Positions 1 to 64,000 of a stretch of DNA of 64,000 bases are shown one piece after another; within the stretch, counting starts at the first letter, position 1, and each line of letters begins with the position of its first letter. The notes under the pieces are model-generated. The model made no database searches. It was given only the letters and a program-made list of their open reading frames with translations, and was not told the DNA's origin. A program made the position numbers and the translations under genes. The stretch spans positions 2,790,001 through 2,854,000 of the forward strand of contig NZ_CP047946.1 in the NCBI RefSeq assembly GCF_014279655.1, given 5' to 3'. This DNA comes from Synechococcus sp. ROS8604 (GTDB taxonomy: Bacteria; Cyanobacteriota; Cyanobacteriia; PCC-6307; Cyanobiaceae).

Positions 1-320
1 CTGAAGATTGAGCTCGGGAAGTGATGGTGGACGACACGTCCAGTGGTGACAAAACACCTGGTTCGCCAACTCCGCATGAACGGAGAGTCGTCGTAACCGA
101 CACCATCCAGATCCTGTTGCTGCAGGGGGAGTGCAGTGCACGCAGGATTGACAACTTGACTGAGTCACATCTCACCTGCCGAAACGCGTGCTCAGACTAA
201 GGACGCTTGCCAAAGCGGACCACAAAACCGCCGCAATCTGCTGCTTTGCTTCCAATTCCAGAATTGATCCCAATTCAAGCGCAAATTGGTTCATAGGATT
301 TAAGCGCCAGCACCTCAGTC
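1..320. other. Left-edge region with no confidently assigned gene
   Basis: This stretch precedes gcvT and no complete gene is visible. On the plus strand the first eight codons read LKIELGK followed by a TGA at 22-24, which could be the tail of a gene cut by the window edge. On the minus strand a frame is open from about 163 to the edge, with its first ATG near 75-73, which could equally be the start of a divergent gene. I recognise neither. The part from about 170 to 320 is probably the upstream region of gcvT, but no convincing promoter pair stands out. Confidence 0.3.
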
Positions 321-1433
321 ATGGACAAGAACTTCACACCGCTCCATGACCTCTGCATCGCGGCCGGAGGTCGCATGGTGTCTTTCGCTGGATGGGAGAT
401 GCCCGTTCAGTTTTCAGGGCTCATGGCTGAACACAAGGCCGTACGCAGCGAAAGCGGCATGTTTGATATCTCCCACATGGGAGTTCTGCGCATTGAAGGT
501 GCCAATCCCAAAGATGCTTTACAAGAACTCGTACCAAGTGATCTGCACCGAATCGGTCCGGGGCAAGCCTGCTATTCGGTGTTGCTGAATGAGCAGGGCG
601 GAATCATTGATGACTTAATCATTTACGACCTCGGGCCATCGTTGGTAAACGCGAACCACGAAACCTTGCTGGTTGTGATCAATGCAGCTTGCGCAGAAAC
701 CGACACAGCCTGGATTCGCCACCATCTTGAGAAAGCTGATCTGCAGGTCCTCGACGAAAAGAAGGACGGGGTGTTGGTCGCTCTCCAAGGGCCAACGGCC
801 ATCAGCCTGCTGGAGCGATTGAGTGGCAGCGATCTCAGCGAGCTACCGCGCTTTGGCCACTGCAGTCTCAACATTCACGGGCTGAAAGCTCCGGTTTTCA
901 CAGCCCGCACGGGCTACACCGGAGAGGATGGCGTGGAGCTGCTGCTCAACGCAGACGACGGACGGCAGCTCTGGCAGCAATTGCTTGAGGAGGGCGTGAC
1001 ACCCTGCGGCCTTGGCGCTCGCGACACCCTGCGACTGGAAGCCGCCATGCATCTCTACGGCCAAGACATGGACGCCGGCACCACCCCCTTTGAGGCGGGC
1101 TTGGGGTGGCTGGTGCATCTGGAGATGCCAGCCAGCTTCATCGGACGGGACGCGCTTGAACAAGCCGCTGAACAGGGACCGTCCAAGCGTCTGGTGGGCT
1201 TGAAGCTGAAGGGGAGGTCGATTGCTCGCCACGATTACCCCGTCATCCACAACGGGACGACCGTGGGCGTGGTGACAAGCGGCAGCTGGTCTCCCACCCT
1301 CGAAGAGCCCATTGCTCTCGCCTCCGTTCCCCCAGCCCTCGCCAAACTCGGCACAGAGCTGAGTGTGGAGATCCGTGGGCAGCTGCAGCCGGCCACTGTC
1401 GTGAAACGCCCCTTCTATCGCCGTTCCCAGTAG
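321..1433 (+). CDS. gcvT: Aminomethyltransferase, glycine cleavage system T protein
   Basis: GcvT transfers the methylene group from the aminomethyl-lipoyl arm of H protein to tetrahydrofolate and releases ammonia, as part of the cytoplasmic glycine cleavage (photorespiratory) system. The 370-residue length fits the family. Visible family segments are the N-terminal DISHMG (about residues 49-54), the folate-domain [10 protein letters not shown] (about 198-207), [20 protein letters not shown] (about 232-251) and a C-terminal FYRR. The first ATG gives a normal N terminus. aspS follows on the same strand after about 70 bases, so co-transcription is possible. Other GCS components are not in the window. 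Confidence 0.97.
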
Positions 1434-1504
1434 AGGCACGGGCTCCTGGGCACAGGTTGTGGGCACAGGCTGTGGGAAACTCGCCTCTCTCCAGCGAAAC
1501 TCCC

Positions 1505-3340
1505 ATGCGCAGCAACGGATGCGGCGACCTGCGCGACACGCACATCGACGAAACCGTTCAGCTCTGCGGCTGGGTGGATCGTCGCCGCGACCATGGCGGG
1601 GTGATTTTTATCGACCTGCGCGACCGCAGCGGCACGGTTCAAATCACCGTGGATCCCGACCTAGGTGCTGATGCCTTTGCCGTTGCCGAACACTTGCGCA
1701 GTGAAACCGTCTTGCAAGTCGAGGGATTGGTTCGGGCCCGTCCTGGTGAGTCGCTGAATGACCGACTGGCCACCGGTGCGGTGGAGGTTTTAGCGAGCAG
1801 CATCCACGTGCTCAACAGGGTGAAGGGCACGCTGCCCTTTCCTGTGTCTGTGCATGACGAGGAAAACACGCGCGAAGAACTGCGCCTCCGCCACCGCTTC
1901 TTAGATCTGCGCCGCAAGCGCATGAACGACAACCTGCGCTTGCGTGCCCAAACGATCCAAACGGCACGGCGATTCCTTGAAGACGAAGGGTTTATCGAAG
2001 TGGAAACTCCGGTGCTGACCCGCTCAACCCCAGAGGGCGCCAGGGATTACATCCTTCCCAGTCGCGTCTGCGGCGGTGAATGGTTCGCACTCCCCCAGTC
2101 CCCGCAGTTGTTTAAGCAGTTGCTGATGGTGGGCGGCATTGAGCGGTACTACCAAGTGGCTCGCTGCTTCCGCGATGAGGACCTACGGGCGGATCGGCAA
2201 CCTGAGTTCACGCAACTGGACATGGAGATGAGCTTCATGGGCCAGGAAGAGATCCTCGCGCTCAACGAGCGTCTGATTGCCGCCATCTGGAAAACGGTCA
2301 AAGGGATTGATCTGCCTCTGCCCTTTCCACGCCTGACCTGGCACGAGGCGATGGAGCGCTACGGCACGGATCGCCCCGACACCCGTTATGGCATGGAGCT
2401 CACCAATGTGAGCGACATCGTGAAAGACATGGGCTTCAAGGTGTTCAGTGGAGCCGTGAAGTCCGGCGGCTCCGTGAAGTGCATTGCGGTTGCCGGAGGC
2501 AATGACGCTGTGTCCAATGTGCGGATCAAACCCGGTGGTGATGTGTTCAGCGAAGCCCAAGCGGCAGGAGCCGGTGGCTTGGCCTTCATCCGGGTGCGAG
2601 AGGGCGGCGAAATCGACACCATCGGTGCCATCAAGGACAACCTCTCAGACGAGCAAAAGCAAACCCTGCTGCAGCGCACCGGGGCTGAGCCAGGAACCCT
2701 GCTGCTCTTTGGCGCTGGAGACACCGCGACGGTGAACAAAGCTCTCGACCGCGTGCGCCAGTATCTCGCCAAAGAGATGGGGCTCATGAAGCCCGACAGG
2801 GACAACGATCAGTGGAATTTCCTCTGGGTCGTCGATTTCCCGATGTTCGAATTCAACAAGGACAAAAATCGGCTGGAAGCCCTGCACCATCCCTTCTGCG
2901 CCCCAAACACCACCGACCTGGGCGATAACGCTGAAGATTGGGCAAAAAACCTCCCCACAGCACGAGCTCAGGCCTACGACCTGGTTCTCAACGGACTGGA
3001 ACTAGGAGGGGGCTCCTTACGCATCCACGACTCCGCCCTGCAACGTGAAGTCCTGAACAGCATCGGGCTTGCTCCGGAAGAGGCCCAAGAGCAGTTCGGC
3101 TTCTTGGTTGATGCCCTCGACATGGGCGCACCTCCCCACGGTGGACTGGCGTTTGGTGTGGACCGCATGGTGATGTTGCTCGCCGGAGAGGACTCCATCC
3201 GCGACACGATTGCGTTCCCGAAAACCCAGCAGGCACGTTGCCTCATGACGGCAGCGCCGGCAGGGGTCTCCGAGCAGCAGCTCGAGGATCTGCATGTCGC
3301 GAGCACCTGGGTCGATCCCGTGACAGAGAACACTGACTAG
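1505..3340 (+). CDS. aspS: Aspartyl-tRNA synthetase
   Basis: Class II aminoacyl-tRNA synthetase of the bacterial AspRS type, charging tRNA-Asp in the cytoplasm. An N-terminal OB-fold anticodon domain ([13 protein letters not shown], about residues 20-32) is followed by catalytic segments [20 protein letters not shown] and motif 2 around [21 protein letters not shown] bacterial GAD insertion domain lies in the middle, and motif 3 is [13 protein letters not shown] near the C terminus. The frame is open from an ATG at 1457, but the ATG at 1505 (MRSNGCGDL) matches the usual family start and gives 611 residues, so I chose it. Whether the enzyme is discriminating or also charges tRNA-Asn cannot be read here. 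Confidence 0.97.
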
Positions 3341-3433
3341 TCGGAGCGCAAAACCCGAACAGAAACCGACGTTTCTGCAGACCAACTGGCTTAAACCGAG
3401 ACCCTTGAGACATCTCATCGAATTCTCAGTCCT

Positions 3434-4564
3434 TTGTCCGCCAGCTCCTCATCGACGGGATCCACCCCGATCCGCTGGAGCGGCGGCAACGACCTGTTGC
3501 GTCTCTACTTGCAGGACATCGGTCGGGTAGACCTGCTCACCGCTGAAGACGAGGTGGTGTTGTCGCGCCTCGTGCAGCAATACGAGCGCCTAAAGCGCGA
3601 AGAACGTCAATTCGCCGAAGATCATCCTGCAATCGAACGGTTGCTATGCCTTGAGGAACTGCAGTTGAGAGAGGCGAACCATCTCTCTCACTGGCCCACA
3701 AGACAGGAATGGGCACGGGCTGCCGAGATGCCTTTGCAAGAGCTGAACCTGGCCCTCACCGAGGGCTATCAAACCTGGGCGGATCTGATCACCTCCGACA
3801 GCCGTGACCTGCAACGGCGTCTGCGTGAGGGGCGGAAGGCCCGTGACCGGATGATCCAGGCCAATTTGCGCTTGGTGGTGGCCGTAGCGAAGAAGTACCA
3901 GCACCGAGGCATGGAGCTGCTGGATCTCGTCCAGGAAGGCACGTTGGGGCTGGAACGGGCGGTCGAAAAGTTCGATTCCACCCGAGGCTTTCGCTTCAGT
4001 ACCTACTCCTACTGGTGGATTCGCCAAGGCATCACCAGGGCGATCGCCACCCAAAGCCGCACCATCCGCCTCCCCGTCCACATCACCGAAAAGCTCAACC
4101 GCATCAAACGGGTGCAGCAAGAAATTGCCAGCACGGAGGGGCGCACCGCTTCGGTGACAGATCTTGCGAGGGAGCTGAGCGTCAGCGAAGACACCGTGCG
4201 TCAAACCCTGGCTCGCGTCCCCCGTTCCGTCTCCCTGGAAACCAAGGTGGGCCGTGATCAAGACACCCAGCTTGGCGAGCTCCTCGAAGACGAGCACGCC
4301 ACACCAGAGCAGACCCTGACCCGTGATGCACTCCACGACGATCTCGAACACCTGCTGGATGAGCTCACCCCGAGGGAAGCCACCGTGATTCGCTGTCGCT
4401 TTGGACTTGAAGACGACACTCCCCGAACCCTCGCTCAAATCGGCGAAGACATGAACCTCTCCCGCGAGAGGGTGCGTCAGATCGAAACCCGAGCGCTTTT
4501 GAAGCTGCGCCAACCCCAGCGCCGCAGCAAGGTGCGCGATTACATCCAAGCCCTGGATTCCTAA
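3434..4564 (+). CDS. Group 2 RNA polymerase sigma-70 factor
   Basis: Alternative primary-like sigma factor that directs RNA polymerase to promoters. Region 1.2 (DLLRLYLQDIGRVDLLTAED, from about residue 20), region 2 with LRLVVAVAKKYQHRGMELLD and FSTYSYWWIRQGITRAI, region 3, and region 4 with TPREATVIRCRFGLEDD and a helix-turn-helix LSRERVRQIETRALLKLR are all present. There is no long acidic region 1.1, which places it in the non-essential group 2 set typical of cyanobacteria rather than RpoD1. The open frame begins with TTG; no ATG lies between it and region 1.2, so a TTG start is likely. Which SigB/C/E-type paralogue it is cannot be decided from sequence alone. Confidence 0.93.
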   Translation: MSASSSSTGSTPIRWSGGNDLLRLYLQDIGRVDLLTAEDEVVLSRLVQQYERLKREERQFAEDHPAIERLLCLEELQLREANHLSHWPTRQEWARAAEMPLQELNLALTEGYQTWADLITSDSRDLQRRLREGRKARDRMIQANLRLVVAVAKKYQHRGMELLDLVQEGTLGLERAVEKFDSTRGFRFSTYSYWWIRQGITRAIATQSRTIRLPVHITEKLNRIKRVQQEIASTEGRTASVTDLARELSVSEDTVRQTLARVPRSVSLETKVGRDQDTQLGELLEDEHATPEQTLTRDALHDDLEHLLDELTPREATVIRCRFGLEDDTPRTLAQIGEDMNLSRERVRQIETRALLKLRQPQRRSKVRDYIQALDS

Positions 4565-4594
4565 ACCAACCAGCCGTTTCCACTCTCATCAACC

Positions 4595-5077
4595 ATGGCT
4601 AGTCACTCCGCCATCGACATCGGCATCACCAGCACACAACGGGAAGAGATCGCGGCTGCAATCAGCCGCCTGCTCGCAGATACCTACGTGCTGTACGGCA
4701 AAACCCACGGCTTCCATTGGAACGTGACCGGGCCGATGTTCAACACGTTGCACCTGATGTTCATGAACCAATACACCGAGCTGTGGAACGCCCTCGACGT
4801 CATCGCTGAACGCATTCGCGCCCTTGGCGTTTTGGCTCCCCATGGCGGATCCACCCTGGCCGGCTTGGCCTCGATCCCAGAAGCAGAGCAACAACCTGCA
4901 GCCCTCGACATGGTGCGTGAGCTGGTGGCTGGCCATGAGGCCGTGGCCCGTACGGCACGAAGCATCTTTCCGCTGGCAGAGGCTGCTAACGACGAACCGA
5001 CTGCTGACCTGCTCACCCAACGGCTTCAGATCCACGAAAAAACAGCCTGGATGCTGCGCAGCCTGCTGGAAAACTAA
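4595..5077 (+). CDS. dps: Dps-family ferritin-like DNA-binding/iron-storage protein
   Basis: Small four-helix-bundle ferritin of the Dps family, forming a 12-mer that oxidises ferrous iron with peroxide and can protect DNA. The 160-residue length is typical. The inter-subunit ferroxidase signature is visible as [14 protein letters not shown] (about residues 38-51), followed by an acidic-helix segment [13 protein letters not shown] (about 66-78) that supplies the D/E ligands. The N terminus is short and not lysine-rich, so DNA binding is not assured. It starts 30 bases after the sigma factor gene and is convergent with the SDR gene, the stop codons being only a few bases apart. Expected to respond to iron or oxidative stress; no operator seen. 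Confidence 0.93.
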
Positions 5078-5080
5078 GCA

Positions 5081-5815
5081 TCACTCCAGGCTGGAGTTGA
5101 CCGCAAGCTCAAAAGGAACCGCCCGATTGGGAAGTTTCAAGAGTTCAGCACTCATCGACGCGATGTCCTCGGGCTGAGTCATCGCTTCGGCTTCCATCGC
5201 CTGCGTTGGCCAGCGATCGCTCGAACCGCTGCGCACAGCAGCCGCCATATCCGTATTCACCCAGCCAGGACAAATCGCCGTCACCCGAATTCCTGCAGCC
5301 CAGCCCTCATTGCGCATGGTTTGGCAGAGACCAAGCAGGGCAAATTTGCTGGCGCTGTAGGCCGCCAGGCGACCCTTGCTGCGCTTCCCACTCATGGAAA
5401 CCAAAACCTGGATGCGACCTTCTCCATGGGATGCCAACTGCGGCCAGGCAGCGCGCGTCAACCACCACGGTCCCATCAGGTTCACATTGATGGTGTGGGC
5501 GATTTCATGCTCTTCGCTCGGCTCAAACAGAAGCGGCACACGGCTGAAGATCCCAGCGCTATGGATCACGCTGTCGAAGCCACCAAAATGCTCGATGGTG
5601 GAATCAACCCAGGCCTGGGCCGCCGCTGGGTCCTCAGCCGCATAGGGCTGAAGCAAGACCCGTTCACTCCCAACCAAGTCAGGGTCAAGGGGGGTCTGTC
5701 TCAACACTTCCAAATCGCGAAGCCCAAGGCTGAGGCGATGGCCGTCAGCAAGAGCGCGTTCAGCGACAGCTCGACCAATCCCACGACTTGCACCACTAAT
5801 CAGGAGAGTGCGCAC
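5081..5815 (-). CDS. Short-chain dehydrogenase/reductase (SDR)
   Basis: Cytoplasmic NAD(P)-dependent oxidoreductase of the classical SDR family; substrate unknown. The N-terminal Rossmann motif GASRGIGRA lies at about residues 8-16 and the catalytic YSASK at about 153-157, preceded by a Ser in VLVSMSGKRSKG. PGWVNTDM follows in the usual place. Length 244 fits. Divergent from pyrG, whose ATG is about 50 bases away, so the two may share a regulatory region. Nothing in the context identifies the substrate; family members act on sugars, fatty-acyl intermediates and pteridines, so a precise name would be a guess. Confidence 0.9.
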   Translation of the reverse strand: MRTLLISGASRGIGRAVAERALADGHRLSLGLRDLEVLRQTPLDPDLVGSERVLLQPYAAEDPAAAQAWVDSTIEHFGGFDSVIHSAGIFSRVPLLFEPSEEHEIAHTINVNLMGPWWLTRAAWPQLASHGEGRIQVLVSMSGKRSKGRLAAYSASKFALLGLCQTMRNEGWAAGIRVTAICPGWVNTDMAAAVRSGSSDRWPTQAMEAEAMTQPEDIASMSAELLKLPNRAVPFELAVNSSLE

Positions 5816-5850
5816 AGCTACACGGGTGAAGGTCTACAGCGGTAAATTGA

Positions 5851-8147
<2,297 letters not shown>

Positions 8148-8163
8148 CGACCTCTCATCCCAT

Positions 8164-8691
8164 TCAAAGCTGCACAGCATCCTGCTGAAGCGTCTCCGCT
8201 TTCCAAACTCGCCAGCGCAACTCCACGCCATCAGGCAGATCCACCACCACCGGCCAAGAGGCGTTGTAGGGAATCAAATAGGGCTGCTTGCCGAGGGATA
8301 AAAAGGATTTGCCTTTCGCTTGATCCCGCGTGCAAGCCATGCGCGTACTCAGCACAAGCACGGGACCAGCCACTTCAAACAGGGCCTTTCCAGAAGCTTT
8401 AGGCAGTCGCTGCATCGATAAAGACGGCCCCGACAAGCGCTTGACATTGCAATCAACCTCCACCTCCTTTCCCACGATCAACTGGATGCGCCAATCGAGT
8501 GGATGGGCCGAAATCATCGCGTCGTCACTCTTCGGCAGCAGACCCGAGGGCTGAATCACCCAACGTTTCAAGCCTTGCTTGGGTGCTGGATAACCACTCA
8601 GATCAAGACGGGGAATTGCCACAGCAGGAGCTGAAGCAGCCACCATCAGCAGCGGCAGTGCCAGCCTCAAGAATCCCAGACCCATGGTCAT
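8164..8691 (-). CDS. eco: Ecotin-like periplasmic serine protease inhibitor
   Basis: Similar along its length to ecotin, the dimeric periplasmic inhibitor of trypsin-fold proteases. A signal peptide is visible ([20 protein letters not shown]) with likely cleavage after AVA. Ecotin landmarks are [14 protein letters not shown], the disulfide partners in VDCN and MACT, and the C-terminal [12 protein letters not shown] with RWRVWKAE. At the reactive loop E. coli has STMMAC with Met at P1; here it is STRMAC, so P1 appears to be Arg. Start is the ATG at 8691 or at 8685; longer upstream readings overlap queC. It diverges from queC across about 25 bases. The target protease is unknown; no trypsin-like protease is encoded nearby. 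Confidence 0.85.
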
Positions 8692-8716
8692 ACCCACACG
8701 GCAACAGAATGCAAGC

Positions 8717-9397
8717 ATGACCGATTCCACCGCGATTGCCCTGCTCTCGGGAGGGCTCGATTCCGCAACGGCCGCGGCACTCGCCATGAAGGCAGGCTTC
8801 CGCGTGATTGGCCTCTCCTTTGATTACGGCCAACGCCATCGAAAGGAGCTGGATGCCGCCATAGACATCGCCAAGGCTCTGAACCTGGCAGAACATCACA
8901 CGATCAAAGTGGATTTGGCGATGTGGGGAGGCTCCTCGCTCACCGATCACGCCCAAACCCTTCCCACAAACGGCGTTGAGCCAGGCATCATCCCCAGCAC
9001 CTATGTGCCAGGGCGAAACACCGTGTTCATTGCAATCGGCCTCAGCCTCGCCGAAGCGCGGGATGCCGATCGACTGGTGCTGGGCATCAATGCCGTGGAC
9101 TACTCGGGCTATCCCGACTGCCGGCCGGATTATTTAGAGGCCTTTCAGGATCTTGCAGACCTCAGCAGCCGGGCTGGACGAGAAGGGCATGGTCCAAAGC
9201 TATGGGCACCACTGGTGGAGTGGAGCAAACAGAAAATTGCAGAAGAAGCACTACATCTAGGGGTTCCGATCGAACGCACCTGGAGTTGCTATAGCGGCGG
9301 AGACGTGCCCTGTGGTGTCTGCGACAGCTGCCGAATCCGTGATGAAGCACTGCTCGCCGCCGGACGGCCGGACCTGTGCAGCCCAGGCCGTCGATGA
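8717..9397 (+). CDS. queC: 7-cyano-7-deazaguanine (preQ0) synthase
   Basis: ATP-dependent enzyme converting 7-carboxy-7-deazaguanine to preQ0 with ammonia, for queuosine in tRNA. The PP-loop motif [11 protein letters not shown] is near the N terminus and the C-terminal zinc site is four cysteines in [15 protein letters not shown]. The frame is open from 8684, but ATG at 8717 ([13 protein letters not shown]) matches the family and avoids overlap with the divergent ecotin-like gene; the product is 226 residues. Its stop overlaps the ATG of pabB (ATGA at 9394). Confidence 0.96.
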
Positions 9398-10737
9398 CCT
9401 CCAATCACGCCGGCACCCAGAAGCTGATTCGCAGCAGCCATCCCTGGATCGAACCTGATTCCGTGGCCAAAGCTCTCGCCCAAGAGCACGGAGAAGCTGG
9501 CTTGATTTGGCTGGACGGGGATACCAGCGACTTGGGCCGTTGGCTCACCCTGGCCGCTGACCCTCTCGAACAACGTTGTTGCCGGGGGTTGCCAGGAGAG
9601 GTTGGTGCCACCAATCCATTTGAGGCTCTGCGCTCGCTCAATCCTGGGCACTGGACGGGCTGGCTGAGTTACGACGCTGCCGCCTGGCTCGAACCCACAA
9701 ACGCTTGGCGAAACGATGCCATGGCCAGCCTTTGGATCGGTCGCCACGACCCCGTTCTGCGCTTTGACCTCCAACAACGGGAGGTTTGGATTGAAGGGCT
9801 TGATGCCAAGCGTCATGCCGCGATGGAGCGCTGGATTCTGGGACTGCGTGAACGATTTAAACAACACCCTGACGCACACCGCAGCCCCAACCCGCTCCAT
9901 ACAGCGTGGAGACGCCACAGCGACAGAAAGGCCTATGCCAAGGGCGTCGAGCGAATCCATGAACTGATCGCGATGGGCGATCTCTTTCAAGCCAATCTCA
10001 CCAGCTGCACCAGCACAACCTTGCGAGAGCCGATCAACAATTTGGAGCTCTTTCTGCGCTTGCGTCAAACCTGTCCCGCACCCTTTGCAGGTCTCGTCGT
10101 TGCCAGCGGTGAGGCCGATGGCGAAGCACTCCTGTCCACATCACCGGAACGATTCATGGAAGTGCTGCCCAACGGTGCCGTTCAAACGAGACCGATCAAA
10201 GGAACACGCCCTCGGGACTCCGATCCACAACGGGATTCCGACCAAGCCGCTGAATTGGTTTGCAGCGAAAAGGACCGTGCCGAAAACGTGATGATTGTCG
10301 ATTTGCTGCGCAATGACCTTGGCCGGGTCTGCGTACCTGGCAGCGTCGATGTCCCTCAACTGGTCAAGCTCGAAAGCTATGCCCGAGTCCACCACCTCAC
10401 CTCGGTCGTCAAAGGCCAACTCCGAGACGGGCTGACCTGGGTGGATCTCCTAGAGGCGAGCTGGCCAGGTGGTTCGATTAGTGGTGCACCAAAGCTGAGG
10501 GCATGCCAAAGGCTTCAGGAACTAGAACCCAAAGGGCGAGGTCCTTACTGCGGTTCTTTGCTAACGCTGAACTGGGATGGGCGTTTTGACAGCAATATTT
10601 TGATTCGCACCGTTCTGCGCAAAGACAACGAGCTTCGGGTGCATGCAGGCTGCGGAATCGTTGCCGACTCGGATCCTCAGGCAGAAGCCGATGAACTGGA
10701 CTGGAAACTGCTACCACTGTTAGAGGCACTGGAGTGA
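9394..10737 (+). CDS. pabB: Aminodeoxychorismate/anthranilate synthase component I, probable PabB
   Basis: Chorismate-binding enzyme; with a glutamine amidotransferase subunit it makes 4-amino-4-deoxychorismate for folate. The conserved C-terminal chorismate-binding segments are present: [43 protein letters not shown] (split over about residues 290-310) and [14 protein letters not shown]. TrpE is the alternative, but the immediately following aminotransferase class IV gene, overlapping by GTGA, favours folate biosynthesis. The ATG at 9394 overlaps the queC stop and is preferred to a GTG at 9376. No PabA-type subunit is encoded nearby. Confidence 0.88.
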
Positions 10738-11600
10738 CAGCAACTGAGCCACAACACTCCATCGCCTGGATCAACGGAGCATGGGGTCGGCCTGCAGAGC
10801 TGACGCTGCCACTCAGCGATCGGGGGCTGCAGCTCGCCGACGGACTATTCGAAACGATCCTCGTTCAACACAACCGTCCCTGCCTATTCGATGCACACCT
10901 CCGTCGCTGGCAGCGAAGTTGTGAGCTGTTAGGGATGGCACCACCACCCCAAAAACCCTGGTTGGTTTCGTTGATTCAAGAAGCGATCGAGCGACTCGGG
11001 CTTGAGCATGGGGAGGGCGCCCTGCGCCTGAACTGGAGTCGAGGCGATGGAAGCCAACGAGGGATTGGGCTCGATCACAACGCAGCCGACCCCTCCAGGC
11101 ATCGCTTTTGGCTCACCTTGCAAACGCATACTCCGACGTTCGAATCCATCAGCACATGGATCAGTCGTCATGAATATCGGCATGCCTCCAGCCTGATGAG
11201 TCGATGCAAAACCTTTGCCTACGGACAAGCGATTCAAGTGCGCCGGGAGGCTCAACAGAGGGGAGCTGAAGATGGATTGATGCTCAGCACCAATGGCTCA
11301 CTGTGCTGCGGAAGCAGCGCCAACCTTGTCGTACTACGCCATGGCCAATGGCTCACACCCCCTTTCAGCGATGGCTGCCTACCTGGAGTGATGCGGGGTC
11401 AAGGCCTCAAACAGGGGCTGATCAAAGAGCAATCTCTTTCATCCAAACCTCAACCGGGTGATCAATGGTTATTAATCAACAGTCTTGGCTGTAAGACGAT
11501 CAGCCACGTGAATGATCAGCCACTCACGATCAGCGGCCATGGAGAAACCCTTTGGAAATCCTTATTGTCATCTCATTCAGAGGACTCATTGCCATCCTGA
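10734..11600 (+). CDS. pabC: Aminotransferase class IV, probable aminodeoxychorismate lyase
   Basis: PLP fold-type IV enzyme. By position after pabB it most likely eliminates pyruvate from aminodeoxychorismate to give p-aminobenzoate. N-terminal LSDRGLQLADGLFETI is the classic class IV start, and the PLP-binding Lys is likely in SRCKTFAYGQA. Near the C terminus ISHVNDQPL is typical. The start is GTG at 10734 within a GTGA overlap with pabB, indicating translational coupling. A branched-chain or D-amino acid aminotransferase would look similar, so the specific function rests on context. Confidence 0.85.
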   Translation: MTATEPQHSIAWINGAWGRPAELTLPLSDRGLQLADGLFETILVQHNRPCLFDAHLRRWQRSCELLGMAPPPQKPWLVSLIQEAIERLGLEHGEGALRLNWSRGDGSQRGIGLDHNAADPSRHRFWLTLQTHTPTFESISTWISRHEYRHASSLMSRCKTFAYGQAIQVRREAQQRGAEDGLMLSTNGSLCCGSSANLVVLRHGQWLTPPFSDGCLPGVMRGQGLKQGLIKEQSLSSKPQPGDQWLLINSLGCKTISHVNDQPLTISGHGETLWKSLLSSHSEDSLPS

Positions 11601-11624
11601 GCGCAGAAACAAGCGATTGCCAAT

Positions 11625-13220
11625 ATGGAATTACGGCGTGACTTAAGCCTCACAAGCCTCACCCTCACCGTCGTCACCGGAACCATCGGATCGGGATGGT
11701 TGTTTGCCTCCTATTACGCCGCCCGAACGGCCGGACCCGCAAGCCTGCCCGCCTGGCTCTTAGGAGGCTTGATCTCCTTTCTTCTCGCTCTCGTCTTTGC
11801 GGAGCTGGGCTCTCTCATCAACAGTTCCGGGGCCTTGGCCCAGATTCCACTCCTAAGCCACGGTCGCCTATCGGGTTTCATCGGTGGTTGGAGCATCTGG
11901 ATCAGCTATCTGTGCGTGCCAACGATCGAGCTGATAGCCATGCTCGACTATCTCGACAGCAGCCTGCCCTGGCTCACACAGGATCGGAACGGCACACAAA
12001 TTCTCAGCGGAGCCGGTCTAGCTGTCGCCATCGTCTTGATGGTGTTCTTCACCTGGATCAACCTCAACGGTGTGAAGGGTCTCGCCCGCTGGATCGACAA
12101 CCTCACCATCTGGAAGTTGATCGTGCCGCTCCTGGTGGCGGGTGTGTTGATGCTGCTCAGTCAGCACTGGGGGAACCTGAGCATCCCGGTCACGATCGGA
12201 AGCGATCCATCTGCAATCAAAGCTGGCAGCGGTACGGAACTGGTAAATGCCGTCGGAAGCGGAGGCATTCTGTTCTGCCTCCTTGGTTTTCGCACCGCTG
12301 TTGACCTTGCTGGAGAGGCGCGCAACCCCCAACGCAATGTGCCGCTCGCCATGGGACTAGGGCTCGGCATCAGCCTGCTGATTTACCTGGTTCTGCAGTG
12401 GTCTTTCCTGGTGAGCGTGCCGCCGGAAGCCCTCCAGCAGGGATGGTCCCAACTCAGCCTCAGCCAACATGGCGGTCCGCTTGCAGCCATCGCCCTTGGC
12501 CTTGGTCTGGGCTGGATGGTGGTGCTGTTGCTGATCGACGCAGCCCTTTCCCCCAGCACAACCGCAATGGCCTATTTGGGAGTATCGGCGCGGGTGAGCT
12601 GGATGATGGGTCGCTGCAAGCTGCTCCCTGAGTCTCTGGGTCGGGTCAACAGACATGGGGTGCCGGATCTTGCCGTCGTCAGCAGCTTGGTGTTGGGATG
12701 TGCCCTGTTCTTGATCGGCCCAGGCTGGCAACAGGTTGTGGCCTTTCTCACCGCAGCGCAAATGATCGCCCTAGCCATGGGGCCAGCAAGCTTGTTAGCC
12801 CTGCGCCAACAACTCCCACAAGAACAAGGCCATTTTCGAATTCCCTATCCCACGGCCATAAGCGCCTTGGCCTTTGTGATGGCAACATGGGCGACGAACT
12901 GGTGCGGTCGCACAGCGCTTGAGGGAGCCGTGCTCGCCATCGGAATCCCGAGCCTGATCTTTGCGCTTCACAACTGGCGAAAACGCCAGCAAATTGAAAC
13001 CAAAGCAGGACTTTGGTGGGGGCTGTATCTCGGACTACTTGTGTTGGACATAGAACTGTTCAGCAAAGGACGACCCCTGGAACTCTCGAACCCGGCCCAT
13101 CTCGCAGTCCTGGCGGGGATAGCCCTTCTAGTGCTGCCAATAGCGGTCAACAGCGCCCTACCAGAAGTGTCACCCCACGCGCTCACACACTTAGGAAACG
13201 ATCCACCACATCTTGGCTGA
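11625..13220 (+). CDS. APC-family amino acid permease
   Basis: Multi-pass inner-membrane transporter of the amino acid-polyamine-organocation superfamily. The first helix carries the substrate-binding GTIGSGWLF motif (about residues 19-27) and roughly twelve to fourteen hydrophobic segments follow over 531 residues. The substrate cannot be read, and the start ATG is unambiguous. Its 3' end overlaps the 3' end of urtE on the other strand by 38 bases, so the two convergent transcripts must read into each other. Confidence 0.88.
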   Translation: MELRRDLSLTSLTLTVVTGTIGSGWLFASYYAARTAGPASLPAWLLGGLISFLLALVFAELGSLINSSGALAQIPLLSHGRLSGFIGGWSIWISYLCVPTIELIAMLDYLDSSLPWLTQDRNGTQILSGAGLAVAIVLMVFFTWINLNGVKGLARWIDNLTIWKLIVPLLVAGVLMLLSQHWGNLSIPVTIGSDPSAIKAGSGTELVNAVGSGGILFCLLGFRTAVDLAGEARNPQRNVPLAMGLGLGISLLIYLVLQWSFLVSVPPEALQQGWSQLSLSQHGGPLAAIALGLGLGWMVVLLLIDAALSPSTTAMAYLGVSARVSWMMGRCKLLPESLGRVNRHGVPDLAVVSSLVLGCALFLIGPGWQQVVAFLTAAQMIALAMGPASLLALRQQLPQEQGHFRIPYPTAISALAFVMATWATNWCGRTALEGAVLAIGIPSLIFALHNWRKRQQIETKAGLWWGLYLGLLVLDIELFSKGRPLELSNPAHLAVLAGIALLVLPIAVNSALPEVSPHALTHLGNDPPHLG

Positions 13221-13890
13221 GCTCGGAGGTAGAGCCACTGGCCACAATTCCACCGCGCTGCATGGCGTAATAACGATCCGCTTGTCGAACAAAATGCAAA
13301 TGCTGCTCCACTAGCAGAACGCCAATCCCTTTCTCAGCGATAATTCGTTGAACGGCAGCTTCAATATCTTGCACAATATTGGGCTGGATCCCTTCCGTTG
13401 GCTCATCAAGAAGCAATAATTTAGGCTGGCCCAAGAGAGCACGAGCAATAGCAAGCTGCTGCTGCTGACCTCCGGAGAGATCACCTCCTTTACGTGAAAG
13501 AAACTCCTGGAGAATTGGGAAGAGCTCATAAATAAAAGGATCAATTCGACGATTTCGAGAAAGACCACCTGGGAGAGCCTCCATCCCCAACATCAAATTC
13601 TCTTCAACAGTTAATTGAGGAATGATTTCCCTCCCCTGAGGTACATAACCAAGTCCAGACCTGGCACGCTGATGAGGAGGCTGACGCTCCATTCCATGGC
13701 CTTCAAAAATAATCTCACCGGATCGTGGTTTAAGCAAACCGATCAGAGACTTAAGGAGTGTGGTTTTACCCACCCCATTCCGGCCGATGAGACAAACCAT
13801 TTCCCCAGCGAGGACCCTTAGATCAACATCTCGAAGAATATGGCTTTCGCCGTAATAGGTATTGAGACCGCGAATCTCGAGCATTGTCAT
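13183..13890 (-). CDS. urtE: Urea ABC transporter ATP-binding protein UrtE
   Basis: One of the two ATPases of the high-affinity urea importer, of the LivF type. Walker A is GRNGVGKTT (about residues 37-45), the signature LSGGQQQQLAIARAL is near 137, and Walker B is LLLLDEPTEGIQP. Length 235 is normal. It starts inside the end of urtD with a four-base ATGA overlap, and is the last gene of ureEFG-urtABCDE. Assignment to urea rather than branched-chain amino acids rests on the adjacent urease genes and the UrtA-type binding protein. Confidence 0.95.
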   Translation of the reverse strand: MTMLEIRGLNTYYGESHILRDVDLRVLAGEMVCLIGRNGVGKTTLLKSLIGLLKPRSGEIIFEGHGMERQPPHQRARSGLGYVPQGREIIPQLTVEENLMLGMEALPGGLSRNRRIDPFIYELFPILQEFLSRKGGDLSGGQQQQLAIARALLGQPKLLLLDEPTEGIQPNIVQDIEAAVQRIIAEKGIGVLLVEQHLHFVRQADRYYAMQRGGIVASGSTSELSQDVVDRFLSV

Positions 13891-14660
13891 TGAGCTTCGT
13901 CCTCCTTAGTTCCCAAATAAACCTCGATCACTCGAGGATCCTGTTGCACCTGATCCATCGAGCCCTCACAAAGAACATGACCCTGATGCAGGACAGTCAC
14001 AGGGCTCTCGAGACGACGAATAAATTCCATATCGTGCTCAATCACCAAAACAGTGTGTTCTCCAGCCAAAGACTTCAGCAAATCAGCCGTTAGGTCAGTT
14101 TCCTCATCTGTAAGACCTGCAACTGGCTCATCCACCAGCAAGAGGTCAGGATCCTGACCAACCAACATCGCAATTTCCAACCACTGCTTCTGTCCATGAG
14201 ACAGAGATCCAGCTCTCCAGTCGGCACGAGACTGAAGATTGACTATACTAATTAAATGGTGAACTTGGTCGCGCTGCTCAGCACGAATGCGACCAAACAG
14301 CAAAGACCAAGGCTGCTTTGACCGACTAACAGCCAATGCCAAGTTGTCCTGAACCGTTAAATCTTCAAACACACGCGGGCTTTGGAATTTACGACCAATT
14401 CCAAGTCGAGCAATGCGATGTTCAGGGATTCCAACCAGAGAGCGGCCTTTAAAAAGCACGCCTCCTGAGCTGGGAGCAACCTTGCCCGTGATGACATCGA
14501 GAAACGTGGTTTTCCCAGCCCCATTTGGACCGATCACAGCCCGAAGCTCCCCAGGTTGCAAGCTTAGATTTAGGTCTCGAAGGGCAAGAAAACCATCAAA
14601 ACTAACCGTGATGTCTTTGAGCTCCAGAAGTGCTCTGGAGCCAGAAACAATATTGCTCAT
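13887..14660 (-). CDS. urtD: Urea ABC transporter ATP-binding protein UrtD
   Basis: Second ATPase of the urea importer, of the LivG type. Walker A is GPNGAGKTT (about residues 42-50), the signature is LSHGQKQWLEIAMLV, and Walker B is DLLLVDEPVAGLTDEE; VLVIEHDMEF follows. LivG-type proteins have a long C-terminal tail, here ending PRVIEVYLGTKED. The start ATG overlaps the urtC stop and its own stop overlaps the urtE start, each by four bases. Confidence 0.95.
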   Translation of the reverse strand: MSNIVSGSRALLELKDITVSFDGFLALRDLNLSLQPGELRAVIGPNGAGKTTFLDVITGKVAPSSGGVLFKGRSLVGIPEHRIARLGIGRKFQSPRVFEDLTVQDNLALAVSRSKQPWSLLFGRIRAEQRDQVHHLISIVNLQSRADWRAGSLSHGQKQWLEIAMLVGQDPDLLLVDEPVAGLTDEETDLTADLLKSLAGEHTVLVIEHDMEFIRRLESPVTVLHQGHVLCEGSMDQVQQDPRVIEVYLGTKEDEAQ

Positions 14661-15787
14661 GGCTGCACCTCCTCATTGCCATCAACTTCAAGTTGCGGAT
14701 AAGTGCCAATCGGCCGAATAAAGCCCACACGGGACATCAGATTCCTCGGGCCTTCTCCTCTGAACCAACCAATCACGCCCTCAGGTAGTGCCGTCACCAC
14801 AAGAATAAACAACCCACCTTGAATGAAAAGCCAAGTTTCAGGCAATGCTTCGCTGACCAAACTTTTGGCGTACATGATGACAACGGAACCCAAAATCGCT
14901 CCTACCAAGGTTCCACGACCACCAACAGCAACCCAAATGACCATTTCGATCGAAAAGGGTACAGTCATGAACTGGGGGGAAACAATCCCAGATTGCACGG
15001 TGTAGAGCGCTCCACCAATACCCGCCAAGCCCCCAGCGATTGCGAACACGATTGTTTTAAACAATGTTGGGTTATACCCAGCAAAGCGAAGTCTTGGCTC
15101 ATCATCGCGGATCGCAATCAGAACATTTCCAAAGCGACCACGCACAACCCATCGTAAAAACATCCAAACGAAGATCACAACGACAGCAGTCACCCAAAAG
15201 AAGCCTCGCTGCATCTCTGGCGATCCCAACTCGAGCTGGCCAAACAGCACGGTGACATCTGTTTTCAGACCATTGGTGCCATTAATTAGCTTTTGCTGTC
15301 CATTGAAGAAGTTGAAAAAGACCAACAGAGCAGCCTGGGTCAAAATCGAAAAATAAACCCCCTTAATTCGATTGCGAAACACCAAGTTCCCCAATACAGC
15401 TGCAAGCAAAGCAGGGACTAGCCAAATTGCAATGAGCGTAAAGAGAGGCGAACGAAAGGGCTCCCAAAACAATGGCAACCGATCAACTCCATACAAACTG
15501 AAGAATTCAGGAATAGAATTGGGCATATCAATAGAACTCCTCAGTTGGAGATACATTGCAGCGGCATAACCTCCAAGAGCAAAGAAAATCCCCTGACCAA
15601 GACTCAGAAGACCTGTAAAGCCCCAAATCAAATCAATCCCAAGCGCCACAATCGCTAGCGATAGAAACCGACCCAACAGGTTCAGACGGAAAACAGGAAG
15701 AACCGATGGAGCAGCAACGATTACCGCGATGATCAACACCCAAACAGCCACCGAGAGCCATGGACGCTGTTGAAAAGAACGAAACAT
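14657..15787 (-). CDS. urtC: Urea ABC transporter permease UrtC
   Basis: Inner-membrane permease of the LivM type, pairing with UrtB. About nine to ten hydrophobic segments are visible, with conserved LSLGQGIFFALGGYAAAMYL near residues 60-80 and GLAGIGGALYTVQSGIVSP in the cytoplasmic-loop region. Two starts are possible: TTG at 15802, overlapping the urtB stop by 11 bases, or ATG at 15787 just after it. I chose the ATG (MFRSFQQRPW). Length about 376 fits. Confidence 0.94.
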   Translation of the reverse strand: MFRSFQQRPWLSVAVWVLIIAVIVAAPSVLPVFRLNLLGRFLSLAIVALGIDLIWGFTGLLSLGQGIFFALGGYAAAMYLQLRSSIDMPNSIPEFFSLYGVDRLPLFWEPFRSPLFTLIAIWLVPALLAAVLGNLVFRNRIKGVYFSILTQAALLVFFNFFNGQQKLINGTNGLKTDVTVLFGQLELGSPEMQRGFFWVTAVVVIFVWMFLRWVVRGRFGNVLIAIRDDEPRLRFAGYNPTLFKTIVFAIAGGLAGIGGALYTVQSGIVSPQFMTVPFSIEMVIWVAVGGRGTLVGAILGSVVIMYAKSLVSEALPETWLFIQGGLFILVVTALPEGVIGWFRGEGPRNLMSRVGFIRPIGTYPQLEVDGNEEVQP

Positions 15788-15791
15788 CAGT

Positions 15792-16946
15792 TCAAGCCTC
15801 AATCATGCGGCCTTTTTGCGGGAACAGGCCTGAAGGACGGAACTGAAGGAACACCACAATGAGGGCAAACACCATCACCTGAGCCATGCTCGTGGTCGCA
15901 AAAAATTCAACGCCACCAGCCAGTGGCCCAGGCATATCGGGCCAAATCGTAAGCAGCCTCCCCGCTCCAATCAGATCAGTTATCAAGCCGATCGCAAATG
16001 AAGCCAAGACGGTGCCGAAAAGATTGCCAACACCACCTAGCACCACAACCATGAAACAGCCCACGATGTAAGACGTTCCAACGTTGGGACCTACCGAACC
16101 CAACAACGACACTGCAACTCCAGCCACCCCAGCCAAACCGGAACCGATCCCAAAGGTGAGGACGTCAACGGTGTCAGTCGGAATGCCGAGGCAGTCGCTC
16201 ATCGAACGATTCTGAGTGACTGCCCGGATCCGAATACCCCAAACACTGCGGTTAAGGAACCAGATCACCCCAACGACTGCGATCAATGTCATCACGATGA
16301 TCACAAGACGTGGCACCGGAAATGTGAGATCCATCCACTCGAGACCACCGCGCATCCACTTCGGAGCGGTGACATCCACATTGCGGGATGTTGCCTTAGC
16401 AATACGGCTAATTTGCGAGGCCAATCCACCCGCAAATAACACTCCAATGAAAGCAGAAACAGCCCAACCAGCTAGTCGCACAAACCGAGATTGACGACCC
16501 TCCAAAAAGGTATTCGGAAGAAACAACGGAATACTGAATCCGAGCACGAGAAACACAACCATTCCTGCCGCATAAGCAAGCGGAACGCTGCGCACAAACT
16601 GCTGGAGAATCAAACTGACACCCCACGTAGCAAGCAGAGTCTCCAGTGGACTCCCATAGAGACGTCGTATCACTGTGCGTTCAAGCAAAATACCAACAAC
16701 ACCGCTCACAACGAAGGCGCATGGAATAGCAACCAATACGTAGGCGTTGTAAATAGGTGCAAGTAGGGGAAGTTTGAAAATGAGCTGCACCACGTAGGTG
16801 GTGTAGGCACCGAGCATGATTAATTCGCCATGAGCGAGATTAATCACACCCATCAAGCCAAACACAATGGCCAGTCCAAGGGCGGCCATCAGCAACACAG
16901 AGCCGATGGCCACACCGTTGAACAGACTTTCAAAAAGCAGTTGCAC
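15792..16946 (-). CDS. urtB: Urea ABC transporter permease UrtB
   Basis: Inner-membrane permease of the LivH type for urea uptake. Conserved LAIVFGLMGVINLAHGELIM (about residues 22-41) and ITQNRSM-like VTQNRSMSDCLGI are visible among eight or nine hydrophobic segments. The frame is open from an ATG at 17009, but that reading would translate the hairpin that follows urtA. The GTG at 16946 (giving MQLLFESLFNGVAIG) leaves the hairpin outside the gene and gives 384 residues, a normal length, so I prefer it. Confidence 0.92.
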   Translation of the reverse strand: MQLLFESLFNGVAIGSVLLMAALGLAIVFGLMGVINLAHGELIMLGAYTTYVVQLIFKLPLLAPIYNAYVLVAIPCAFVVSGVVGILLERTVIRRLYGSPLETLLATWGVSLILQQFVRSVPLAYAAGMVVFLVLGFSIPLFLPNTFLEGRQSRFVRLAGWAVSAFIGVLFAGGLASQISRIAKATSRNVDVTAPKWMRGGLEWMDLTFPVPRLVIIVMTLIAVVGVIWFLNRSVWGIRIRAVTQNRSMSDCLGIPTDTVDVLTFGIGSGLAGVAGVAVSLLGSVGPNVGTSYIVGCFMVVVLGGVGNLFGTVLASFAIGLITDLIGAGRLLTIWPDMPGPLAGGVEFFATTSMAQVMVFALIVVFLQFRPSGLFPQKGRMIEA

Positions 16947-16970
16947 GGGGGGGTCTAGTAGGCGAAACAA

Positions 16971-17002
16971 ATAAAAAGAGGAGCCCCCAAGGGACTCCTC
17001 TT
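16971..17002 (-). terminator. Hairpin between urtA and urtB, likely partial terminator
   Basis: Read on the minus strand, AAGAGGAGTCCC and GGGGCTCCTCTT form a stem of about 12 pairs (one T-G wobble) around a TTGG loop, followed by a T-rich run (TTTATTT). It lies 35 bases downstream of the urtA stop and just before urtB. This has the form of an intrinsic terminator, but urtBCDE need transcription through it, so it probably lets only part of the transcripts pass or stabilises the urtA mRNA end. Confidence 0.8.
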
Positions 17003-17036
17003 GTAGCAATCCATCAATCGATGGAGCTATCGATGA

Positions 17037-18332
17037 TCAAAGCTTGTACTTCTCTCCCTTGCTGGGATCAGACCAATCGCAAGCGAAACCCTTCGATGTG
17101 GGCTCAAACTGGTTCCAGGTCTGAGGATCAATTGGGTTATCCGACTCTTCTACGATTTCGAACTGACCATCTGCAGTGATCTCTCCGATCCGAACGATTT
17201 GAGAGATGTGATGGTTAGGACGAACCTCGATGGGTCCTTGAGGAGCATCGAACTTGATACCAATCAGGGCTTCACGTACTTTGTCGTCATCGAAAGTACC
17301 GGCTTTCTCAACAGCCTGCTTCCAGAGGTAGACCATGTTGTATGCAGACTCTTGAGGGTCGGCAACAACGCGGTCAGCGCCATACTTAGCTTTGAAGTCT
17401 GCAGCAAACTTCTTCGAAGCCGGCGTATCAATGGACATCATGTAGTTCCAAGCGCCGTAATGACCCTCAAGGAACTCAGGTCCAATTGTGCTGATTTCTT
17501 CTTCTGCAATGGAATAGCTCATCACGTAGTAGCCCTTTTCAGGAGTGATTCCAGCATCCTGAATCTGCTTAAAGAAAGCAACATTCTGGTCACCGTTCAG
17601 GGTGTTGATAATCACACCACCATCAGGCAAGGCTTTTTTAATCTTGGCGATAATTGGAGCAACCTCAGTATTACCTAGAGGCAAATAGTCTTCACCAACC
17701 ACTTTTCCACCCAGAGACTTCACCTGCTCCTTGGTAATGGTGTTTGAAGTACGAGGGAAGACATAGTCAGAGCCCACTAGATAGAAAGGCTTCCCTGCAG
17801 CTGGTGACTTCTCGAACATGAAGCTGGTCGCTGGCTCCGACTGCTGGTTAGGAGTCGCGCCGGTGTAAAAAATATTCTTCGAACACTCTTGCCCTTCGTA
17901 CTGAATTGGGTAATACAGAAAAGCATCCTTCGATTCGTACACCGGAAGCATTGCCTTACGGCTGGCAGAGGTCCAGCCGCCAAACACAACAGGAACTTTG
18001 TCCTGATCGATGAGTTTTTTGGACTTCTCAGCAAACGTGGGCCAATCGGAGGCACCGTCTTCAACGATGTAATCAATTTTGTATTTCTTGCCGTCTACCT
18101 CAACACCACCGGCAGCATTGATTTCATCAATGGCCATCTTTTCTGTATCCACCAAGGTGGACTCAGAAATCGCCATCGTCCCCGTTAGAGAATGAAGGAT
18201 GCCGACAGTGACGCTGTCGTCAAATTCCACGCTGGAGGCTTTCTCATCGCCACCACCACAAGCGGTGACGGCCAGACCCAGCGACGCTGCGGCCATGCCG
18301 ACGAAGAGACGCTTGGACAATGATGAACTCAT
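17037..18332 (-). CDS. urtA: Urea ABC transporter substrate-binding lipoprotein UrtA
   Basis: Periplasmic urea-binding component. The N terminus is a lipoprotein signal with lipobox AVTAC around residue 25, followed by a Gly/Asp/Glu-rich linker. The mature protein starts VTVGILHSLTGTMAISES, characteristic of the UrtA/AmiC group, and contains VFGGWTSASRKAMLPV and SAYNMVYLWKQAVEKAG. Start ATG at 18332 (MSSSLSKRLF) gives 431 residues; a longer frame from 18347 adds five. An NtcA-like promoter lies upstream and a hairpin follows the gene, so urtA may be expressed more strongly than the membrane genes. Confidence 0.96.
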   Translation of the reverse strand: MSSSLSKRLFVGMAAASLGLAVTACGGGDEKASSVEFDDSVTVGILHSLTGTMAISESTLVDTEKMAIDEINAAGGVEVDGKKYKIDYIVEDGASDWPTFAEKSKKLIDQDKVPVVFGGWTSASRKAMLPVYESKDAFLYYPIQYEGQECSKNIFYTGATPNQQSEPATSFMFEKSPAAGKPFYLVGSDYVFPRTSNTITKEQVKSLGGKVVGEDYLPLGNTEVAPIIAKIKKALPDGGVIINTLNGDQNVAFFKQIQDAGITPEKGYYVMSYSIAEEEISTIGPEFLEGHYGAWNYMMSIDTPASKKFAADFKAKYGADRVVADPQESAYNMVYLWKQAVEKAGTFDDDKVREALIGIKFDAPQGPIEVRPNHHISQIVRIGEITADGQFEIVEESDNPIDPQTWNQFEPTSKGFACDWSDPSKGEKYKL

Positions 18333-18377
18333 GAGTACCAAAAACAAGTTGATTGACGCTTAAACGCCGGAGCACGA

Positions 18378-18420
18378 AAGGTACAGATCAAGAGCCGCAG
18401 GTTCCTGTATCAATAAAAAC
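18378..18420 (-). promoter_or_regulatory. NtcA-activated promoter of urtA
   Basis: On the minus strand GTT-N8-TAC (18420-18407) differs from the NtcA consensus GTA-N8-TAC at one base. After 23 bases comes TACCTT (18383-18378), which fits the TAN3T -10 form. That is the class II NtcA geometry, and it predicts a start near 18372 with about 40 bases of leader before the urtA ATG. Confidence 0.7.
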
Positions 18421-18449
18421 AATTTGACTCTTAAGCGCCTAAATACCCT

Positions 18450-19052
18450 TCATTCTTGTATCTGTTGCAACACAAAGGCTTCCACAAGATCGAGTCCTTC
18501 CCCATTTCGAAGGTTGGTAAAGCACCAGGGTCGATCCCGCCGCATCCTCAGCGTGTCCTGTTCCATCACGACTAAGTCAGCACCAACAAGGGGAGCCAGA
18601 TCAATCTTGTTAATCACCAATAAATCGGATCGTGTAATTCCAGGACCGCCTTTGCGAGGAATCTTGTCCCCAGCCGCTACATCAATCACATAAATACAAA
18701 GGTCGACTAATTCGGGGCTAAAACTGGCCGCAAGATTGTCACCTCCGCTCTCCACCATCACCAAATCAAGCCTTGGGAACTGACGTTCCAGTTCACCCAC
18801 AGCCGCTCGGTTGATGGAGCAGTCTTCTCGGATCGCCGTATGCGGGCACCCTCCGGTTTCAACCCCACGGATGCGCTCAGGCTCTAAGGCACCTGAACGC
18901 GTCAGGAATTGGGCATCCTCTTGGGTGTAAATGTCATTGGTCACAACCGCCAATTGCAGGCGATTGCGCAATCTCCTGCACAGCGCTTCCACGAGCGCTG
19001 TCTTGCCTGAGCCCACCGGCCCGGCGATGCCAAGCCTGAGTTTGCTGCTCAT
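18450..19052 (-). CDS. ureG: Urease accessory GTPase UreG
   Basis: GTPase that powers nickel insertion into the urease active site together with UreD, UreF and UreE. The P-loop [18 protein letters not shown] is at about residues 11-28, the metal-binding CPH motif is in [16 protein letters not shown], and [10 protein letters not shown]-like [16 protein letters not shown] gives the guanine-specificity NKxD. Length 200 is typical. Its start overlaps the ureF stop. urtA follows on the same strand after 117 bases with its own promoter. Confidence 0.97.
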
Positions 19053-19720
19053 CAGCTCCGGAACAAACGTGAATACAACTCAGCATGCGCCAACTGGGCC
19101 AGCCCCGCACCAGCACCACCACACCAAAGGGTGTACGGGTCTTGATCTTTCAAAACAGATGCCTGTTCACGAATCATCGGCAACAGCTGCTGCTGGATCC
19201 GTTGAGCCGTGGTGGGACCCAGCGGCACCAAGCGAACCGCTGCACTGAGCTGATTCGCAACCCAGCCGTAGAGATAACCCTCCACCATCTCCAGCTCAGA
19301 AATCTTCAACGACAAAGCAGCCCAAGCCCAGGCCGCCGGCCATGCCAGCACCACCGGCTGAGGCAATGGATGTCCAAGATCAACCATCAACTGCAGCAAA
19401 GAACCGCCCATCTGTCCTTGCTGGGCACGCACCTCAGCCGACTCCCTCAAAGCCAACAACCAACCATCCAAAGACATCAACTCGCTGGGCATCTCTGACC
19501 TTTCTTGCTCCCAGCGTTGAAGCTGGACGCGCAATGGGTTTAATGCCGCAGCCTCCAACCTCAGGGCACCCCTTTGCAGCTCCGCTTCAATCCAATGTTG
19601 GAGGTCTAATTCATCGATCAATGAACCATTCTGGATCAAAACTTCAAGACCCTCGGAATAGCTAAAAGCGCCAACGGGCAAGGCAGGACTCACCAACTGC
19701 AGCAATGCAAGCGAGGTCAT
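19052..19720 (-). CDS. ureF: Urease accessory protein UreF
   Basis: Helical urease chaperone acting in the UreDFG complex as a checkpoint for GTP hydrolysis. The N-terminal [21 protein letters not shown] is the UreF signature and [20 protein letters not shown] is its conserved C-terminal half. Chosen start is ATG 19720 (MTSLALLQ), overlapping the ureE stop by ATGA. The longer frame from 19774 would run into ureE. Length 222. Confidence 0.94.
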
Positions 19721-20184
19721 GCGTGCTGATGGCCGATGTAAGCACCGCCTTCTGGCATGAAGGGACAGCAACACCGTGTCACCTTCAATCCGCGACCGTT
19801 AAGCATGGTGGCGAGGACGGAGTCGTTGAGCAACAACAGCTCATGCTCATGCAACTCAAGAGCTACATGGCGATTACCCAAGTGATAGGCAGCCTCAAGC
19901 AGGGCCAGCGGCGTTGCTGCCTCCACTCTCAACAACTCCTCAGGAGCCGCAGTCACCAGCACATGCACCTGATGATGCGCATCGGTGAGGCGATCACCTG
20001 GCGTTAACGGGCGCTCGCGAGGCAGCTGCAACAACACGTCTCGACCACAGGCCGTGCGACGACGTCCACGCAGCACCGTGCGCTGATCCGCACTCAGCGG
20101 CAACTCCATGACAGCGAGGGTGGCATCAGGCAATGGCTCCTCAGACAAGAGGCGGTGGTCCAACACGATCAAACCAACATCCAA
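19717..20184 (-). CDS. ureE: Urease accessory protein UreE
   Basis: Nickel metallochaperone for urease. The N-terminal peptide-binding domain contains RGRRRTACGRDVLLQLPRE-like sequence, and the C-terminal metal-binding domain has AAYHLGNRHVALEL, whose His is the conserved Ni ligand. The C-terminal tail is only GHQHA, not the long His-rich tail of some species, so nickel storage is unlikely. It is first in ureEFG and diverges from ureD; an NtcA-like palindrome lies about 60 bases before its start. Confidence 0.93.
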   Translation of the reverse strand: MDVGLIVLDHRLLSEEPLPDATLAVMELPLSADQRTVLRGRRRTACGRDVLLQLPRERPLTPGDRLTDAHHQVHVLVTAAPEELLRVEAATPLALLEAAYHLGNRHVALELHEHELLLLNDSVLATMLNGRGLKVTRCCCPFMPEGGAYIGHQHA

Positions 20185-20245
20185 GGGTTCAGATAGCCAA
20201 CGAGATCACACAACAAAGACTGCCCAACCAGCACGCCTTCGTTTG

Positions 20246-20259
20246 GTAGTGCTTGCTAC
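20246..20259. promoter_or_regulatory. Perfect NtcA-type palindrome between ureE and ureD
   Basis: GTA-GTGCTTGC-TAC is an exact match to GTA-N8-TAC. Toward ureE, CAGTCT (20222-20217) sits 23 bases from the box, which places a start near 20211 and a leader of about 27 bases. Toward ureD there is no recognisable -10 and the box is only 34 bases before the chosen ATG. I therefore infer that it drives ureEFG. Confidence 0.6.
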
Positions 20260-20293
20260 AGAGCTGAGCAGAGTTGGCGTCGAGCGTGCACTG

Positions 20294-21184
20294 ATGCATC
20301 GACTTAACCCGTGGCACGGCACCTGCAACCTGCAGTTTTTTGAGGGCAGCAGGGGCAGTCAGCATCAGGGGGGTTGCACCGCCCCCCTGAAATTGATGCG
20401 CGCCGAACGGGGTGAGAACGGGCGGTGCGAGCTGCCATTGCTTCACACCGCGGGCGGCCTCGTGGGTGGAGACCAATTGAGAGTCAACCTCGACCTAAAG
20501 CCAAGCAGTCGCTGTCTGCTCACAAGTGTGGCCGCGCAAAAGGTCTATGGGTCAGTGGGCCGAAGCCAGCTCCATCCCCAGGGGGCTTGGGCCCGCCAAC
20601 AGGTCGCGGCAGAGCTTGATGCCGGGGCTGATCTGGAGTGGCTTCCCCAGGAGCTTGTGCTTTATGCCAATGCTCTGTTTGAACAAAACCTCAGCGTCAT
20701 ATTGCCGAAGAATGGATCATTTCTCAGCGCAGAAATTGTGCGTCTCGGGCGCACTGCCGCCAACGAAACCTTGGGGCGGGGGTGCTGGAGATCAGGCGTT
20801 CAGATCCAACGCCAAACGCCTGAAGGTCAGCGCTGGGAACTTGTTGACAGACTCGAAATCAGCGACGCAGCGCTGAAGGGAATCCATGGACTCAATCAAC
20901 AACCCGTCTTTGGCACCTTCGTTTGGGCGGCACCCTTCCCTTTCCCTACAGAAACGATCAACACCCTCATCGATGACGTTCGGCAAGATCGAGAGGATCT
21001 CGAAGGCCAGATGCATTGCGGCGTTCTCCCCCAGGGGCTGATCGCCCGTTACAGCGGCTTCTCAAGCCGTGATGCCCGTTTTTGGTTCAGCAGGATTTGG
21101 GCTCGCACCCGTCGAGCTCGAGACCTAGCTCCTCCGCAGATTCCCAGGGTCTGGCCCTTACAAGAACATCCATTGAAGGCCTAA
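20294..21184 (+). CDS. ureD: Urease accessory protein UreD
   Basis: Scaffold chaperone needed to load nickel into apo-urease. Family segments are WHGTCNLQF near the N terminus, APLKLMRAE, LPLLHTAGGLVGGDQL, LLTSVAAQKVYGS and LGRTAANETLGRG. The frame is open much further upstream, into ureE territory, but homology begins at the WHGTC segment. I chose ATG 20294 (MHRLNPWHG), giving 296 residues; a GTG at 20249 is possible and would place the NtcA-like palindrome inside the gene. First of ureDABC. Confidence 0.9.
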   Translation: MHRLNPWHGTCNLQFFEGSRGSQHQGGCTAPLKLMRAERGENGRCELPLLHTAGGLVGGDQLRVNLDLKPSSRCLLTSVAAQKVYGSVGRSQLHPQGAWARQQVAAELDAGADLEWLPQELVLYANALFEQNLSVILPKNGSFLSAEIVRLGRTAANETLGRGCWRSGVQIQRQTPEGQRWELVDRLEISDAALKGIHGLNQQPVFGTFVWAAPFPFPTETINTLIDDVRQDREDLEGQMHCGVLPQGLIARYSGFSSRDARFWFSRIWARTRRARDLAPPQIPRVWPLQEHPLKA

Positions 21185-21247
21185 GCGTTCAATTTGAACA
21201 TTCCGCTGGCCGAGGGAGATAGAGACTAGAAATAGTGCAAGGTCACC

Positions 21248-21550
21248 ATGCACCTCAGCCCCCAAGAAAAAGACAAACTGCTCATTGTCACGGCTGCGCT
21301 CTTGGCAGAACGTCGACTCCAGCGTGGCCTCAAACTCAACCACCCTGAATCCGTGGCATGGCTGAGCTTCTTGGTTTTAGAAGGCGCACGCGATGGGAAA
21401 ACTGTGGCCGACCTGATGCAGGAAGGCAGCACGTGGCTGAGCCGCGACCAGGTGATGGAGGGCATTCCAGAGTTGGTGGATGAAGTCCAAATCGAGGCGG
21501 TATTTCCCGATGGAACCAAGCTCGTGACCCTGCATGACCCCATTCGCTAA
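21248..21550 (+). CDS. ureA: Urease gamma subunit
   Basis: Small structural subunit of urease, which hydrolyses urea to ammonia and carbamate. The N-terminal [13 protein letters not shown] and [20 protein letters not shown] are typical and the C terminus ends KLVTLHDPI. 100 residues is the standard length. It follows ureD after about 60 bases and precedes ureB by about 10, so the structural genes form one unit. Confidence 0.97.
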
Positions 21551-21561
21551 GGCTTTTTTTG

Positions 21562-21882
21562 ATGGCACCCCTCATCCCCGGTGAATTAATACCGGAACCC
21601 GGCGAACTGGAACTCAACGCCAACAGAGAGGTCACAACCCTCAGCGTTGCCAACAGCGGCGACCGCCCCGTCCAGGTGGGATCCCACTTCCATTTCCAAG
21701 AAGCCAATGCTGCTCTGATCTTTGACCGTGACGCTGCACGCGGTCAAAGGCTTGATATTCCAGCCGGTACGGCCATTCGCTTCGAACCAGGTGATCACCG
21801 CGACGTGAATTTGATCCCGTTTGCTGGAGCACGCCGCGTTGTCGGCTTCAACGGACACATCAACGGACCCCTCGACGCCTGA
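21562..21882 (+). CDS. ureB: Urease beta subunit
   Basis: Beta subunit of the urease core. The conserved [15 protein letters not shown] start, [17 protein letters not shown] and [10 protein letters not shown] are visible, and the C-terminal [13 protein letters not shown] matches the family. A TTG immediately precedes ATG 21562; I use the ATG, giving 106 residues. ureC starts 4 bases after the stop. Confidence 0.97.
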
Positions 21883-21885
21883 TTC

Positions 21886-23595
21886 ATGCCCTATCGCATT
21901 TCCCGCCAGGCCTACGCCGAAACCTATGGGCCAACCACCGGAGACCGCATTCGCTTAGCGGACACCGACCTCATCCTCGAAGTGGAAAAAGACTTCACCA
22001 CCTACGGCGATGAGGTGAAATTCGGTGGCGGGAAAGTGATTCGCGATGGGATGGGCCAATCCCAAACCTCCCGGGCTGGAGGAGCCGTTGACACCGTGAT
22101 TACCAATGCCCTCATTCTTGATTGGTGGGGCATCGTCAAGGCCGATATCGGCCTCAAAGATGGCCGCATTGTCGGGATCGGCAAAGCAGGCAACCCCGAC
22201 ATCCAGGAAGGCGTCACCATCGTGATTGGCCCCGGCACCGAAGCGATTGCTGGTGAAGGACACATCCTCACCGCTGGAGGGATTGACACCCATATTCATT
22301 TCATCTGCCCCCAACAGGTCGAAACGGCCCTCGCCAGTGGTATGACGACCTTGATGGGGGGCGGCACTGGACCAGCCACAGGAACAAATGCCACCACCTG
22401 CACGCCTGGTGCGTTTCATATAGGCCGCATGCTGCAGGCCGCTGAGGGCCTACCCGTCAACCTTGGATTTTTCGGGAAAGGGAACGCCAGCACTTCAGAA
22501 GCGCTAGGGGAGCAAGTGCGCGCTGGTGCCTGTGGTCTCAAACTGCATGAAGATTGGGGCACCACGCCTGCCGCCATTGATGCCTGCCTGTCGGTAGCCG
22601 ATCAAATGGATGTGCAGGTCTGCATCCACACCGACACCCTGAATGAAGCGGGCTTCATTGAAGACACCATCGCCGCCATCAAGGGCCGAACCATTCACAC
22701 CTTTCATACCGAAGGTGCTGGCGGCGGGCATGCACCCGACATCATCAAAATCTGCGGAGAGGCGAATGTGCTTCCCAGCAGCACCAACCCCACACGTCCT
22801 TACACCTGCAACACCCTCGAGGAACACCTCGACATGTTGATGGTGTGCCATCACCTGGATCCAAAAATCCCTGAAGATGTGGCCTTTGCAGAATCACGCA
22901 TCCGCCGCGAAACGATCGCAGCTGAGGACATCCTTCACGATCTAGGCGCCTTCTCGATCATCGCCAGCGATTCCCAGGCGATGGGCCGTGTCGGCGAGGT
23001 GATCACGCGCACCTTCCAAACAGCCCACAAGATGAAAATGCAGCGTGGAGCGTTGCCGGAAGACTCCAGCCGCAACGACAACCACCGTCTGAAGCGCTAT
23101 ATCGCCAAAGTCACCATCAATCCAGCCATCGCCCATGGCATCAGCAGCCAAGTTGGGTCTGTAGAGACAGGCAAACTCGCCGATCTAGTGCTCTGGAAAC
23201 CAGGATTCTTTGGGATACGACCACAACTCGTCGTGAAAGGCGGATCGATCGTCTGGGCCCAAATGGGTGATGCCAACGCCTCAATCCCCACACCTGGACC
23301 TGTGCATGGAAGACCCATGTTTGCCGCCTTTGGCAAAGCCCTTGCGCCCAGTTGCCTCACCTTTTTGAGCGAAGCAGCCCTCAACGACAACATCCAAAGC
23401 AAACTCGGTCTGGAACGCACCTGTATTGCCGTAGAGCACACCCGTGACGTTGGCAAAAGTGCGCTGAAACTCAACTCAGCGCTTCCCAACATGAGCGTGG
23501 ATCCACAGACCTATGAGGTGTTCGCCGATGGCGCGCTTCTCACCTGTGAACCAGCAGAGGTATTACCTCTCGCCCAGCGCTACCTGCTGCTTTGA
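21886..23595 (+). CDS. ureC: Urease alpha (catalytic) subunit
   Basis: Binuclear nickel amidohydrolase that hydrolyses urea. Nickel ligands are HIHFICPQQ (HxH, about residues 137-139), the carbamylated Lys in [10 protein letters not shown] (about 220), and the later His residues in [10 protein letters not shown] and [13 protein letters not shown]. The flap cysteine is in LMVCHHLD and the final Asp ligand in [11 protein letters not shown]. The 569 residues are full length with all ligands present, so the enzyme should be active. Last gene of ureDABC. Confidence 0.98.
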
Positions 23596-23838
23596 TCGCG
23601 ACCGACCAAAGAACATCGTCCAGAATGACATCAATAAATGTTCAATAAAAGATTCCTAGACCAAGAAATGGTTCTCGCCACTACTTGATCACTGTTGCAT
23701 TAATCCAGAAAAGGTATTAACCGAAACCAAAAAACCGTCCTTCGAACCATTTGTCGTTGCGATCAAGCGATCGGTAACAAAGAGCACGTGGCCCAACAGA
23801 CATGCAGATCTTTGATGACTGAGTGCAATGGTGAGCCA
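23596..23838. other. Intergenic region before the ATP-grasp cassette
   Basis: No gene seen. A GTA-N8-AAC sequence at 23714-23727 resembles the half-degenerate NtcA boxes found before the nitrate permease and nirA, but there is no clear -10 at the right distance, so it may be chance. No terminator-like hairpin follows ureC. Confidence 0.3.
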
Positions 23839-25329
23839 ATGTTCAATGAGTATCGGCCAACCCATGGTTACGACGAATATTTTTGTTGGAAGGAATCCGC
23901 TCCAAGGGCAGATTTGGAGCCACTGCTGTCGTCGCTTGGGCAGATTGGGCTCACGGAACTAAATCGAAATCATGCTTCGGCCGGAAACCTCCTCCGACGA
24001 CTCGGAGCCACCTTCCGGCTGAATGGCGCAGGATTAGATGGGAGAGAAAGAATCCTGCCCTTCGATCCCCTGCCAAGGCTCATTCATCTCAACGATTGGG
24101 CCAAGCTCGAACGTGGTCTTCTTCAGCGCTTGGAGGCCATCGATCGGTTTTTAGCCGACGTCTACGGACCACAGAGAATCCTGAAGGATCGTGTCATTCC
24201 ACGGGAAGACGTGGAAAGTTCTCAGGGCTGGAGACCCCAAATGCAAGACATCCAGCTCCCATTGAATCGCTGGTGTCACATCTCAGGACTGGATCTCATC
24301 CGCGACGAGGAAGGCACATGGCGCGTGCTGGAAGACAACCTGCGCTGTCCATCTGGTGTGGCCTATTTCCTCGAGAACCGACGGGTCATGAAGCGGTTAT
24401 TTCCCAGCCTGTTTGCTGGTCGAACCGTTCAACCCATCGACGACTATCCCTCGAGATTGTTGCAGACACTGCAGGACTTAGCTCCATGGGCAGATTCACC
24501 GCGCGTTGTGCTGCTCACACCTGGGGTGTTCAACAGTGCTTACTTCGAACACAGCTACCTCGCCCAACAGATGGGCATTGCCCTGGTGGAAGGGCGTGAC
24601 TTGATCTGCGAAGACGGCCGCGTTTGGATGCGCAGCACCACTGGACGAGAAGCAGTGGATGTGATTTACCGACGAATCGATGACGATTTCCTCGATCCAA
24701 AGGTGTTCCGTCGCGATTCGGCGCTTGGCGTACCTGGATTGATGGATATTTTGCAAAATGGCCGCATCGCCATTGCCAATGCTCCAGGAACTGGGGTCGC
24801 CGACGACAAATTGATCTACGCCTATGTACCAAAAATGATCCGTTATTACCTCAATGAAGAACCGATTATCGACAATGTCCCCACTTATCTCTGCTCCCAC
24901 CCAGATGATCGCCAATACGTTTTAGAAAACCTCGAAAAACTTGTGGTTAAGTCTGTGGCTGAAGCAGGGGGTTATGGAATGTTAATAGGACCACAATCTA
25001 GCCGAAGTGAAATCGAAGAATTCGACTCAAAAATTAGAGCAAACCCTCGAAATTACATTGCCCAACCAACATTACAACTCTCGACTGTTCCCTCGCTAAG
25101 CGATGGAGAGCTGTTTCCTTGTCATGTAGATCTAAGACCTTATGTTTTACGCGGAGCATCGAACTGGGTCAGTCCGGGTGGCCTCACTCGCGTCGCCCTG
25201 AAACGTGGTTCCCTTGTGGTGAACTCATCGCAAGGAGGAGGCTGTAAAGACACATGGGTTGTTGGTGACAGCCAGATTGTCAAAGACAGCCAAGTTGAAC
25301 CAAGCATGCAGGAGGCAATGCCATGCTGA
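23839..25329 (+). CDS. Circularly permuted ATP-grasp protein
   Basis: Belongs to the circularly permuted ATP-grasp family (former DUF404/DUF407). Members are predicted peptide-bond or amide ligases of unknown substrate. Family features are YDEYFCWKES near the N terminus, DIQLPLNRWCHISGLDLIRD, WRVLEDNLRCPSGVAYFLEN, DVIYRRIDDDFLDP, ANAPGTGVADDKLIYAYVPK, and KSVAEAGGYGMLIGP, which looks like the nucleotide-binding strand region. Start is uncertain: ATG 23839 (MFNEYRPTHGYDEYF) resembles the family N terminus, and a GTG at 23788 is the longest reading. It overlaps the next gene by seven bases. Confidence 0.88.
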   Translation: MFNEYRPTHGYDEYFCWKESAPRADLEPLLSSLGQIGLTELNRNHASAGNLLRRLGATFRLNGAGLDGRERILPFDPLPRLIHLNDWAKLERGLLQRLEAIDRFLADVYGPQRILKDRVIPREDVESSQGWRPQMQDIQLPLNRWCHISGLDLIRDEEGTWRVLEDNLRCPSGVAYFLENRRVMKRLFPSLFAGRTVQPIDDYPSRLLQTLQDLAPWADSPRVVLLTPGVFNSAYFEHSYLAQQMGIALVEGRDLICEDGRVWMRSTTGREAVDVIYRRIDDDFLDPKVFRRDSALGVPGLMDILQNGRIAIANAPGTGVADDKLIYAYVPKMIRYYLNEEPIIDNVPTYLCSHPDDRQYVLENLEKLVVKSVAEAGGYGMLIGPQSSRSEIEEFDSKIRANPRNYIAQPTLQLSTVPSLSDGELFPCHVDLRPYVLRGASNWVSPGGLTRVALKRGSLVVNSSQGGGCKDTWVVGDSQIVKDSQVEPSMQEAMPC

Positions 25330-26306
25330 GCCGGGTTGCCGACTCCTTGTATTGGATTAATCGATATGTGGAACGCGCAGAGAACATTTCTCGTTTCCTG
25401 GAAGTGAGTGAAGCCATGGCGTTGGATTGCCCTCCCGGCAGCGCCGAACCATGGCTTCCACTCATTGATGCCAGTGGAGACAGGCAGAGCTTTGATCAAG
25501 TTTACCCACTGCGATCTCCACGAGATGTCTTGGGGTTTCTGCTCCTTGATCGCGACAATCCCAACAGCATTCTGAGCTGCATTGCCAATGCAAGAGAAAA
25601 TGCTCGCCAGATCCGTGATGTGATCACCACAGAAATGTGGGAGCAACTGAACGACCTCTACTGGAATGTTCAAGATGGTGAGTCAATCTGGCAAGAACCA
25701 GATCAAGAACAGCTCCGCAGCATCCGAAGAGGTTGTCAGCTTTTTTATGGCATTACGGATGTCACCCTAAGCCGTGATCAGGCCTGGCTTTTCAGTCAAC
25801 TAGGCCGCTGGATCGAACGCGCCGACAAAACATCCAGGATCCTGGACGTGAAGTATTTTCTTCTTCTACCAAGCACAAAAGAAATTGGTGGTGTTCTTGA
25901 TGAACTTCAATGGATATCTCTACTTCGTACAGCCGGGGCTTATCAGATGTACCGGAAAAGTGTTCAACAAGCAATCACTCCATCTTCCGTGGCCAGATTC
26001 CTACTACTGGATCCAATCTTCCCGCGATCAGTGCGCTTCTGTTTGCAAAAAATCAACGACACATTGCGCCTCATCCAACGACAACCACAACTGGGCCCCC
26101 CTGATGATCTCGAATGCCTGCGCGGACAGTTGCTTGCCAAGTGGAGCTATGTACGGATTGATGTCCTGATTGAGCGGGGGCTGCACGAAGCCATCGACGA
26201 ATTACAGGAAGAGCTCAATCAACTGCATCAACTGATTCACGCCCGATATTTCATCACCACCGACCTTGGCTCCATTCCCACTGATCCATCATGCGCGCTG
26301 AGCTAA
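25323..26306 (+). CDS. Alpha-E domain protein (DUF403 family)
   Basis: All-helical alpha-E protein that usually accompanies the circularly permuted ATP-grasp gene; biochemical role unknown. The hallmark start MLSRVADSLYWINRYVERAENISRF (given here as MLSRVADSLYWI followed by YVERAENISRF) is at residues 1-25 and a second copy-like segment LGRWIERADKTSRILDVKY is at about 160-178. The 327 residues are normal. ATG at 25323 lies inside the ATP-grasp gene end and its stop lies inside the next gene start, so the three are likely translated together. Confidence 0.9.
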   Translation: MLSRVADSLYWINRYVERAENISRFLEVSEAMALDCPPGSAEPWLPLIDASGDRQSFDQVYPLRSPRDVLGFLLLDRDNPNSILSCIANARENARQIRDVITTEMWEQLNDLYWNVQDGESIWQEPDQEQLRSIRRGCQLFYGITDVTLSRDQAWLFSQLGRWIERADKTSRILDVKYFLLLPSTKEIGGVLDELQWISLLRTAGAYQMYRKSVQQAITPSSVARFLLLDPIFPRSVRFCLQKINDTLRLIQRQPQLGPPDDLECLRGQLLAKWSYVRIDVLIERGLHEAIDELQEELNQLHQLIHARYFITTDLGSIPTDPSCALS

Positions 26307-27193
26307 TCCACTGCATCACTTATCACTACGAGGCTCAAATCAGTCTGAGCGAACACAGGCTCTGCATGCAACCTCGGGGCCATGGTCATCAGCGCCTGAT
26401 CGATTACCAACTCAACATTTCACCCCAGCCCTTCCATAGCCATGAACTCGTCGCAGCCAGCGGCGATGCCATTCAACGCGTGCGCTTTCAAAACACCACT
26501 GATGAGCTCCGCTTCGAAGCATGCAGTCGCGTTGAAACCACGACTCCAGCACCGTTACTGAATTGTCTCAATGGGCGCGAACCCCTACTGCCCTACCCAC
26601 GTGGTCGATTAAATCCAGATCTTCAAGGAGCGCTAGAGGGCTGGCTGCCAAACGGCCAACACGATCCCTCAGCAGTTGCCTTAGCTCAGGACGCCTTGAT
26701 GGGCACCAACCAACAAGCGCTGCCTTTCCTCAAACAGCTCATCGAAATGATTCAAGACAGGGTGAAATACACCCAACGCCATCAAGGAGCCGCCTGGCCA
26801 GCAGGCCGAACTCTGCGAGAGCGGGTTGGGTCCTGCCGCGACCTCGCCATGCTGATGGTGGAATGCTGCCGAAGCATTGGTTTACCGGCTCGCTTTGTCA
26901 GCGGTTACCACTTAGCGAATCCGGCACCCGAGTCCTACGACCTACATGCCTGGGCGGAGATTTATCTACCAGGTGCTGGATGGCGTGGGTTTGATCCCAG
27001 CGCAGGAGGAGAAACAACCGATCGCTACATCGTGCTTGCGAGTTCCTCCCGCCCAGATCTCACGGCAGCGGTCACGGGCAGCTTCAGCGGGCCGGCATCC
27101 ACGCAAAGCCACCTGAGTTGGACCATTCAAGCCACCGTTGACGACAACACCAATCAACCGGAGAACAAGACGGCTCTTATTCAGGCAGCTTGA
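26291..27193 (+). CDS. Transglutaminase-like cysteine protease family protein
   Basis: Third member of the ATP-grasp/alpha-E cassette. An N-terminal beta-strand domain (bacterial transglutaminase-like N-terminal region) precedes the catalytic core. The likely triad is Cys in RVGSCRDLAMLMVE, His in YDLHAWAEIYLPG and Asp in WRGFDPSAG. The family includes peptidases and amide-transferring enzymes. 300 residues, ATG 26291 overlapping the previous gene by 16 bases. The 3' end overlaps the convergent cupin-like gene by 13 bases. Confidence 0.9.
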   Translation: MRAELIHCITYHYEAQISLSEHRLCMQPRGHGHQRLIDYQLNISPQPFHSHELVAASGDAIQRVRFQNTTDELRFEACSRVETTTPAPLLNCLNGREPLLPYPRGRLNPDLQGALEGWLPNGQHDPSAVALAQDALMGTNQQALPFLKQLIEMIQDRVKYTQRHQGAAWPAGRTLRERVGSCRDLAMLMVECCRSIGLPARFVSGYHLANPAPESYDLHAWAEIYLPGAGWRGFDPSAGGETTDRYIVLASSSRPDLTAAVTGSFSGPASTQSHLSWTIQATVDDNTNQPENKTALIQAA

Positions 27194-27672
27194 AGAAGCG
27201 GCTCAACACCATGCAACACAGGACGCATGGCACCTTTGGTCGTCACCAACCTCAAGGCAGGGATACGACCACTGTTATAAACACGAAACTCACGGGTCAA
27301 AGATGCCTTCTCTTCACGAACCGCTTGATTGAGCACGACAGATCCATCTAGATCAGAAATAGATCGATGAAATGTTCCGGGAGGAATGCGAAGAATGTCG
27401 CCTCCTGCCGCCAGACGAACAATATGAAAAGGCTGATCCCAAGCAAAATTGACCAAATAAAACGTTCGCCCTCCACTAGCGGCCAACAGGTTGTCTTCTT
27501 GATGGGGATGCAAATAAAATTGCCAATCTCCACTCTCCTCTGCATCCGGAGGACTTACCGCTGGCCCACGGTGAATAACTAAGTCGCGAGCATTCGAATC
27601 AGAAATCGTGACATCAAAAAAACGAACAGATGGAGTATCACGAAAACGCGTATAAGGAATAAGCTCGAACAT
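27181..27672 (-). CDS. Cupin-fold protein of unknown function
   Basis: 163 residues with a cupin-like pattern: FYLHPHQEDNLLAASGGRTF (about 71-90) supplies the first motif with His and Glu, and LRIPPGTFHRSIS (about 114-126) the second with a C-terminal His. This suggests a small metal-dependent beta-barrel enzyme or binding protein; the substrate cannot be read. It is convergent with the transglutaminase-like gene, whose end it overlaps, and is followed by moaA on the same strand. Confidence 0.65.
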   Translation of the reverse strand: MFELIPYTRFRDTPSVRFFDVTISDSNARDLVIHRGPAVSPPDAEESGDWQFYLHPHQEDNLLAASGGRTFYLVNFAWDQPFHIVRLAAGGDILRIPPGTFHRSISDLDGSVVLNQAVREEKASLTREFRVYNSGRIPALRLVTTKGAMRPVLHGVEPLLQAA

Positions 27673-27736
27673 CGCAACAAAAAGTCAGTAATCAGCTTTA
27701 ACGCTTATACCTCGTTTAATCCGTAGCGGATGCCAC

Positions 27737-28789
27737 TCATCCACCCAAATAAGCCATCTCGGCGTGATGGTTTGCTGGCTGCTCTAACCCACGCTCTTCA
27801 CTAAAACGATCAGAACGGCGCGACCACAGCCCAGTCATCACCTCTGCAAGCGCAAAATCGGAAACATCCTCTCGAAGCCATCGGCGCAAATCAAGACCTT
27901 CACTGGCAAACAGACAGGTAAACGCTTGCCCGTCTGCGGTGATCCTAAGACGATTGCAATCAGAACAGAATGGCTCTGTAATTGAGGCAATGGTGGCAAC
28001 AGAACCTTCACCATCTTCGTAGATCCATTGACCACTTGTTCCACCAGGTTGACGACCAAGGGATTGAAGCGGCCAATTGCTGTGAAGAAGCTGAATCATC
28101 TCACTGGCCGGCATCACCTGATCACGACACCAGCCATTGCGATTGCCTACATCCATATATTCGATCAAACGCAATGGCAATCCTTGTGTCCTTGCAAAAC
28201 GCGCCAATGGAATCAGCTGATCATCATTTTGACCGCGTTGGATCACGGCATTCAGCTTGAGACGACCTCGCGCAGGATTGAATCCCGCAGCACGAGCTGC
28301 ATCAATTCCCGCCAAGACGCGCTGAATGAGAGCCTTCCCAGCCTCAGGACCAGAACGCAAGCCAGCCATACGGGCAATACTTGCTCCATCAACGGCATCC
28401 AAGCTGATCGTGATGCGATCCACTCCCATATCGCGCAACCGTCTTGCCTTCTCATCGTTGAGGAGAGAACCATTGGTGGTGATAGCCACGTCTTTCAAAC
28501 GACTAAAAGGATGAGCAACCTCCTGCCTTGCAAGCGAGAGTTGATCAAGAAGCGGCCAAAGGCGATCGGTGAGCAAAGGTTCACCACCTGTTAGTCGAAG
28601 CGTATGGGCTCCTAACTGACAGGCCGCTTGGATCAAGCGAAGTTGATCACGAGTAGACAACAAACCTGGAGGCTCAATGCTTTCTGGACAGCAATATCGG
28701 CACGCTAAATTACATCTTGCAGTTAGAGACAACCTTAAAACTCCCAGCGGCCTAGCAAGGAGATCAATGACAGCTGATGGCTTCATCAT
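27737..28789 (-). CDS. moaA: GTP 3',8-cyclase, molybdenum cofactor biosynthesis
   Basis: Radical SAM enzyme for the first step of molybdopterin synthesis, with MoaC. The N-terminal cluster motif is CNLACRYCCPE (C-x3-C-x2-C, about residues 26-33), and the C-terminal cluster cysteines are in CSDCNRLRITADGQAFTC. It ends in the conserved Gly-Gly tail (YLGG). LTGGEPLL is the GGEP motif. The ATG overlaps the mobA stop by four bases. The product feeds nitrate reductase NarB encoded nearby. Confidence 0.97.
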   Translation of the reverse strand: MMKPSAVIDLLARPLGVLRLSLTARCNLACRYCCPESIEPPGLLSTRDQLRLIQAACQLGAHTLRLTGGEPLLTDRLWPLLDQLSLARQEVAHPFSRLKDVAITTNGSLLNDEKARRLRDMGVDRITISLDAVDGASIARMAGLRSGPEAGKALIQRVLAGIDAARAAGFNPARGRLKLNAVIQRGQNDDQLIPLARFARTQGLPLRLIEYMDVGNRNGWCRDQVMPASEMIQLLHSNWPLQSLGRQPGGTSGQWIYEDGEGSVATIASITEPFCSDCNRLRITADGQAFTCLFASEGLDLRRWLREDVSDFALAEVMTGLWSRRSDRFSEERGLEQPANHHAEMAYLGG

Positions 28790-29382
28790 TCCTCAAGGGC
28801 TCCTAGATCAGCAGGACAGTTGAGATTTCGCAACGCCCCATAAGGCAAGGCAAGCACCCGATGCGGCACCCTCTCAAGCCAATCATGCATACTCAGCTGT
28901 TCAGCAGCCAACTGACTCCACAAGGCATCTCGATAGACACTGTGATTGGGATAGATAGCAAACAAAGGCTGAAGCTGATTTCCGTCATGTGAAACCACAG
29001 CCAAAGATGGCTGCTCCTGCCAAGCATGAATCAGCCGGACCAGGATCGAAGCGTCCAAGCAAGGCATATCAACAGGGAGGACAAGGAAAGCGAGCGCCTT
29101 CGCCTGACCAAAAACCGCCGACAACGCAGCCAAAGGCCCCTGACCGGGGGAAGGATCAGACCTGCACTCAACACCTTCCAATGTCGACACCAACTGACGA
29201 TGACGAGGGATTGAACTCACCACATCAACTGGCAGATCCAGAGAACGGCACACACCAATACTGTGGGTCAACCAACAGCCGCCATCAGGATGAGCGAGGA
29301 GAGATTTGTCTTGGCCCATGCGACGACTCATCCCGCCACTAAGCACACAAGCGCGGAGTCCTTGCACGATTGGCAGGTCCAT
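28786..29382 (-). CDS. mobA: Molybdenum cofactor guanylyltransferase
   Basis: Attaches GMP to molybdopterin, forming the guanine dinucleotide cofactor used by NarB-type reductases. The nucleotide-binding LSGGMSRRMGQDKSLL is near residue 14 and LPVDMPCLD holds the metal-binding Asp. ATG 29382 (MDLPIVQGLRACVLSGG) gives 198 residues; a longer frame from 29484 would run over the nitrate permease promoter region. First of mobA-moaA. Confidence 0.93.
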   Translation of the reverse strand: MDLPIVQGLRACVLSGGMSRRMGQDKSLLAHPDGGCWLTHSIGVCRSLDLPVDVVSSIPRHRQLVSTLEGVECRSDPSPGQGPLAALSAVFGQAKALAFLVLPVDMPCLDASILVRLIHAWQEQPSLAVVSHDGNQLQPLFAIYPNHSVYRDALWSQLAAEQLSMHDWLERVPHRVLALPYGALRNLNCPADLGALEE

Positions 29383-29418
29383 CGCAGACGAAATACCGAA
29401 CAAAGAAGGCTCATGCAA

Positions 29419-29513
29419 TGTAGCGAATAAAACAAAAGTGAACCGATCAGCATTGGCATAGCCCCTTATAGGTATCAAACACAACTATGCGAGTCAGAGC
29501 CTAATGATCAAAT
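29419..29513 (+). promoter_or_regulatory. Putative NtcA-responsive promoter region of the nitrate permease gene
   Basis: Two GTA-N8-AAC boxes are present. The first (29420-29433) lies in TGTAGCGAATAAAACAAAA, which is repeated with one change before nirA. The second (29472-29485, GTA-TCAAACAC-AAC) has TCAAAT 22 bases later, the canonical NtcA to -10 distance, predicting a start near 29520. Each box deviates from GTA-N8-TAC by one base. The region also separates mobA from the permease gene. Confidence 0.5.
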
Positions 29514-29600
29514 AGCTGGGCGGTTTGCATGTGCGCCGCATTTTGATTCCTCTGCGCATTTTTCAGAAGCCGGGGTTGACTTACACATTTTCATACCCCC

Positions 29601-31163
29601 ATGCTTGGAGAACTCTGGTCTTTCCAGGGGAGATACCGAACTCTTCATCTCACCTGGTTCGCATTTTTTCTGACCTTTGTCGTCTGGTTCAACCTGGCGC
29701 CCTTGGCTACCACCGTTAAGGCCGATTTGGGCTTAACACTCGGTCAAATCCGTACCGTTGCGATCTGCAACGTGGCTCTCACGATCCCAGCCCGCGTTCT
29801 AATCGGAATGCTTCTCGACAAATATGGGCCTCGACTGACCTATTCCAGCCTGCTGGTTTTTTCGGTCATTCCTTGCCTGATGTTTGCCTCAGCGCAAGAC
29901 TTTAATCAGCTAGTGGTAGCACGCCTACTTTTATCCATCGTGGGTGCAGGCTTTGTGATCGGGATCCGCATGGTTGCCGAATGGTTCCCACCCAAAGAGA
30001 TCGGTCTCGCCGAAGGAATCTATGGCGGTTGGGGCAATTTCGGATCAGCGTTCTCGGCATTAACACTCGTAGGACTGGCAGGGTGGCTCTCGTTCTCAGG
30101 CGGCTTTGAACTTCCCTCAGGGGCCATCCTTAATTGGCGTGGTGCGATTGCTCTAACTGGAATCATTTCTGCCATATACGGTGTTATCTATTACTTCAAC
30201 GTTAGCGATACACCTCCTGGAAAAACTTATCAAAAGCCTGAACGCACAGCAGGCCTGGAAGTCACTTCAATGCGTGATTTCTGGGGATTGCTGGGAATGA
30301 ATGTGCCGTTTGCCGCCATTCTCTGCGTGCTTTGCTGGCGCTTACAAAAGGTTGGTTTTCTGAATGCAGGAACCTATCCATTGGCCTTGGGTGCCGTTCT
30401 GATCTGGTTCATTTTTCAAACCTGGGGAATCATTCGCACCAATCGAGAGCTGATCATGGGTACGAAAACGTATCCCAAAGAAGATCGCTACGAATTCAAG
30501 CAGGTTGCCATTCTTGAACTCACTTACATTGTGAATTTTGGATCAGAGCTGGCCGTCGTTTCAATGTTGCCAACATTTTTCGAAACCACTTTTGATCTCC
30601 CTAAAGCAACCGCTGGCATCCTCGCCTCTTGTTTTGCTTTTGTGAATCTTGTCGCTCGCCCAGCTGGAGGCCTAATCTCCGACAAACTTGGCAGTCGTAA
30701 AAACACGATGGCGTTCTTAACAGGAGGTCTTGGGATTGGTTACCTCGTCATGAGCATGATCAAACCTGGCACATTCAGCGGAACCACAGGGATCATCATC
30801 GCTGTGTTGATCACCATGCTGGCCTCTTTCTTCGTTCAATCAGGAGAAGGAGCTACGTTTGCACTCGTTCCTTTGGTGAAGCGACGCGTCACAGGCCAAG
30901 TTGCTGGTTTGGTTGGTGCGTACGGCAACGTCGGAGCTGTGACTTACCTCACGATTTTTAGTCTGCTACCGATGTGGATGGGTGGGGGTAAGGATCCTTC
31001 TCCAGAAATCATCGCAGCCTCCAATAGTGCTTTCTTCCAAGTTCTGGGGGTCGCTGGCCTAATCGTTGCTTTCTTCTGCTTCTTCTTCCTCAAAGAACCC
31101 AAGGGTTCCTTTGATGACTTGCATGAAGGAGAAACAGCGAGTCCTAATTTCGCCAATAACTGA
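29601..31163 (+). CDS. nrtP: Nitrate/nitrite MFS permease, NrtP/NarK type
   Basis: Major-facilitator transporter for nitrate and nitrite uptake through the inner membrane, the form found in marine cyanobacteria instead of the NrtABCD system. Twelve hydrophobic segments, the NarK-family WFNLAPLA near the first helix, the MFS loop LLDKYGPRLTY, and the nitrate-signature-like EGIYGGWGNFGSAF and VGAYGNVGAVTYL are present. 520 residues include the longer central loop typical of NrtP. It is also called napA in marine Synechococcus. narB follows on the same strand beyond a hairpin. Confidence 0.95.
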   Translation: MLGELWSFQGRYRTLHLTWFAFFLTFVVWFNLAPLATTVKADLGLTLGQIRTVAICNVALTIPARVLIGMLLDKYGPRLTYSSLLVFSVIPCLMFASAQDFNQLVVARLLLSIVGAGFVIGIRMVAEWFPPKEIGLAEGIYGGWGNFGSAFSALTLVGLAGWLSFSGGFELPSGAILNWRGAIALTGIISAIYGVIYYFNVSDTPPGKTYQKPERTAGLEVTSMRDFWGLLGMNVPFAAILCVLCWRLQKVGFLNAGTYPLALGAVLIWFIFQTWGIIRTNRELIMGTKTYPKEDRYEFKQVAILELTYIVNFGSELAVVSMLPTFFETTFDLPKATAGILASCFAFVNLVARPAGGLISDKLGSRKNTMAFLTGGLGIGYLVMSMIKPGTFSGTTGIIIAVLITMLASFFVQSGEGATFALVPLVKRRVTGQVAGLVGAYGNVGAVTYLTIFSLLPMWMGGGKDPSPEIIAASNSAFFQVLGVAGLIVAFFCFFFLKEPKGSFDDLHEGETASPNFANN

Positions 31164-31191
31164 TTCCTTACACCTATTCATATCTGCATGG

Positions 31192-31216
31192 CACCCGGAG
31201 CCATTGGTTCCGGGTG
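31192..31216 (+). terminator. Hairpin between nitrate permease and narB
   Basis: CACCCGGAGCC and GGTTCCGGGTG pair into a stem of 11 (one G-T wobble) with an ATT loop, followed by a short T-containing stretch (TTTCTAAT). It starts 29 bases after the permease stop and ends 24 bases before the narB ATG. The weak T-run suggests partial termination or mRNA stabilisation. Confidence 0.6.
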
Positions 31217-31239
31217 TTTCTAATACCAATTATCGAATC

Positions 31240-33468
31240 ATGGCTGAGCCAATCACAACCATTCGCAGTCAATGTCCTTATTGCGGAGTGGGGTGTGGGT
31301 TGGACTTTCGACCACCGGCAAAAAAGGGGGAAGCCGTCCGTCGAGATGCAGATGGAACCCCAATGTGGACGGCTCGAGGAGATCGGCTGCATCCATCAAG
31401 CCTCGGCCAAGTTTGCATCAAAGGGGCAACAGTCGGAGAAACCCTGTCGAGGGGCCGACTGGATCAACCTCTTGGTCGCAACAGTCTTGATGACGACTTC
31501 CAACCGATCAGCTGGGATGAGGCGCTTGAGCGCATCTCAAGCCAAATCAAAACAAGCCTGAAATCCAAAGGACCAGATGCTATCGCGATGTATGGCTCGG
31601 GACAATTTCATACAGAAGACTATTACTTGGCGCAAAAACTCCTCAAAGGAGCGCTAGGTACTAACAATTTCGACGCTAATTCAAGACTCTGCATGAGTTC
31701 AGCTGTTGCGGGTTACACCCGCAGCTTGGGCTCAGATGGTCCCCCCTGCAGCTACGAAGACTTAGACCATTGCACGGTGGCATTTCTGATCGGAACCAAC
31801 ACCGCTGAATGCCATCCAGTGCTCTTTCAACGATTACTAAAACGAAAAAAAAGACACCCTGGCTCCGTCACCATTGTGGTGGTGGACCCACGCCAAACCG
31901 ATACCGCAAATGCTGCTGACATTCATTTAGCAGTCGCTCCTGGGAGTGACCTTGCCCTCCTTCACGGCATCGCCCACCTGGTGATGCGAGAAAACGGGCA
32001 GGACCCAGCTTTTATCGATGAGTGCACTGACAACTACGACGCCTTTTTTGATGTCGTCGCCCGCTGGACCCCTAGACGTGTGGCCTTATTTTGTGGCATT
32101 CCGGAAAAACGTCTACGGGAAGTCGCCCAGCTCTTTCATCGCCGCGAAAAAGTCTTGAGCCTCTGGTCGATGGGTGTGAATCAACGGCGAGAAGGCACCG
32201 CTGTCGTGGGTGGAATCATCAATCTGCACTTATTGACAGGACAAATTGGCAAAGAAGGAGCCGGACCTTTTTCACTCACAGGACAACCCAACGCCATGGG
32301 AGGAAGAGAAGCAGGCGGCCTCTCCCACCTTCTTCCCGGATATCGTCAAGTTACGAACCCGGAGCATCGTGCTGAAGTCGAGCACTCCTGGGGGTTTTCT
32401 GAGGGGAAAATTGACTCCAAGCCTGGACTAACGGCCTGGCAGCAGGTGGAAGCGATGGAACGGGGAGAACTCGATTTGTGGTGGGTTGCTGCGACGAACC
32501 CTCTGGTGAGCATGCCAGATCTAGAACGCGTCAAAACAGCGATGAAACGCTGCCCATTGGTCGTCGTAAGCGAAGCTTATACAGATTCAGAAACATCCCA
32601 TTACGCCCACCTGCTCCTACCAGCTGCTCAATGGAGCGAAAAAGCTGGAACCATGACCAACTCTGAACGCAGAGTGACGTATTGCCCAGCATTCCGGAAT
32701 CCCCATCGAGAAAGCCGCCCCGATTGGGCAGTGTTTGCCGAAATCGGAAGGCGCCTGGGGTTTGAAGAACAATTCACATACGAATGTGCGGCTGAAGTTT
32801 ATGCAGAATTTACAGCACTAACAAAAAAGAGATTATGTGATGTCTCAGGATTAAGTCATGACGTTCTGACCAAAGAGGGACCCCAACAATGGCCATTTCC
32901 TCAAGACAGTTCACCCTCTCAAGAGTCAAAACGGCTGTACACCAATCACAAGTTTTTAACCACAAATGGACGAGCAAGGTTCTGCAGCGACCAACCACTT
33001 GGTCTTGCAGAACCACCTTGTGACACGTACCCACTGGTCCTCACTATTGGCCGTTATCTCGGACAGTGGCACACGATGACTCGGACAGGACAGGTGGAGC
33101 GCTTAAAAACGATGCACCCAGAACCCCTCTTAGAAATTAACCCTAAAGATGCAGATCAATTTGCGGTGAAGCATGGAGAGCTCGCCGCGGTGAGCTCCCG
33201 AAGGGGCCAACTCACCGCTCGCGTGAAAGTCACAGACAAAATCCGACGGAGCACAGTCTTTCTTCCGATGCATTGGGGATTCACGCAAGCTCAAGCCTGT
33301 GAGGTGAATGCACTGATGCATGAACAGGCCTGCCCCATATCAAAACAACCAGAATTAAAAGCAAGTGCCGTCATCGTTGCTCCAGCAGTTTCTGTCATCA
33401 AACCAATCGAACAGGAAGCTGGGCGCTTGGAAGCGCTTCGAAAATTGATCAACCCAGTATTTCGCTAA
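31240..33468 (+). CDS. narB: Assimilatory nitrate reductase, ferredoxin type
   Basis: Molybdenum bis-MGD enzyme with one 4Fe-4S cluster that reduces nitrate to nitrite using ferredoxin, in the cytoplasm. The cluster ligands are CPYCGVGC near residues 12-19 plus a fourth Cys in GQVCIKG. Molybdopterin-domain segments MYGSGQFHTEDYYL, GTNTAECHP, LTGQPNAMGGREAGGL and the C-terminal GRYLGQWHTMTRTGQ follow. ATG 31240 (MAEPITTIRSQCPYCG) gives 742 residues; a longer open frame starts inside the permease gene and is rejected. The 3' end overlaps narM by 20 bases, tail to tail. Confidence 0.97.
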   Translation: MAEPITTIRSQCPYCGVGCGLDFRPPAKKGEAVRRDADGTPMWTARGDRLHPSSLGQVCIKGATVGETLSRGRLDQPLGRNSLDDDFQPISWDEALERISSQIKTSLKSKGPDAIAMYGSGQFHTEDYYLAQKLLKGALGTNNFDANSRLCMSSAVAGYTRSLGSDGPPCSYEDLDHCTVAFLIGTNTAECHPVLFQRLLKRKKRHPGSVTIVVVDPRQTDTANAADIHLAVAPGSDLALLHGIAHLVMRENGQDPAFIDECTDNYDAFFDVVARWTPRRVALFCGIPEKRLREVAQLFHRREKVLSLWSMGVNQRREGTAVVGGIINLHLLTGQIGKEGAGPFSLTGQPNAMGGREAGGLSHLLPGYRQVTNPEHRAEVEHSWGFSEGKIDSKPGLTAWQQVEAMERGELDLWWVAATNPLVSMPDLERVKTAMKRCPLVVVSEAYTDSETSHYAHLLLPAAQWSEKAGTMTNSERRVTYCPAFRNPHRESRPDWAVFAEIGRRLGFEEQFTYECAAEVYAEFTALTKKRLCDVSGLSHDVLTKEGPQQWPFPQDSSPSQESKRLYTNHKFLTTNGRARFCSDQPLGLAEPPCDTYPLVLTIGRYLGQWHTMTRTGQVERLKTMHPEPLLEINPKDADQFAVKHGELAAVSSRRGQLTARVKVTDKIRRSTVFLPMHWGFTQAQACEVNALMHEQACPISKQPELKASAVIVAPAVSVIKPIEQEAGRLEALRKLINPVFR

Positions 33469-33904
33469 AAGCAGCATCCAAGTTGTGATGATCATGGCCA
33501 GGACGGGCCAATTTACATAAAGCAAAACGCTCTAATTCAAACAAAGAAGCCCATTGGTTCACATTAATAACAATCGATTTTTTCAAGGCAGATTCCTGCA
33601 CAATGCTGGGCAGTTCTCCCAACACTTGCCAAGGTTCATCCACAGCTAAAGGCAGGTCTTTGGCCATCCCCTCAGCCAACAGCCGAGTGAGAAGTCGCAA
33701 GTGCTCACGCAACTCATTCAAAACTGGCAACTCATCAGGCCAATCCACAAGCATTTGGCGCTGTTCCTGAGTGAGCTCCAACCAATGACTCAATTTTAAT
33801 TTGACGCCAATGAGATCTAGCTTCCGGCGTACACAAAGAGGGATGCAACGCCAGTTCCCCACAAAATCCTTCTCAAACCCAAAACAATGGCTGGCTTGAT
33901 CCAT
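33449..33904 (-). CDS. narM: Nitrate reductase-associated protein NarM
   Basis: Matches the cyanobacterial nitrate reductase-associated family, required for NarB activity in Synechococcus elongatus; the mechanism is unclear. The diagnostic part is FGFEKDFVGNWRCIPL followed by VRRKLDLIGVKLKLSHW (residues about 8-41). The C-terminal half is less conserved and ends HDHHNLDAAFSEILG. 151 residues, convergent with narB and overlapping its end by 20 bases, so the transcripts would be mutually antisense at their ends. Confidence 0.88.
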   Translation of the reverse strand: MDQASHCFGFEKDFVGNWRCIPLCVRRKLDLIGVKLKLSHWLELTQEQRQMLVDWPDELPVLNELREHLRLLTRLLAEGMAKDLPLAVDEPWQVLGELPSIVQESALKKSIVINVNQWASLFELERFALCKLARPGHDHHNLDAAFSEILG

Positions 33905-34016
33905 GCATTTAACGACATAAATTGTTCACTTTGAACCATTTGCAGATATCGCCCACCGAAATGGTTTCAATCGCAACTTCGAACTCCTTCATCTAAAGAG
34001 AAGATTTCGAGAGTTT

Positions 34017-34190
34017 ATGGCCTGTTCTGTGCGTTTAGCAATTTCCCTTGGACTTCTTCTTGGCTCTCTTCACGGTTGGTACACAAGCGAAGCCAATGCC
34101 CATGCAGGCTCGCCCTACGGCCTCAAGAATGTGAATTATCCTGGAGCTTTTGCCTCATTTGGTAGCGATTCACTCAACACGTTTCCATAG
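34017..34190 (+). CDS. Small exported protein, unknown
   Basis: 57 residues starting MACSVRLAISLGLLLGSLHG, a plausible signal peptide with possible cleavage after ANA (about residue 28). The remaining 29 residues include SPYGLKNVNYPGAFASFGSD. I do not recognise it. It sits 28 bases before the next small gene and on the same strand as moaC, so it may belong to the same transcript. The final GAFASFGSD faintly resembles the repeated SAFGSR end of the next protein. Confidence 0.55.
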   Translation: MACSVRLAISLGLLLGSLHGWYTSEANAHAGSPYGLKNVNYPGAFASFGSDSLNTFP

Positions 34191-34217
34191 TGAGAGTCTG
34201 AATTCTTCAACTTAGGC

Positions 34218-34538
34218 ATGAACTCTGGGGTCGTCTCTACAGGGAATCGCAGTCAAGTCGCCATAGCAGCGGGCTTTTTAGGAGCCTTCATTGTTGGGTC
34301 GCTTGCAGTACAAATGGTGCGCAGTCAGGCTGGCGTTGCCATCGACGGCAATCAGTCCAGCGCAAAAGTGGAACCAGTGATTGGCTCACCAGCCACCCTC
34401 TGGGCCGAGTTGGGATCCCGCAGCGACGTTGTTGAGCCACTTGCGTCTTCACCAGCCACCAGCTCATCGCCACAAGCCGAGGTGGCTCCAGTTGTGGGCT
34501 CTGAAGCCACACTTTGGTCTGCCTTTGGTAGCCGCTAA
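34218..34538 (+). CDS. Small membrane-anchored protein with an 18-residue repeat
   Basis: 106 residues. A single hydrophobic segment (about 13-34, [20 protein letters not shown]) is followed by an external-type linker and two copies of an 18-residue unit, at 51-68 ([18 protein letters not shown]) and 89-106 ([18 protein letters not shown]), identical at 12 positions; a degenerate third copy may lie at 71-84. The linker is rich in Ser, Ala and Pro. Not recognised. The stop is only 2 bases before the moaC ATG, so co-expression with moaC-moeA is likely. Confidence 0.75.
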
Positions 34539-34540
34539 GC

Positions 34541-35017
34541 ATGGAACAAGGCCTCACTCACCTCAACGCATCCGGTGATGTTCACATGGTTGATGTGGGT
34601 GATCGCCTCCCCACGCGACGCGAAGCAAGCGCTCGGGGGTGCCTTCAAATGCAGCCAACCACACTGGAAGTGATCCGTACCGGCAATACGCCGAAAGGTG
34701 ATCTCCTTGCTGTTGCGCGAGTCGCTGCCATCCAAGCAGCGAAACGGACCTGGGAACTGATTCCCCTTTGCCACCAGTTACCACTCAGTGGCGTGGAAGT
34801 CACGATCGAACCAGATTCCTCATTACCGGGACTAATTCTGTGCTGCCGGTGCCGCACAACACACAACACGGGTGTGGAGATGGAATCCATGACAGCGGTC
34901 TCCATTGGATTGCTGACGCTTTACGACATGCTGAAATCGATTGATCCCGGGATGACCTTGGGACAGGTCGCTCTCACCCACAAGGACGGAGGCCGCAACG
35001 GTGCCTGGTCACGCTGA
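34541..35017 (+). CDS. moaC: Cyclic pyranopterin monophosphate synthase
   Basis: Completes the first molybdopterin step after Moa[19 protein letters not shown] near residue 14, [18 protein letters not shown] near 67 and [20 protein letters not shown] near 110 are all diagnostic; the catalytic Lys is in [10 protein letters not shown]. 158 residues. It starts 2 bases after the repeat-protein stop and overlaps moeA by 17 bases. Confidence 0.97.
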
Positions 35018-36260
35018 GCCCTATGGCCGCGAAGGATTACCTCTTAACGAAGCTAGAGAGCGGCTGCTCAAACACATCAAGCCAATCAAAGGCCTAATAA
35101 CGGTGCCCCTAGACGAGGCTCTAGGGCGCGTCAATGCCAAACCAATCAACGCTCCTGACTCGATCCCAGGGTTCCGAGCCTCAATCATGGATGGCTATGC
35201 CTTAGGGCAACACCATCAACCGAGCGTCGGCCAACAATGGACCCTTCACGGCCGCTCAGCCCCGGGATCTCCATTTGATCGAGTCTTAAACGCTGGTGAA
35301 GCTATCCGTATCTTGACCGGAGCACCCCTCCCAGAGGGAGCAGGCTGGGTTTTGCCTCAGGAATGCGTAGGGACGAGCCAAACGCAACTGAGCTTGGCTG
35401 CTGAAGTTTCGGATCAACCCTGGATCCGAGCCGAAGACGAAGAATGCAAAGCCGGGGATCGATTGATCAATCCAGGCCTGCGCTTAACGCCTTCCCAGCT
35501 TGGACGCCTTGCAGGTTGCGGTGTAGCCACACTGGAGGTCCACCGCAAGCCTCGCATTGGCCTCCTAATCAGCGGCGATGAGCTTGTGCCAGCTGGGCTA
35601 GAGCGACGCGCAGGAGCCATATGGGAAAGCAACAGCACCCTGCTTGAGGCGATCCTGAACAGCCTCCATCAGGTGGTCCATATAAAATGTGTGATTCCCG
35701 ATCAGCCAGAAGCGTTGCGGCGGGCCTTAGCTGAGCTCAGCAACACCTGCGATGTTGTGGTGAGCACAGGCGGAATTTCAGCAGGAGACAGTGACTGGAT
35801 CCGAGCGCTTGTAAGTGAATTGGGGCAAGTGAATTTCTGGAAACTATTTCTGAAGCCCGGACGCCCCTTTGCCTTCGGGCACATCAACAACCAAAGGGGG
35901 GGCGTGCCTTTCTTTGGCCTCCCTGGAAACCCTGTTGCTGCAGCGATCACAGCCCTACAACTGCTTTGGCCAGCCTTACAGCTCTTGGAGGGTCAACAAG
36001 AGCCTGAATGTTTTCCACGCGTCAAGGTCAAGCTGGCCAACGCTTTGGCTCGCCGGCCAGGACGACCCGAATTAGCCCGTGCTCGCTTGGAGGTCAATGC
36101 CAACGGAGAGCTGATGGCGCGGGTGAGCGATTCTCAAGCCTCATCCCGCATTGGCTCTCTCGTTCAGAGCGATCTGTTACTGGAGATTCCAGCACACACA
36201 GGAGGCTTGAAAGCCGGCGAGAGTGTTTGGGCACAACTCATGCGAGCACGCCTCCTCTGA
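35001..36260 (+). CDS. moeA: Molybdopterin molybdenumtransferase
   Basis: Inserts molybdenum into molybdopterin. SIMDGYAL (about residues 61-68), [40 protein letters not shown] and [10 protein letters not shown] are the MoeA landmarks across four domains. The start is GTG at 35001 inside the end of moaC; this gives the family N terminus. 419 residues. Together with moaC it forms the plus-strand molybdopterin unit. Confidence 0.95.
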
Positions 36261-36268
36261 AGAGGGAC

Positions 36269-36706
36269 TCAAAGCGGTGTATTTCCGCTAACCCAGCTGC
36301 CTTGTCCATCCCTCCACTCTTTTTTCCAGAGAGGGGCCTGATGCTTGATCGCTTCAAGCAGCGCCATGCAACAACGTTGCGCAGGACCACGCCGATCAGC
36401 CTCAATCGCCACAAGCACGATGACCTCATGAGGCGATAAGCGTCCAACCCGATGAATCACAAGCGCTGCAGTCGCTCCATGCGCCATCAACAACCGTTCC
36501 GCATCCTCACGGATCAAGCTTTCGCACAGTCCTGGATAGTGCGTGAGCTCAAGCGCTTCAAGTGAACTCCCATATTCAGCAACATCGCGAACCCGTCCAA
36601 TGAATGAGGTTGAAGCAGCAGCAGTCGATGACCATTCAGACAACTGAATCCAAGGATCAAAGGGTTGGCTGTGAATCTCAACTGTTATTTCCAGTTTTTG
36701 TGTCAT
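36269..36706 (-). CDS. moaE: Molybdopterin synthase large subunit
   Basis: With MoaD converts cyclic pyranopterin to molybdopterin. AAASTSFIGRVRDV near residue 35, LELTHYPGLCES near 60 and VIHRVGRLSPHEVIVLVAI near 90 are diagnostic; the catalytic Lys lies near the C terminus in APLWKKEW. ATG 36706 (MTQKLEITVEI) gives 145 residues. It is convergent with moeA, with about 8 bases between stops, and follows moaD by 4 bases. Confidence 0.95.
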   Translation of the reverse strand: MTQKLEITVEIHSQPFDPWIQLSEWSSTAAASTSFIGRVRDVAEYGSSLEALELTHYPGLCESLIREDAERLLMAHGATAALVIHRVGRLSPHEVIVLVAIEADRRGPAQRCCMALLEAIKHQAPLWKKEWRDGQGSWVSGNTPL

Positions 36707-36710
36707 GCCT

Positions 36711-36965
36711 TCAACCTCCGGTGAAGGGTGGAAGAAACGCAACTTCATCCCCTATTTGCACAGGGGTCAGCGAACTCACCAACCGCTGATTAATCGAGAT
36801 CTGCACAGACGCAGGGCGAGGTCCAAGCTTCAACTGATCCCAAATGTCCTCAGCCGTCACAACATCTTTGTCAGGAAGAAACACACACTGTTCATCCCAG
36901 CCCGCCTGATCTCGAAGCGAAGCAAACAACAGCACCTGGAGTGTTCTCTCCGGAGATTTCGTCAT
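36711..36965 (-). CDS. moaD: Molybdopterin synthase sulfur carrier subunit
   Basis: Ubiquitin-fold sulfur carrier that ends in the required Gly-Gly (FLPPFTGG). VLLFASLRDQAG near the N terminus and INQRLVSSLTPVQIGDEVAF complete the pattern. ATG 36965 (MTKSPERTLQVLLF) gives 84 residues; a longer frame adds five. Divergent from moaB across about 50 bases, which may form a shared promoter region. Confidence 0.93.
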   Translation of the reverse strand: MTKSPERTLQVLLFASLRDQAGWDEQCVFLPDKDVVTAEDIWDQLKLGPRPASVQISINQRLVSSLTPVQIGDEVAFLPPFTGG

Positions 36966-37015
36966 AGGAAACAACGTCAAGCCCTACTTGGTTCTAGCGT
37001 TATCTTTCCTGCGCG

Positions 37016-37552
37016 ATGCTGGAGCTGGCCCTCTCAATTGCTCTCCTCACCATTTCCGACCGACGCACCAGGGCGGAAGACTCCAGCGGTGATGCACTGG
37101 AACAACGTTTAACGGCAGCAGGGCATCAACTCAGCGATCGGCGAATCTGCCCTGATGATCGTTACCAGATCCGCTCAGAACTCAGTCAGTGGATTGCCGA
37201 CCCAAGCGTTGATGTGGTGATCACAAGCGGGGGAACAGGCCTGACCGGCCGAGACGGCACCCCAGAAGCGATCGCCCCGTTGCTAGACAAAACCATCGAC
37301 GGTTTTGGTGAACTCTTCCGGGTTCTTTCCTACGAGAGCATCGGGACCAGCACCTTGCAAAGTCGATGCCTGGCAGGCGTTGCCAACGGAACTATCGTCT
37401 TCGTGCTTCCCGGTTCTTTGGATGCCGTTCAAACGGCTTGGGACCGACTGATCTCCAGCCAATTGAACGCAAACACGCGTCCTTGCAACCTCGTACAACT
37501 TCTGCCGCGATTACGAGAAGCATCCTGGAAAGCCAAGGTGGATCCCGATTAG
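37016..37552 (+). CDS. moaB: Molybdopterin adenylyltransferase MoaB/MogA
   Basis: Adenylates molybdopterin before metal insertion by Moe[24 protein letters not shown] (about residues 8-30, quoted as [15 protein letters not shown]), [17 protein letters not shown] and [11 protein letters not shown] are the conserved stretches of the MoaB/Mog family. The 178 residues fit MoaB; no separate mogA is seen in the window. ATG at 37016 is the only reasonable start. Confidence 0.93.
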
Positions 37553-37605
37553 GGCGTTGAGAAGCCTCAGGGGTCTACGTCACATAGCTGCCAAAGGATC
37601 AAAAT

Positions 37606-38394
37606 TCAAAATGGAATCGGCATAGTCACCGCCGCGGGCTCAGGCGCACAGGCAGCCACTTGTTGGTTCACCACATCACCCACCACCACGATGGAAGGAG
37701 AGGCAAAATTCTCAGTTCGAGTGGCCTCTGCCACCTGGCGCAGAGGTGCCTTCAGGCATCGCTGACCAACCACGGTGCCCTGCTGAACAACAGCAACAGG
37801 GGTCTCTCCGTCCAAACCGCCAGCGATCAATTCCTCAGCAATACGCGGGAGATTATGCAAACCCATGTAGATCACTAAACCATCACTCGCAGTGGCCAGA
37901 GCACGCCAATTCACGGAGGGGCGACGTTTGTCGATCTCCTCATGACCGGTCACAAAGGTGACCGAGGAGCCGGCACGGCGGTGGGTCACTGGTATGCCCG
38001 CATAAGCCGGAGCTGCAATACCAGAGGTCACACCCGGAACCACCTCAACAGCAATGCCATGGGAGACCAAATGGGCTGCCTCTTCTCCGCCGCGGCCGAA
38101 AAGGAAAGGGTCGCCACCTTTTAAGCGCACCACGGTTTGATGGCGCTGACCCAAGGCCACCAGCACGGAGTTGGTGCTTGGCTGTGGAACGGAATGGTGC
38201 CCCCGACGTTTACCGACGAAGTGGCGCTCACAGGTCTCGGGGACAAGCTCGAGAACCTCCCTAGGAACCAGTGAGTCGTAAACAAGGGCATCGCAACATC
38301 GCAGTAGACGATGGGCTTTGACAGTGAGAAGGTCTGGATCCCCTGGTCCCGCACCAACGAGATACACAGTTCCTGTGTTGGTCAAGTCAGTCAC
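37606..38394 (-). CDS. cobA: Uroporphyrinogen-III C-methyltransferase
   Basis: SAM-dependent enzyme that dimethylates uroporphyrinogen III to precorrin-2, the branch toward siroheme and cobalamin. VYLVGAGPGDPDLLTVKAH near residue 9, VRLKGGDPFLFGRGGEEA near 90 and PGVTSGIAAPAYAGIPVTHR are diagnostic. GTG at 38394 overlaps the preceding stop by GTGA, so I prefer it to an ATG at 38412. Placed between the molybdopterin genes and nirA, it most plausibly serves siroheme for nitrite reductase, although cobalamin synthesis would also use it. Confidence 0.94.
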   Translation of the reverse strand: MTDLTNTGTVYLVGAGPGDPDLLTVKAHRLLRCCDALVYDSLVPREVLELVPETCERHFVGKRRGHHSVPQPSTNSVLVALGQRHQTVVRLKGGDPFLFGRGGEEAAHLVSHGIAVEVVPGVTSGIAAPAYAGIPVTHRRAGSSVTFVTGHEEIDKRRPSVNWRALATASDGLVIYMGLHNLPRIAEELIAGGLDGETPVAVVQQGTVVGQRCLKAPLRQVAEATRTENFASPSIVVVGDVVNQQVAACAPEPAAVTMPIPF

Positions 38395-38984
38395 GGCAAT
38401 AGAGCAAGACAATGAATGAGTCCCTCACGGAGCTGGGGGTCTTCAAGAAGAGATGGCAGGCCACCAGCCTGACGCAACGCCTCCGACATCCGATTGGGCG
38501 CCAAGGAAAGAGGTAAAGGAACCACGTCGGGATGATCACATGCAAACTGGTCCCAGGCATCAAACGGCACCACAGGCAGGTCAAAGCGGCGTTGCAGCGC
38601 GCGGAGAAAACGATCGGACAGCCCTGGCCTCAACGGATGATGAACCAAAGCTAGGGAAGGATGCTTCGCGGCAACACCCTCAATCCAATCCGACATGAGA
38701 ACCCACCAACAGTCCCAGGAGCCAAGAAAAGGAAGCGACTTCACGTCAACACCCTCTGCCATCAACCGCTGACGAATCTGCGGAACATCGCTGCGCGCAT
38801 GACTGCCAGGGAGCAAGAGCAAAGGCACAAGCCACTGGCTGTCGGATTGCACTGGAGCAGGATGCTCGGAAGTCAGCACCTCCAACTCCACTGGCGCCGC
38901 CCGAAACGCCGCGACAGCTCCCACAAGTTGTTGCAAGCAAGGGGGGACCAATCCGCCTGAACGTCCATGAATGACAAGACGCAT
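38391..38984 (-). CDS. CbiX/SirB-like sirohydrochlorin chelatase
   Basis: Resembles the class II chelatases (CbiX/SirB) that put iron or cobalt into sirohydrochlorin. The N-terminal VIHGRSGGLVPPCLQQL is in the position of the metal-ligating His motif and LVPLLLLPGSHARSDVPQI (split over about residues 63-82) matches the central SGxHxxxDxP-like motif of the family. ATG 38984 (MRLVIHGRSGG) gives 197 residues. Directly upstream of and overlapping cobA; both lie next to nirA, which needs siroheme. I infer ferrochelatase activity. Confidence 0.78.
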   Translation of the reverse strand: MRLVIHGRSGGLVPPCLQQLVGAVAAFRAAPVELEVLTSEHPAPVQSDSQWLVPLLLLPGSHARSDVPQIRQRLMAEGVDVKSLPFLGSWDCWWVLMSDWIEGVAAKHPSLALVHHPLRPGLSDRFLRALQRRFDLPVVPFDAWDQFACDHPDVVPLPLSLAPNRMSEALRQAGGLPSLLEDPQLREGLIHCLALLP

Positions 38985-39083
38985 AGCGATTTGCCCACTC
39001 GATTCGCCGTATTTGCGTAACAACGGCCACGGATCTGAAGCCCCTGGGACTGATCTAGTCAGGTGGTTCCCATCCATGCATGC

Positions 39084-39263
39084 ATGACTAACTACCGCAG
39101 AAGACATTCTCGCGCTCCCATGCAGTCAACTGCTCGCAGCAACCGTGCACAGCAGCGATTCAAGAATGATTTCGATCGCGACTTAGCAGCCATGGCCAGG
39201 GTCTGGTCCATGATTCGCCATGGGGCTGTTCGTTGGATCGGAGAAATAGGCCGCCAATACTGA
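39084..39263 (+). CDS. Candidate small basic protein, unknown
   Basis: 59 residues from ATG 39084 (MTNYRRRHSRAPMQSTARSN) to RWIGEIGRQY. Very basic N-terminal half, then FKNDFDRDLAAMARVWSMI, which would make an amphipathic helix. No family recognised. The frame is open further upstream from an ATG at 39063. It lies alone between two divergent gene sets and could be spurious. Confidence 0.4.
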   Translation: MTNYRRRHSRAPMQSTARSNRAQQRFKNDFDRDLAAMARVWSMIRHGAVRWIGEIGRQY

Positions 39264-39320
39264 TTCAACTTCCCTGCTGTTGAGGAGGGGTTAATCGAGC
39301 CAGAAACCGCAGCACTTATT

Positions 39321-39339
39321 TGTAGCGAATCAAACAAAA
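39321..39339 (+). promoter_or_regulatory. NtcA-like element upstream of nirA
   Basis: TGTAGCGAATCAAACAAAA contains GTA-N8-AAC (39322-39335), one base from the NtcA consensus. It matches 18 of 19 bases of the element before the nitrate permease gene. There is no good TAN3T at the usual 22-23 base distance, so the promoter architecture is unproven; the element lies about 145 bases before the nirA ATG. Confidence 0.5.
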
Positions 39340-39483
39340 ACGCGGGCTCGCAAACACCGATTTGGTCCTATCCGATACCGAAACATCAGCCCATAGCTCG
39401 CTATAAACCTTTTTCAGCACGAATACTTCTGATGTGCTGGAAATTTCGCTAATCAACGAATTCCTGTACAAGACATCAGCGCT

Positions 39484-41025
39484 ATGAGCATTCAAGTCCC
39501 TACCAGACCATTCCTAGAAAACAAAAAGCTCAATAAAATTGAGCAGAACAAAGCAGCCAAAGATGGGCTACTTGTTGGCAATGAGATTGAAGAATTCGCC
39601 AGAATTGGCTGGGAAGAGGTTGATGAAACCGATCTTCAACTTCGCTTGAAATGGTATGGAATGTTTTGGCGCCCCAAAACACCAGGCAAGTTCATGCTTC
39701 GCTTGCGAGTTCCCAACGGCGTCATTAATCATCAGCAACTTCGGGTTGTGGCCTCAATCGTGGAGCGCTACGGCGATAACGGAAGTTGCGACATCACAAC
39801 ACGCCAAAACTTACAACTTCGCGGCGTACTCCTGAATGATTTGCCAGACATTCTCAAACGACTGAAGGATGTTGGACTGAGCTCAATCCAATCTGGTTTT
39901 GACAACCCGAGGAATGTAACCGGCAATCCACTTGCTGGAATTGATCCAAACGAAATTATCGATACGCGCCCTTTCACCACGGAGCTTCAGGACTTTCTCA
40001 CGAACCATTGCGAAGGAAATCCGGAATATTCCAACCTCCCTCGCAAATGGAACACAGCTGTTGCTGGAGCAAAAGACAACTTTCTACTCCACAACGACAT
40101 TGTCTTTCACCCCGTTGAAAGAGACGGTGTGTTGGGGTTCGGCGTCTGGATTGGAGGAATTCTCTCCTCACAGATGAATGCCTATGCCATTCCCCTTAAT
40201 ACGTGGGTGAAGCAAGATGAGATTTGCAAAATGACCGATTGCGTCATTCGCCTCTGGCGCGACAACGGCGAGCGTGACAAGCGCCCCAAAGGCCGCTTCC
40301 GCATGTATCTCGACCAACTCGGTGTCGATGCCTTCAGGAGTGAAGTGGAAGGACTTTTTGGTCCACTCACAGAGGATCCAGGTTCAGTCTTCAACGCCAC
40401 GCCTCGTTCTCATTATGGAATCCATCCGCAAAAAAATGCAGACGAGTTTTTCGCAGGACTGCATGTCAGCGTTGGACGACTCACAGCAACTGATCTACAC
40501 GACTTAGCCACAGCAAGTCTTGATTACGGGGCTGGTGAAATTCGCCTAACAGAGGATCAAAATGTCATCATCGTGGGGATATCCACGGCCAATCTCGATC
40601 GCTTCAAAGCAGACCCATTGTTGCAACGCTTCCCTCTCGAACCAGGTGCTATTGCAGCTGGCACGGTCTCCTGCACTGGAAACACCTACTGCAGCTTTGG
40701 TCTCACCAACACCAAAGACCAAGCTATTGCAGCGGCGAAAAAACTCGACGACGAACTCGAACTACCCGAAGAACTCAAGATCCATTGGACCGGTTGCCCT
40801 AACACCTGTGGTCAAGCCTTCATGGGGGCTATTGGCCTAACAGGCACCAAAGCGAAAAACAGTCAGGGTGAAATGGGCGAGGGCTACACCCTGAGCATCG
40901 GGGGATCTCAAGGTGAAAACCCTCAGATCGGCGAAGTCCATCAAAAGGCCATTCCCGCAGAAGACATTCAAAACGTTCTTCGACAGGTGCTGATCGAACA
41001 ATTCGGAGCAAAGCCTCGGGCTTAA
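39484..41025 (+). CDS. nirA: Ferredoxin-nitrite reductase
   Basis: Siroheme and 4Fe-4S enzyme reducing nitrite to ammonium with six electrons from ferredoxin. The cluster/siroheme ligands are the four cysteines of CTGNTYC (C-x5-C) and CPNTC (C-x3-C) in the C-terminal half. Substrate-side motifs RQNLQLRGV and the first ferredoxin-like half-domain are present. 513 residues match the cyanobacterial form without a C-terminal ferredoxin fusion. ATG 39484 gives MSIQVPTRPFLENKKLNK. Accessory genes for siroheme (cobA, sirB-like) lie just upstream on the other strand. Confidence 0.97.
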   Translation: MSIQVPTRPFLENKKLNKIEQNKAAKDGLLVGNEIEEFARIGWEEVDETDLQLRLKWYGMFWRPKTPGKFMLRLRVPNGVINHQQLRVVASIVERYGDNGSCDITTRQNLQLRGVLLNDLPDILKRLKDVGLSSIQSGFDNPRNVTGNPLAGIDPNEIIDTRPFTTELQDFLTNHCEGNPEYSNLPRKWNTAVAGAKDNFLLHNDIVFHPVERDGVLGFGVWIGGILSSQMNAYAIPLNTWVKQDEICKMTDCVIRLWRDNGERDKRPKGRFRMYLDQLGVDAFRSEVEGLFGPLTEDPGSVFNATPRSHYGIHPQKNADEFFAGLHVSVGRLTATDLHDLATASLDYGAGEIRLTEDQNVIIVGISTANLDRFKADPLLQRFPLEPGAIAAGTVSCTGNTYCSFGLTNTKDQAIAAAKKLDDELELPEELKIHWTGCPNTCGQAFMGAIGLTGTKAKNSQGEMGEGYTLSIGGSQGENPQIGEVHQKAIPAEDIQNVLRQVLIEQFGAKPRA

Positions 41026-41118
41026 GCAAACCGAATTGACTCGACGAAGTAAAACCGTGGCGCTTTGTTTTGAAGCCATGGTTTCGCATTAACCAATCCA
41101 TCTGTTATTCATTGTTCA

Positions 41119-41253
41119 ATGACTTTAAAAGGTGATTTCCTGTCGCGTTTTGTCAATTGGCTCAGCGCAAGTGGTAAGGACAGAACACCCGTTTCTGTAT
41201 CACCACAGCATCAAGATGTCTTCTCACGCTTCATGAATCGCATTAGCGGCTGA
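41119..41253 (+). CDS. Small unknown protein between nirA and the nitrite transporter gene
   Basis: 44 residues from ATG 41119 (MTLKGDFLSRFVNWLSASG) to VFSRFMNRISG. The two ends resemble each other (FLSRFVNWLSASG and VFSRFMNRISG share SRF, N, an aliphatic, S and G), so it may be two short amphipathic helices. Not recognised. It lies in the nirA-transporter gap on the same strand, 28 bases before the transporter start, and could be part of that transcript. Confidence 0.5.
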   Translation: MTLKGDFLSRFVNWLSASGKDRTPVSVSPQHQDVFSRFMNRISG

Positions 41254-41281
41254 ATCTCTTTTCATTTATTAAATCCCAATC

Positions 41282-42190
41282 ATGAGCGCAACAGCGTCCC
41301 AGATGGACTACGTCCTACCCAATGAACTCGTCGACGGCATGATTTTAGCCGGCGGCAAGAAAGCAACCGTCAGCGTTAAAAACTTGCTGATCCGTGGCTT
41401 TTATTCTGGCGCCATTCTTGGTCTTGCCGTCATCCTGGCCCTCACCGTAGGAATCCTGACAAAACTGCCATTTGTAGGATCTCTCCTGTTCCCATTTGGT
41501 TTTGCCAGCATCGTCCTGTTCGGAATGGAGCTGGTGACTGGAAACTTCGCATTGCTACCAATGGCAACATGGGCCGGCAAATGCAGCTGGAGTGCAACCT
41601 TTAGAAATTGGACATGGGTCTGGATTGGCAATTTCATCGGCACGCTCGTTGTGGCGATCATCATGGCCATCAGCCTCACCAGCGGAAGCATGGATGCTTC
41701 TGCTGAGAATGTTGGTCCACCCATTTGGGATCTTGTGGCTCAAAAGATCGTTGCTCTTAACCAGATCAACGTTGTGAAAAAGTACGAGGCCCTTGGAAGC
41801 ATGGGTTTCTTCTTGGCTTTCCTGCGTGGAGTTGTGGCCAACTGGTTGGTTTGCCTCGGCGTCACCATGGCTCTTGTGAGCAAAAGTGTTCCCGGCAAAT
41901 TGTTGGCCTGCTGGTTGCCGATTACGGCTTTCCAAACAATGGGCATGGAGCACATTGTTGTGAATCAATTCCTACACACAGCGGGACCAATCCTCGGTTC
42001 AGGCGTTCCTTTCTATAAAGTGATTTTCTGGAATTTCCTCCCAGTCACGTTGGGAAACATTGTTGGCGGAATGGTATTCATCGGCATGCTCTTCTACAGC
42101 ACCCATCGCACCAAAATTTCCGATGTGCTTCCCACGGAGCATGATGAAAAGCTAGAACGTGAACTTGCCGCTGAGCTCGGCGCCCGCTGA
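41282..42190 (+). CDS. focA: Formate/nitrite transporter family protein
   Basis: Six-helix channel of the FocA/NirC family in the inner membrane. NLLIRGFYSGAILGLAVILA (about 36-55) is the first helix, GFASIVLFGMELVTGNFALLP (about 80-100, split as FGMELVTGNF) holds the conserved TGN, and NWLVCLGVTMAL and AGPILGSGVPFYK follow. Its place just after nirA suggests nitrite rather than formate transport. 302 residues, ATG 41282. Confidence 0.92.
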   Translation: MSATASQMDYVLPNELVDGMILAGGKKATVSVKNLLIRGFYSGAILGLAVILALTVGILTKLPFVGSLLFPFGFASIVLFGMELVTGNFALLPMATWAGKCSWSATFRNWTWVWIGNFIGTLVVAIIMAISLTSGSMDASAENVGPPIWDLVAQKIVALNQINVVKKYEALGSMGFFLAFLRGVVANWLVCLGVTMALVSKSVPGKLLACWLPITAFQTMGMEHIVVNQFLHTAGPILGSGVPFYKVIFWNFLPVTLGNIVGGMVFIGMLFYSTHRTKISDVLPTEHDEKLERELAAELGAR

Positions 42191-42201
42191 CTTCAAACCC
42201 T

Positions 42202-42915
42202 ATGAGTGCCATTGATGAAGCCTCCCTTTGGGATCAGCTGGCCAAGGCACGGAAGATTCCTTTGAATCCAACCTGGCTGGGAGAGGTTTTCTCTCCCAGC
42301 CTTTCTGTTGAACTCCGTTTTGCAGTGGCTGAGCGCTTGGGGATGTTCGCAGAAACAGGTTGGCCAATCATCCATGCCCTGATCCAACAGCACGGAATTC
42401 ATCCTGAGTTGATCCACGCTGCCGGCCTCTGCCATCAACCTGAAGCAAAAGATTGGTTACTCACGCAGCTGAAGCAATCCCATGATCCAGATGCACACTT
42501 GCTGAACGCACTGAGTTGCTGGGGTGCAGAGCTCACACCATCTCAATTCGAGCATCTTTTGCAATTACCTGGCCAAGCACAACGCATCGCGGGCCTTAAT
42601 CTTCTTGGCTTCAAATCTCATCAACTTGAAGCCGTTGAATTGCTGCAATTGTGTGAATACGCACTTCAAGATTGGCGTGATCCTGTTGTCATCGCCTGCA
42701 TACGTCTGCTGCAGCGACGAGACGACATGGAGATCAGCACCAGGCTTGCGGTTCTGGTCCATAAAGGCTCCGATGCAGCTGCTGAAGCTGGCTTAAGAGC
42801 CTTGGGTTGCATGGCCACAACGCATAGCAAAATAACGCTGAAGTCACTGAGCGTAGAGCTCACTAATCCAGAACGACGTGCGCACGCCCTACGCCAACTT
42901 CAACAGCAATATTAA
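42202..42915 (+). CDS. HEAT-repeat-like protein of unknown function
   Basis: 237 residues, almost entirely predicted helical, with repeated paired-helix patterns (FAVAERLGMFAETGWPIIHA, IACIRLLQRRDDMEIS, AGLRALGCMATTHS) like HEAT or phycocyanobilin lyase-type repeats. No catalytic motif. It starts 11 bases after the transporter gene and is followed by a bidirectional terminator, so it is the last gene of the nirA unit. A scaffold or regulator of nitrite use is possible but only inferred from position. Confidence 0.7.
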   Translation: MSAIDEASLWDQLAKARKIPLNPTWLGEVFSPSLSVELRFAVAERLGMFAETGWPIIHALIQQHGIHPELIHAAGLCHQPEAKDWLLTQLKQSHDPDAHLLNALSCWGAELTPSQFEHLLQLPGQAQRIAGLNLLGFKSHQLEAVELLQLCEYALQDWRDPVVIACIRLLQRRDDMEISTRLAVLVHKGSDAAAEAGLRALGCMATTHSKITLKSLSVELTNPERRAHALRQLQQQY

Positions 42916-42922
42916 AGACATT

Positions 42923-42950
42923 AAAAAACCCGGCCATGCCGGGCGTTTTT
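42923..42950. terminator. Bidirectional intrinsic terminator
   Basis: CCCGGC-CAT-GCCGGG forms a perfect six-pair stem with a three-base loop, preceded by AAAAAA and followed by TTTTT after CG. It lies between the convergent ends of the HEAT-like gene and cynS and can terminate both. Confidence 0.9.
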
Positions 42951-42966
42951 GATTTAAATCAAAAAC

Positions 42967-43446
42967 TCACCATTTTTTATAAGGCAAGAATTTTCCGCAC
43001 ATTGTAATCTTTACCCTGTCTCCTTTAGGATCTTCAACCTTATCCACATCCAAAGTAAAGTCGATAGCACTCATAATACCATCGCCAAATTTTTCCTGAA
43101 TAACATCTTTAAGAGGCATACCATAAACCTGCATGATCTCATAGAAACGATAGATCAGCGGATCTGTAGGAATCACAGGATCTAGACTTCCTTTCGTCGG
43201 AAACTCCTGCAGCGCAGCGGTAATGGCTGGATCGAGAGCCAACAATGTTGCTAATTTCTCCGCTTCTTCAGGGGATGCGGTTGCCTGTCCATAAAAGAGA
43301 GAAGCAATCCAAACCTCATCGAGCCCAAGGGCCGCTTCTAAGTCAGCAAAGGAAAGACCCTTCGCCTTCTTTGCCGCCATCAGTGAAGCAGTAAGCGTCG
43401 ATGGCGAGGGACCAGCCAAGGACGGTGCTAAAGCAGATGTTGTCAT
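42967..43446 (-). CDS. cynS: Cyanate hydratase (cyanase)
   Basis: Decomposes cyanate with bicarbonate to ammonia and CO2. A helix-turn-helix-like N-terminal domain ([24 protein letters not shown]) precedes the catalytic C-terminal domain with [32 protein letters not shown] (quoted in parts: [24 protein letters not shown]), holding the Arg, Glu and Ser active-site residues. ATG 43446 ([10 protein letters not shown]) gives 159 residues. No cynABD transporter genes are nearby, so it may handle internally formed cyanate or rely on a distant transporter. Confidence 0.96.
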
Positions 43447-43964
43447 GCAATAAAAGACCAATAAAGAACTACTAGAGATCAGAAACCCTTGCGGGACCAC
43501 TCAGTAGTGGGCGAATCATCTACAAAATCAAGACCCAAAAAAGATGCATTGACTACCAATTCAGAAGCTCGGAGCAACCAATAGCAACATCTGCGACAGA
43601 ACGACAGGTGGTGGGTAGTGCACTATGAAATAGCTGATGGTTAGTCCCTATTCATGCATCTTTCCACATTCGCGAATCTGTTTAATCAAAACTTGATTCA
43701 AGCTCTAAAAAGTATTAATACCCTGCTAGCAAACGATTCTTTGTCAGTCACACCAGCCCTTGTGCGCCAAACATTCCCAAACTTGCTCATTGAACGCCTC
43801 TATTACGCCGAGGGGCGACAGCATCCATCGCACCCACTCCATGGAAGCCATGCAGGCCTATGCAGGAGCTAAGGCTTCGAGTTACATAAAAAGATCTGGT
43901 ATCAATCACTACCGCCGAAGGGGATAATTCTGCGGAACGATCTCCTTCGGTTCCGGTGATATCA
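43447..43964. other. Intergenic region between cynS and TrpD2-like gene
   Basis: 518 bases. It holds one small candidate gene (43654-43872). I see no clear NtcA box before cynS; the nearest GTA triplets lack partners at N8. No RNA gene recognised. Confidence 0.5.
43654..43872 (+). CDS. Candidate small protein, unknown
   Basis: 72 residues, MHLSTFANLFNQNLIQALKS at the start, then a stretch TPALVRQTFPNLLIERLYYA that reads like genuine protein, and a tail rich in His, Ser and Gly (HPSHPLHGSHAGLC). Not recognised. It is isolated between cynS and the TrpD2-like gene. Coding status is uncertain. Confidence 0.4.
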   Translation: MHLSTFANLFNQNLIQALKSINTLLANDSLSVTPALVRQTFPNLLIERLYYAEGRQHPSHPLHGSHAGLCRS

Positions 43965-45038
43965 ATGGAAATGTCTCCAGTAGCCAAAAAGCGTGCATAT
44001 TTCAAGCAATTGCTACGCAAAATTGGCAGTGGAGAGCACACCAGCAAAGGGCTAACGCGAAGCGAAGCCGATGAGGCCATGGAGTTGATGCTCACGGGAG
44101 GAGCTTCAGACGTCCAAATCGGCGCCTTTCTCATTGCCCATCGCATTCGCAGGCCCGAGCCTCAAGAGCTCACCGGCATGCTCGATACCTATAAACGTCT
44201 CGGGCCCTGTCTTCTCAGTGAACCCGATCAACGCCGGCCGATCTGCTTTGGCATGCCCTTTGACGGCCGATCTCGCACGGCACCGATCTACCCCTTAACA
44301 ACGTTGCTGTTGGTGGGGTCTGGACAGCCTGTGGTCTTGCAGGGAGGGAAGCGAATGCCAGTGAAATTTGGAATCACTGGCGCAGAGCTGTTCGCTTCGA
44401 TCGGGCTCAACTTGCAGGGACTGTCGATCAATGATGTTCAAGCAGGCTTCAACCTCCATGGTCTTGCCCTCATCTATCAACCGGAACACTTCCCCCTTGG
44501 CGAGGCACTGCTTCCCGCGCGGGATGATCTCGGGAAACGACCTCCACTGGCCAGCGCCGAGCTGCTCTGGACTGCTCACCAAGGGCACCACCTGCTTGTG
44601 AGTGGATTTGTGCATCCACCAACGGAAAACCGAGCCTGGCAAGCCCTAGAGCTGGCCGGAGAAAAGGACGTTATCACCGTGAAGGGCTTAGAGGGAGGAA
44701 CAGACCTGCCGGTTAGTCGGGCCGGGATCACAGCTCGCATTCACAACTCAGGAGAGCCCGAACGACACATCGTTCACCCCCGTGATCATGGCTGCTTTGG
44801 AGACGACCCCCGCTGGGAATCAGAGGAGGCCTGGGCGACACACGCCAAAGAGGCCCTTCTAGGCCAAGGGCCCATGGCCCAGTCATTGCGTTGGAACGCA
44901 GGCTGCTACCTCTGGTTGAGCGGACTGAGCAAAAGCTTGGAGGACGGTGTAGAGGAGGCCCGCACCATGCAAGCCAATGGAGTTGGCACCGCCGCCTTGG
45001 AACAACTGATCGCCTGGCGGGCGTCTGTGGGAGGGTGA
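43965..45038 (+). CDS. TrpD2-like protein, anthranilate phosphoribosyltransferase family
   Basis: Has the TrpD fold in outline: N-terminal helical LTRSEADEAMELMLTGGASDVQIGAFLIAHRIR (in part LMLTGGASDVQIGAFLIAHR) and QPVVLQGGKRMPVKFGITGAEL in the place of the PRPP region. The true TrpD GTGGDG loop is replaced by GMPFDGRSRTAP, so tryptophan synthesis is unlikely. TrpD2 (YbiB) proteins of this family bind nucleic acid in E. coli. 357 residues from ATG 43965; GTG 43956 is an alternative. Functional role here is unknown. Confidence 0.78.
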   Translation: MEMSPVAKKRAYFKQLLRKIGSGEHTSKGLTRSEADEAMELMLTGGASDVQIGAFLIAHRIRRPEPQELTGMLDTYKRLGPCLLSEPDQRRPICFGMPFDGRSRTAPIYPLTTLLLVGSGQPVVLQGGKRMPVKFGITGAELFASIGLNLQGLSINDVQAGFNLHGLALIYQPEHFPLGEALLPARDDLGKRPPLASAELLWTAHQGHHLLVSGFVHPPTENRAWQALELAGEKDVITVKGLEGGTDLPVSRAGITARIHNSGEPERHIVHPRDHGCFGDDPRWESEEAWATHAKEALLGQGPMAQSLRWNAGCYLWLSGLSKSLEDGVEEARTMQANGVGTAALEQLIAWRASVGG

Positions 45039-45057
45039 TTAACCGTCTCGATCGAAC

Positions 45058-46281
45058 GTGCGCCGTCCTCACGTTCCAACGTTATTAAGTGCGTTTCTAA
45101 CGCTTCTCAATGACCGACTCAGCGAAAGCATTGTTTTTCCATTGCTGCCCTTTCTGTTGGCATCGTTCAATGCCGACGGTCGCACCCTTGGTCTTTTAGC
45201 TGGCAGCTACGCCCTTGCTCAGTTCGCAGCGACTCCCTTCATCGGAGCCCTGAGTGATCGCTTCGGCCGCAGGCCTGTGATCGCCATCTGCGTCAGTGGT
45301 TCCGTCCTCGGCCTCGGACTGTTTGCGATCACCGTGAGCCAAGACTGGCCCGCTGGAGCTGTGCTGCCCCTCTTTCTCCTGTTTGGAGCCCGTCTGATCG
45401 ATGGGGTGAGTGGTGGAACAGCCGCCACAGCAGGAGCCGTACTCGCAGACATCACCCCTCCGGAGCAACGCGCACGCGCCTTCGGATTGATCGGAGTGGC
45501 CTTCGGACTTGGTTTCATTATGGGCCCCTTTCTTGGTGGCCAATTAGCCCGCATTGCCGTCACGGTGCCGCTCTGGGTGGCAACCGGCTTCGCCGTGCTC
45601 AACCTTGTTGTTGTCCTGACGTTGCTCCCTGAAACCCATCCGGTGTCAGAACGCCGCGTCCTTCCCCGCAAACGGGAGCTCAACCCCTTCGCTCAAATCG
45701 CGCGGGTGATTGGCAATCCAGCCGTCGGGCGTCTGGCCTTGGGCTTTTTTCTGTTCTTTCTTGCCTTCAATGGCTTCACCGCAATCCTGGTTCTCTATTT
45801 CAAGCAACGCTTCAATTGGGGTCCAGAGCTTGCCACTACAGCCTTTTTGATTGTGGGGGTCGTCGCCACCGTGGTCCAGGGTGGCCTGATCGGTCCATTG
45901 GTGAAACGGTTTGGGGAGTGGAAACTCACGCTGATCGGCCTCGGTTTGGTCATCGCCGGTTGTTTGCTCATCCCCACAACCGATCCGGAGCAAGCCAGGA
46001 CCGGAGTGTTCACAGCCGTGGCGATTTTGGCCAGCGGCACGGGTCTCGTGACCCCAAGCCTTCGCAGCCTGGTGTCGCGGCGTCTCAGCGATGAAGGGCA
46101 AGGCGCAGCCCTTGGCAGCCTGCAAGCCCTCCAAAGTCTTGGCAGTTTTTTAGGCCCACCTCTCGCTGGACTGGGCTACGACCTCCTGGGTCAAACCAGT
46201 CCGTTCTTTGGAGGCGCCGGATTACTTCTGGTCGTCGTGCTCTTGGTGACGCGCAGTCCCCTTGAGGAATCCACAGGGTGA
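45058..46281 (+). CDS. MFS transporter, TetA/drug-exporter type
   Basis: Twelve-helix major-facilitator protein. GALSDRFGRRPV (about residues 59-70) is the loop 2-3 motif of the drug:H+ antiporter group, and LIDGVSGGTAATAGAVLADI with TPPEQRARAFGLIGVAFGLG matches the TetA-like group. Substrate unknown. The start is GTG 45058, 19 bases after the TrpD2-like gene. Length 407. Confidence 0.87.
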   Translation: MRRPHVPTLLSAFLTLLNDRLSESIVFPLLPFLLASFNADGRTLGLLAGSYALAQFAATPFIGALSDRFGRRPVIAICVSGSVLGLGLFAITVSQDWPAGAVLPLFLLFGARLIDGVSGGTAATAGAVLADITPPEQRARAFGLIGVAFGLGFIMGPFLGGQLARIAVTVPLWVATGFAVLNLVVVLTLLPETHPVSERRVLPRKRELNPFAQIARVIGNPAVGRLALGFFLFFLAFNGFTAILVLYFKQRFNWGPELATTAFLIVGVVATVVQGGLIGPLVKRFGEWKLTLIGLGLVIAGCLLIPTTDPEQARTGVFTAVAILASGTGLVTPSLRSLVSRRLSDEGQGAALGSLQALQSLGSFLGPPLAGLGYDLLGQTSPFFGGAGLLLVVVLLVTRSPLEESTG

Positions 46282-46329
46282 CCGACGATTGCTACCTTTC
46301 GCTTGCGAGCACAGTGCTCTAGACCATTG

Positions 46330-48453
46330 ATGAGCGGCGTCATGCTTCCCGAAAATCTCTACATCAATCGGGAACTGAGCTGGATTGCCTTCAACAAGCG
46401 CGTGTTGTCTCAGGCGCTTGACCAAAGAACGCAGTTGTTGGAACAGGCCAAATTCAGTGCCATTTTCAGCAACAATCTCGATGAGTTTTTCATGGTGCGC
46501 GTGGCGTCCTTGAAATCTCAGGTTGAGGCCGGCATCGACAAGCGAAGTGAGGATGGGCTCACGCCACGGGAGCAGCTCCATGAGATTCGTAACCAGCTCT
46601 CAGCACTGCTGGAAGCCCAGCAAACGCACTACATCAACCATCTCCGCGTAGGCCTGGAAGGCTTTGGTGTGTTTCTGTTCAACTACCAACAGCTGAACGC
46701 CGCCCAACAGCACTGGGTGGACAACTTCTTTCAAACGGCAGTTTTTCCTGTCTTGACGCCCCTGGCGGTAGATCCTGCCCATCCCTTTCCATTCGTTAGC
46801 AATCTCAGCCTCAACGTCGCCGCCCTGATCCACGACCCAGAGTCCGGCCAACGCCAACTGGCCCGAGTGAAGGTCCCACAAAAAATCCTTCCTCGCTTTG
46901 TCTCGATTCCAGTGGAGCTGAGCGGAGATGAATCCAAGCCAATGCACACAGCCGTACCTCTTGAGCAGGTGATTGCCTTCAATCTCGGCCTGCTCTTTCC
47001 AGGAATGAGCATTGAAGGGCATTACTTTTTCCGGGTCACCAGGGATGCAGACCTGGAACTACGCGACCTTGAAGCCGACGATCTGATGATCGCCATCGAA
47101 CAGGGCTTGCGAAAGCGAAGGATGGGGGGTGAAGTGGTCCGCTTGGAGGTGGCTGCCGACACTCCTCTAGACGTCATTGAGATGTTGATGGACGGCATGT
47201 CCGTTGTTGAAGAAGACCTCTACAAGGTGAATGGACCTCTCGGGCTCGATGATCTTTTCGGCTTGATGAGCCTGCCTCTGCCACACCTCAAAGACACCAC
47301 GCACTCAGGTCAAACTCCCACCGTCCTCAGTCGCACGCAGAGGGGCATGTTGGAAGACGGCTCCATCAAAGAAGAAGAATTCGAGAGCATTTTCTCGGTG
47401 ATACGCCGCCGCGATGTTCTCCTCCATCACCCTTACGACTTGTTTTCCACGTCGGTCGAGGAATTCATTAACCAAGCGGCAGACGACCCCCTCGTCATGG
47501 GAATCAAGATGACCCTCTACCGCACATCCAAAGATTCCCCGATTATCGCGGCGCTTATCCGTGCAGCAGAAAATGGGAAGCAGGTGATGGCACTTGTCGA
47601 GCTCAAGGCTCGTTTCGATGAAGACAACAATATTCAGTGGGCCAAACATCTGGAACGCTCTGGAGTGCATGTGGTCTATGGGGTGATTGGCCTCAAGACG
47701 CATACCAAGATTGTTCTGGTTGTACGCAAAGAGAAAGAACGCCTACGCAGCTATGTCCACATCGGAACTGGTAACTACAACTCCAAAACCTCACGTCTTT
47801 ACACCGATCTAGGCCTGCTTTCAGCTCGACCGGAACTTGGCCAAGACCTCGTGGAGTTGTTCAACTATCTAACCGGCTTCTCTAAACAACAAAGCTTCCG
47901 CAAATTACTCGTGGCTCCTGTCTCCTTAAGGAAGGGGATGGAACAATTAATCCGCCGTGAAATCGAACATGCTCAGCAAGGACGTGGTGGATCGATCAAA
48001 GCCAAAATGAATTCTCTGGTGGATCCAGGAATCATTGCTCTTCTATATGAAGCATCTCAAGCCGGGGTAAAAATCCAATTGATCATCCGAGGGATGTGCA
48101 GCCTTTACCCAAGACTCGAAGGTATAAGCGACAACATCAGCGTGATCAGTATTATTGGTCGTTTCTTAGAGCATTCACGCATCTTTTGGTTTAACAATGG
48201 CGGCGAACCGGAAGTGTTCATCGGTAGCGCCGACTTAATGCCGCGCAACCTTGATCGACGCGTCGAAGCGGTTGCCCCCATTGAAGAACCCGAACTCAGA
48301 GCACAGCTCGAACGCCTGCTTGAACGCTACCTAAGCGATAACAAGGGTGCTTGGGACATGCAAACCGACGGTACGTTTATTCAACGGCATCCCGAGGGAG
48401 AAGAGCGCAACTCCCAATCGCAGTTAATTGATGACTGGAAAGGAATGCACTAG
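46330..48453 (+). CDS. ppk: Polyphosphate kinase 1
   Basis: Makes long-chain polyphosphate from ATP, reversibly. ENLYINRELSWIAFNKRVL opens the N-terminal domain; the catalytic C-terminal domains contain VVYGVIGLKTHTKIVLVVR and YVHIGTGNYNSKTSRLYTDL, in which the HxGxGNYN-type His-rich segment and EHSRIFWFNNGG supply the active-site residues. ATG 46330 (MSGVMLPENLYINREL) gives 707 residues; a longer frame from 46303 is possible. Confidence 0.96.
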   Translation: MSGVMLPENLYINRELSWIAFNKRVLSQALDQRTQLLEQAKFSAIFSNNLDEFFMVRVASLKSQVEAGIDKRSEDGLTPREQLHEIRNQLSALLEAQQTHYINHLRVGLEGFGVFLFNYQQLNAAQQHWVDNFFQTAVFPVLTPLAVDPAHPFPFVSNLSLNVAALIHDPESGQRQLARVKVPQKILPRFVSIPVELSGDESKPMHTAVPLEQVIAFNLGLLFPGMSIEGHYFFRVTRDADLELRDLEADDLMIAIEQGLRKRRMGGEVVRLEVAADTPLDVIEMLMDGMSVVEEDLYKVNGPLGLDDLFGLMSLPLPHLKDTTHSGQTPTVLSRTQRGMLEDGSIKEEEFESIFSVIRRRDVLLHHPYDLFSTSVEEFINQAADDPLVMGIKMTLYRTSKDSPIIAALIRAAENGKQVMALVELKARFDEDNNIQWAKHLERSGVHVVYGVIGLKTHTKIVLVVRKEKERLRSYVHIGTGNYNSKTSRLYTDLGLLSARPELGQDLVELFNYLTGFSKQQSFRKLLVAPVSLRKGMEQLIRREIEHAQQGRGGSIKAKMNSLVDPGIIALLYEASQAGVKIQLIIRGMCSLYPRLEGISDNISVISIIGRFLEHSRIFWFNNGGEPEVFIGSADLMPRNLDRRVEAVAPIEEPELRAQLERLLERYLSDNKGAWDMQTDGTFIQRHPEGEERNSQSQLIDDWKGMH

Positions 48454-48663
48454 TTCATCCAAATCGACAGCAATCTTCAACGACGATTGAAGGCCCAAAT
48501 AGCAAGAAATCAATTAATTCTGTAGTCATTTTTACCATAAACAGTAGCCATCGACATCGCGAATTGATCCAGATAACGATCTACCGAAAGGCTTCAGAAT
48601 TACAACCACTTCTAAGCGCTGACGGTGCTAAATTGCGCCCAAATTCGTCAGGAGACCAGGGTG
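48454..48663. other. Intergenic region between ppk and sigma factor gene
   Basis: A CTTCAA/TTGAAG inverted repeat (48475-48492) may be a weak terminator without a T-run. GTA-GTCATTTT-TAC (48522-48535) matches the NtcA palindrome exactly, but no -10 sits at the normal distance, so I do not call it a site. No gene seen. Confidence 0.35.
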
Positions 48664-49686
48664 ATGGGGATCCCTCTGGAGTCCAATGGAGCTGCCCCCA
48701 AAGGCACTTCTGTGGAACCCTTATTGCCGACTGCTAGTCGACGCAATACAGCCAATCATTCACGTGGCACAAGCTCTGGCAGAGCAAGTCGTTCGGGTGG
48801 ACGCTTGGCCACAGATTCAATTGGTCATTATTTGAGCAGTATCGGGCGTGTACCACTCCTAACGGCTGCTGAAGAAATTGAGCTTGCCCATCATGTGCAA
48901 GCCATGAAAGAGCTTCTTGACATTCAAGAAGAAGACCGGACTCCTAAACAACGCCATCGCATCCGGATGGGGAAGAGAGCACGCGACCGGATGATGGCTG
49001 CCAACCTCAGGTTGGTGGTGAGTGTCGCCAAGAAATATCAAAACCAAGGCCTCGAACTTCTCGACCTCGTTCAGGAAGGGGCGATCGGGCTCGAACGTGC
49101 TGTCGACAAATTTGACCCGGCGATGGGTTACAAATTTTCGACCTACGCCTACTGGTGGATTCGGCAAGGGATGACACGGGCGATCGACAACAGTGCACGC
49201 ACGATCCGTCTGCCGATTCATATCAGTGAAAAGCTGTCGAAAATGCGCAAGATCACCAGGGAGCTCTCCCATCGTTTCGGGCGTCAACCGAACCGTTTGG
49301 AGTTGGCTCATGCCATGGGTATTGAACCGAGAGACCTCGAAGAACTCATCTCCCAAAGCGCCCCCTGCGCTTCTCTTGATGCTCACGCCCGTGGCGAAGA
49401 AGATCGCAGCACCCTCGGAGAACTGATCCCAGATCCCAACGGCGATGAGCCGATGGAAGGCATGGATCGCAGCATTCAGAAGGAGCACCTGGGCGGCTGG
49501 CTCTCACAGCTCAATGAGCGCGAACAAAAAATCTTGCGTTTACGGTTCGGCCTTGGTGGAGAAGAACCCCTCACCCTTGCCGAAATTGGCCGTCAAATCA
49601 ATGTGTCACGAGAACGCGTCCGCCAACTCGAATCCAAAGCCATTTTGAAATTACGCACGATGACCAATCATCAACAGGCCGCCTGA
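48664..49686 (+). CDS. Group 2 RNA polymerase sigma-70 factor
   Basis: Second sigma factor of this window. Variable Ser/Gly/Arg-rich N terminus (about residues 1-48), then region 1.2 TDSIGHYLSSIGRVPLLTAA, region 2 with LRLVVSVAKKYQNQGLELLD and FSTYAYWWIRQGMTRAID, region 3, and region 4 with RFGLGGEEPLTLAEIGRQI and VSRERVRQLESKAILKLR. No region 1.1 acidic block. ATG 48664 (MGIPLESNG) or GTG 48661 start; a longer frame from 48625 also exists. Closer to the SigD/SigB-like group than the 3434 gene, but the exact class cannot be set here. Confidence 0.93.
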   Translation: MGIPLESNGAAPKGTSVEPLLPTASRRNTANHSRGTSSGRASRSGGRLATDSIGHYLSSIGRVPLLTAAEEIELAHHVQAMKELLDIQEEDRTPKQRHRIRMGKRARDRMMAANLRLVVSVAKKYQNQGLELLDLVQEGAIGLERAVDKFDPAMGYKFSTYAYWWIRQGMTRAIDNSARTIRLPIHISEKLSKMRKITRELSHRFGRQPNRLELAHAMGIEPRDLEELISQSAPCASLDAHARGEEDRSTLGELIPDPNGDEPMEGMDRSIQKEHLGGWLSQLNEREQKILRLRFGLGGEEPLTLAEIGRQINVSRERVRQLESKAILKLRTMTNHQQAA

Positions 49687-49693
49687 GTCGTCC

Positions 49694-50341
49694 TTGCCTC
49701 TGCCATCTCTCTTGCTCATCGCCCTCTGGATGGCCGGTGTCTTAGGCAGCGCTCTGATCTGCCGTCAACGCTGGCCCAATCAACGCGAGCTGAGTCGAAA
49801 GATTGTTCACGTCGGCACTGGACCGGTTCTTCCACTCGCCTGGTTTCTCCAAATTCCAATCGCGATTGCAGTGCCTTTCGCTGTGGTGGTCACCGTGATC
49901 ACCTTGATCAATCACCGTTGGCACTTGCTGCCTGCGGTGGAGGATGTGGGTCGAAGGAGCTACGGGACCGTTGCCTATGGCGTCGCCATCTGTCTGCTTC
50001 TAATCCTGTTTTGGGCTGAAAATCCAGCTGCTGCCTGTGCTGGTGTGCTGGTGATGGCGTTCGGTGATGGCCTAGCAGGTCTGATTGGACGCGCCGTGCG
50101 TTCCCCAAACTGGACGGTCTTGGCGCAGCGCAAGTCGTTTATCGGCACAAGCACGATGGCCATCACCAGTTCTGTGGTGTTGTTCGCCTTAGTGCTAGTG
50201 ACCCAAAGTCCACTCAACCCACTTCGACTTTTCGCGGTCTGCTCGTTGGCTGTCGGGCTCGAACAAATGAGCGTCCTGGGCATCGACAACCTGTCAGTGC
50301 CCCTTGGCGTAGCCCTGAGTTGGACCTGGATGACAGCCTGA
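49694..50341 (+). CDS. Phytol kinase-like (VTE5/dolichol kinase family) membrane protein
   Basis: Integral membrane CTP-dependent kinase family that recycles phytol to phytyl phosphate for tocopherol and phylloquinone. RELSRKIVHVGTGPVLPLAW (about residues 31-50) and LVMAFGDGLAGLIGR with a following QRKSFIGTSTMAI are the family motifs; six to seven hydrophobic segments. The start is TTG 49694, 7 bases after the sigma factor stop. 215 residues. Farnesol or dolichol kinase activity is possible. Confidence 0.85.
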   Translation: MPLPSLLLIALWMAGVLGSALICRQRWPNQRELSRKIVHVGTGPVLPLAWFLQIPIAIAVPFAVVVTVITLINHRWHLLPAVEDVGRRSYGTVAYGVAICLLLILFWAENPAAACAGVLVMAFGDGLAGLIGRAVRSPNWTVLAQRKSFIGTSTMAITSSVVLFALVLVTQSPLNPLRLFAVCSLAVGLEQMSVLGIDNLSVPLGVALSWTWMTA

Positions 50342-50381
50342 TTACAGCCTGATCAAGGCCAACGCCTAAAGCGTCTGCGAG

Positions 50382-51440
50382 TTAGCTGAATCTTGCCTTG
50401 GCCACAGAGGCAGCAAGCTCTCCCAGAAGGTCAGCGGTGGTTTCGATGCTGATGCATGCGTCGGTCACGCTCTGCCCGTAAGTGAGGGTGGATAGATCTG
50501 AAGACAACTTTTGGTTGCCTTCTACGAGATGGCTTTCAATCATCACTCCCATGATGTGATCAAGTTTTTGGTCCACCTGAGCAGCCACTGCCTGTAGGAC
50601 CTCACCTTGACGGCGGTAGTCCTTATTTGAATTGCCATGGCTGCAGTCCACCATCAAGCGATCAGGCAGACCTGCACCAGCCAATTCCGCAGCTGAATCC
50701 TGAATCGCTTCCAAGTGGTAATTGGTGCCGCGATTGCCACCCCGTAAAACCAAGTGACCGTCTGGGTTTCCTGTGGTGCTCACGATCGAAGCATGACCCT
50801 CACGATTGATGCCGAGGAAATGATGGGGCTTGGAAGCAGCCTGCATGGCATTAATGGCAATCGTGGCACTGCCATCGGTGCTGTTCTTGTAGCCAATGGG
50901 CATCGATAAGCCTGAGGCCATTTCACGATGGGTCTGGCTTTCCGTGGTGCGTGCACCAATCGCGGTCCAGCTGATTAAATCGGCGATGTACTGAGGAACC
51001 ACAGGATCCAACAGCTCTGTCGCGGTGGGCATTCCTTCCCGAGCCAAATCGAGCAACAGGGAGCGGGCCATCCGTAGCCCCGTATTGATGTCATAGGAGC
51101 CATCGAGATGGGGATCGTTAATCAACCCCTTCCATCCCACGGTGGTGCGGGGTTTTTCGAAATACACCCGCATCACAATCTCCAACTCAGCGGAATGGCG
51201 CTCACGCAAGGGGGCCAAACGACGGGCGTAGTCCCGGGCCGCCTCCACGTCATGGACAGAACAGGGCCCCACAATCACCAACAGTCGGCTGTCCAATCCA
51301 CGCAGGATGGCTTGGATGCGGCTGCGAGCCGTCGCCACCGTTTCTAAAGCCGTTGGATCAATGGGCAGGTCACGATGCAACAGAGCCGGTGGAATCAGTG
51401 GTCGCGTGTCCACCACATGCAGATCGTGGGTGGTGGTCAT
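50382..51440 (-). CDS. aroG: 3-deoxy-7-phosphoheptulonate (DAHP) synthase, class I
   Basis: First enzyme of the shikimate pathway, condensing PEP with erythrose 4-phosphate. Conserved LLVIVGPCSVHD (about residues 53-64), VGWKGLINDPHLDGS, GLRMARSLLLDLAREGMP, IGARTTESQTHREMASGLS and LRGGNRGTNY, and MVDCSHGNSNKD are all visible. 352 residues is the size of the AroF/G/H type. Which feedback form it is cannot be read. Convergent with the phytol kinase-like gene and divergent from acnB. Confidence 0.95.
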   Translation of the reverse strand: MTTTHDLHVVDTRPLIPPALLHRDLPIDPTALETVATARSRIQAILRGLDSRLLVIVGPCSVHDVEAARDYARRLAPLRERHSAELEIVMRVYFEKPRTTVGWKGLINDPHLDGSYDINTGLRMARSLLLDLAREGMPTATELLDPVVPQYIADLISWTAIGARTTESQTHREMASGLSMPIGYKNSTDGSATIAINAMQAASKPHHFLGINREGHASIVSTTGNPDGHLVLRGGNRGTNYHLEAIQDSAAELAGAGLPDRLMVDCSHGNSNKDYRRQGEVLQAVAAQVDQKLDHIMGVMIESHLVEGNQKLSSDLSTLTYGQSVTDACISIETTADLLGELAASVAKARFS

Positions 51441-51554
51441 GCCTTGGCCTGAAATTCAATCCAGATTACGCAAGGCGATCCACCGTTAGAAACAACAGGG
51501 TGGAACGCTGACCAACAACAATGGTGTGTATCGCTGTTTGCGCCGCCAAAACCG

Positions 51555-54137
51555 ATGCTGAGCACCTATCGCGAGAACGCCAAGGAACGGGAAAGCCAGG
51601 GCATCCCGCCGCTTCCTCTTGATGCCGCTCAGACGCAGGCCCTCACGGAACTTCTTCAAAATCCACCTGCGGGAGAAGAGCAGACCTTGCTGCACCTGCT
51701 GAGCGAACGCATTCCCCCCGGCGTGGATGAAGCGGCCTATGTCAAAGCAACCTGGTTAAGTGCTGTCGCTCAAAGCAAAGCATCCAGCCCATTGGTGGCG
51801 CCTTTGGAAGCGGTGGAATTGCTCGGCACCATGGTCGGCGGGTACAACGTCGCCGCACTGATCGAACTGCTGAAGCATCCAGACGAGACGCTTGCGAGCT
51901 GTGCCGTTCAAGGACTTAGCCGCACCCTCTTGGTCTACGACGCATTCAATGACGTCATGGAGCTAGCGACCAGCAACCGTTACGCCCAACAGGTGGTGGA
52001 CAGCTGGGCTGCAGCGGAATGGTTTACCCGGCGAGATCAACTCGCCCAAGAGATCACCGTCACCGTGTTCAAGGTGGACGGCGAAACCAACACGGACGAC
52101 CTCTCACCAGCCACCCACGCGACCACCCGTCCCGACATCCCATTGCACGCCCTGGCGATGTTGGAAACCCGCGATCCAGAGGGACTCCACACCATTGAGA
52201 CCCTGAAAAAGAAAGGTCATCCCGTGGCCTATGTGGGTGATGTGGTCGGCACCGGAAGCTCTCGAAAAAGCGCCATCAACTCCGTGCTGTGGCACACCGG
52301 CAATGACATCCCCCATGTGCCCAACAAGCGCGCCGGCGGAGTGATCATCGGCGGTAAAATAGCTCCTATCTTTTTCAACACTGCGGAAGATTCAGGCGCC
52401 TTGCCGATTGAGTGCGATGTCAGCGATCTGAACACCGGTGATGTGATCACGATTCGCCCTTACGCCGGCACGATCGAACGCGATGGCGAGGTGATCAGCC
52501 GATTTGAACTCAAACCGAGCACGATCAGCGACGAAGTGCGTGCTGGTGGTCGCATCCCACTGATGATTGGTCGCGCTCTCACCGACAAGGTGCGAAGCCA
52601 ACTGGGACTAGCTCCTTCTGAAACATTCATCCGGCCTAGCGCCCCTGCCGACACGGGAAAAGGCTTCACCTTGGCGCAAAAAATGGTGGGCAAAGCTTGC
52701 GGTCTACCAGGAGTCCGTCCCGGCACGAGCTGTGAACCGCTGATGACCACCGTTGGCAGTCAAGACACCACGGGGCCCATGACCCGGGACGAAATGAAGG
52801 AATTGGCCTGCCTGGGCTTTTCCGCTGATTTGGTGATGCAGAGCTTCTGCCACACCGCCGCTTACCCCAAACCAGTGGACCTGCAGACCCAGAAGGAGCT
52901 GCCTGATTTCTTTGCCCAACGCGGCGGTGTCGCCCTTCGCCCCGGTGACGGGATCATCCACAGCTGGCTCAATCGCATGCTCTTGCCCGACACCGTGGGC
53001 ACAGGAGGTGACAGCCACACCCGGTTCCCCCTCGGTATTTCTTTTCCAGGAGGCTCAGGGGTTGTGGCCTTTGCTGCCGCCATCGGCGCCATGCCCCTCG
53101 ACATGCCCGAATCGGTGCTGGTCCGGTTCAGCGGCTCTCTTCAGTCGGGGGTCACACTCCGCGATGTCGTGAATGCGATTCCCTGGGTCGCGATCCAAAA
53201 GGGCCTGCTCACCGTGGAAAAAGCCAACAAGAAGAACGTCTTCAATGGCCGGATCATGGAAATTGAAGGGTTGCCAGATCTCAAGCTGGAGCAAGCCTTC
53301 GAACTCACGGACGCCACGGCAGAACGCTCTTGCGCAGGCTGCACCATCAAATTGTCCGAAGCCACCGTGAGTGAATATCTGAGCAGCAATGTGGCGCTGC
53401 TCAAAAACATGATTGCGCGCGGCTACAGCGATGCCCGCACCCTGGCGCGACGGATCAAGGTGATGGAGGACTGGCTGGCCAACCCCCAACTCCTTCAAGC
53501 GGATGACGACGCTCAATACGCCGAAGTGATTGAGATCAATCTCGATGAGCTCACCGAACCCGTCCTTGCCTGCCCGAACGATCCCGACAACGTGAAGCTG
53601 CTCAGCGAAGTGGCTGGCGAAGCCGTTCAAGAGGTGTTCATCGGCTCTTGCATGACCAACATCGGCCACTACCGCGCCGCGGCCAAAGTGCTCGAAGAAG
53701 CCGGCGACATCGCTGCAAGGCTTTGGGTTTGCCCGCCCACGCGTATGGACGAGGACATGCTCAAGCAAGAGGGCTACTACGCCACATTTGAAGCAGCCGG
53801 CAGCCGCATGGAAATGCCAGGCTGCTCACTCTGCATGGGCAATCAAGCCCGGGTCGGTGACAACACCACAGTGTTCTCCACCAGCACTCGGAACTTCAAC
53901 AACCGGCTTGGCAAAGGAGCGCAGGTCTTCCTGGGAAGCGCTGAATTAGCCGCTGTCTGCGCCCTGCTCGGGCGCATTCCCACACCCGATGAATACCAAA
54001 GGATCGCCGCTGAAAAGATCGATCCACTCTCAGCAGAGCTGTACCGCTACCTCAACTTCGACCAAATCGATAACTTCGTCGAACAGGGCCGAGTGCTGAG
54101 CGCTACGGAACAAGCGGAGGTCATGGCCGGCGCCTAA
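51555..54137 (+). CDS. acnB: Aconitate hydratase B
   Basis: TCA cycle enzyme isomerising citrate and isocitrate through a 4Fe-4S cluster. Cluster cysteines are likely in [12 protein letters not shown] and in [14 protein letters not shown] (C-x2-C). The 860 residues have the bacterial AcnB order with an N-terminal HEAT-like domain and swivel domain ([27 protein letters not shown]) before the catalytic domains. ATG 51555 gives [14 protein letters not shown]. Full length and intact. Confidence 0.97.
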
Positions 54138-54156
54138 ACGGCATCCGCTCAAAGCC

Positions 54157-55563
54157 ATGACAGCAGCTAGCGACCTAAAAGAAAAACAAGATCCATCCGG
54201 TTCGAGTCGGAGCATTCGCCGGCTGCTGGAACGCCGCTGGCTAGTGGTTGTGCTCGCCTTGATGTTCACGGGGCTTGGCGCAGCCCTCACCGGAGTGTTG
54301 TTCAAGTTGGGCATCAAAGTTTTAGGGGCCTGGCGCCTGGAACTGCTGGCAGACCTACCGGCTTGGGCCGTTCTGCCTGGCTTAGGCGCAACAGGTGGTT
54401 TGGTATCCGGATTGCTTGTGTCTCGGCTGGCACCCTCAGCAGGTGGATCCGGAATCACCCACATCATGGGATTCCTGAAACATCGGGCCGTCCCGATGGG
54501 TCTCAAGGTGGGCTTGGTCAAGCTGATAGCCGGAATTGTCGCCATCGGCAGTGGTTTCCCCCTCGGGCCGGAAGGTCCCGCTGTTCAGATGGGGGGATCG
54601 GTGGCCTGGCAACTTGCCCGTTGGCTAAGAGCACCTGCGGCATTCCGTCGCGTGCTCGTCGCCGCGGGCGGTGGAGCAGGGATTGCGGCTGTGTTTCATG
54701 CTCCGATTGGCGGATTTTTCTACGCCATTGAGGAATTACTGCACTCCGTAAGGCCAGTCGTAATGCTGCTGGTGATCGTCACCACCTTTTTGGCAGATGC
54801 CTGGGCGGATGTGTTGGGGCTCGCGGGTTTAAGCACGGGTGGTAGCGGGCTGAACACTGGCCTTGGCTTTCAGCTGGAGAAGGAATACGAACCGCTGGTG
54901 AGTTTTTTACCCATCGATCTGGGCTACCTGATCGGACTGGGCGTTGTTGTGGGTGTGTTGGCCGAGCTGTATTGCCGCTATGTCCTCGCCATGCAGAAAC
55001 AAGGTCATCGTTGGTTTGGCGACCGCCTCGTGCTGCGGATGGTGATCAGCGGAGCCCTACTAGGGGGGGTGTATTCGTGTCTCCCCTCCGAATTTCACAA
55101 CCTTCAAGGCTTACAAGACCTCATCGGTGATGGGAAAGCGGATATTCCAATGGCGCTCGGCACCTTTGTGGTGCTGTTTTTCAGTACGGGATTAGCAGCA
55201 GCGTCTGGTGCACCTGGAGGCTTGTTTTTCCCAATGCTCACCCTGGGCGGTGCCATCGGCCTCGCCTGTGGGATTTGGGTGGAAGCACTCACCGGCCACG
55301 TCCCCAGCACCTATGTCTTTGCAGGGATGGGCGCCTTCGTGGCCAGTTGTTCGCGCACGCCGATCACGGCCATGTTTTTGGCCTTCGCCTTAACGAAGGA
55401 CTTGTTAGTCCTGAAACCAATTCTGGTGGCCTGCTTGGCGAGTTTTCTGATCGCACGCCTGTTTGATCACCGCTCGATCTACGAACGACAGATGGGGCTT
55501 GAGTTTCTGGAAGAAGATCACCTCCAAGCTGAGAACGAACGGCGAGCGCAGCGGCATCCATAG
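54157..55563 (+). CDS. ClC-family chloride channel/antiporter
   Basis: Membrane Cl-/H+ exchanger or channel. SAGGSGITHIMGFLK is in the place of the GSGIP filter motif, GPEGPAVQMGG replaces GREGP while keeping the gating Glu, FYAIEELLHSVRP holds the inner proton Glu typical of antiporters, and PGGLFFPMLTLGGAIG is the later helix motif. 468 residues. Keeping both glutamates argues for an antiporter. Starts 19 bases after acnB. Confidence 0.9.
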   Translation: MTAASDLKEKQDPSGSSRSIRRLLERRWLVVVLALMFTGLGAALTGVLFKLGIKVLGAWRLELLADLPAWAVLPGLGATGGLVSGLLVSRLAPSAGGSGITHIMGFLKHRAVPMGLKVGLVKLIAGIVAIGSGFPLGPEGPAVQMGGSVAWQLARWLRAPAAFRRVLVAAGGGAGIAAVFHAPIGGFFYAIEELLHSVRPVVMLLVIVTTFLADAWADVLGLAGLSTGGSGLNTGLGFQLEKEYEPLVSFLPIDLGYLIGLGVVVGVLAELYCRYVLAMQKQGHRWFGDRLVLRMVISGALLGGVYSCLPSEFHNLQGLQDLIGDGKADIPMALGTFVVLFFSTGLAAASGAPGGLFFPMLTLGGAIGLACGIWVEALTGHVPSTYVFAGMGAFVASCSRTPITAMFLAFALTKDLLVLKPILVACLASFLIARLFDHRSIYERQMGLEFLEEDHLQAENERRAQRHP

Positions 55564-55594
55564 CGCAGGAGGCTCTGTTGATCCTGCAGGATGC

Positions 55595-57280
55595 ATGGGT
55601 GATGCATGGGCGCTGCTGAACCGCGAAACCCTTCTGTTTGAACCTGCTGCACCCGAAGCAGGTGCACTGAAAACAGTGCTGGCCTTTCCCAGCACTTACA
55701 CCGTGGGCATCACCAGCCTTGGCTACCAACTCGTCTGGGCCAGCTTGGCCATGCGCTCCGACCTCGATGTCAGGAGGCTGTTTACCGATCAGGGAGATCC
55801 GCAACACCGTCGCTGTGATCTGTTTGGACTGTCCCTGAGCTGGGAACTCGATGGACCTGTTCTGTTGGATCTCCTCGAGCAACAACGCATTCCCCTTTGG
55901 AGCCATGAACGGGGTGATCAGGATCCAATCGTGTTTGGTGGCGGTCCCGTTTTAACCGCCAACCCCGAACCCCTGGCCCCATTTTTTGATGTCGTGCTGC
56001 TTGGGGATGGAGAAGAGCTGCTGCCCACCTTCATCGATGCCGTCCAGCAGACGCGAGACGAACCCCGTCACAAGCGGCTTCGTCACCTCGCGCAGATCCC
56101 CGGCATCTACGTGCCCGATCTTCATGCTCCGCAGTTCAGTGCCGACGGTGCCCTGCTGGGCATCAAACCCAGAGAGGCCGATCTACCGGAGCGAATCGCG
56201 AAGCAAACCTGGAGGGGCAACAGCCTCAGCCATTCCACGGTGATCACCCCTGAGGCCGCCTGGCCCGACATTCACATGGTGGAGGTGGTGCGCAGCTGCC
56301 CGGAACTGTGTCGCTTTTGCTTGGCGAGTTATCTCACCTTGCCCTTCCGAACCCCGTCTCTTGATGACGGCCTCATTCCTGCCGTTGAGAAAGGGCTTCA
56401 GGCAACCCGTCGTCTTGGCTTGCTCGGTGCCTCCGTCACCCAACATCCCCAGTTCAGCGATTTGCTGCAATGGCTGGATCAAGACCGCTTTGATGATTTA
56501 CGGGTCAGTGTGAGCTCCGTACGAGCGGCCACCGTGACCCCGCAACTAGCGGGAACCTTGAGTCGCCGCGGTAGCAAGTCGGTCACGATCGCGATCGAAA
56601 GCGGAAGTGATCGGATGAGACGCGTCGTGAATAAGAAACTCAGCCGCGAGGAAATCAACGACGCAGCCCGGTACGCCAAAGAAGGGGGACTGAAAAGCCT
56701 CAAGCTCTACGGAATGGTGGGACTTCCCACGGAACAGGACGACGACGTCGAGGCCACCGCCGATCTGCTGCTGGATCTGAAAAAACAAACTCCAGGCCTG
56801 CGCTTCACCTTGGGCGTGAGCACCTTCGTTCCTAAAGCCCACACACCCTTTCAGTGGCAAGGGGTCAGGCCAGAAGCTGACAAACGCCTCAAACGACTCG
56901 CCAAACGCCTCAAACCCAAGGGTGTGGAACTCCGGCCTGAAAGCTACGGCTGGAGCATGATCCAGGCCCTGCTCTCCCGCAGTGATCGTCGCCTAGCACC
57001 AGTGATCGCCGCGGTGAGGGGCTCGCAAGAGAGTCTTGGTGGTTGGAAAAAGGCCTATCGAGCCGCACGGTCGGAGGAATTACCTGCCGCTAGCTCTGCC
57101 GGAGTGGCGTTGCCCCCGCCCCCCGCCTGGGAGGAGGTGGTTCATCACACCTGGGCCGATCACCAGATTCTTCCCTGGTGTCATCTCGATGGTCCCCTGC
57201 CCAGCGACACGCTTCTCAAGCATCAACGTCAAGCGCTGAGTCCAGAGAACGCTTCTGAAAGCGCTCCTGATTCGGTCTGA
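55595..57280 (+). CDS. B12-binding radical SAM protein (TIGR03960-like)
   Basis: N-terminal cobalamin-binding-type segment (GITSLGYQLVWASLAM, DLFGLSLSWELDGP, IVFGGGPVLTANPEPLAPFF, VVLLGDGEELLP) followed by a radical SAM core with CPELCRFCLASYLTLPFR (C-x3-C-x2-C). Its role is not established; related cyanobacterial proteins are uncharacterised. The frame is open from 55463 inside the ClC gene, but ATG 55595 (MGDAWALLNRETLLFEP) is the natural start, giving 561 residues. The 3' end overlaps the convergent O-antigen ligase-like gene by 65 bases. Confidence 0.85.
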   Translation: MGDAWALLNRETLLFEPAAPEAGALKTVLAFPSTYTVGITSLGYQLVWASLAMRSDLDVRRLFTDQGDPQHRRCDLFGLSLSWELDGPVLLDLLEQQRIPLWSHERGDQDPIVFGGGPVLTANPEPLAPFFDVVLLGDGEELLPTFIDAVQQTRDEPRHKRLRHLAQIPGIYVPDLHAPQFSADGALLGIKPREADLPERIAKQTWRGNSLSHSTVITPEAAWPDIHMVEVVRSCPELCRFCLASYLTLPFRTPSLDDGLIPAVEKGLQATRRLGLLGASVTQHPQFSDLLQWLDQDRFDDLRVSVSSVRAATVTPQLAGTLSRRGSKSVTIAIESGSDRMRRVVNKKLSREEINDAARYAKEGGLKSLKLYGMVGLPTEQDDDVEATADLLLDLKKQTPGLRFTLGVSTFVPKAHTPFQWQGVRPEADKRLKRLAKRLKPKGVELRPESYGWSMIQALLSRSDRRLAPVIAAVRGSQESLGGWKKAYRAARSEELPAASSAGVALPPPPAWEEVVHHTWADHQILPWCHLDGPLPSDTLLKHQRQALSPENASESAPDSV

Positions 57281-58511
57281 GCAAGCAGCGCAATCCAGCC
57301 AGCAAAATCCAGCCAGCAATATTCACGCGGCTATCAAAAAACGGCAAATCGGTCCCATGCAGCACCATCAAAATCAGCACCGCTGCCCACCAGGCACGAT
57401 CAAACAATCGTGTGAGCCCACGACGGAGCGCCACGATCAACAAAGCCAAAACCAGCCCTGCCACCAAACCCGCCACCGGTAAGCCATGGGCAATGGCCAG
57501 TTCAAGGGGAAGGTTGTGAGCATGGCCATGCCATTTCCCCGTTCTGAGCGGATAAATCACCGAAAAAGCCGCTGCCCCCCATCCCAGCCAGGGCCTCTCA
57601 GCGATCAACTGAACCGCCACACCCCACTGACTCAGGCGCGTGGAGGCAAGAACGCGCTCACCAGCGTGCTGGCTATCACTGAGCCTTCCCCAGATCGCCT
57701 CTGGCACCAACGAGCGCGCGGGGGCCTGAATCAACAACGGCACCCCAGGAACAACAGAGACAGTCAACAGCCCAAGGCCAGCCACCAGCAGTGGCACCAG
57801 CCAAGGCCAGCTGATCGGACCCAACACGATCGGAAGCGCCAGCACCAACGCGCCCCAGCCATTCCTCGACTCGGTGAGCACAAGGGCCGTCACAAAAGCG
57901 GCCACCAAACCAAGAACAACACTTCTCCGCAGCTTGCTCAGGCCCGGTTGAATCAGTGCTGCAAGCGCCAACGGCCAAACCAGGGCCAACCAGGCTGCAG
58001 CGATATTGGCGTAATCAAACAGTCCAGACAGGCGACCCTCCGGTTCACCACCAGGAGTCATGAACCAGATAATCGAACCACCCAGGACTTGCCAGGGACC
58101 TTGCCAGCCCCACCAAAGTTGTCCCAAACCTGTCAACACCACGGGGAAGCTACCGGCCACGAACCAAAGCGCAGAACGACGGCGTGCCTCAGCCGAACTG
58201 ACGTAGGGCTGAAACCCCCAAAACGCCCAAAAGAAAGGCAACCAGTTCCCCATGCCGACCCAGGCCAGGGACCCGGAATAGGAGCCGAAGCATCCAATCA
58301 CCATCAACAAGGACGCCAAAAACAAAGGCGCGTTCCAGGGGTCACGCCAAAACGGACGCTCACTCCTCCAACTGCTCATGAGCAGAGAGGGAAACAACAA
58401 CAAGCTGGCCAGCAGCGCCGAAGAGGGCAGCAAGAACAAGCCAATCTGGAAACATCGCCAACCCCAGCGCGACGCTTGGGGCGGGCGGGATGCATCGATG
58501 CGCTGGATCAC
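57216..58511 (-). CDS. O-antigen ligase/polymerase-like membrane protein
   Basis: Polytopic protein with about ten to twelve hydrophobic segments and the Wzy_C family core: LTESRNGWGALVLALPIVLG, a long loop with RLSDSQHAGERVLASTRLSQ, and ERPWLGWGAAAFSVIYP followed by HGHAHNLPLELAIAHGLPV. This group includes O-antigen ligases and IctB-like proteins; the substrate is unknown. 431 residues. The purU stop overlaps its ATG at 58511 by four bases. Confidence 0.85.
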   Translation of the reverse strand: MIQRIDASRPPQASRWGWRCFQIGLFLLPSSALLASLLLFPSLLMSSWRSERPFWRDPWNAPLFLASLLMVIGCFGSYSGSLAWVGMGNWLPFFWAFWGFQPYVSSAEARRRSALWFVAGSFPVVLTGLGQLWWGWQGPWQVLGGSIIWFMTPGGEPEGRLSGLFDYANIAAAWLALVWPLALAALIQPGLSKLRRSVVLGLVAAFVTALVLTESRNGWGALVLALPIVLGPISWPWLVPLLVAGLGLLTVSVVPGVPLLIQAPARSLVPEAIWGRLSDSQHAGERVLASTRLSQWGVAVQLIAERPWLGWGAAAFSVIYPLRTGKWHGHAHNLPLELAIAHGLPVAGLVAGLVLALLIVALRRGLTRLFDRAWWAAVLILMVLHGTDLPFFDSRVNIAGWILLAGLRCLLRPNQERFQKRSLDSALDVDA

Positions 58512-59362
58512 GCGAACACCGCCGTCCGGCCGCGATACACCATGACCTGCCGGCAGAGATGCAAGCGCAGAGCCCGGGCCAAGGCCAATCGCTCCGTGTC
58601 CCGGCCCTTACGAATCAAATCCTCCACCTCATCGCGATGACTCACAGACAGGGTGGCCTGCTCAATGATCGGACCATCATCTAAGTCTTCGGTGACGTAA
58701 TGCGCCGTGGCACCGATCAACTTCACGCCTCGGTCCCAGGCGCGGTGATACGGCTGAGCACCTTTAAACGCAGGCAAGAACGAGTGATGGATATTGATCA
58801 CCTGGGAGAAGCGCTCTAAAAAATCGCCACTCAGCACTTGCATGTATTTCGCCAACACAGCGAGTTCAATGCTTTGCTCTTCAAGAAGGTCAAGAACGCG
58901 GTTTTCCGCGTCCCGCTTGGTTGCTGGAGTGACCGGTACGTGCACAAATCGCCCACCAAAATCACCACACAGTGGCTCCAAATCGGGATGATTGGAGATC
59001 ACTAACGCAACCTCCATCGGCAATTCACCGCTGCGAGAGCGCCAAAGCAAATCCAGCAGACAGTGGCTCTGCTTACTCACAAAGATCGCAACACGGGGCA
59101 ACTCATCGGAGAAATGGAGCTGGGCCTCACCGCCGAGCCGCTCCGCAAGGGCAGAAACCGCAGGCTCAATCGCGTGCCGAGGCAACCCGAATCCATCAAG
59201 CTCCCACTCAATCCGACTTAAAAACAACCCTGCACCCGAGTCGGTGTGGTGGTCAGCGTGACGAATATTGCCGCCGTTGGCCGCAACCCAACCAGCCAGC
59301 TCACTCACAAGTGCTGACCGATCAGGACAGATCAGTTGAAGGATGACCGTTGAGCCGTTCAC
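58508..59362 (-). CDS. purU: Formyltetrahydrofolate deformylase
   Basis: Hydrolyses 10-formyl-THF to formate and THF, supplying formate for purines and balancing one-carbon units. An N-terminal ACT domain (VILQLICPDRSALVSELAGW) precedes the formyltransferase-like domain with NIHHSFLPAFKGAQPYHRAW and LIGATAHYVTEDLDDGPII, carrying the Asn-His-Asp triad. ATG 59362, 284 residues. First of two minus-strand genes with the O-antigen ligase-like one. Confidence 0.96.
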   Translation of the reverse strand: MNGSTVILQLICPDRSALVSELAGWVAANGGNIRHADHHTDSGAGLFLSRIEWELDGFGLPRHAIEPAVSALAERLGGEAQLHFSDELPRVAIFVSKQSHCLLDLLWRSRSGELPMEVALVISNHPDLEPLCGDFGGRFVHVPVTPATKRDAENRVLDLLEEQSIELAVLAKYMQVLSGDFLERFSQVINIHHSFLPAFKGAQPYHRAWDRGVKLIGATAHYVTEDLDDGPIIEQATLSVSHRDEVEDLIRKGRDTERLALARALRLHLCRQVMVYRGRTAVFA

Positions 59363-59462
59363 GCGCAGCAGATATTCACAAGTTCATTCTCTCTTGGCAG
59401 TCATTGCTCTGGGAACGGAATTACGCAGGTAAACTCGCGGACTCCCTTCTCTACCGATCCCC

Positions 59463-59921
59463 ATGCTGAGCGCCCTGCGTCGCCTCGCTGCGTTTTGCCT
59501 CTGCGTGTGCCTCTGCTTCGGCCTCGCGGCCTGCAGCGGCAATGGCAATGCCAAGCCCGCAACGATTAGCCCTGAAGACATGGCAGTCATCCGTAGGCAA
59601 GCCGAGGGATTCACGCAAGCCCAGGAACGTCTCCCAGATCTGGCAGCCCTTGTTAATCAGCGCGATTGGACCTTTACCCGCAACCTGATTCACGGACCCA
59701 TGCAAGAGGTCGGTCGCGAGATGCTGTACATCAATCAGCGCCTCCTTCCAAACGACCGGGCTGAAGCCAACAAGTTGGCAACAAAGCTCAAAGAAGCTCT
59801 CGCTGATGTGGATGAGGCCGCCCGTCTCCAAGACGGAACACGCTTGCAAAAGTCCTACACATCCGTTGCAACGGGTTTTGCTAATTACGCCCGCGTCATT
59901 CCCGCCGAAGCATTGAGCTGA
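59463..59921 (+). CDS. psbQ: PsbQ-like photosystem II lipoprotein (CyanoQ)
   Basis: Lumenal extrinsic protein of photosystem II, stabilising the water-oxidising complex. A cysteine-rich signal peptide ends in a lipobox LAAC (Cys around residue 21); the mature part is an all-helical bundle of about 130 residues with RRQAEGFTQAQERLPDLAAL, WTFTRNLIHGPMQEVGREM and YARVIPAEALS at the C terminus. 152 residues fits CyanoQ. It is followed directly by the FAD oxidoreductase gene. A plausible -10 TAAACT lies at 59431-59436. Confidence 0.9.
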   Translation: MLSALRRLAAFCLCVCLCFGLAACSGNGNAKPATISPEDMAVIRRQAEGFTQAQERLPDLAALVNQRDWTFTRNLIHGPMQEVGREMLYINQRLLPNDRAEANKLATKLKEALADVDEAARLQDGTRLQKSYTSVATGFANYARVIPAEALS

Positions 59922-59935
59922 TTACCTCGGTTGCC

Positions 59936-61021
59936 GTGATTGGTGCTGGTGCCGTCGGCGCCGGCACGGCTTGGCATCTGGCCCGTCAAGGACACACCGT
60001 CACGTTGATCGACCCGTCCTTAGACGCGCCGATTCAGCGCAGCAACGACCTTGACCAATCCCTCAATGGCACGACCGCTTCGCTTGGCGTGCTGATGGGG
60101 AACGTTTTTCGTCGATCAAGCGGACGTGCTTGGCGCCTGCGTCAACGCAGCATGGAGCTTTGGCCTCAATGGGTGGAGAGGCTGAATCATCCGGAGTCGC
60201 CCCTGCAGCTCCACTCATCTCTGATCCAACTGGCTTCTGACCCTGTGGAGGCAGAACGCATGGAGGCTTTGGCCAATCAACGCCATAACCTTGGGCTCGA
60301 AAGCTTCAGCTCAGTGAGCACGGAGTCCCATCCAGTCCCCTGGCCCAATCCTGGGCATGGAGGATTGCTTTCCAAACATGACGGGCGGATTGATCCCCTT
60401 GCCCTGCAACGGGCGCTGAGACGCAGCCTCAAGGCAGAAAAGGTCGGGCTTCTACCGGCTCGCGTGACAAAACTCCATCGAACGAGCATCGGGGGGGAAA
60501 ACCGCTGGCACCTGGAGCTGGGCACAGACCGCACCATCGACTGCGCCGTTGTTGTGCTCTGCGCAGCCTTGGCCAGTGCGTTGTTGCTCCAACCTCTTGG
60601 GCACGACTATCCAATGGAGGCAGTGCTTGGCCAGGTGCTGGATCTTCAAGTCTCGGCCCCCAGCAAGGCATGGGATCACTGGCCAGCAGTGCTGGTTTGC
60701 AATGGAGTCAATCTGATTCGCCATGGCAACAACCGTCTTTGGCTTGGAGCAACCCTGGAACAAGGCGAGGAACCTTCCACTGAGGAGCCTGCGATCATGC
60801 GGCGATTGGATGGCCTGGCACCCCACTGGCTGCAACAGGCCGAGGTGATCGATCAATGGCATGGCCTCAGGGCCAGACCCTCTGGACAGCCAGCACCATT
60901 GCTCGAGGTGTTGGAGCCAGGCTTGATTTTGGCCAGCGGGCATTATCGAAACGGAGTTCTTTTGGCGCCTGCTACGGCAGACTGGGTTGGTCAGCAAATC
61001 TCAGTCTTTATTGGTCTTTGA
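59936..61021 (+). CDS. FAD-dependent oxidoreductase (DAO family)
   Basis: Amino-acid-oxidase-like flavoprotein of unknown substrate, cytoplasmic. The dinucleotide motif is GAGAVGAGTAWHLARQGHTV, and the C-terminal WHGLRARPSGQPAPLLEV with SGHYRNGVLLAPATA is typical of DAO/thiO-like enzymes. The only ordinary start is GTG 59936, which removes most of the first beta-strand; the reading frame continues upstream as ITSVAV to a CTG at 59918 and an ATT at 59921 overlapping the psbQ stop. A noncanonical start is thus possible. 361 residues as called. Confidence 0.82.
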   Translation: MIGAGAVGAGTAWHLARQGHTVTLIDPSLDAPIQRSNDLDQSLNGTTASLGVLMGNVFRRSSGRAWRLRQRSMELWPQWVERLNHPESPLQLHSSLIQLASDPVEAERMEALANQRHNLGLESFSSVSTESHPVPWPNPGHGGLLSKHDGRIDPLALQRALRRSLKAEKVGLLPARVTKLHRTSIGGENRWHLELGTDRTIDCAVVVLCAALASALLLQPLGHDYPMEAVLGQVLDLQVSAPSKAWDHWPAVLVCNGVNLIRHGNNRLWLGATLEQGEEPSTEEPAIMRRLDGLAPHWLQQAEVIDQWHGLRARPSGQPAPLLEVLEPGLILASGHYRNGVLLAPATADWVGQQISVFIGL

Positions 61022-61042
61022 CACCTCAGATGTAGAGATGAC

Positions 61043-62074
61043 ATGCAAGTAAACCGCTCCTTCGACCTCATGCGTCGCCGTTTCTTGAACCCCTCAAGTA
61101 CTGCACTGATCAGCGTTGCTGCCGCGTTCAGTCTTGCTGCCTGCTCCTCGAGCGATCAGGAAACTGGCAAACAACAAGGCCGACTATCAGCCGCAGGGGC
61201 ATCGTTTCCCGCTGCGATTTACCAACGCTGGTTCCAAGATCTGGCACCTCAAGGAATTCAGGTCAATTACCAATCCGTTGGATCAGGTGCAGGAGTCCGT
61301 CAATTCACTGCAGGCACCATTGACTTCGGCGCTTCTGACAAGCCAATGCAAGCCGAAGCCATTGCCAAAGTGAGTCGCGGCGTCGTCCAGATCCCGATGA
61401 CAGCAGGCGCCATCGCGGTGGCCTATCACAATCCAGGCTGTGAATTGAAGCTCACGCGAGAGCAACTTGCTGGAATCTTTTTAGGCAAGATTCGTGATTA
61501 CAAGGAGTTGGGCTGCCAATCCAAAGCCATCAAAGTGGTGCATCGCTCCGATGGCTCTGGCACCACTTACAACTTCACAAAGCACCTTTCTGCCATCAGT
61601 CCGGAATGGAGCAACGCTGTAGGCGCCAGTAAATCTGTTCAATGGCCTACAGGCGTCGGAGCCAAAGGGAACGAGGGTGTCGCCGCTCAACTCACCCAGA
61701 TTGATGGTGGGATTGGCTACGTCGAGCTGGCCTATGTCAAAGGGGATTTACAAGCGGCTGCCATTCAAAACGGCTCCGGAGAGAAAGTGGTGCCAACCAA
61801 TGCCACGGCAAATCGTGCCCTGGGTTCCATCGACCTCGGGCCCAATCTCATCGGTAGCAATGCCAATCCAGAGAACGGATATCCCATCGTGACCTTCACC
61901 TGGGTACTGGCTTACGCCAACGGCAACGGAGCCAACACGGATGTACTCAAATCAACCTTTGATTACATGTTGTCGGAGGAATCACAGGCGAAAGCACCCG
62001 AACTGGGCTACATCTCCCTTCCTCCAGAGGTGATCGTTCAAGCCAAAGCAGCGGCTAACACGATTAAGGAGTAA
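61043..62074 (+). CDS. pstS: Phosphate ABC transporter substrate-binding protein
   Basis: Periplasmic high-affinity phosphate-binding lipoprotein. A signal peptide ends in lipobox SLAAC (Cys about 34). Mature segments SAAGASFPAAIYQRWFQD, YQSVGSGAGVRQF, DFGASDKPM and VHRSDGSGTTYNFTKHL are the phosphate-binding fingerprints. ATG 61043 is used; ATG 61070 (MRRRFLNPSS) is an alternative. 343 residues. pstCAB are not in the window, and no clear Pho box was found in the short gap upstream. Confidence 0.96.
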   Translation: MQVNRSFDLMRRRFLNPSSTALISVAAAFSLAACSSSDQETGKQQGRLSAAGASFPAAIYQRWFQDLAPQGIQVNYQSVGSGAGVRQFTAGTIDFGASDKPMQAEAIAKVSRGVVQIPMTAGAIAVAYHNPGCELKLTREQLAGIFLGKIRDYKELGCQSKAIKVVHRSDGSGTTYNFTKHLSAISPEWSNAVGASKSVQWPTGVGAKGNEGVAAQLTQIDGGIGYVELAYVKGDLQAAAIQNGSGEKVVPTNATANRALGSIDLGPNLIGSNANPENGYPIVTFTWVLAYANGNGANTDVLKSTFDYMLSEESQAKAPELGYISLPPEVIVQAKAAANTIKE

Positions 62075-62237
62075 GCCACCAACAGAAACGACGCTAGATA
62101 GGCTTTTGCGACTAGGCGTAGACCTTAAACAATCACTTTAGAATCCGATTCTACATTTAAAAATTCCATATTGCAGTTACAATACGGGAAAGTAAATAAC
62201 AAAAAATTCCTCTAATGATGGATCAGTCTTTCAGTGA
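62075..62237. other. Intergenic region between pstS and the porin pseudogene
   Basis: AT-rich gap between two convergent genes. The T-rich stretches (for example ATTTTTTGTT on the minus strand after the porin) lack a clear stem, so no terminator is called. No gene seen. Confidence 0.4.
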
Positions 62238-63999
62238 TCAGAACTTGAAGGTGGTCTTCAGGAGGCCACCGAAGTTGTTGAACTGAGTGTCGCTGGAATT
62301 GTCCTGACGGTCGTCACCGAATTCACGGCTTTGGCCATTGGTCAGATCGCCATAAGGGCGGCTGAGGTAGTAGATCGCAGGAGTCACAGAGATGTTGTCG
62401 GTGACTTGGAACTGATACCCACTCCCAGGCGTAGTTCCCGTCGGCAACGAAGTTCGAATTCCCATCGAAGTCGTTGCGGTACTCAACGTCTGTCACGAAG
62501 GTGGGCTGACCAACGGCCATACCCAAGGTGTTGCCCTTCATGAAGGCGTCGGCCCACTGAAGACCCACGTACCAGGACTGGGTGGTTGCAGAACGGAAGA
62601 CGAAGGTGTCGTCGCCATTAGTGATGCTGTTGTAGCCCCAACCAGCACTGATGCTGGGGAACCAACTGGCTTCTTCTGGGGACCACCAAGCACTCAGACC
62701 AACGGAAGAATTATTTCCGTTGCTGGTGAACGAATTGGCCAATGGAGTGCCGTTACCGGCATAGAGAGTGCCAGCATTTTTGGAGGTGTAGTTGTAAGCA
62801 GCTGCCAAACCCCAATTTTCAGGAGCGTAAGCAATCTGAACGGTTCCGTTGGAACCAGCACAATCGGTAGCAATGCCGCCGGTGCCGTCACCACACTTGT
62901 TGTCAAAAAGACCAGCTGAAGCATTCCCAGAATTTGAAAATGCTCCATTGGTGCTCAGATAATTAGCACTGATCATGAAGTCATTAGATTGCCACCAAAG
63001 ACCACCGCCGGCTCCGAGGGCAGAGTTGTAGGTCGCAGGAGCACCGGCGTAGGTGAAGAAATCCAGGACGGTATCTATTGGATACGCACTTGGCCATACA
63101 GCCAGCAGGTCGTCCTGTTGCACATAAGCACCAACAGTTGCAGTGAAGCCCGCACCAATAGGAAATTGATAATAAATACGTTCTACACCAAGGCTGTCTG
63201 CACCTGAAGGCTCTTCAAACGCAATCTCCAAGGCATCAAGACCGACATAGCCATCACCACCAAAGGCAGAGTTACCGAAGTTCCCGGCACGGAGCATGGT
63301 GCGGAAAAGGTCCTTACCGGTAAAACTCGTGTCGAGAGTTATCTGGAGGTCGTAGTTGAAACTCACAGCACCAGACTGAGCGGCAGCAGCATCAGCACGC
63401 TTGGTTCCGTCTGCATTCTTAGCGTTGCCGCCGAAGCTGTTAGCACCGATCACGAAGGTGGCTACACCTTTCAGCTTGGTGGTGGTGGAGAACTGAGTGG
63501 CTTCCAGTTCGCCAACGCGGGCCTCAAGTCCGTCAACACGGCCCTTGAGGATGGCGAGTTCCTTTTCAAACTCTTTCATCAGGCGCTTCAGCTCGTCGGT
63601 CACTTCGGTGACGCGGTCGAGACAAGCGTTCAACAGAGCAGCCGCTTCAAAGCGGGTCATCGCCCTGTTACCGCGGTAGGCGCCGTTGGGGTAACCAGCC
63701 ACACAGCCGTAGCGCTCGATCAGGTTGCTCAGTGCCTGATAAGCCCAGTCGGTTGGGTAAACGTCAGAAAACTGAGTGATGCTGGTGACTTGCTAGCGGC
63801 TGTTCGATGCAGAGCTGGCGGCGTAGTCAGACACACCGTTGATGTTCAGTTCAGTCGCTGTGAAGTCAGTGGCGTTCAGGTCACCGGTTTTTTGCTCAGA
63901 TGCATGGGCAATATTTAAGTCAACCACCGACAACAATGCGAGCAATGTGAGACTCAAAGGCTGAAGTTGAGACAGTTTTGACACTCGTTTAACGGGCAA
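62238..63999 (-). pseudogene. som: SLH-domain porin, broken by an in-frame TAG and a frameshift
   Basis: Cyanobacterial outer-membrane porin: signal peptide-like start at the window edge (start codon uncertain, possibly GTG), short linker with ELNINGVSDYAASSA, SLH domain (ITQFSDVYPTDWAYQALSNL, CVAGYPNGAYRGNRAMTRFE), coiled-coil (LKRLMKEFEKELAILKGRVD), then a beta-barrel ending in the usual C-terminal Phe (TTFKF). Two lesions: TAG at 63795-63793, directly after SNSR and before QVTSITQF, in the same frame; and a shift near 62418, where one extra G in the GGG at 62418-62420 separates NYAWEW from YQFQVTDNI. With both repaired the product would be full length. I cannot rule out a sequencing error for the frameshift. 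Confidence 0.85.
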
Positions 64000-64000
64000 T

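Follow-up and report, generated by a model that had tools for sequence, protein, structure and literature searches.

The window, a stretch of 64,000 nucleotides from Synechococcus sp. ROS8604, contains a nitrate cluster with the gene order moaA, mobA, nrtP, narB, narM, A, B, moaC, moeA, moaE, moaD, moaB, cobA, nirA, nitM (FNT) and a cnaT-like gene, in which A and B denote the two small genes described here. The nrtP gene (also named napA; 29601-31163, forward strand) encodes a NarK-family MFS nitrate/nitrite permease and matches TIGR00886 with 367.8 bits against a cut-off of 311.7. Family models also match narM (33449-33904, reverse strand; TIGR02664/PF09655), which encodes a nitrate reductase maturation protein and is the divergent neighbor of A, and moaC (34541-35017, forward strand; PF01967/TIGR00581), the downstream neighbor of B, as well as moaE, the FNT gene and the cnaT-like gene. 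The last label follows the available text of PMC9430850 and was assigned by interpretation from a match to PRK07394. The moaA (from 27737) and mobA (from 28786) genes were placed through their relatives in another locus (L171), while narB (from about 31240, forward strand), moeA, moaD, moaB, cobA and nirA are identified by our own reading of their sequences, supported for narB by molybdoenzyme models below cut-off. Gene A (34017-34190) and gene B (34218-34538) are called as open reading frames of 57 and 106 residues on the forward strand; the stop codon of B ends at 34538 and the ATG of moaC begins at 34541, with two bases between them. The divergent starts of narM and A flank a perfect palindrome, GTTCA-CTT-TGAAC (33924-33936), which is a possible operator and does not conform to the NtcA box GTAN8TAC.

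Protein B is predicted to be a single-helix membrane protein, in which a short N-terminus precedes the helix (about residues 13-36, GFLGAFVVGSLAVQLVRS-like); a variable linker and two C-terminal motif units follow. The first unit (residues 51-68; 34368-34421, forward strand) aligns with the sole unit of single-unit relatives, and the second (residues 89-106; 34482-34535, forward strand) has a counterpart in 11 of the 23 rows of the B alignment (A1). The C-terminal motif has the form PV.AHQATLW..LGER, and occurs as one or two HQATLWxxLG-like copies. In the window, 12 of the 18 positions are identical between the two units. This repeat is not due to chance, since the best pair of 18-mers in 2000 shuffles of the B tail reached only 9 of 18. 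With single-motif members of about 60-72 residues being common and the motif doubled in 11 of 23 rows, the window repeat is, judged from the alignment, a tandem copy of the motif that defines the B family. Across the alignments, B proteins are 60-113 residues long and carry the helix near the N-terminus. The AlphaFold model of B (mean pLDDT 58) has a confident helix at residues 10-44, a linker of low confidence, and two short helices of low confidence (58-66 and 96-104), one per motif. In addition, two genomes hold a second, partial match to B, at G092:C1:429293-429439 (model positions 1-49) and G009:C1:1639729-1639857 (model positions 1-43); each lies in a 92-residue frame with the N-terminus and helix, in which the motif is absent, and the two are perhaps a paralogue.

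Protein A is predicted to be a single-helix membrane protein of 53-57 residues, with relatives of 41-58 residues in the alignments. Its core, (M/V)R(L/F)A..LG.LLG..HGW, is followed by a variable tail, and within the helix the G...G...G pattern is invariant and the histidine of LG.LLG..HGW nearly so among the aligned relatives. A single-sequence search (E <= 0.01) detected the gene in 24 of 151 genomes of the family. Most relatives start at a point that corresponds to residue 5 of the window protein (GTG at 34029), and the actual start may therefore be other than the ATG at 34017.

Both proteins are under protein-level purifying selection in the genus of the window. The dN/dS ratio of A is 0.18 against both of two congeners (G075 and G034), and that of B is 0.33 and 0.27 against the same two, whereas in the two shifted forward frames of B, compared with one congener, amino-acid change exceeds silent change and 4 and 3 stops occur. 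On the profile scans made, A and B are covered by no curated family tested. Pfam returned nothing above cut-off for the window proteins, nor for five divergent B proteins and one divergent A protein (best, DUF7525 at E 0.03 for B and a CCD97-like match at E 0.026 for the divergent A), and NCBIfam gave no match above cut-off. Neither protein matches PF09655 or TIGR02664 (NarM), and the Pfam and NCBIfam scans recognized no moa, moe or mob domain in them. PHROGs gave nothing above cut-off (best E 0.099), the best PDB sequence for B was an uncharacterized chain at E 0.2 with none for A up to E 1, and the viral contigs and phage records searched held no match. These results bear out the observations of the preliminary description and, in part, its interpretation: it had given the positions, lengths and spacing of the two frames and the 12-of-18 repeat correctly, and had taken the products for small envelope-type proteins outside known families. 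The lack of conservation that it had named as counting against them was not found, as A and B are conserved and show coding constraint. The position ahead of moaC, which it had also stressed, is a local feature: only at 8 of 82 B loci (with one genome represented twice) are moaC and B no more than about 100 bp apart, and we discarded this linkage as the key to the two proteins.

A and B form a pair. A precedes B on the same strand in 75 of the 82 B loci, a count in which some genomes appear twice and which holds partly by construction, the A models having been trained on A genes upstream of B. In eight divergent-B loci outside the family (L157-L162, L164 and L166), found in a search that did not include A, an A-like gene stands just upstream in all eight. 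Among the seven loci without A, three (L094, L107 and L154, the latter two from one genome) have A overlapping the stop-to-stop frame of B, L146 lies at a contig edge, L181 has a divergent A, L182 is of the second B type described below, and only L123 truly has none.

At other loci B precedes nrtP, adjoins narM or the cnaT-like gene, or is distant from every one of these genes, and most A-B copies of the family sit within the nitrate cluster. B adjoins nrtP in several distant lineages: the order in genus g145 is nirA-A-B-nrtP-narB, and in G056 and ten Prochlorococcus records B precedes nrtP by 325-351 bp on the same strand. Two g155 genomes carry A-B directly after a sulfite-oxidase-like molybdoenzyme gene (L165, 5161-6954, with a PF00174 match; L167, 6596-8387), with nrtP elsewhere in the genome. 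In L106, L115, L107 and L094 (genera g24, g31 and g35), a perfect NtcA-type box, GTATCAN4ATAC, precedes A by about 125-129 bp, and a second near-box (GTACCA...GC) lies about 60 bp closer to the gene.

The distribution of B follows that of NrtP. Within the 151 family genomes, B was detected in 35 with a single sequence (E <= 0.01) and in 38 with the B alignment (A1), while NrtP occurs in 43, NarM in 80 and NitM/FNT in 81. All 38 B genomes carry NrtP. NarM/NarB was rejected as the partner on the strength of the 37 genomes with NarM and without NrtP, all of them without detected B. NitM had to be counted as a real confounder, since the available text of PMC4390861 ties nitM to nrtP; it was likewise set aside, with B in none of the 45 genomes that have NitM and no NrtP and in 6 of the 7 that have NrtP and no NitM. 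The NarM-containing genomes of six genera (g6, g10, g24, g31, g35 and g45) include both NrtP-positive and NrtP-negative members, and B tracks NrtP in every one of them; g48 departs from this pattern as a seventh genus, in which NrtP is present and B absent. Moreover, G101, from the genus of the window (g1), is missing NarM, NrtP and B together and has kept NitM. The genetic link is strong, and the conserved partner of B across genomes is NrtP, not moaC.

The same relation holds in the class, where NrtP occurs in 84 of 223 genomes. Model A3 detected B in 33 genomes (E <= 1.2e-5) and model A5 a second type of B, B-II, in 16 (E <= 3.4e-6), with both cut-offs chosen after the lists had been inspected, and all 44 genomes of their union carry NrtP. 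Among the genomes searched, B was found only in those with NrtP. The A3 list held 41 genomes at E <= 0.05, of which eight at E 0.0038 or worse were left uncounted (G095, G178, G197, G290, G299, G306, G315 and G317); G306 and G317 were regained by A5 as the second B type. The A5 list held 61 genomes at E <= 0.05, and those beyond the 16 were weaker matches to B-I proteins (the type of the window) already counted or were taken as chance. A5 was trained mostly on B-II genes beside nrtP, and is free of this bias only for the new finds G182, G278, G180 and G254, all of which have NrtP. Simple counting gives 8e-17 for 33 of 33, a figure that kinship makes far too small, as related genomes are not independent and the co-occurrence counts carry no tree correction; the weight of the link rests on the repeated separate cases and not on this number. 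B is not universal among NrtP genomes, being undetected in 5 of 43 in the family and 40 of 84 in the class. A looser search of the five family genomes and of G101 gave only matches at E 0.05 or worse in which the motif end was absent.

The second type, B-II, was seen without A at all 11 loci inspected and is mostly found beside a shorter NrtP; the type found in the window is referred to as B-I. B-II is within about 1.5 kb of nrtP in eight genomes (G261, G195, G341, G272, G284, G310, G329 and G278), and no narB was found in the 12-14 kb fetched around these loci. G278 and G329 have two nrtP copies each, with B-II beside the short copy and an A-B pair elsewhere in the genome. In G171 (L197, 5591-8731), an nrtP cut short to a 186-residue frame lies beside B-II and narB, and is perhaps a recently broken permease. 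G306 (L186, 1972-9160) carries two tandem nirA-nrtP units in one cluster and, on a separate contig, a single B-II.

In an alignment of 90 NrtP proteins, the long NrtP of B-I genomes differs from the shorter NrtP of B-II genomes by extra residues at 170-175, 388-392 and 463-474 and by two at the C-terminus; these stretches were picked by comparing proteins of at least 500 residues with shorter ones, and not by B. More than half of the extra residues are present in 37 of the 40 NrtP rows from B-I genomes, the three exceptions being L158, a borderline case, and the short NrtP of G329 and of G278, each with B-II beside it. None of the 14 rows from B-II genomes carries the extra stretches, and G254 and G180 have an intermediate NrtP (506-507 residues) with B-II away from nrtP. 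The 36 rows without detected B comprise 14 long and 22 short proteins. This match between loops and B type could be explained by shared ancestry as well as by contact, since the B types, like the NrtP types, cluster on a quick NrtP tree.

The hydropathy profile of the window NrtP indicates 14 helices, and the three inner extra stretches fall into periplasm-facing loops if the N-terminus is inside. The positive-inside count places the tails of A outside in 19 of 22 rows with none opposite, and those of B-II in 11 of 11. The bias is weak for B-I, with the N-terminus inside in 12 of 21 rows, 4 opposite and 5 tied. These charge patterns suggest that the tails of A and B lie outside the cytoplasm, weakly so for B-I, and the loops of the long NrtP are predicted to face the same side.

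On balance we favor, with moderate confidence, the reading that A and B are accessory subunits of the NrtP-type (NarK/NNP family) permease, with outer tails and a docking motif, which help its assembly, stability or affinity. The helices of A and B would pack against NrtP in the membrane, an arrangement that the small-residue pattern of A suits, and their C-terminal tails would lie on the outer (periplasmic) face. There, the ATLWxxLG motif of B would serve as a docking peptide on periplasmic loops of NrtP, and docking would aid the assembly, stability or high affinity of the permease, while the tandem motif copy of marine lineages may add docking avidity. We infer the topology of the pair, its physical binding to NrtP and the face on which this occurs, as well as any effect on transport.

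Alternatively, A and B could be regulators that throttle or activate NrtP by nitrogen status and not structural subunits, which we regard as unlikely. KdpF, MgtS and AcrZ are small single-span proteins that modulate one transporter, and proteins of this kind often act in such a way. In addition, among 23 upstream regions, perfect NtcA-type boxes precede A at six loci from other lineages, four of genera g24/g31/g35 (a level reached by 1-6% of shuffles) and two of g155 (8.5-10%). Against this, in the window and its closest kin the NtcA-like sites ahead of A are no better than those of shuffled sequence. The available text of PMC4390861, citing a study of Nostoc punctiforme, states that NrtP activity is not post-translationally regulated, which speaks against a regulator and also counts against an accessory role.

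The pair adjoins narM at many marine Synechococcus loci and moaC or moaA at some, and it follows the sulfite-oxidase-like gene in the two g155 genomes. Such neighbors would suit membrane docking proteins for the nitrate reductase NarB (with NarM) or for molybdenum-cofactor enzymes. We consider this role distinctly improbable, as detected B is missing from all 37 NarM genomes without NrtP and B-II adjoins nrtP at loci with no narB in the fetched stretch. Moreover, NarB is cytoplasmic, whereas the tails of A and B are predicted to lie on the other side.

That most copies of the family sit inside the nitrate cluster would also be expected if A-B merely hitch-hiked with a mobile nrtP-type cluster and had no functional tie to NrtP. 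In 14 class genomes, however, A-B lies on a different contig from nrtP or more than 100 kb away, and all 14 have NrtP, which speaks against one travelling cluster. Three of these are certain, with distances on one contig of about 175 kb (G303), about 210 kb (G278) and 2.7 Mb (G352); the other eleven rest on contig breaks in fragmented assemblies, where another contig is no proof of distance. Conservation across several families and the purifying selection in the genus of the window further argue against hitch-hiking, to which we give little credence.

The N-terminus of A resembles a signal peptide with an AHA site in the window sequence, and the preliminary description had called A an exported peptide. 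By inspection of two alignments (A2 and A4), this site is restricted to window-like rows and no signal-peptidase site is conserved across the relatives, so a membrane-anchored microprotein appears to be the better reading of A. It is hardly credible that A is secreted as a peptide signal, with B as its partner in the membrane, since the AHA site occurs only in window-like sequences and the conserved part of A is the helix (G..LG..HG), the tail being variable.

If A and B are accessory subunits of NrtP, the two B types permit an extension that we put forward tentatively. NrtP of cyanobacteria may be a multi-part permease and not a lone one, in two co-evolved versions: a long-loop permease with the A and B-I pair and a short-loop permease with B-II alone, the ATLW tail of B being docked on periplasmic loops. 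Bacteria would in that case have invented the NRT2-NAR2 principle for themselves, and marine Synechococcus and nitrate-using Prochlorococcus would draw on it for scarce nitrate. NrtP imports nitrate in both of these groups, whose cells rank among the most numerous phototrophs of seas poor in nitrate. Affinity measurements made on NrtP alone would then have missed a component, as would annotations of nitrate use and transfers of NrtP to other hosts.

The literature on the picocyanobacterial nitrate cluster, in its available text, names nrtP/napA, narB, nirA, nitM/focA, moaA, cynS and cnaT (sources include PMC9430850 and PMC4390861) and treats NrtP as a single protein. Small proteins like A or B are not mentioned in the available portions of PMC6370341, PMC4390861, PMC4620153, PMC6603209 and PMC9430850, and neither 'nitrate' nor 'NrtP' appears in those of PMC5126843, on cyanobacterial small proteins. 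The literature matches listed, a scope outside which most subscription journals fall, contain no description of A or B. From their sequences and distribution, the two are probably transporter accessory microproteins of an unnamed family.

Among known systems, NrtP/NapA (TIGR00886) is the putative partner, and A and B are separate from the permease itself. KdpF, MgtS and AcrZ resemble A and B by description, being single-span proteins of about 30-60 residues that modulate one transporter, but A-B is a pair, one member of which has a C-terminal motif that is duplicated in some lineages. A closer likeness is offered by NAR2 (NRT3) and NRT2 of plants and green algae, where a membrane-anchored partner accompanies a nitrate permease that belongs to the same broad MFS family; correspondingly, all 44 B genomes of the class sample have the NNP/NarK-family permease NrtP. 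NAR2 differs in being larger, its large extracellular domain preceding a membrane anchor at the C-terminus, whereas A and B have the helix near the N-terminus and short tails, and neither matched the curated NAR2 family in the Pfam scans. According to the available text of PMC4620153 and PMC4232926, NAR2 is needed by some NRT2 permeases and not by all. The 40 NrtP genomes without detected B fit such a split, or reflect missed, diverged copies. If the proposal is true, it would suggest that NarK-type nitrate permeases gained their partner subunits independently in bacteria and in plants. The nearest parallel to A-B is NAR2-NRT2, and we lean toward the view that the pair works like plant NAR2 without matching it in sequence.
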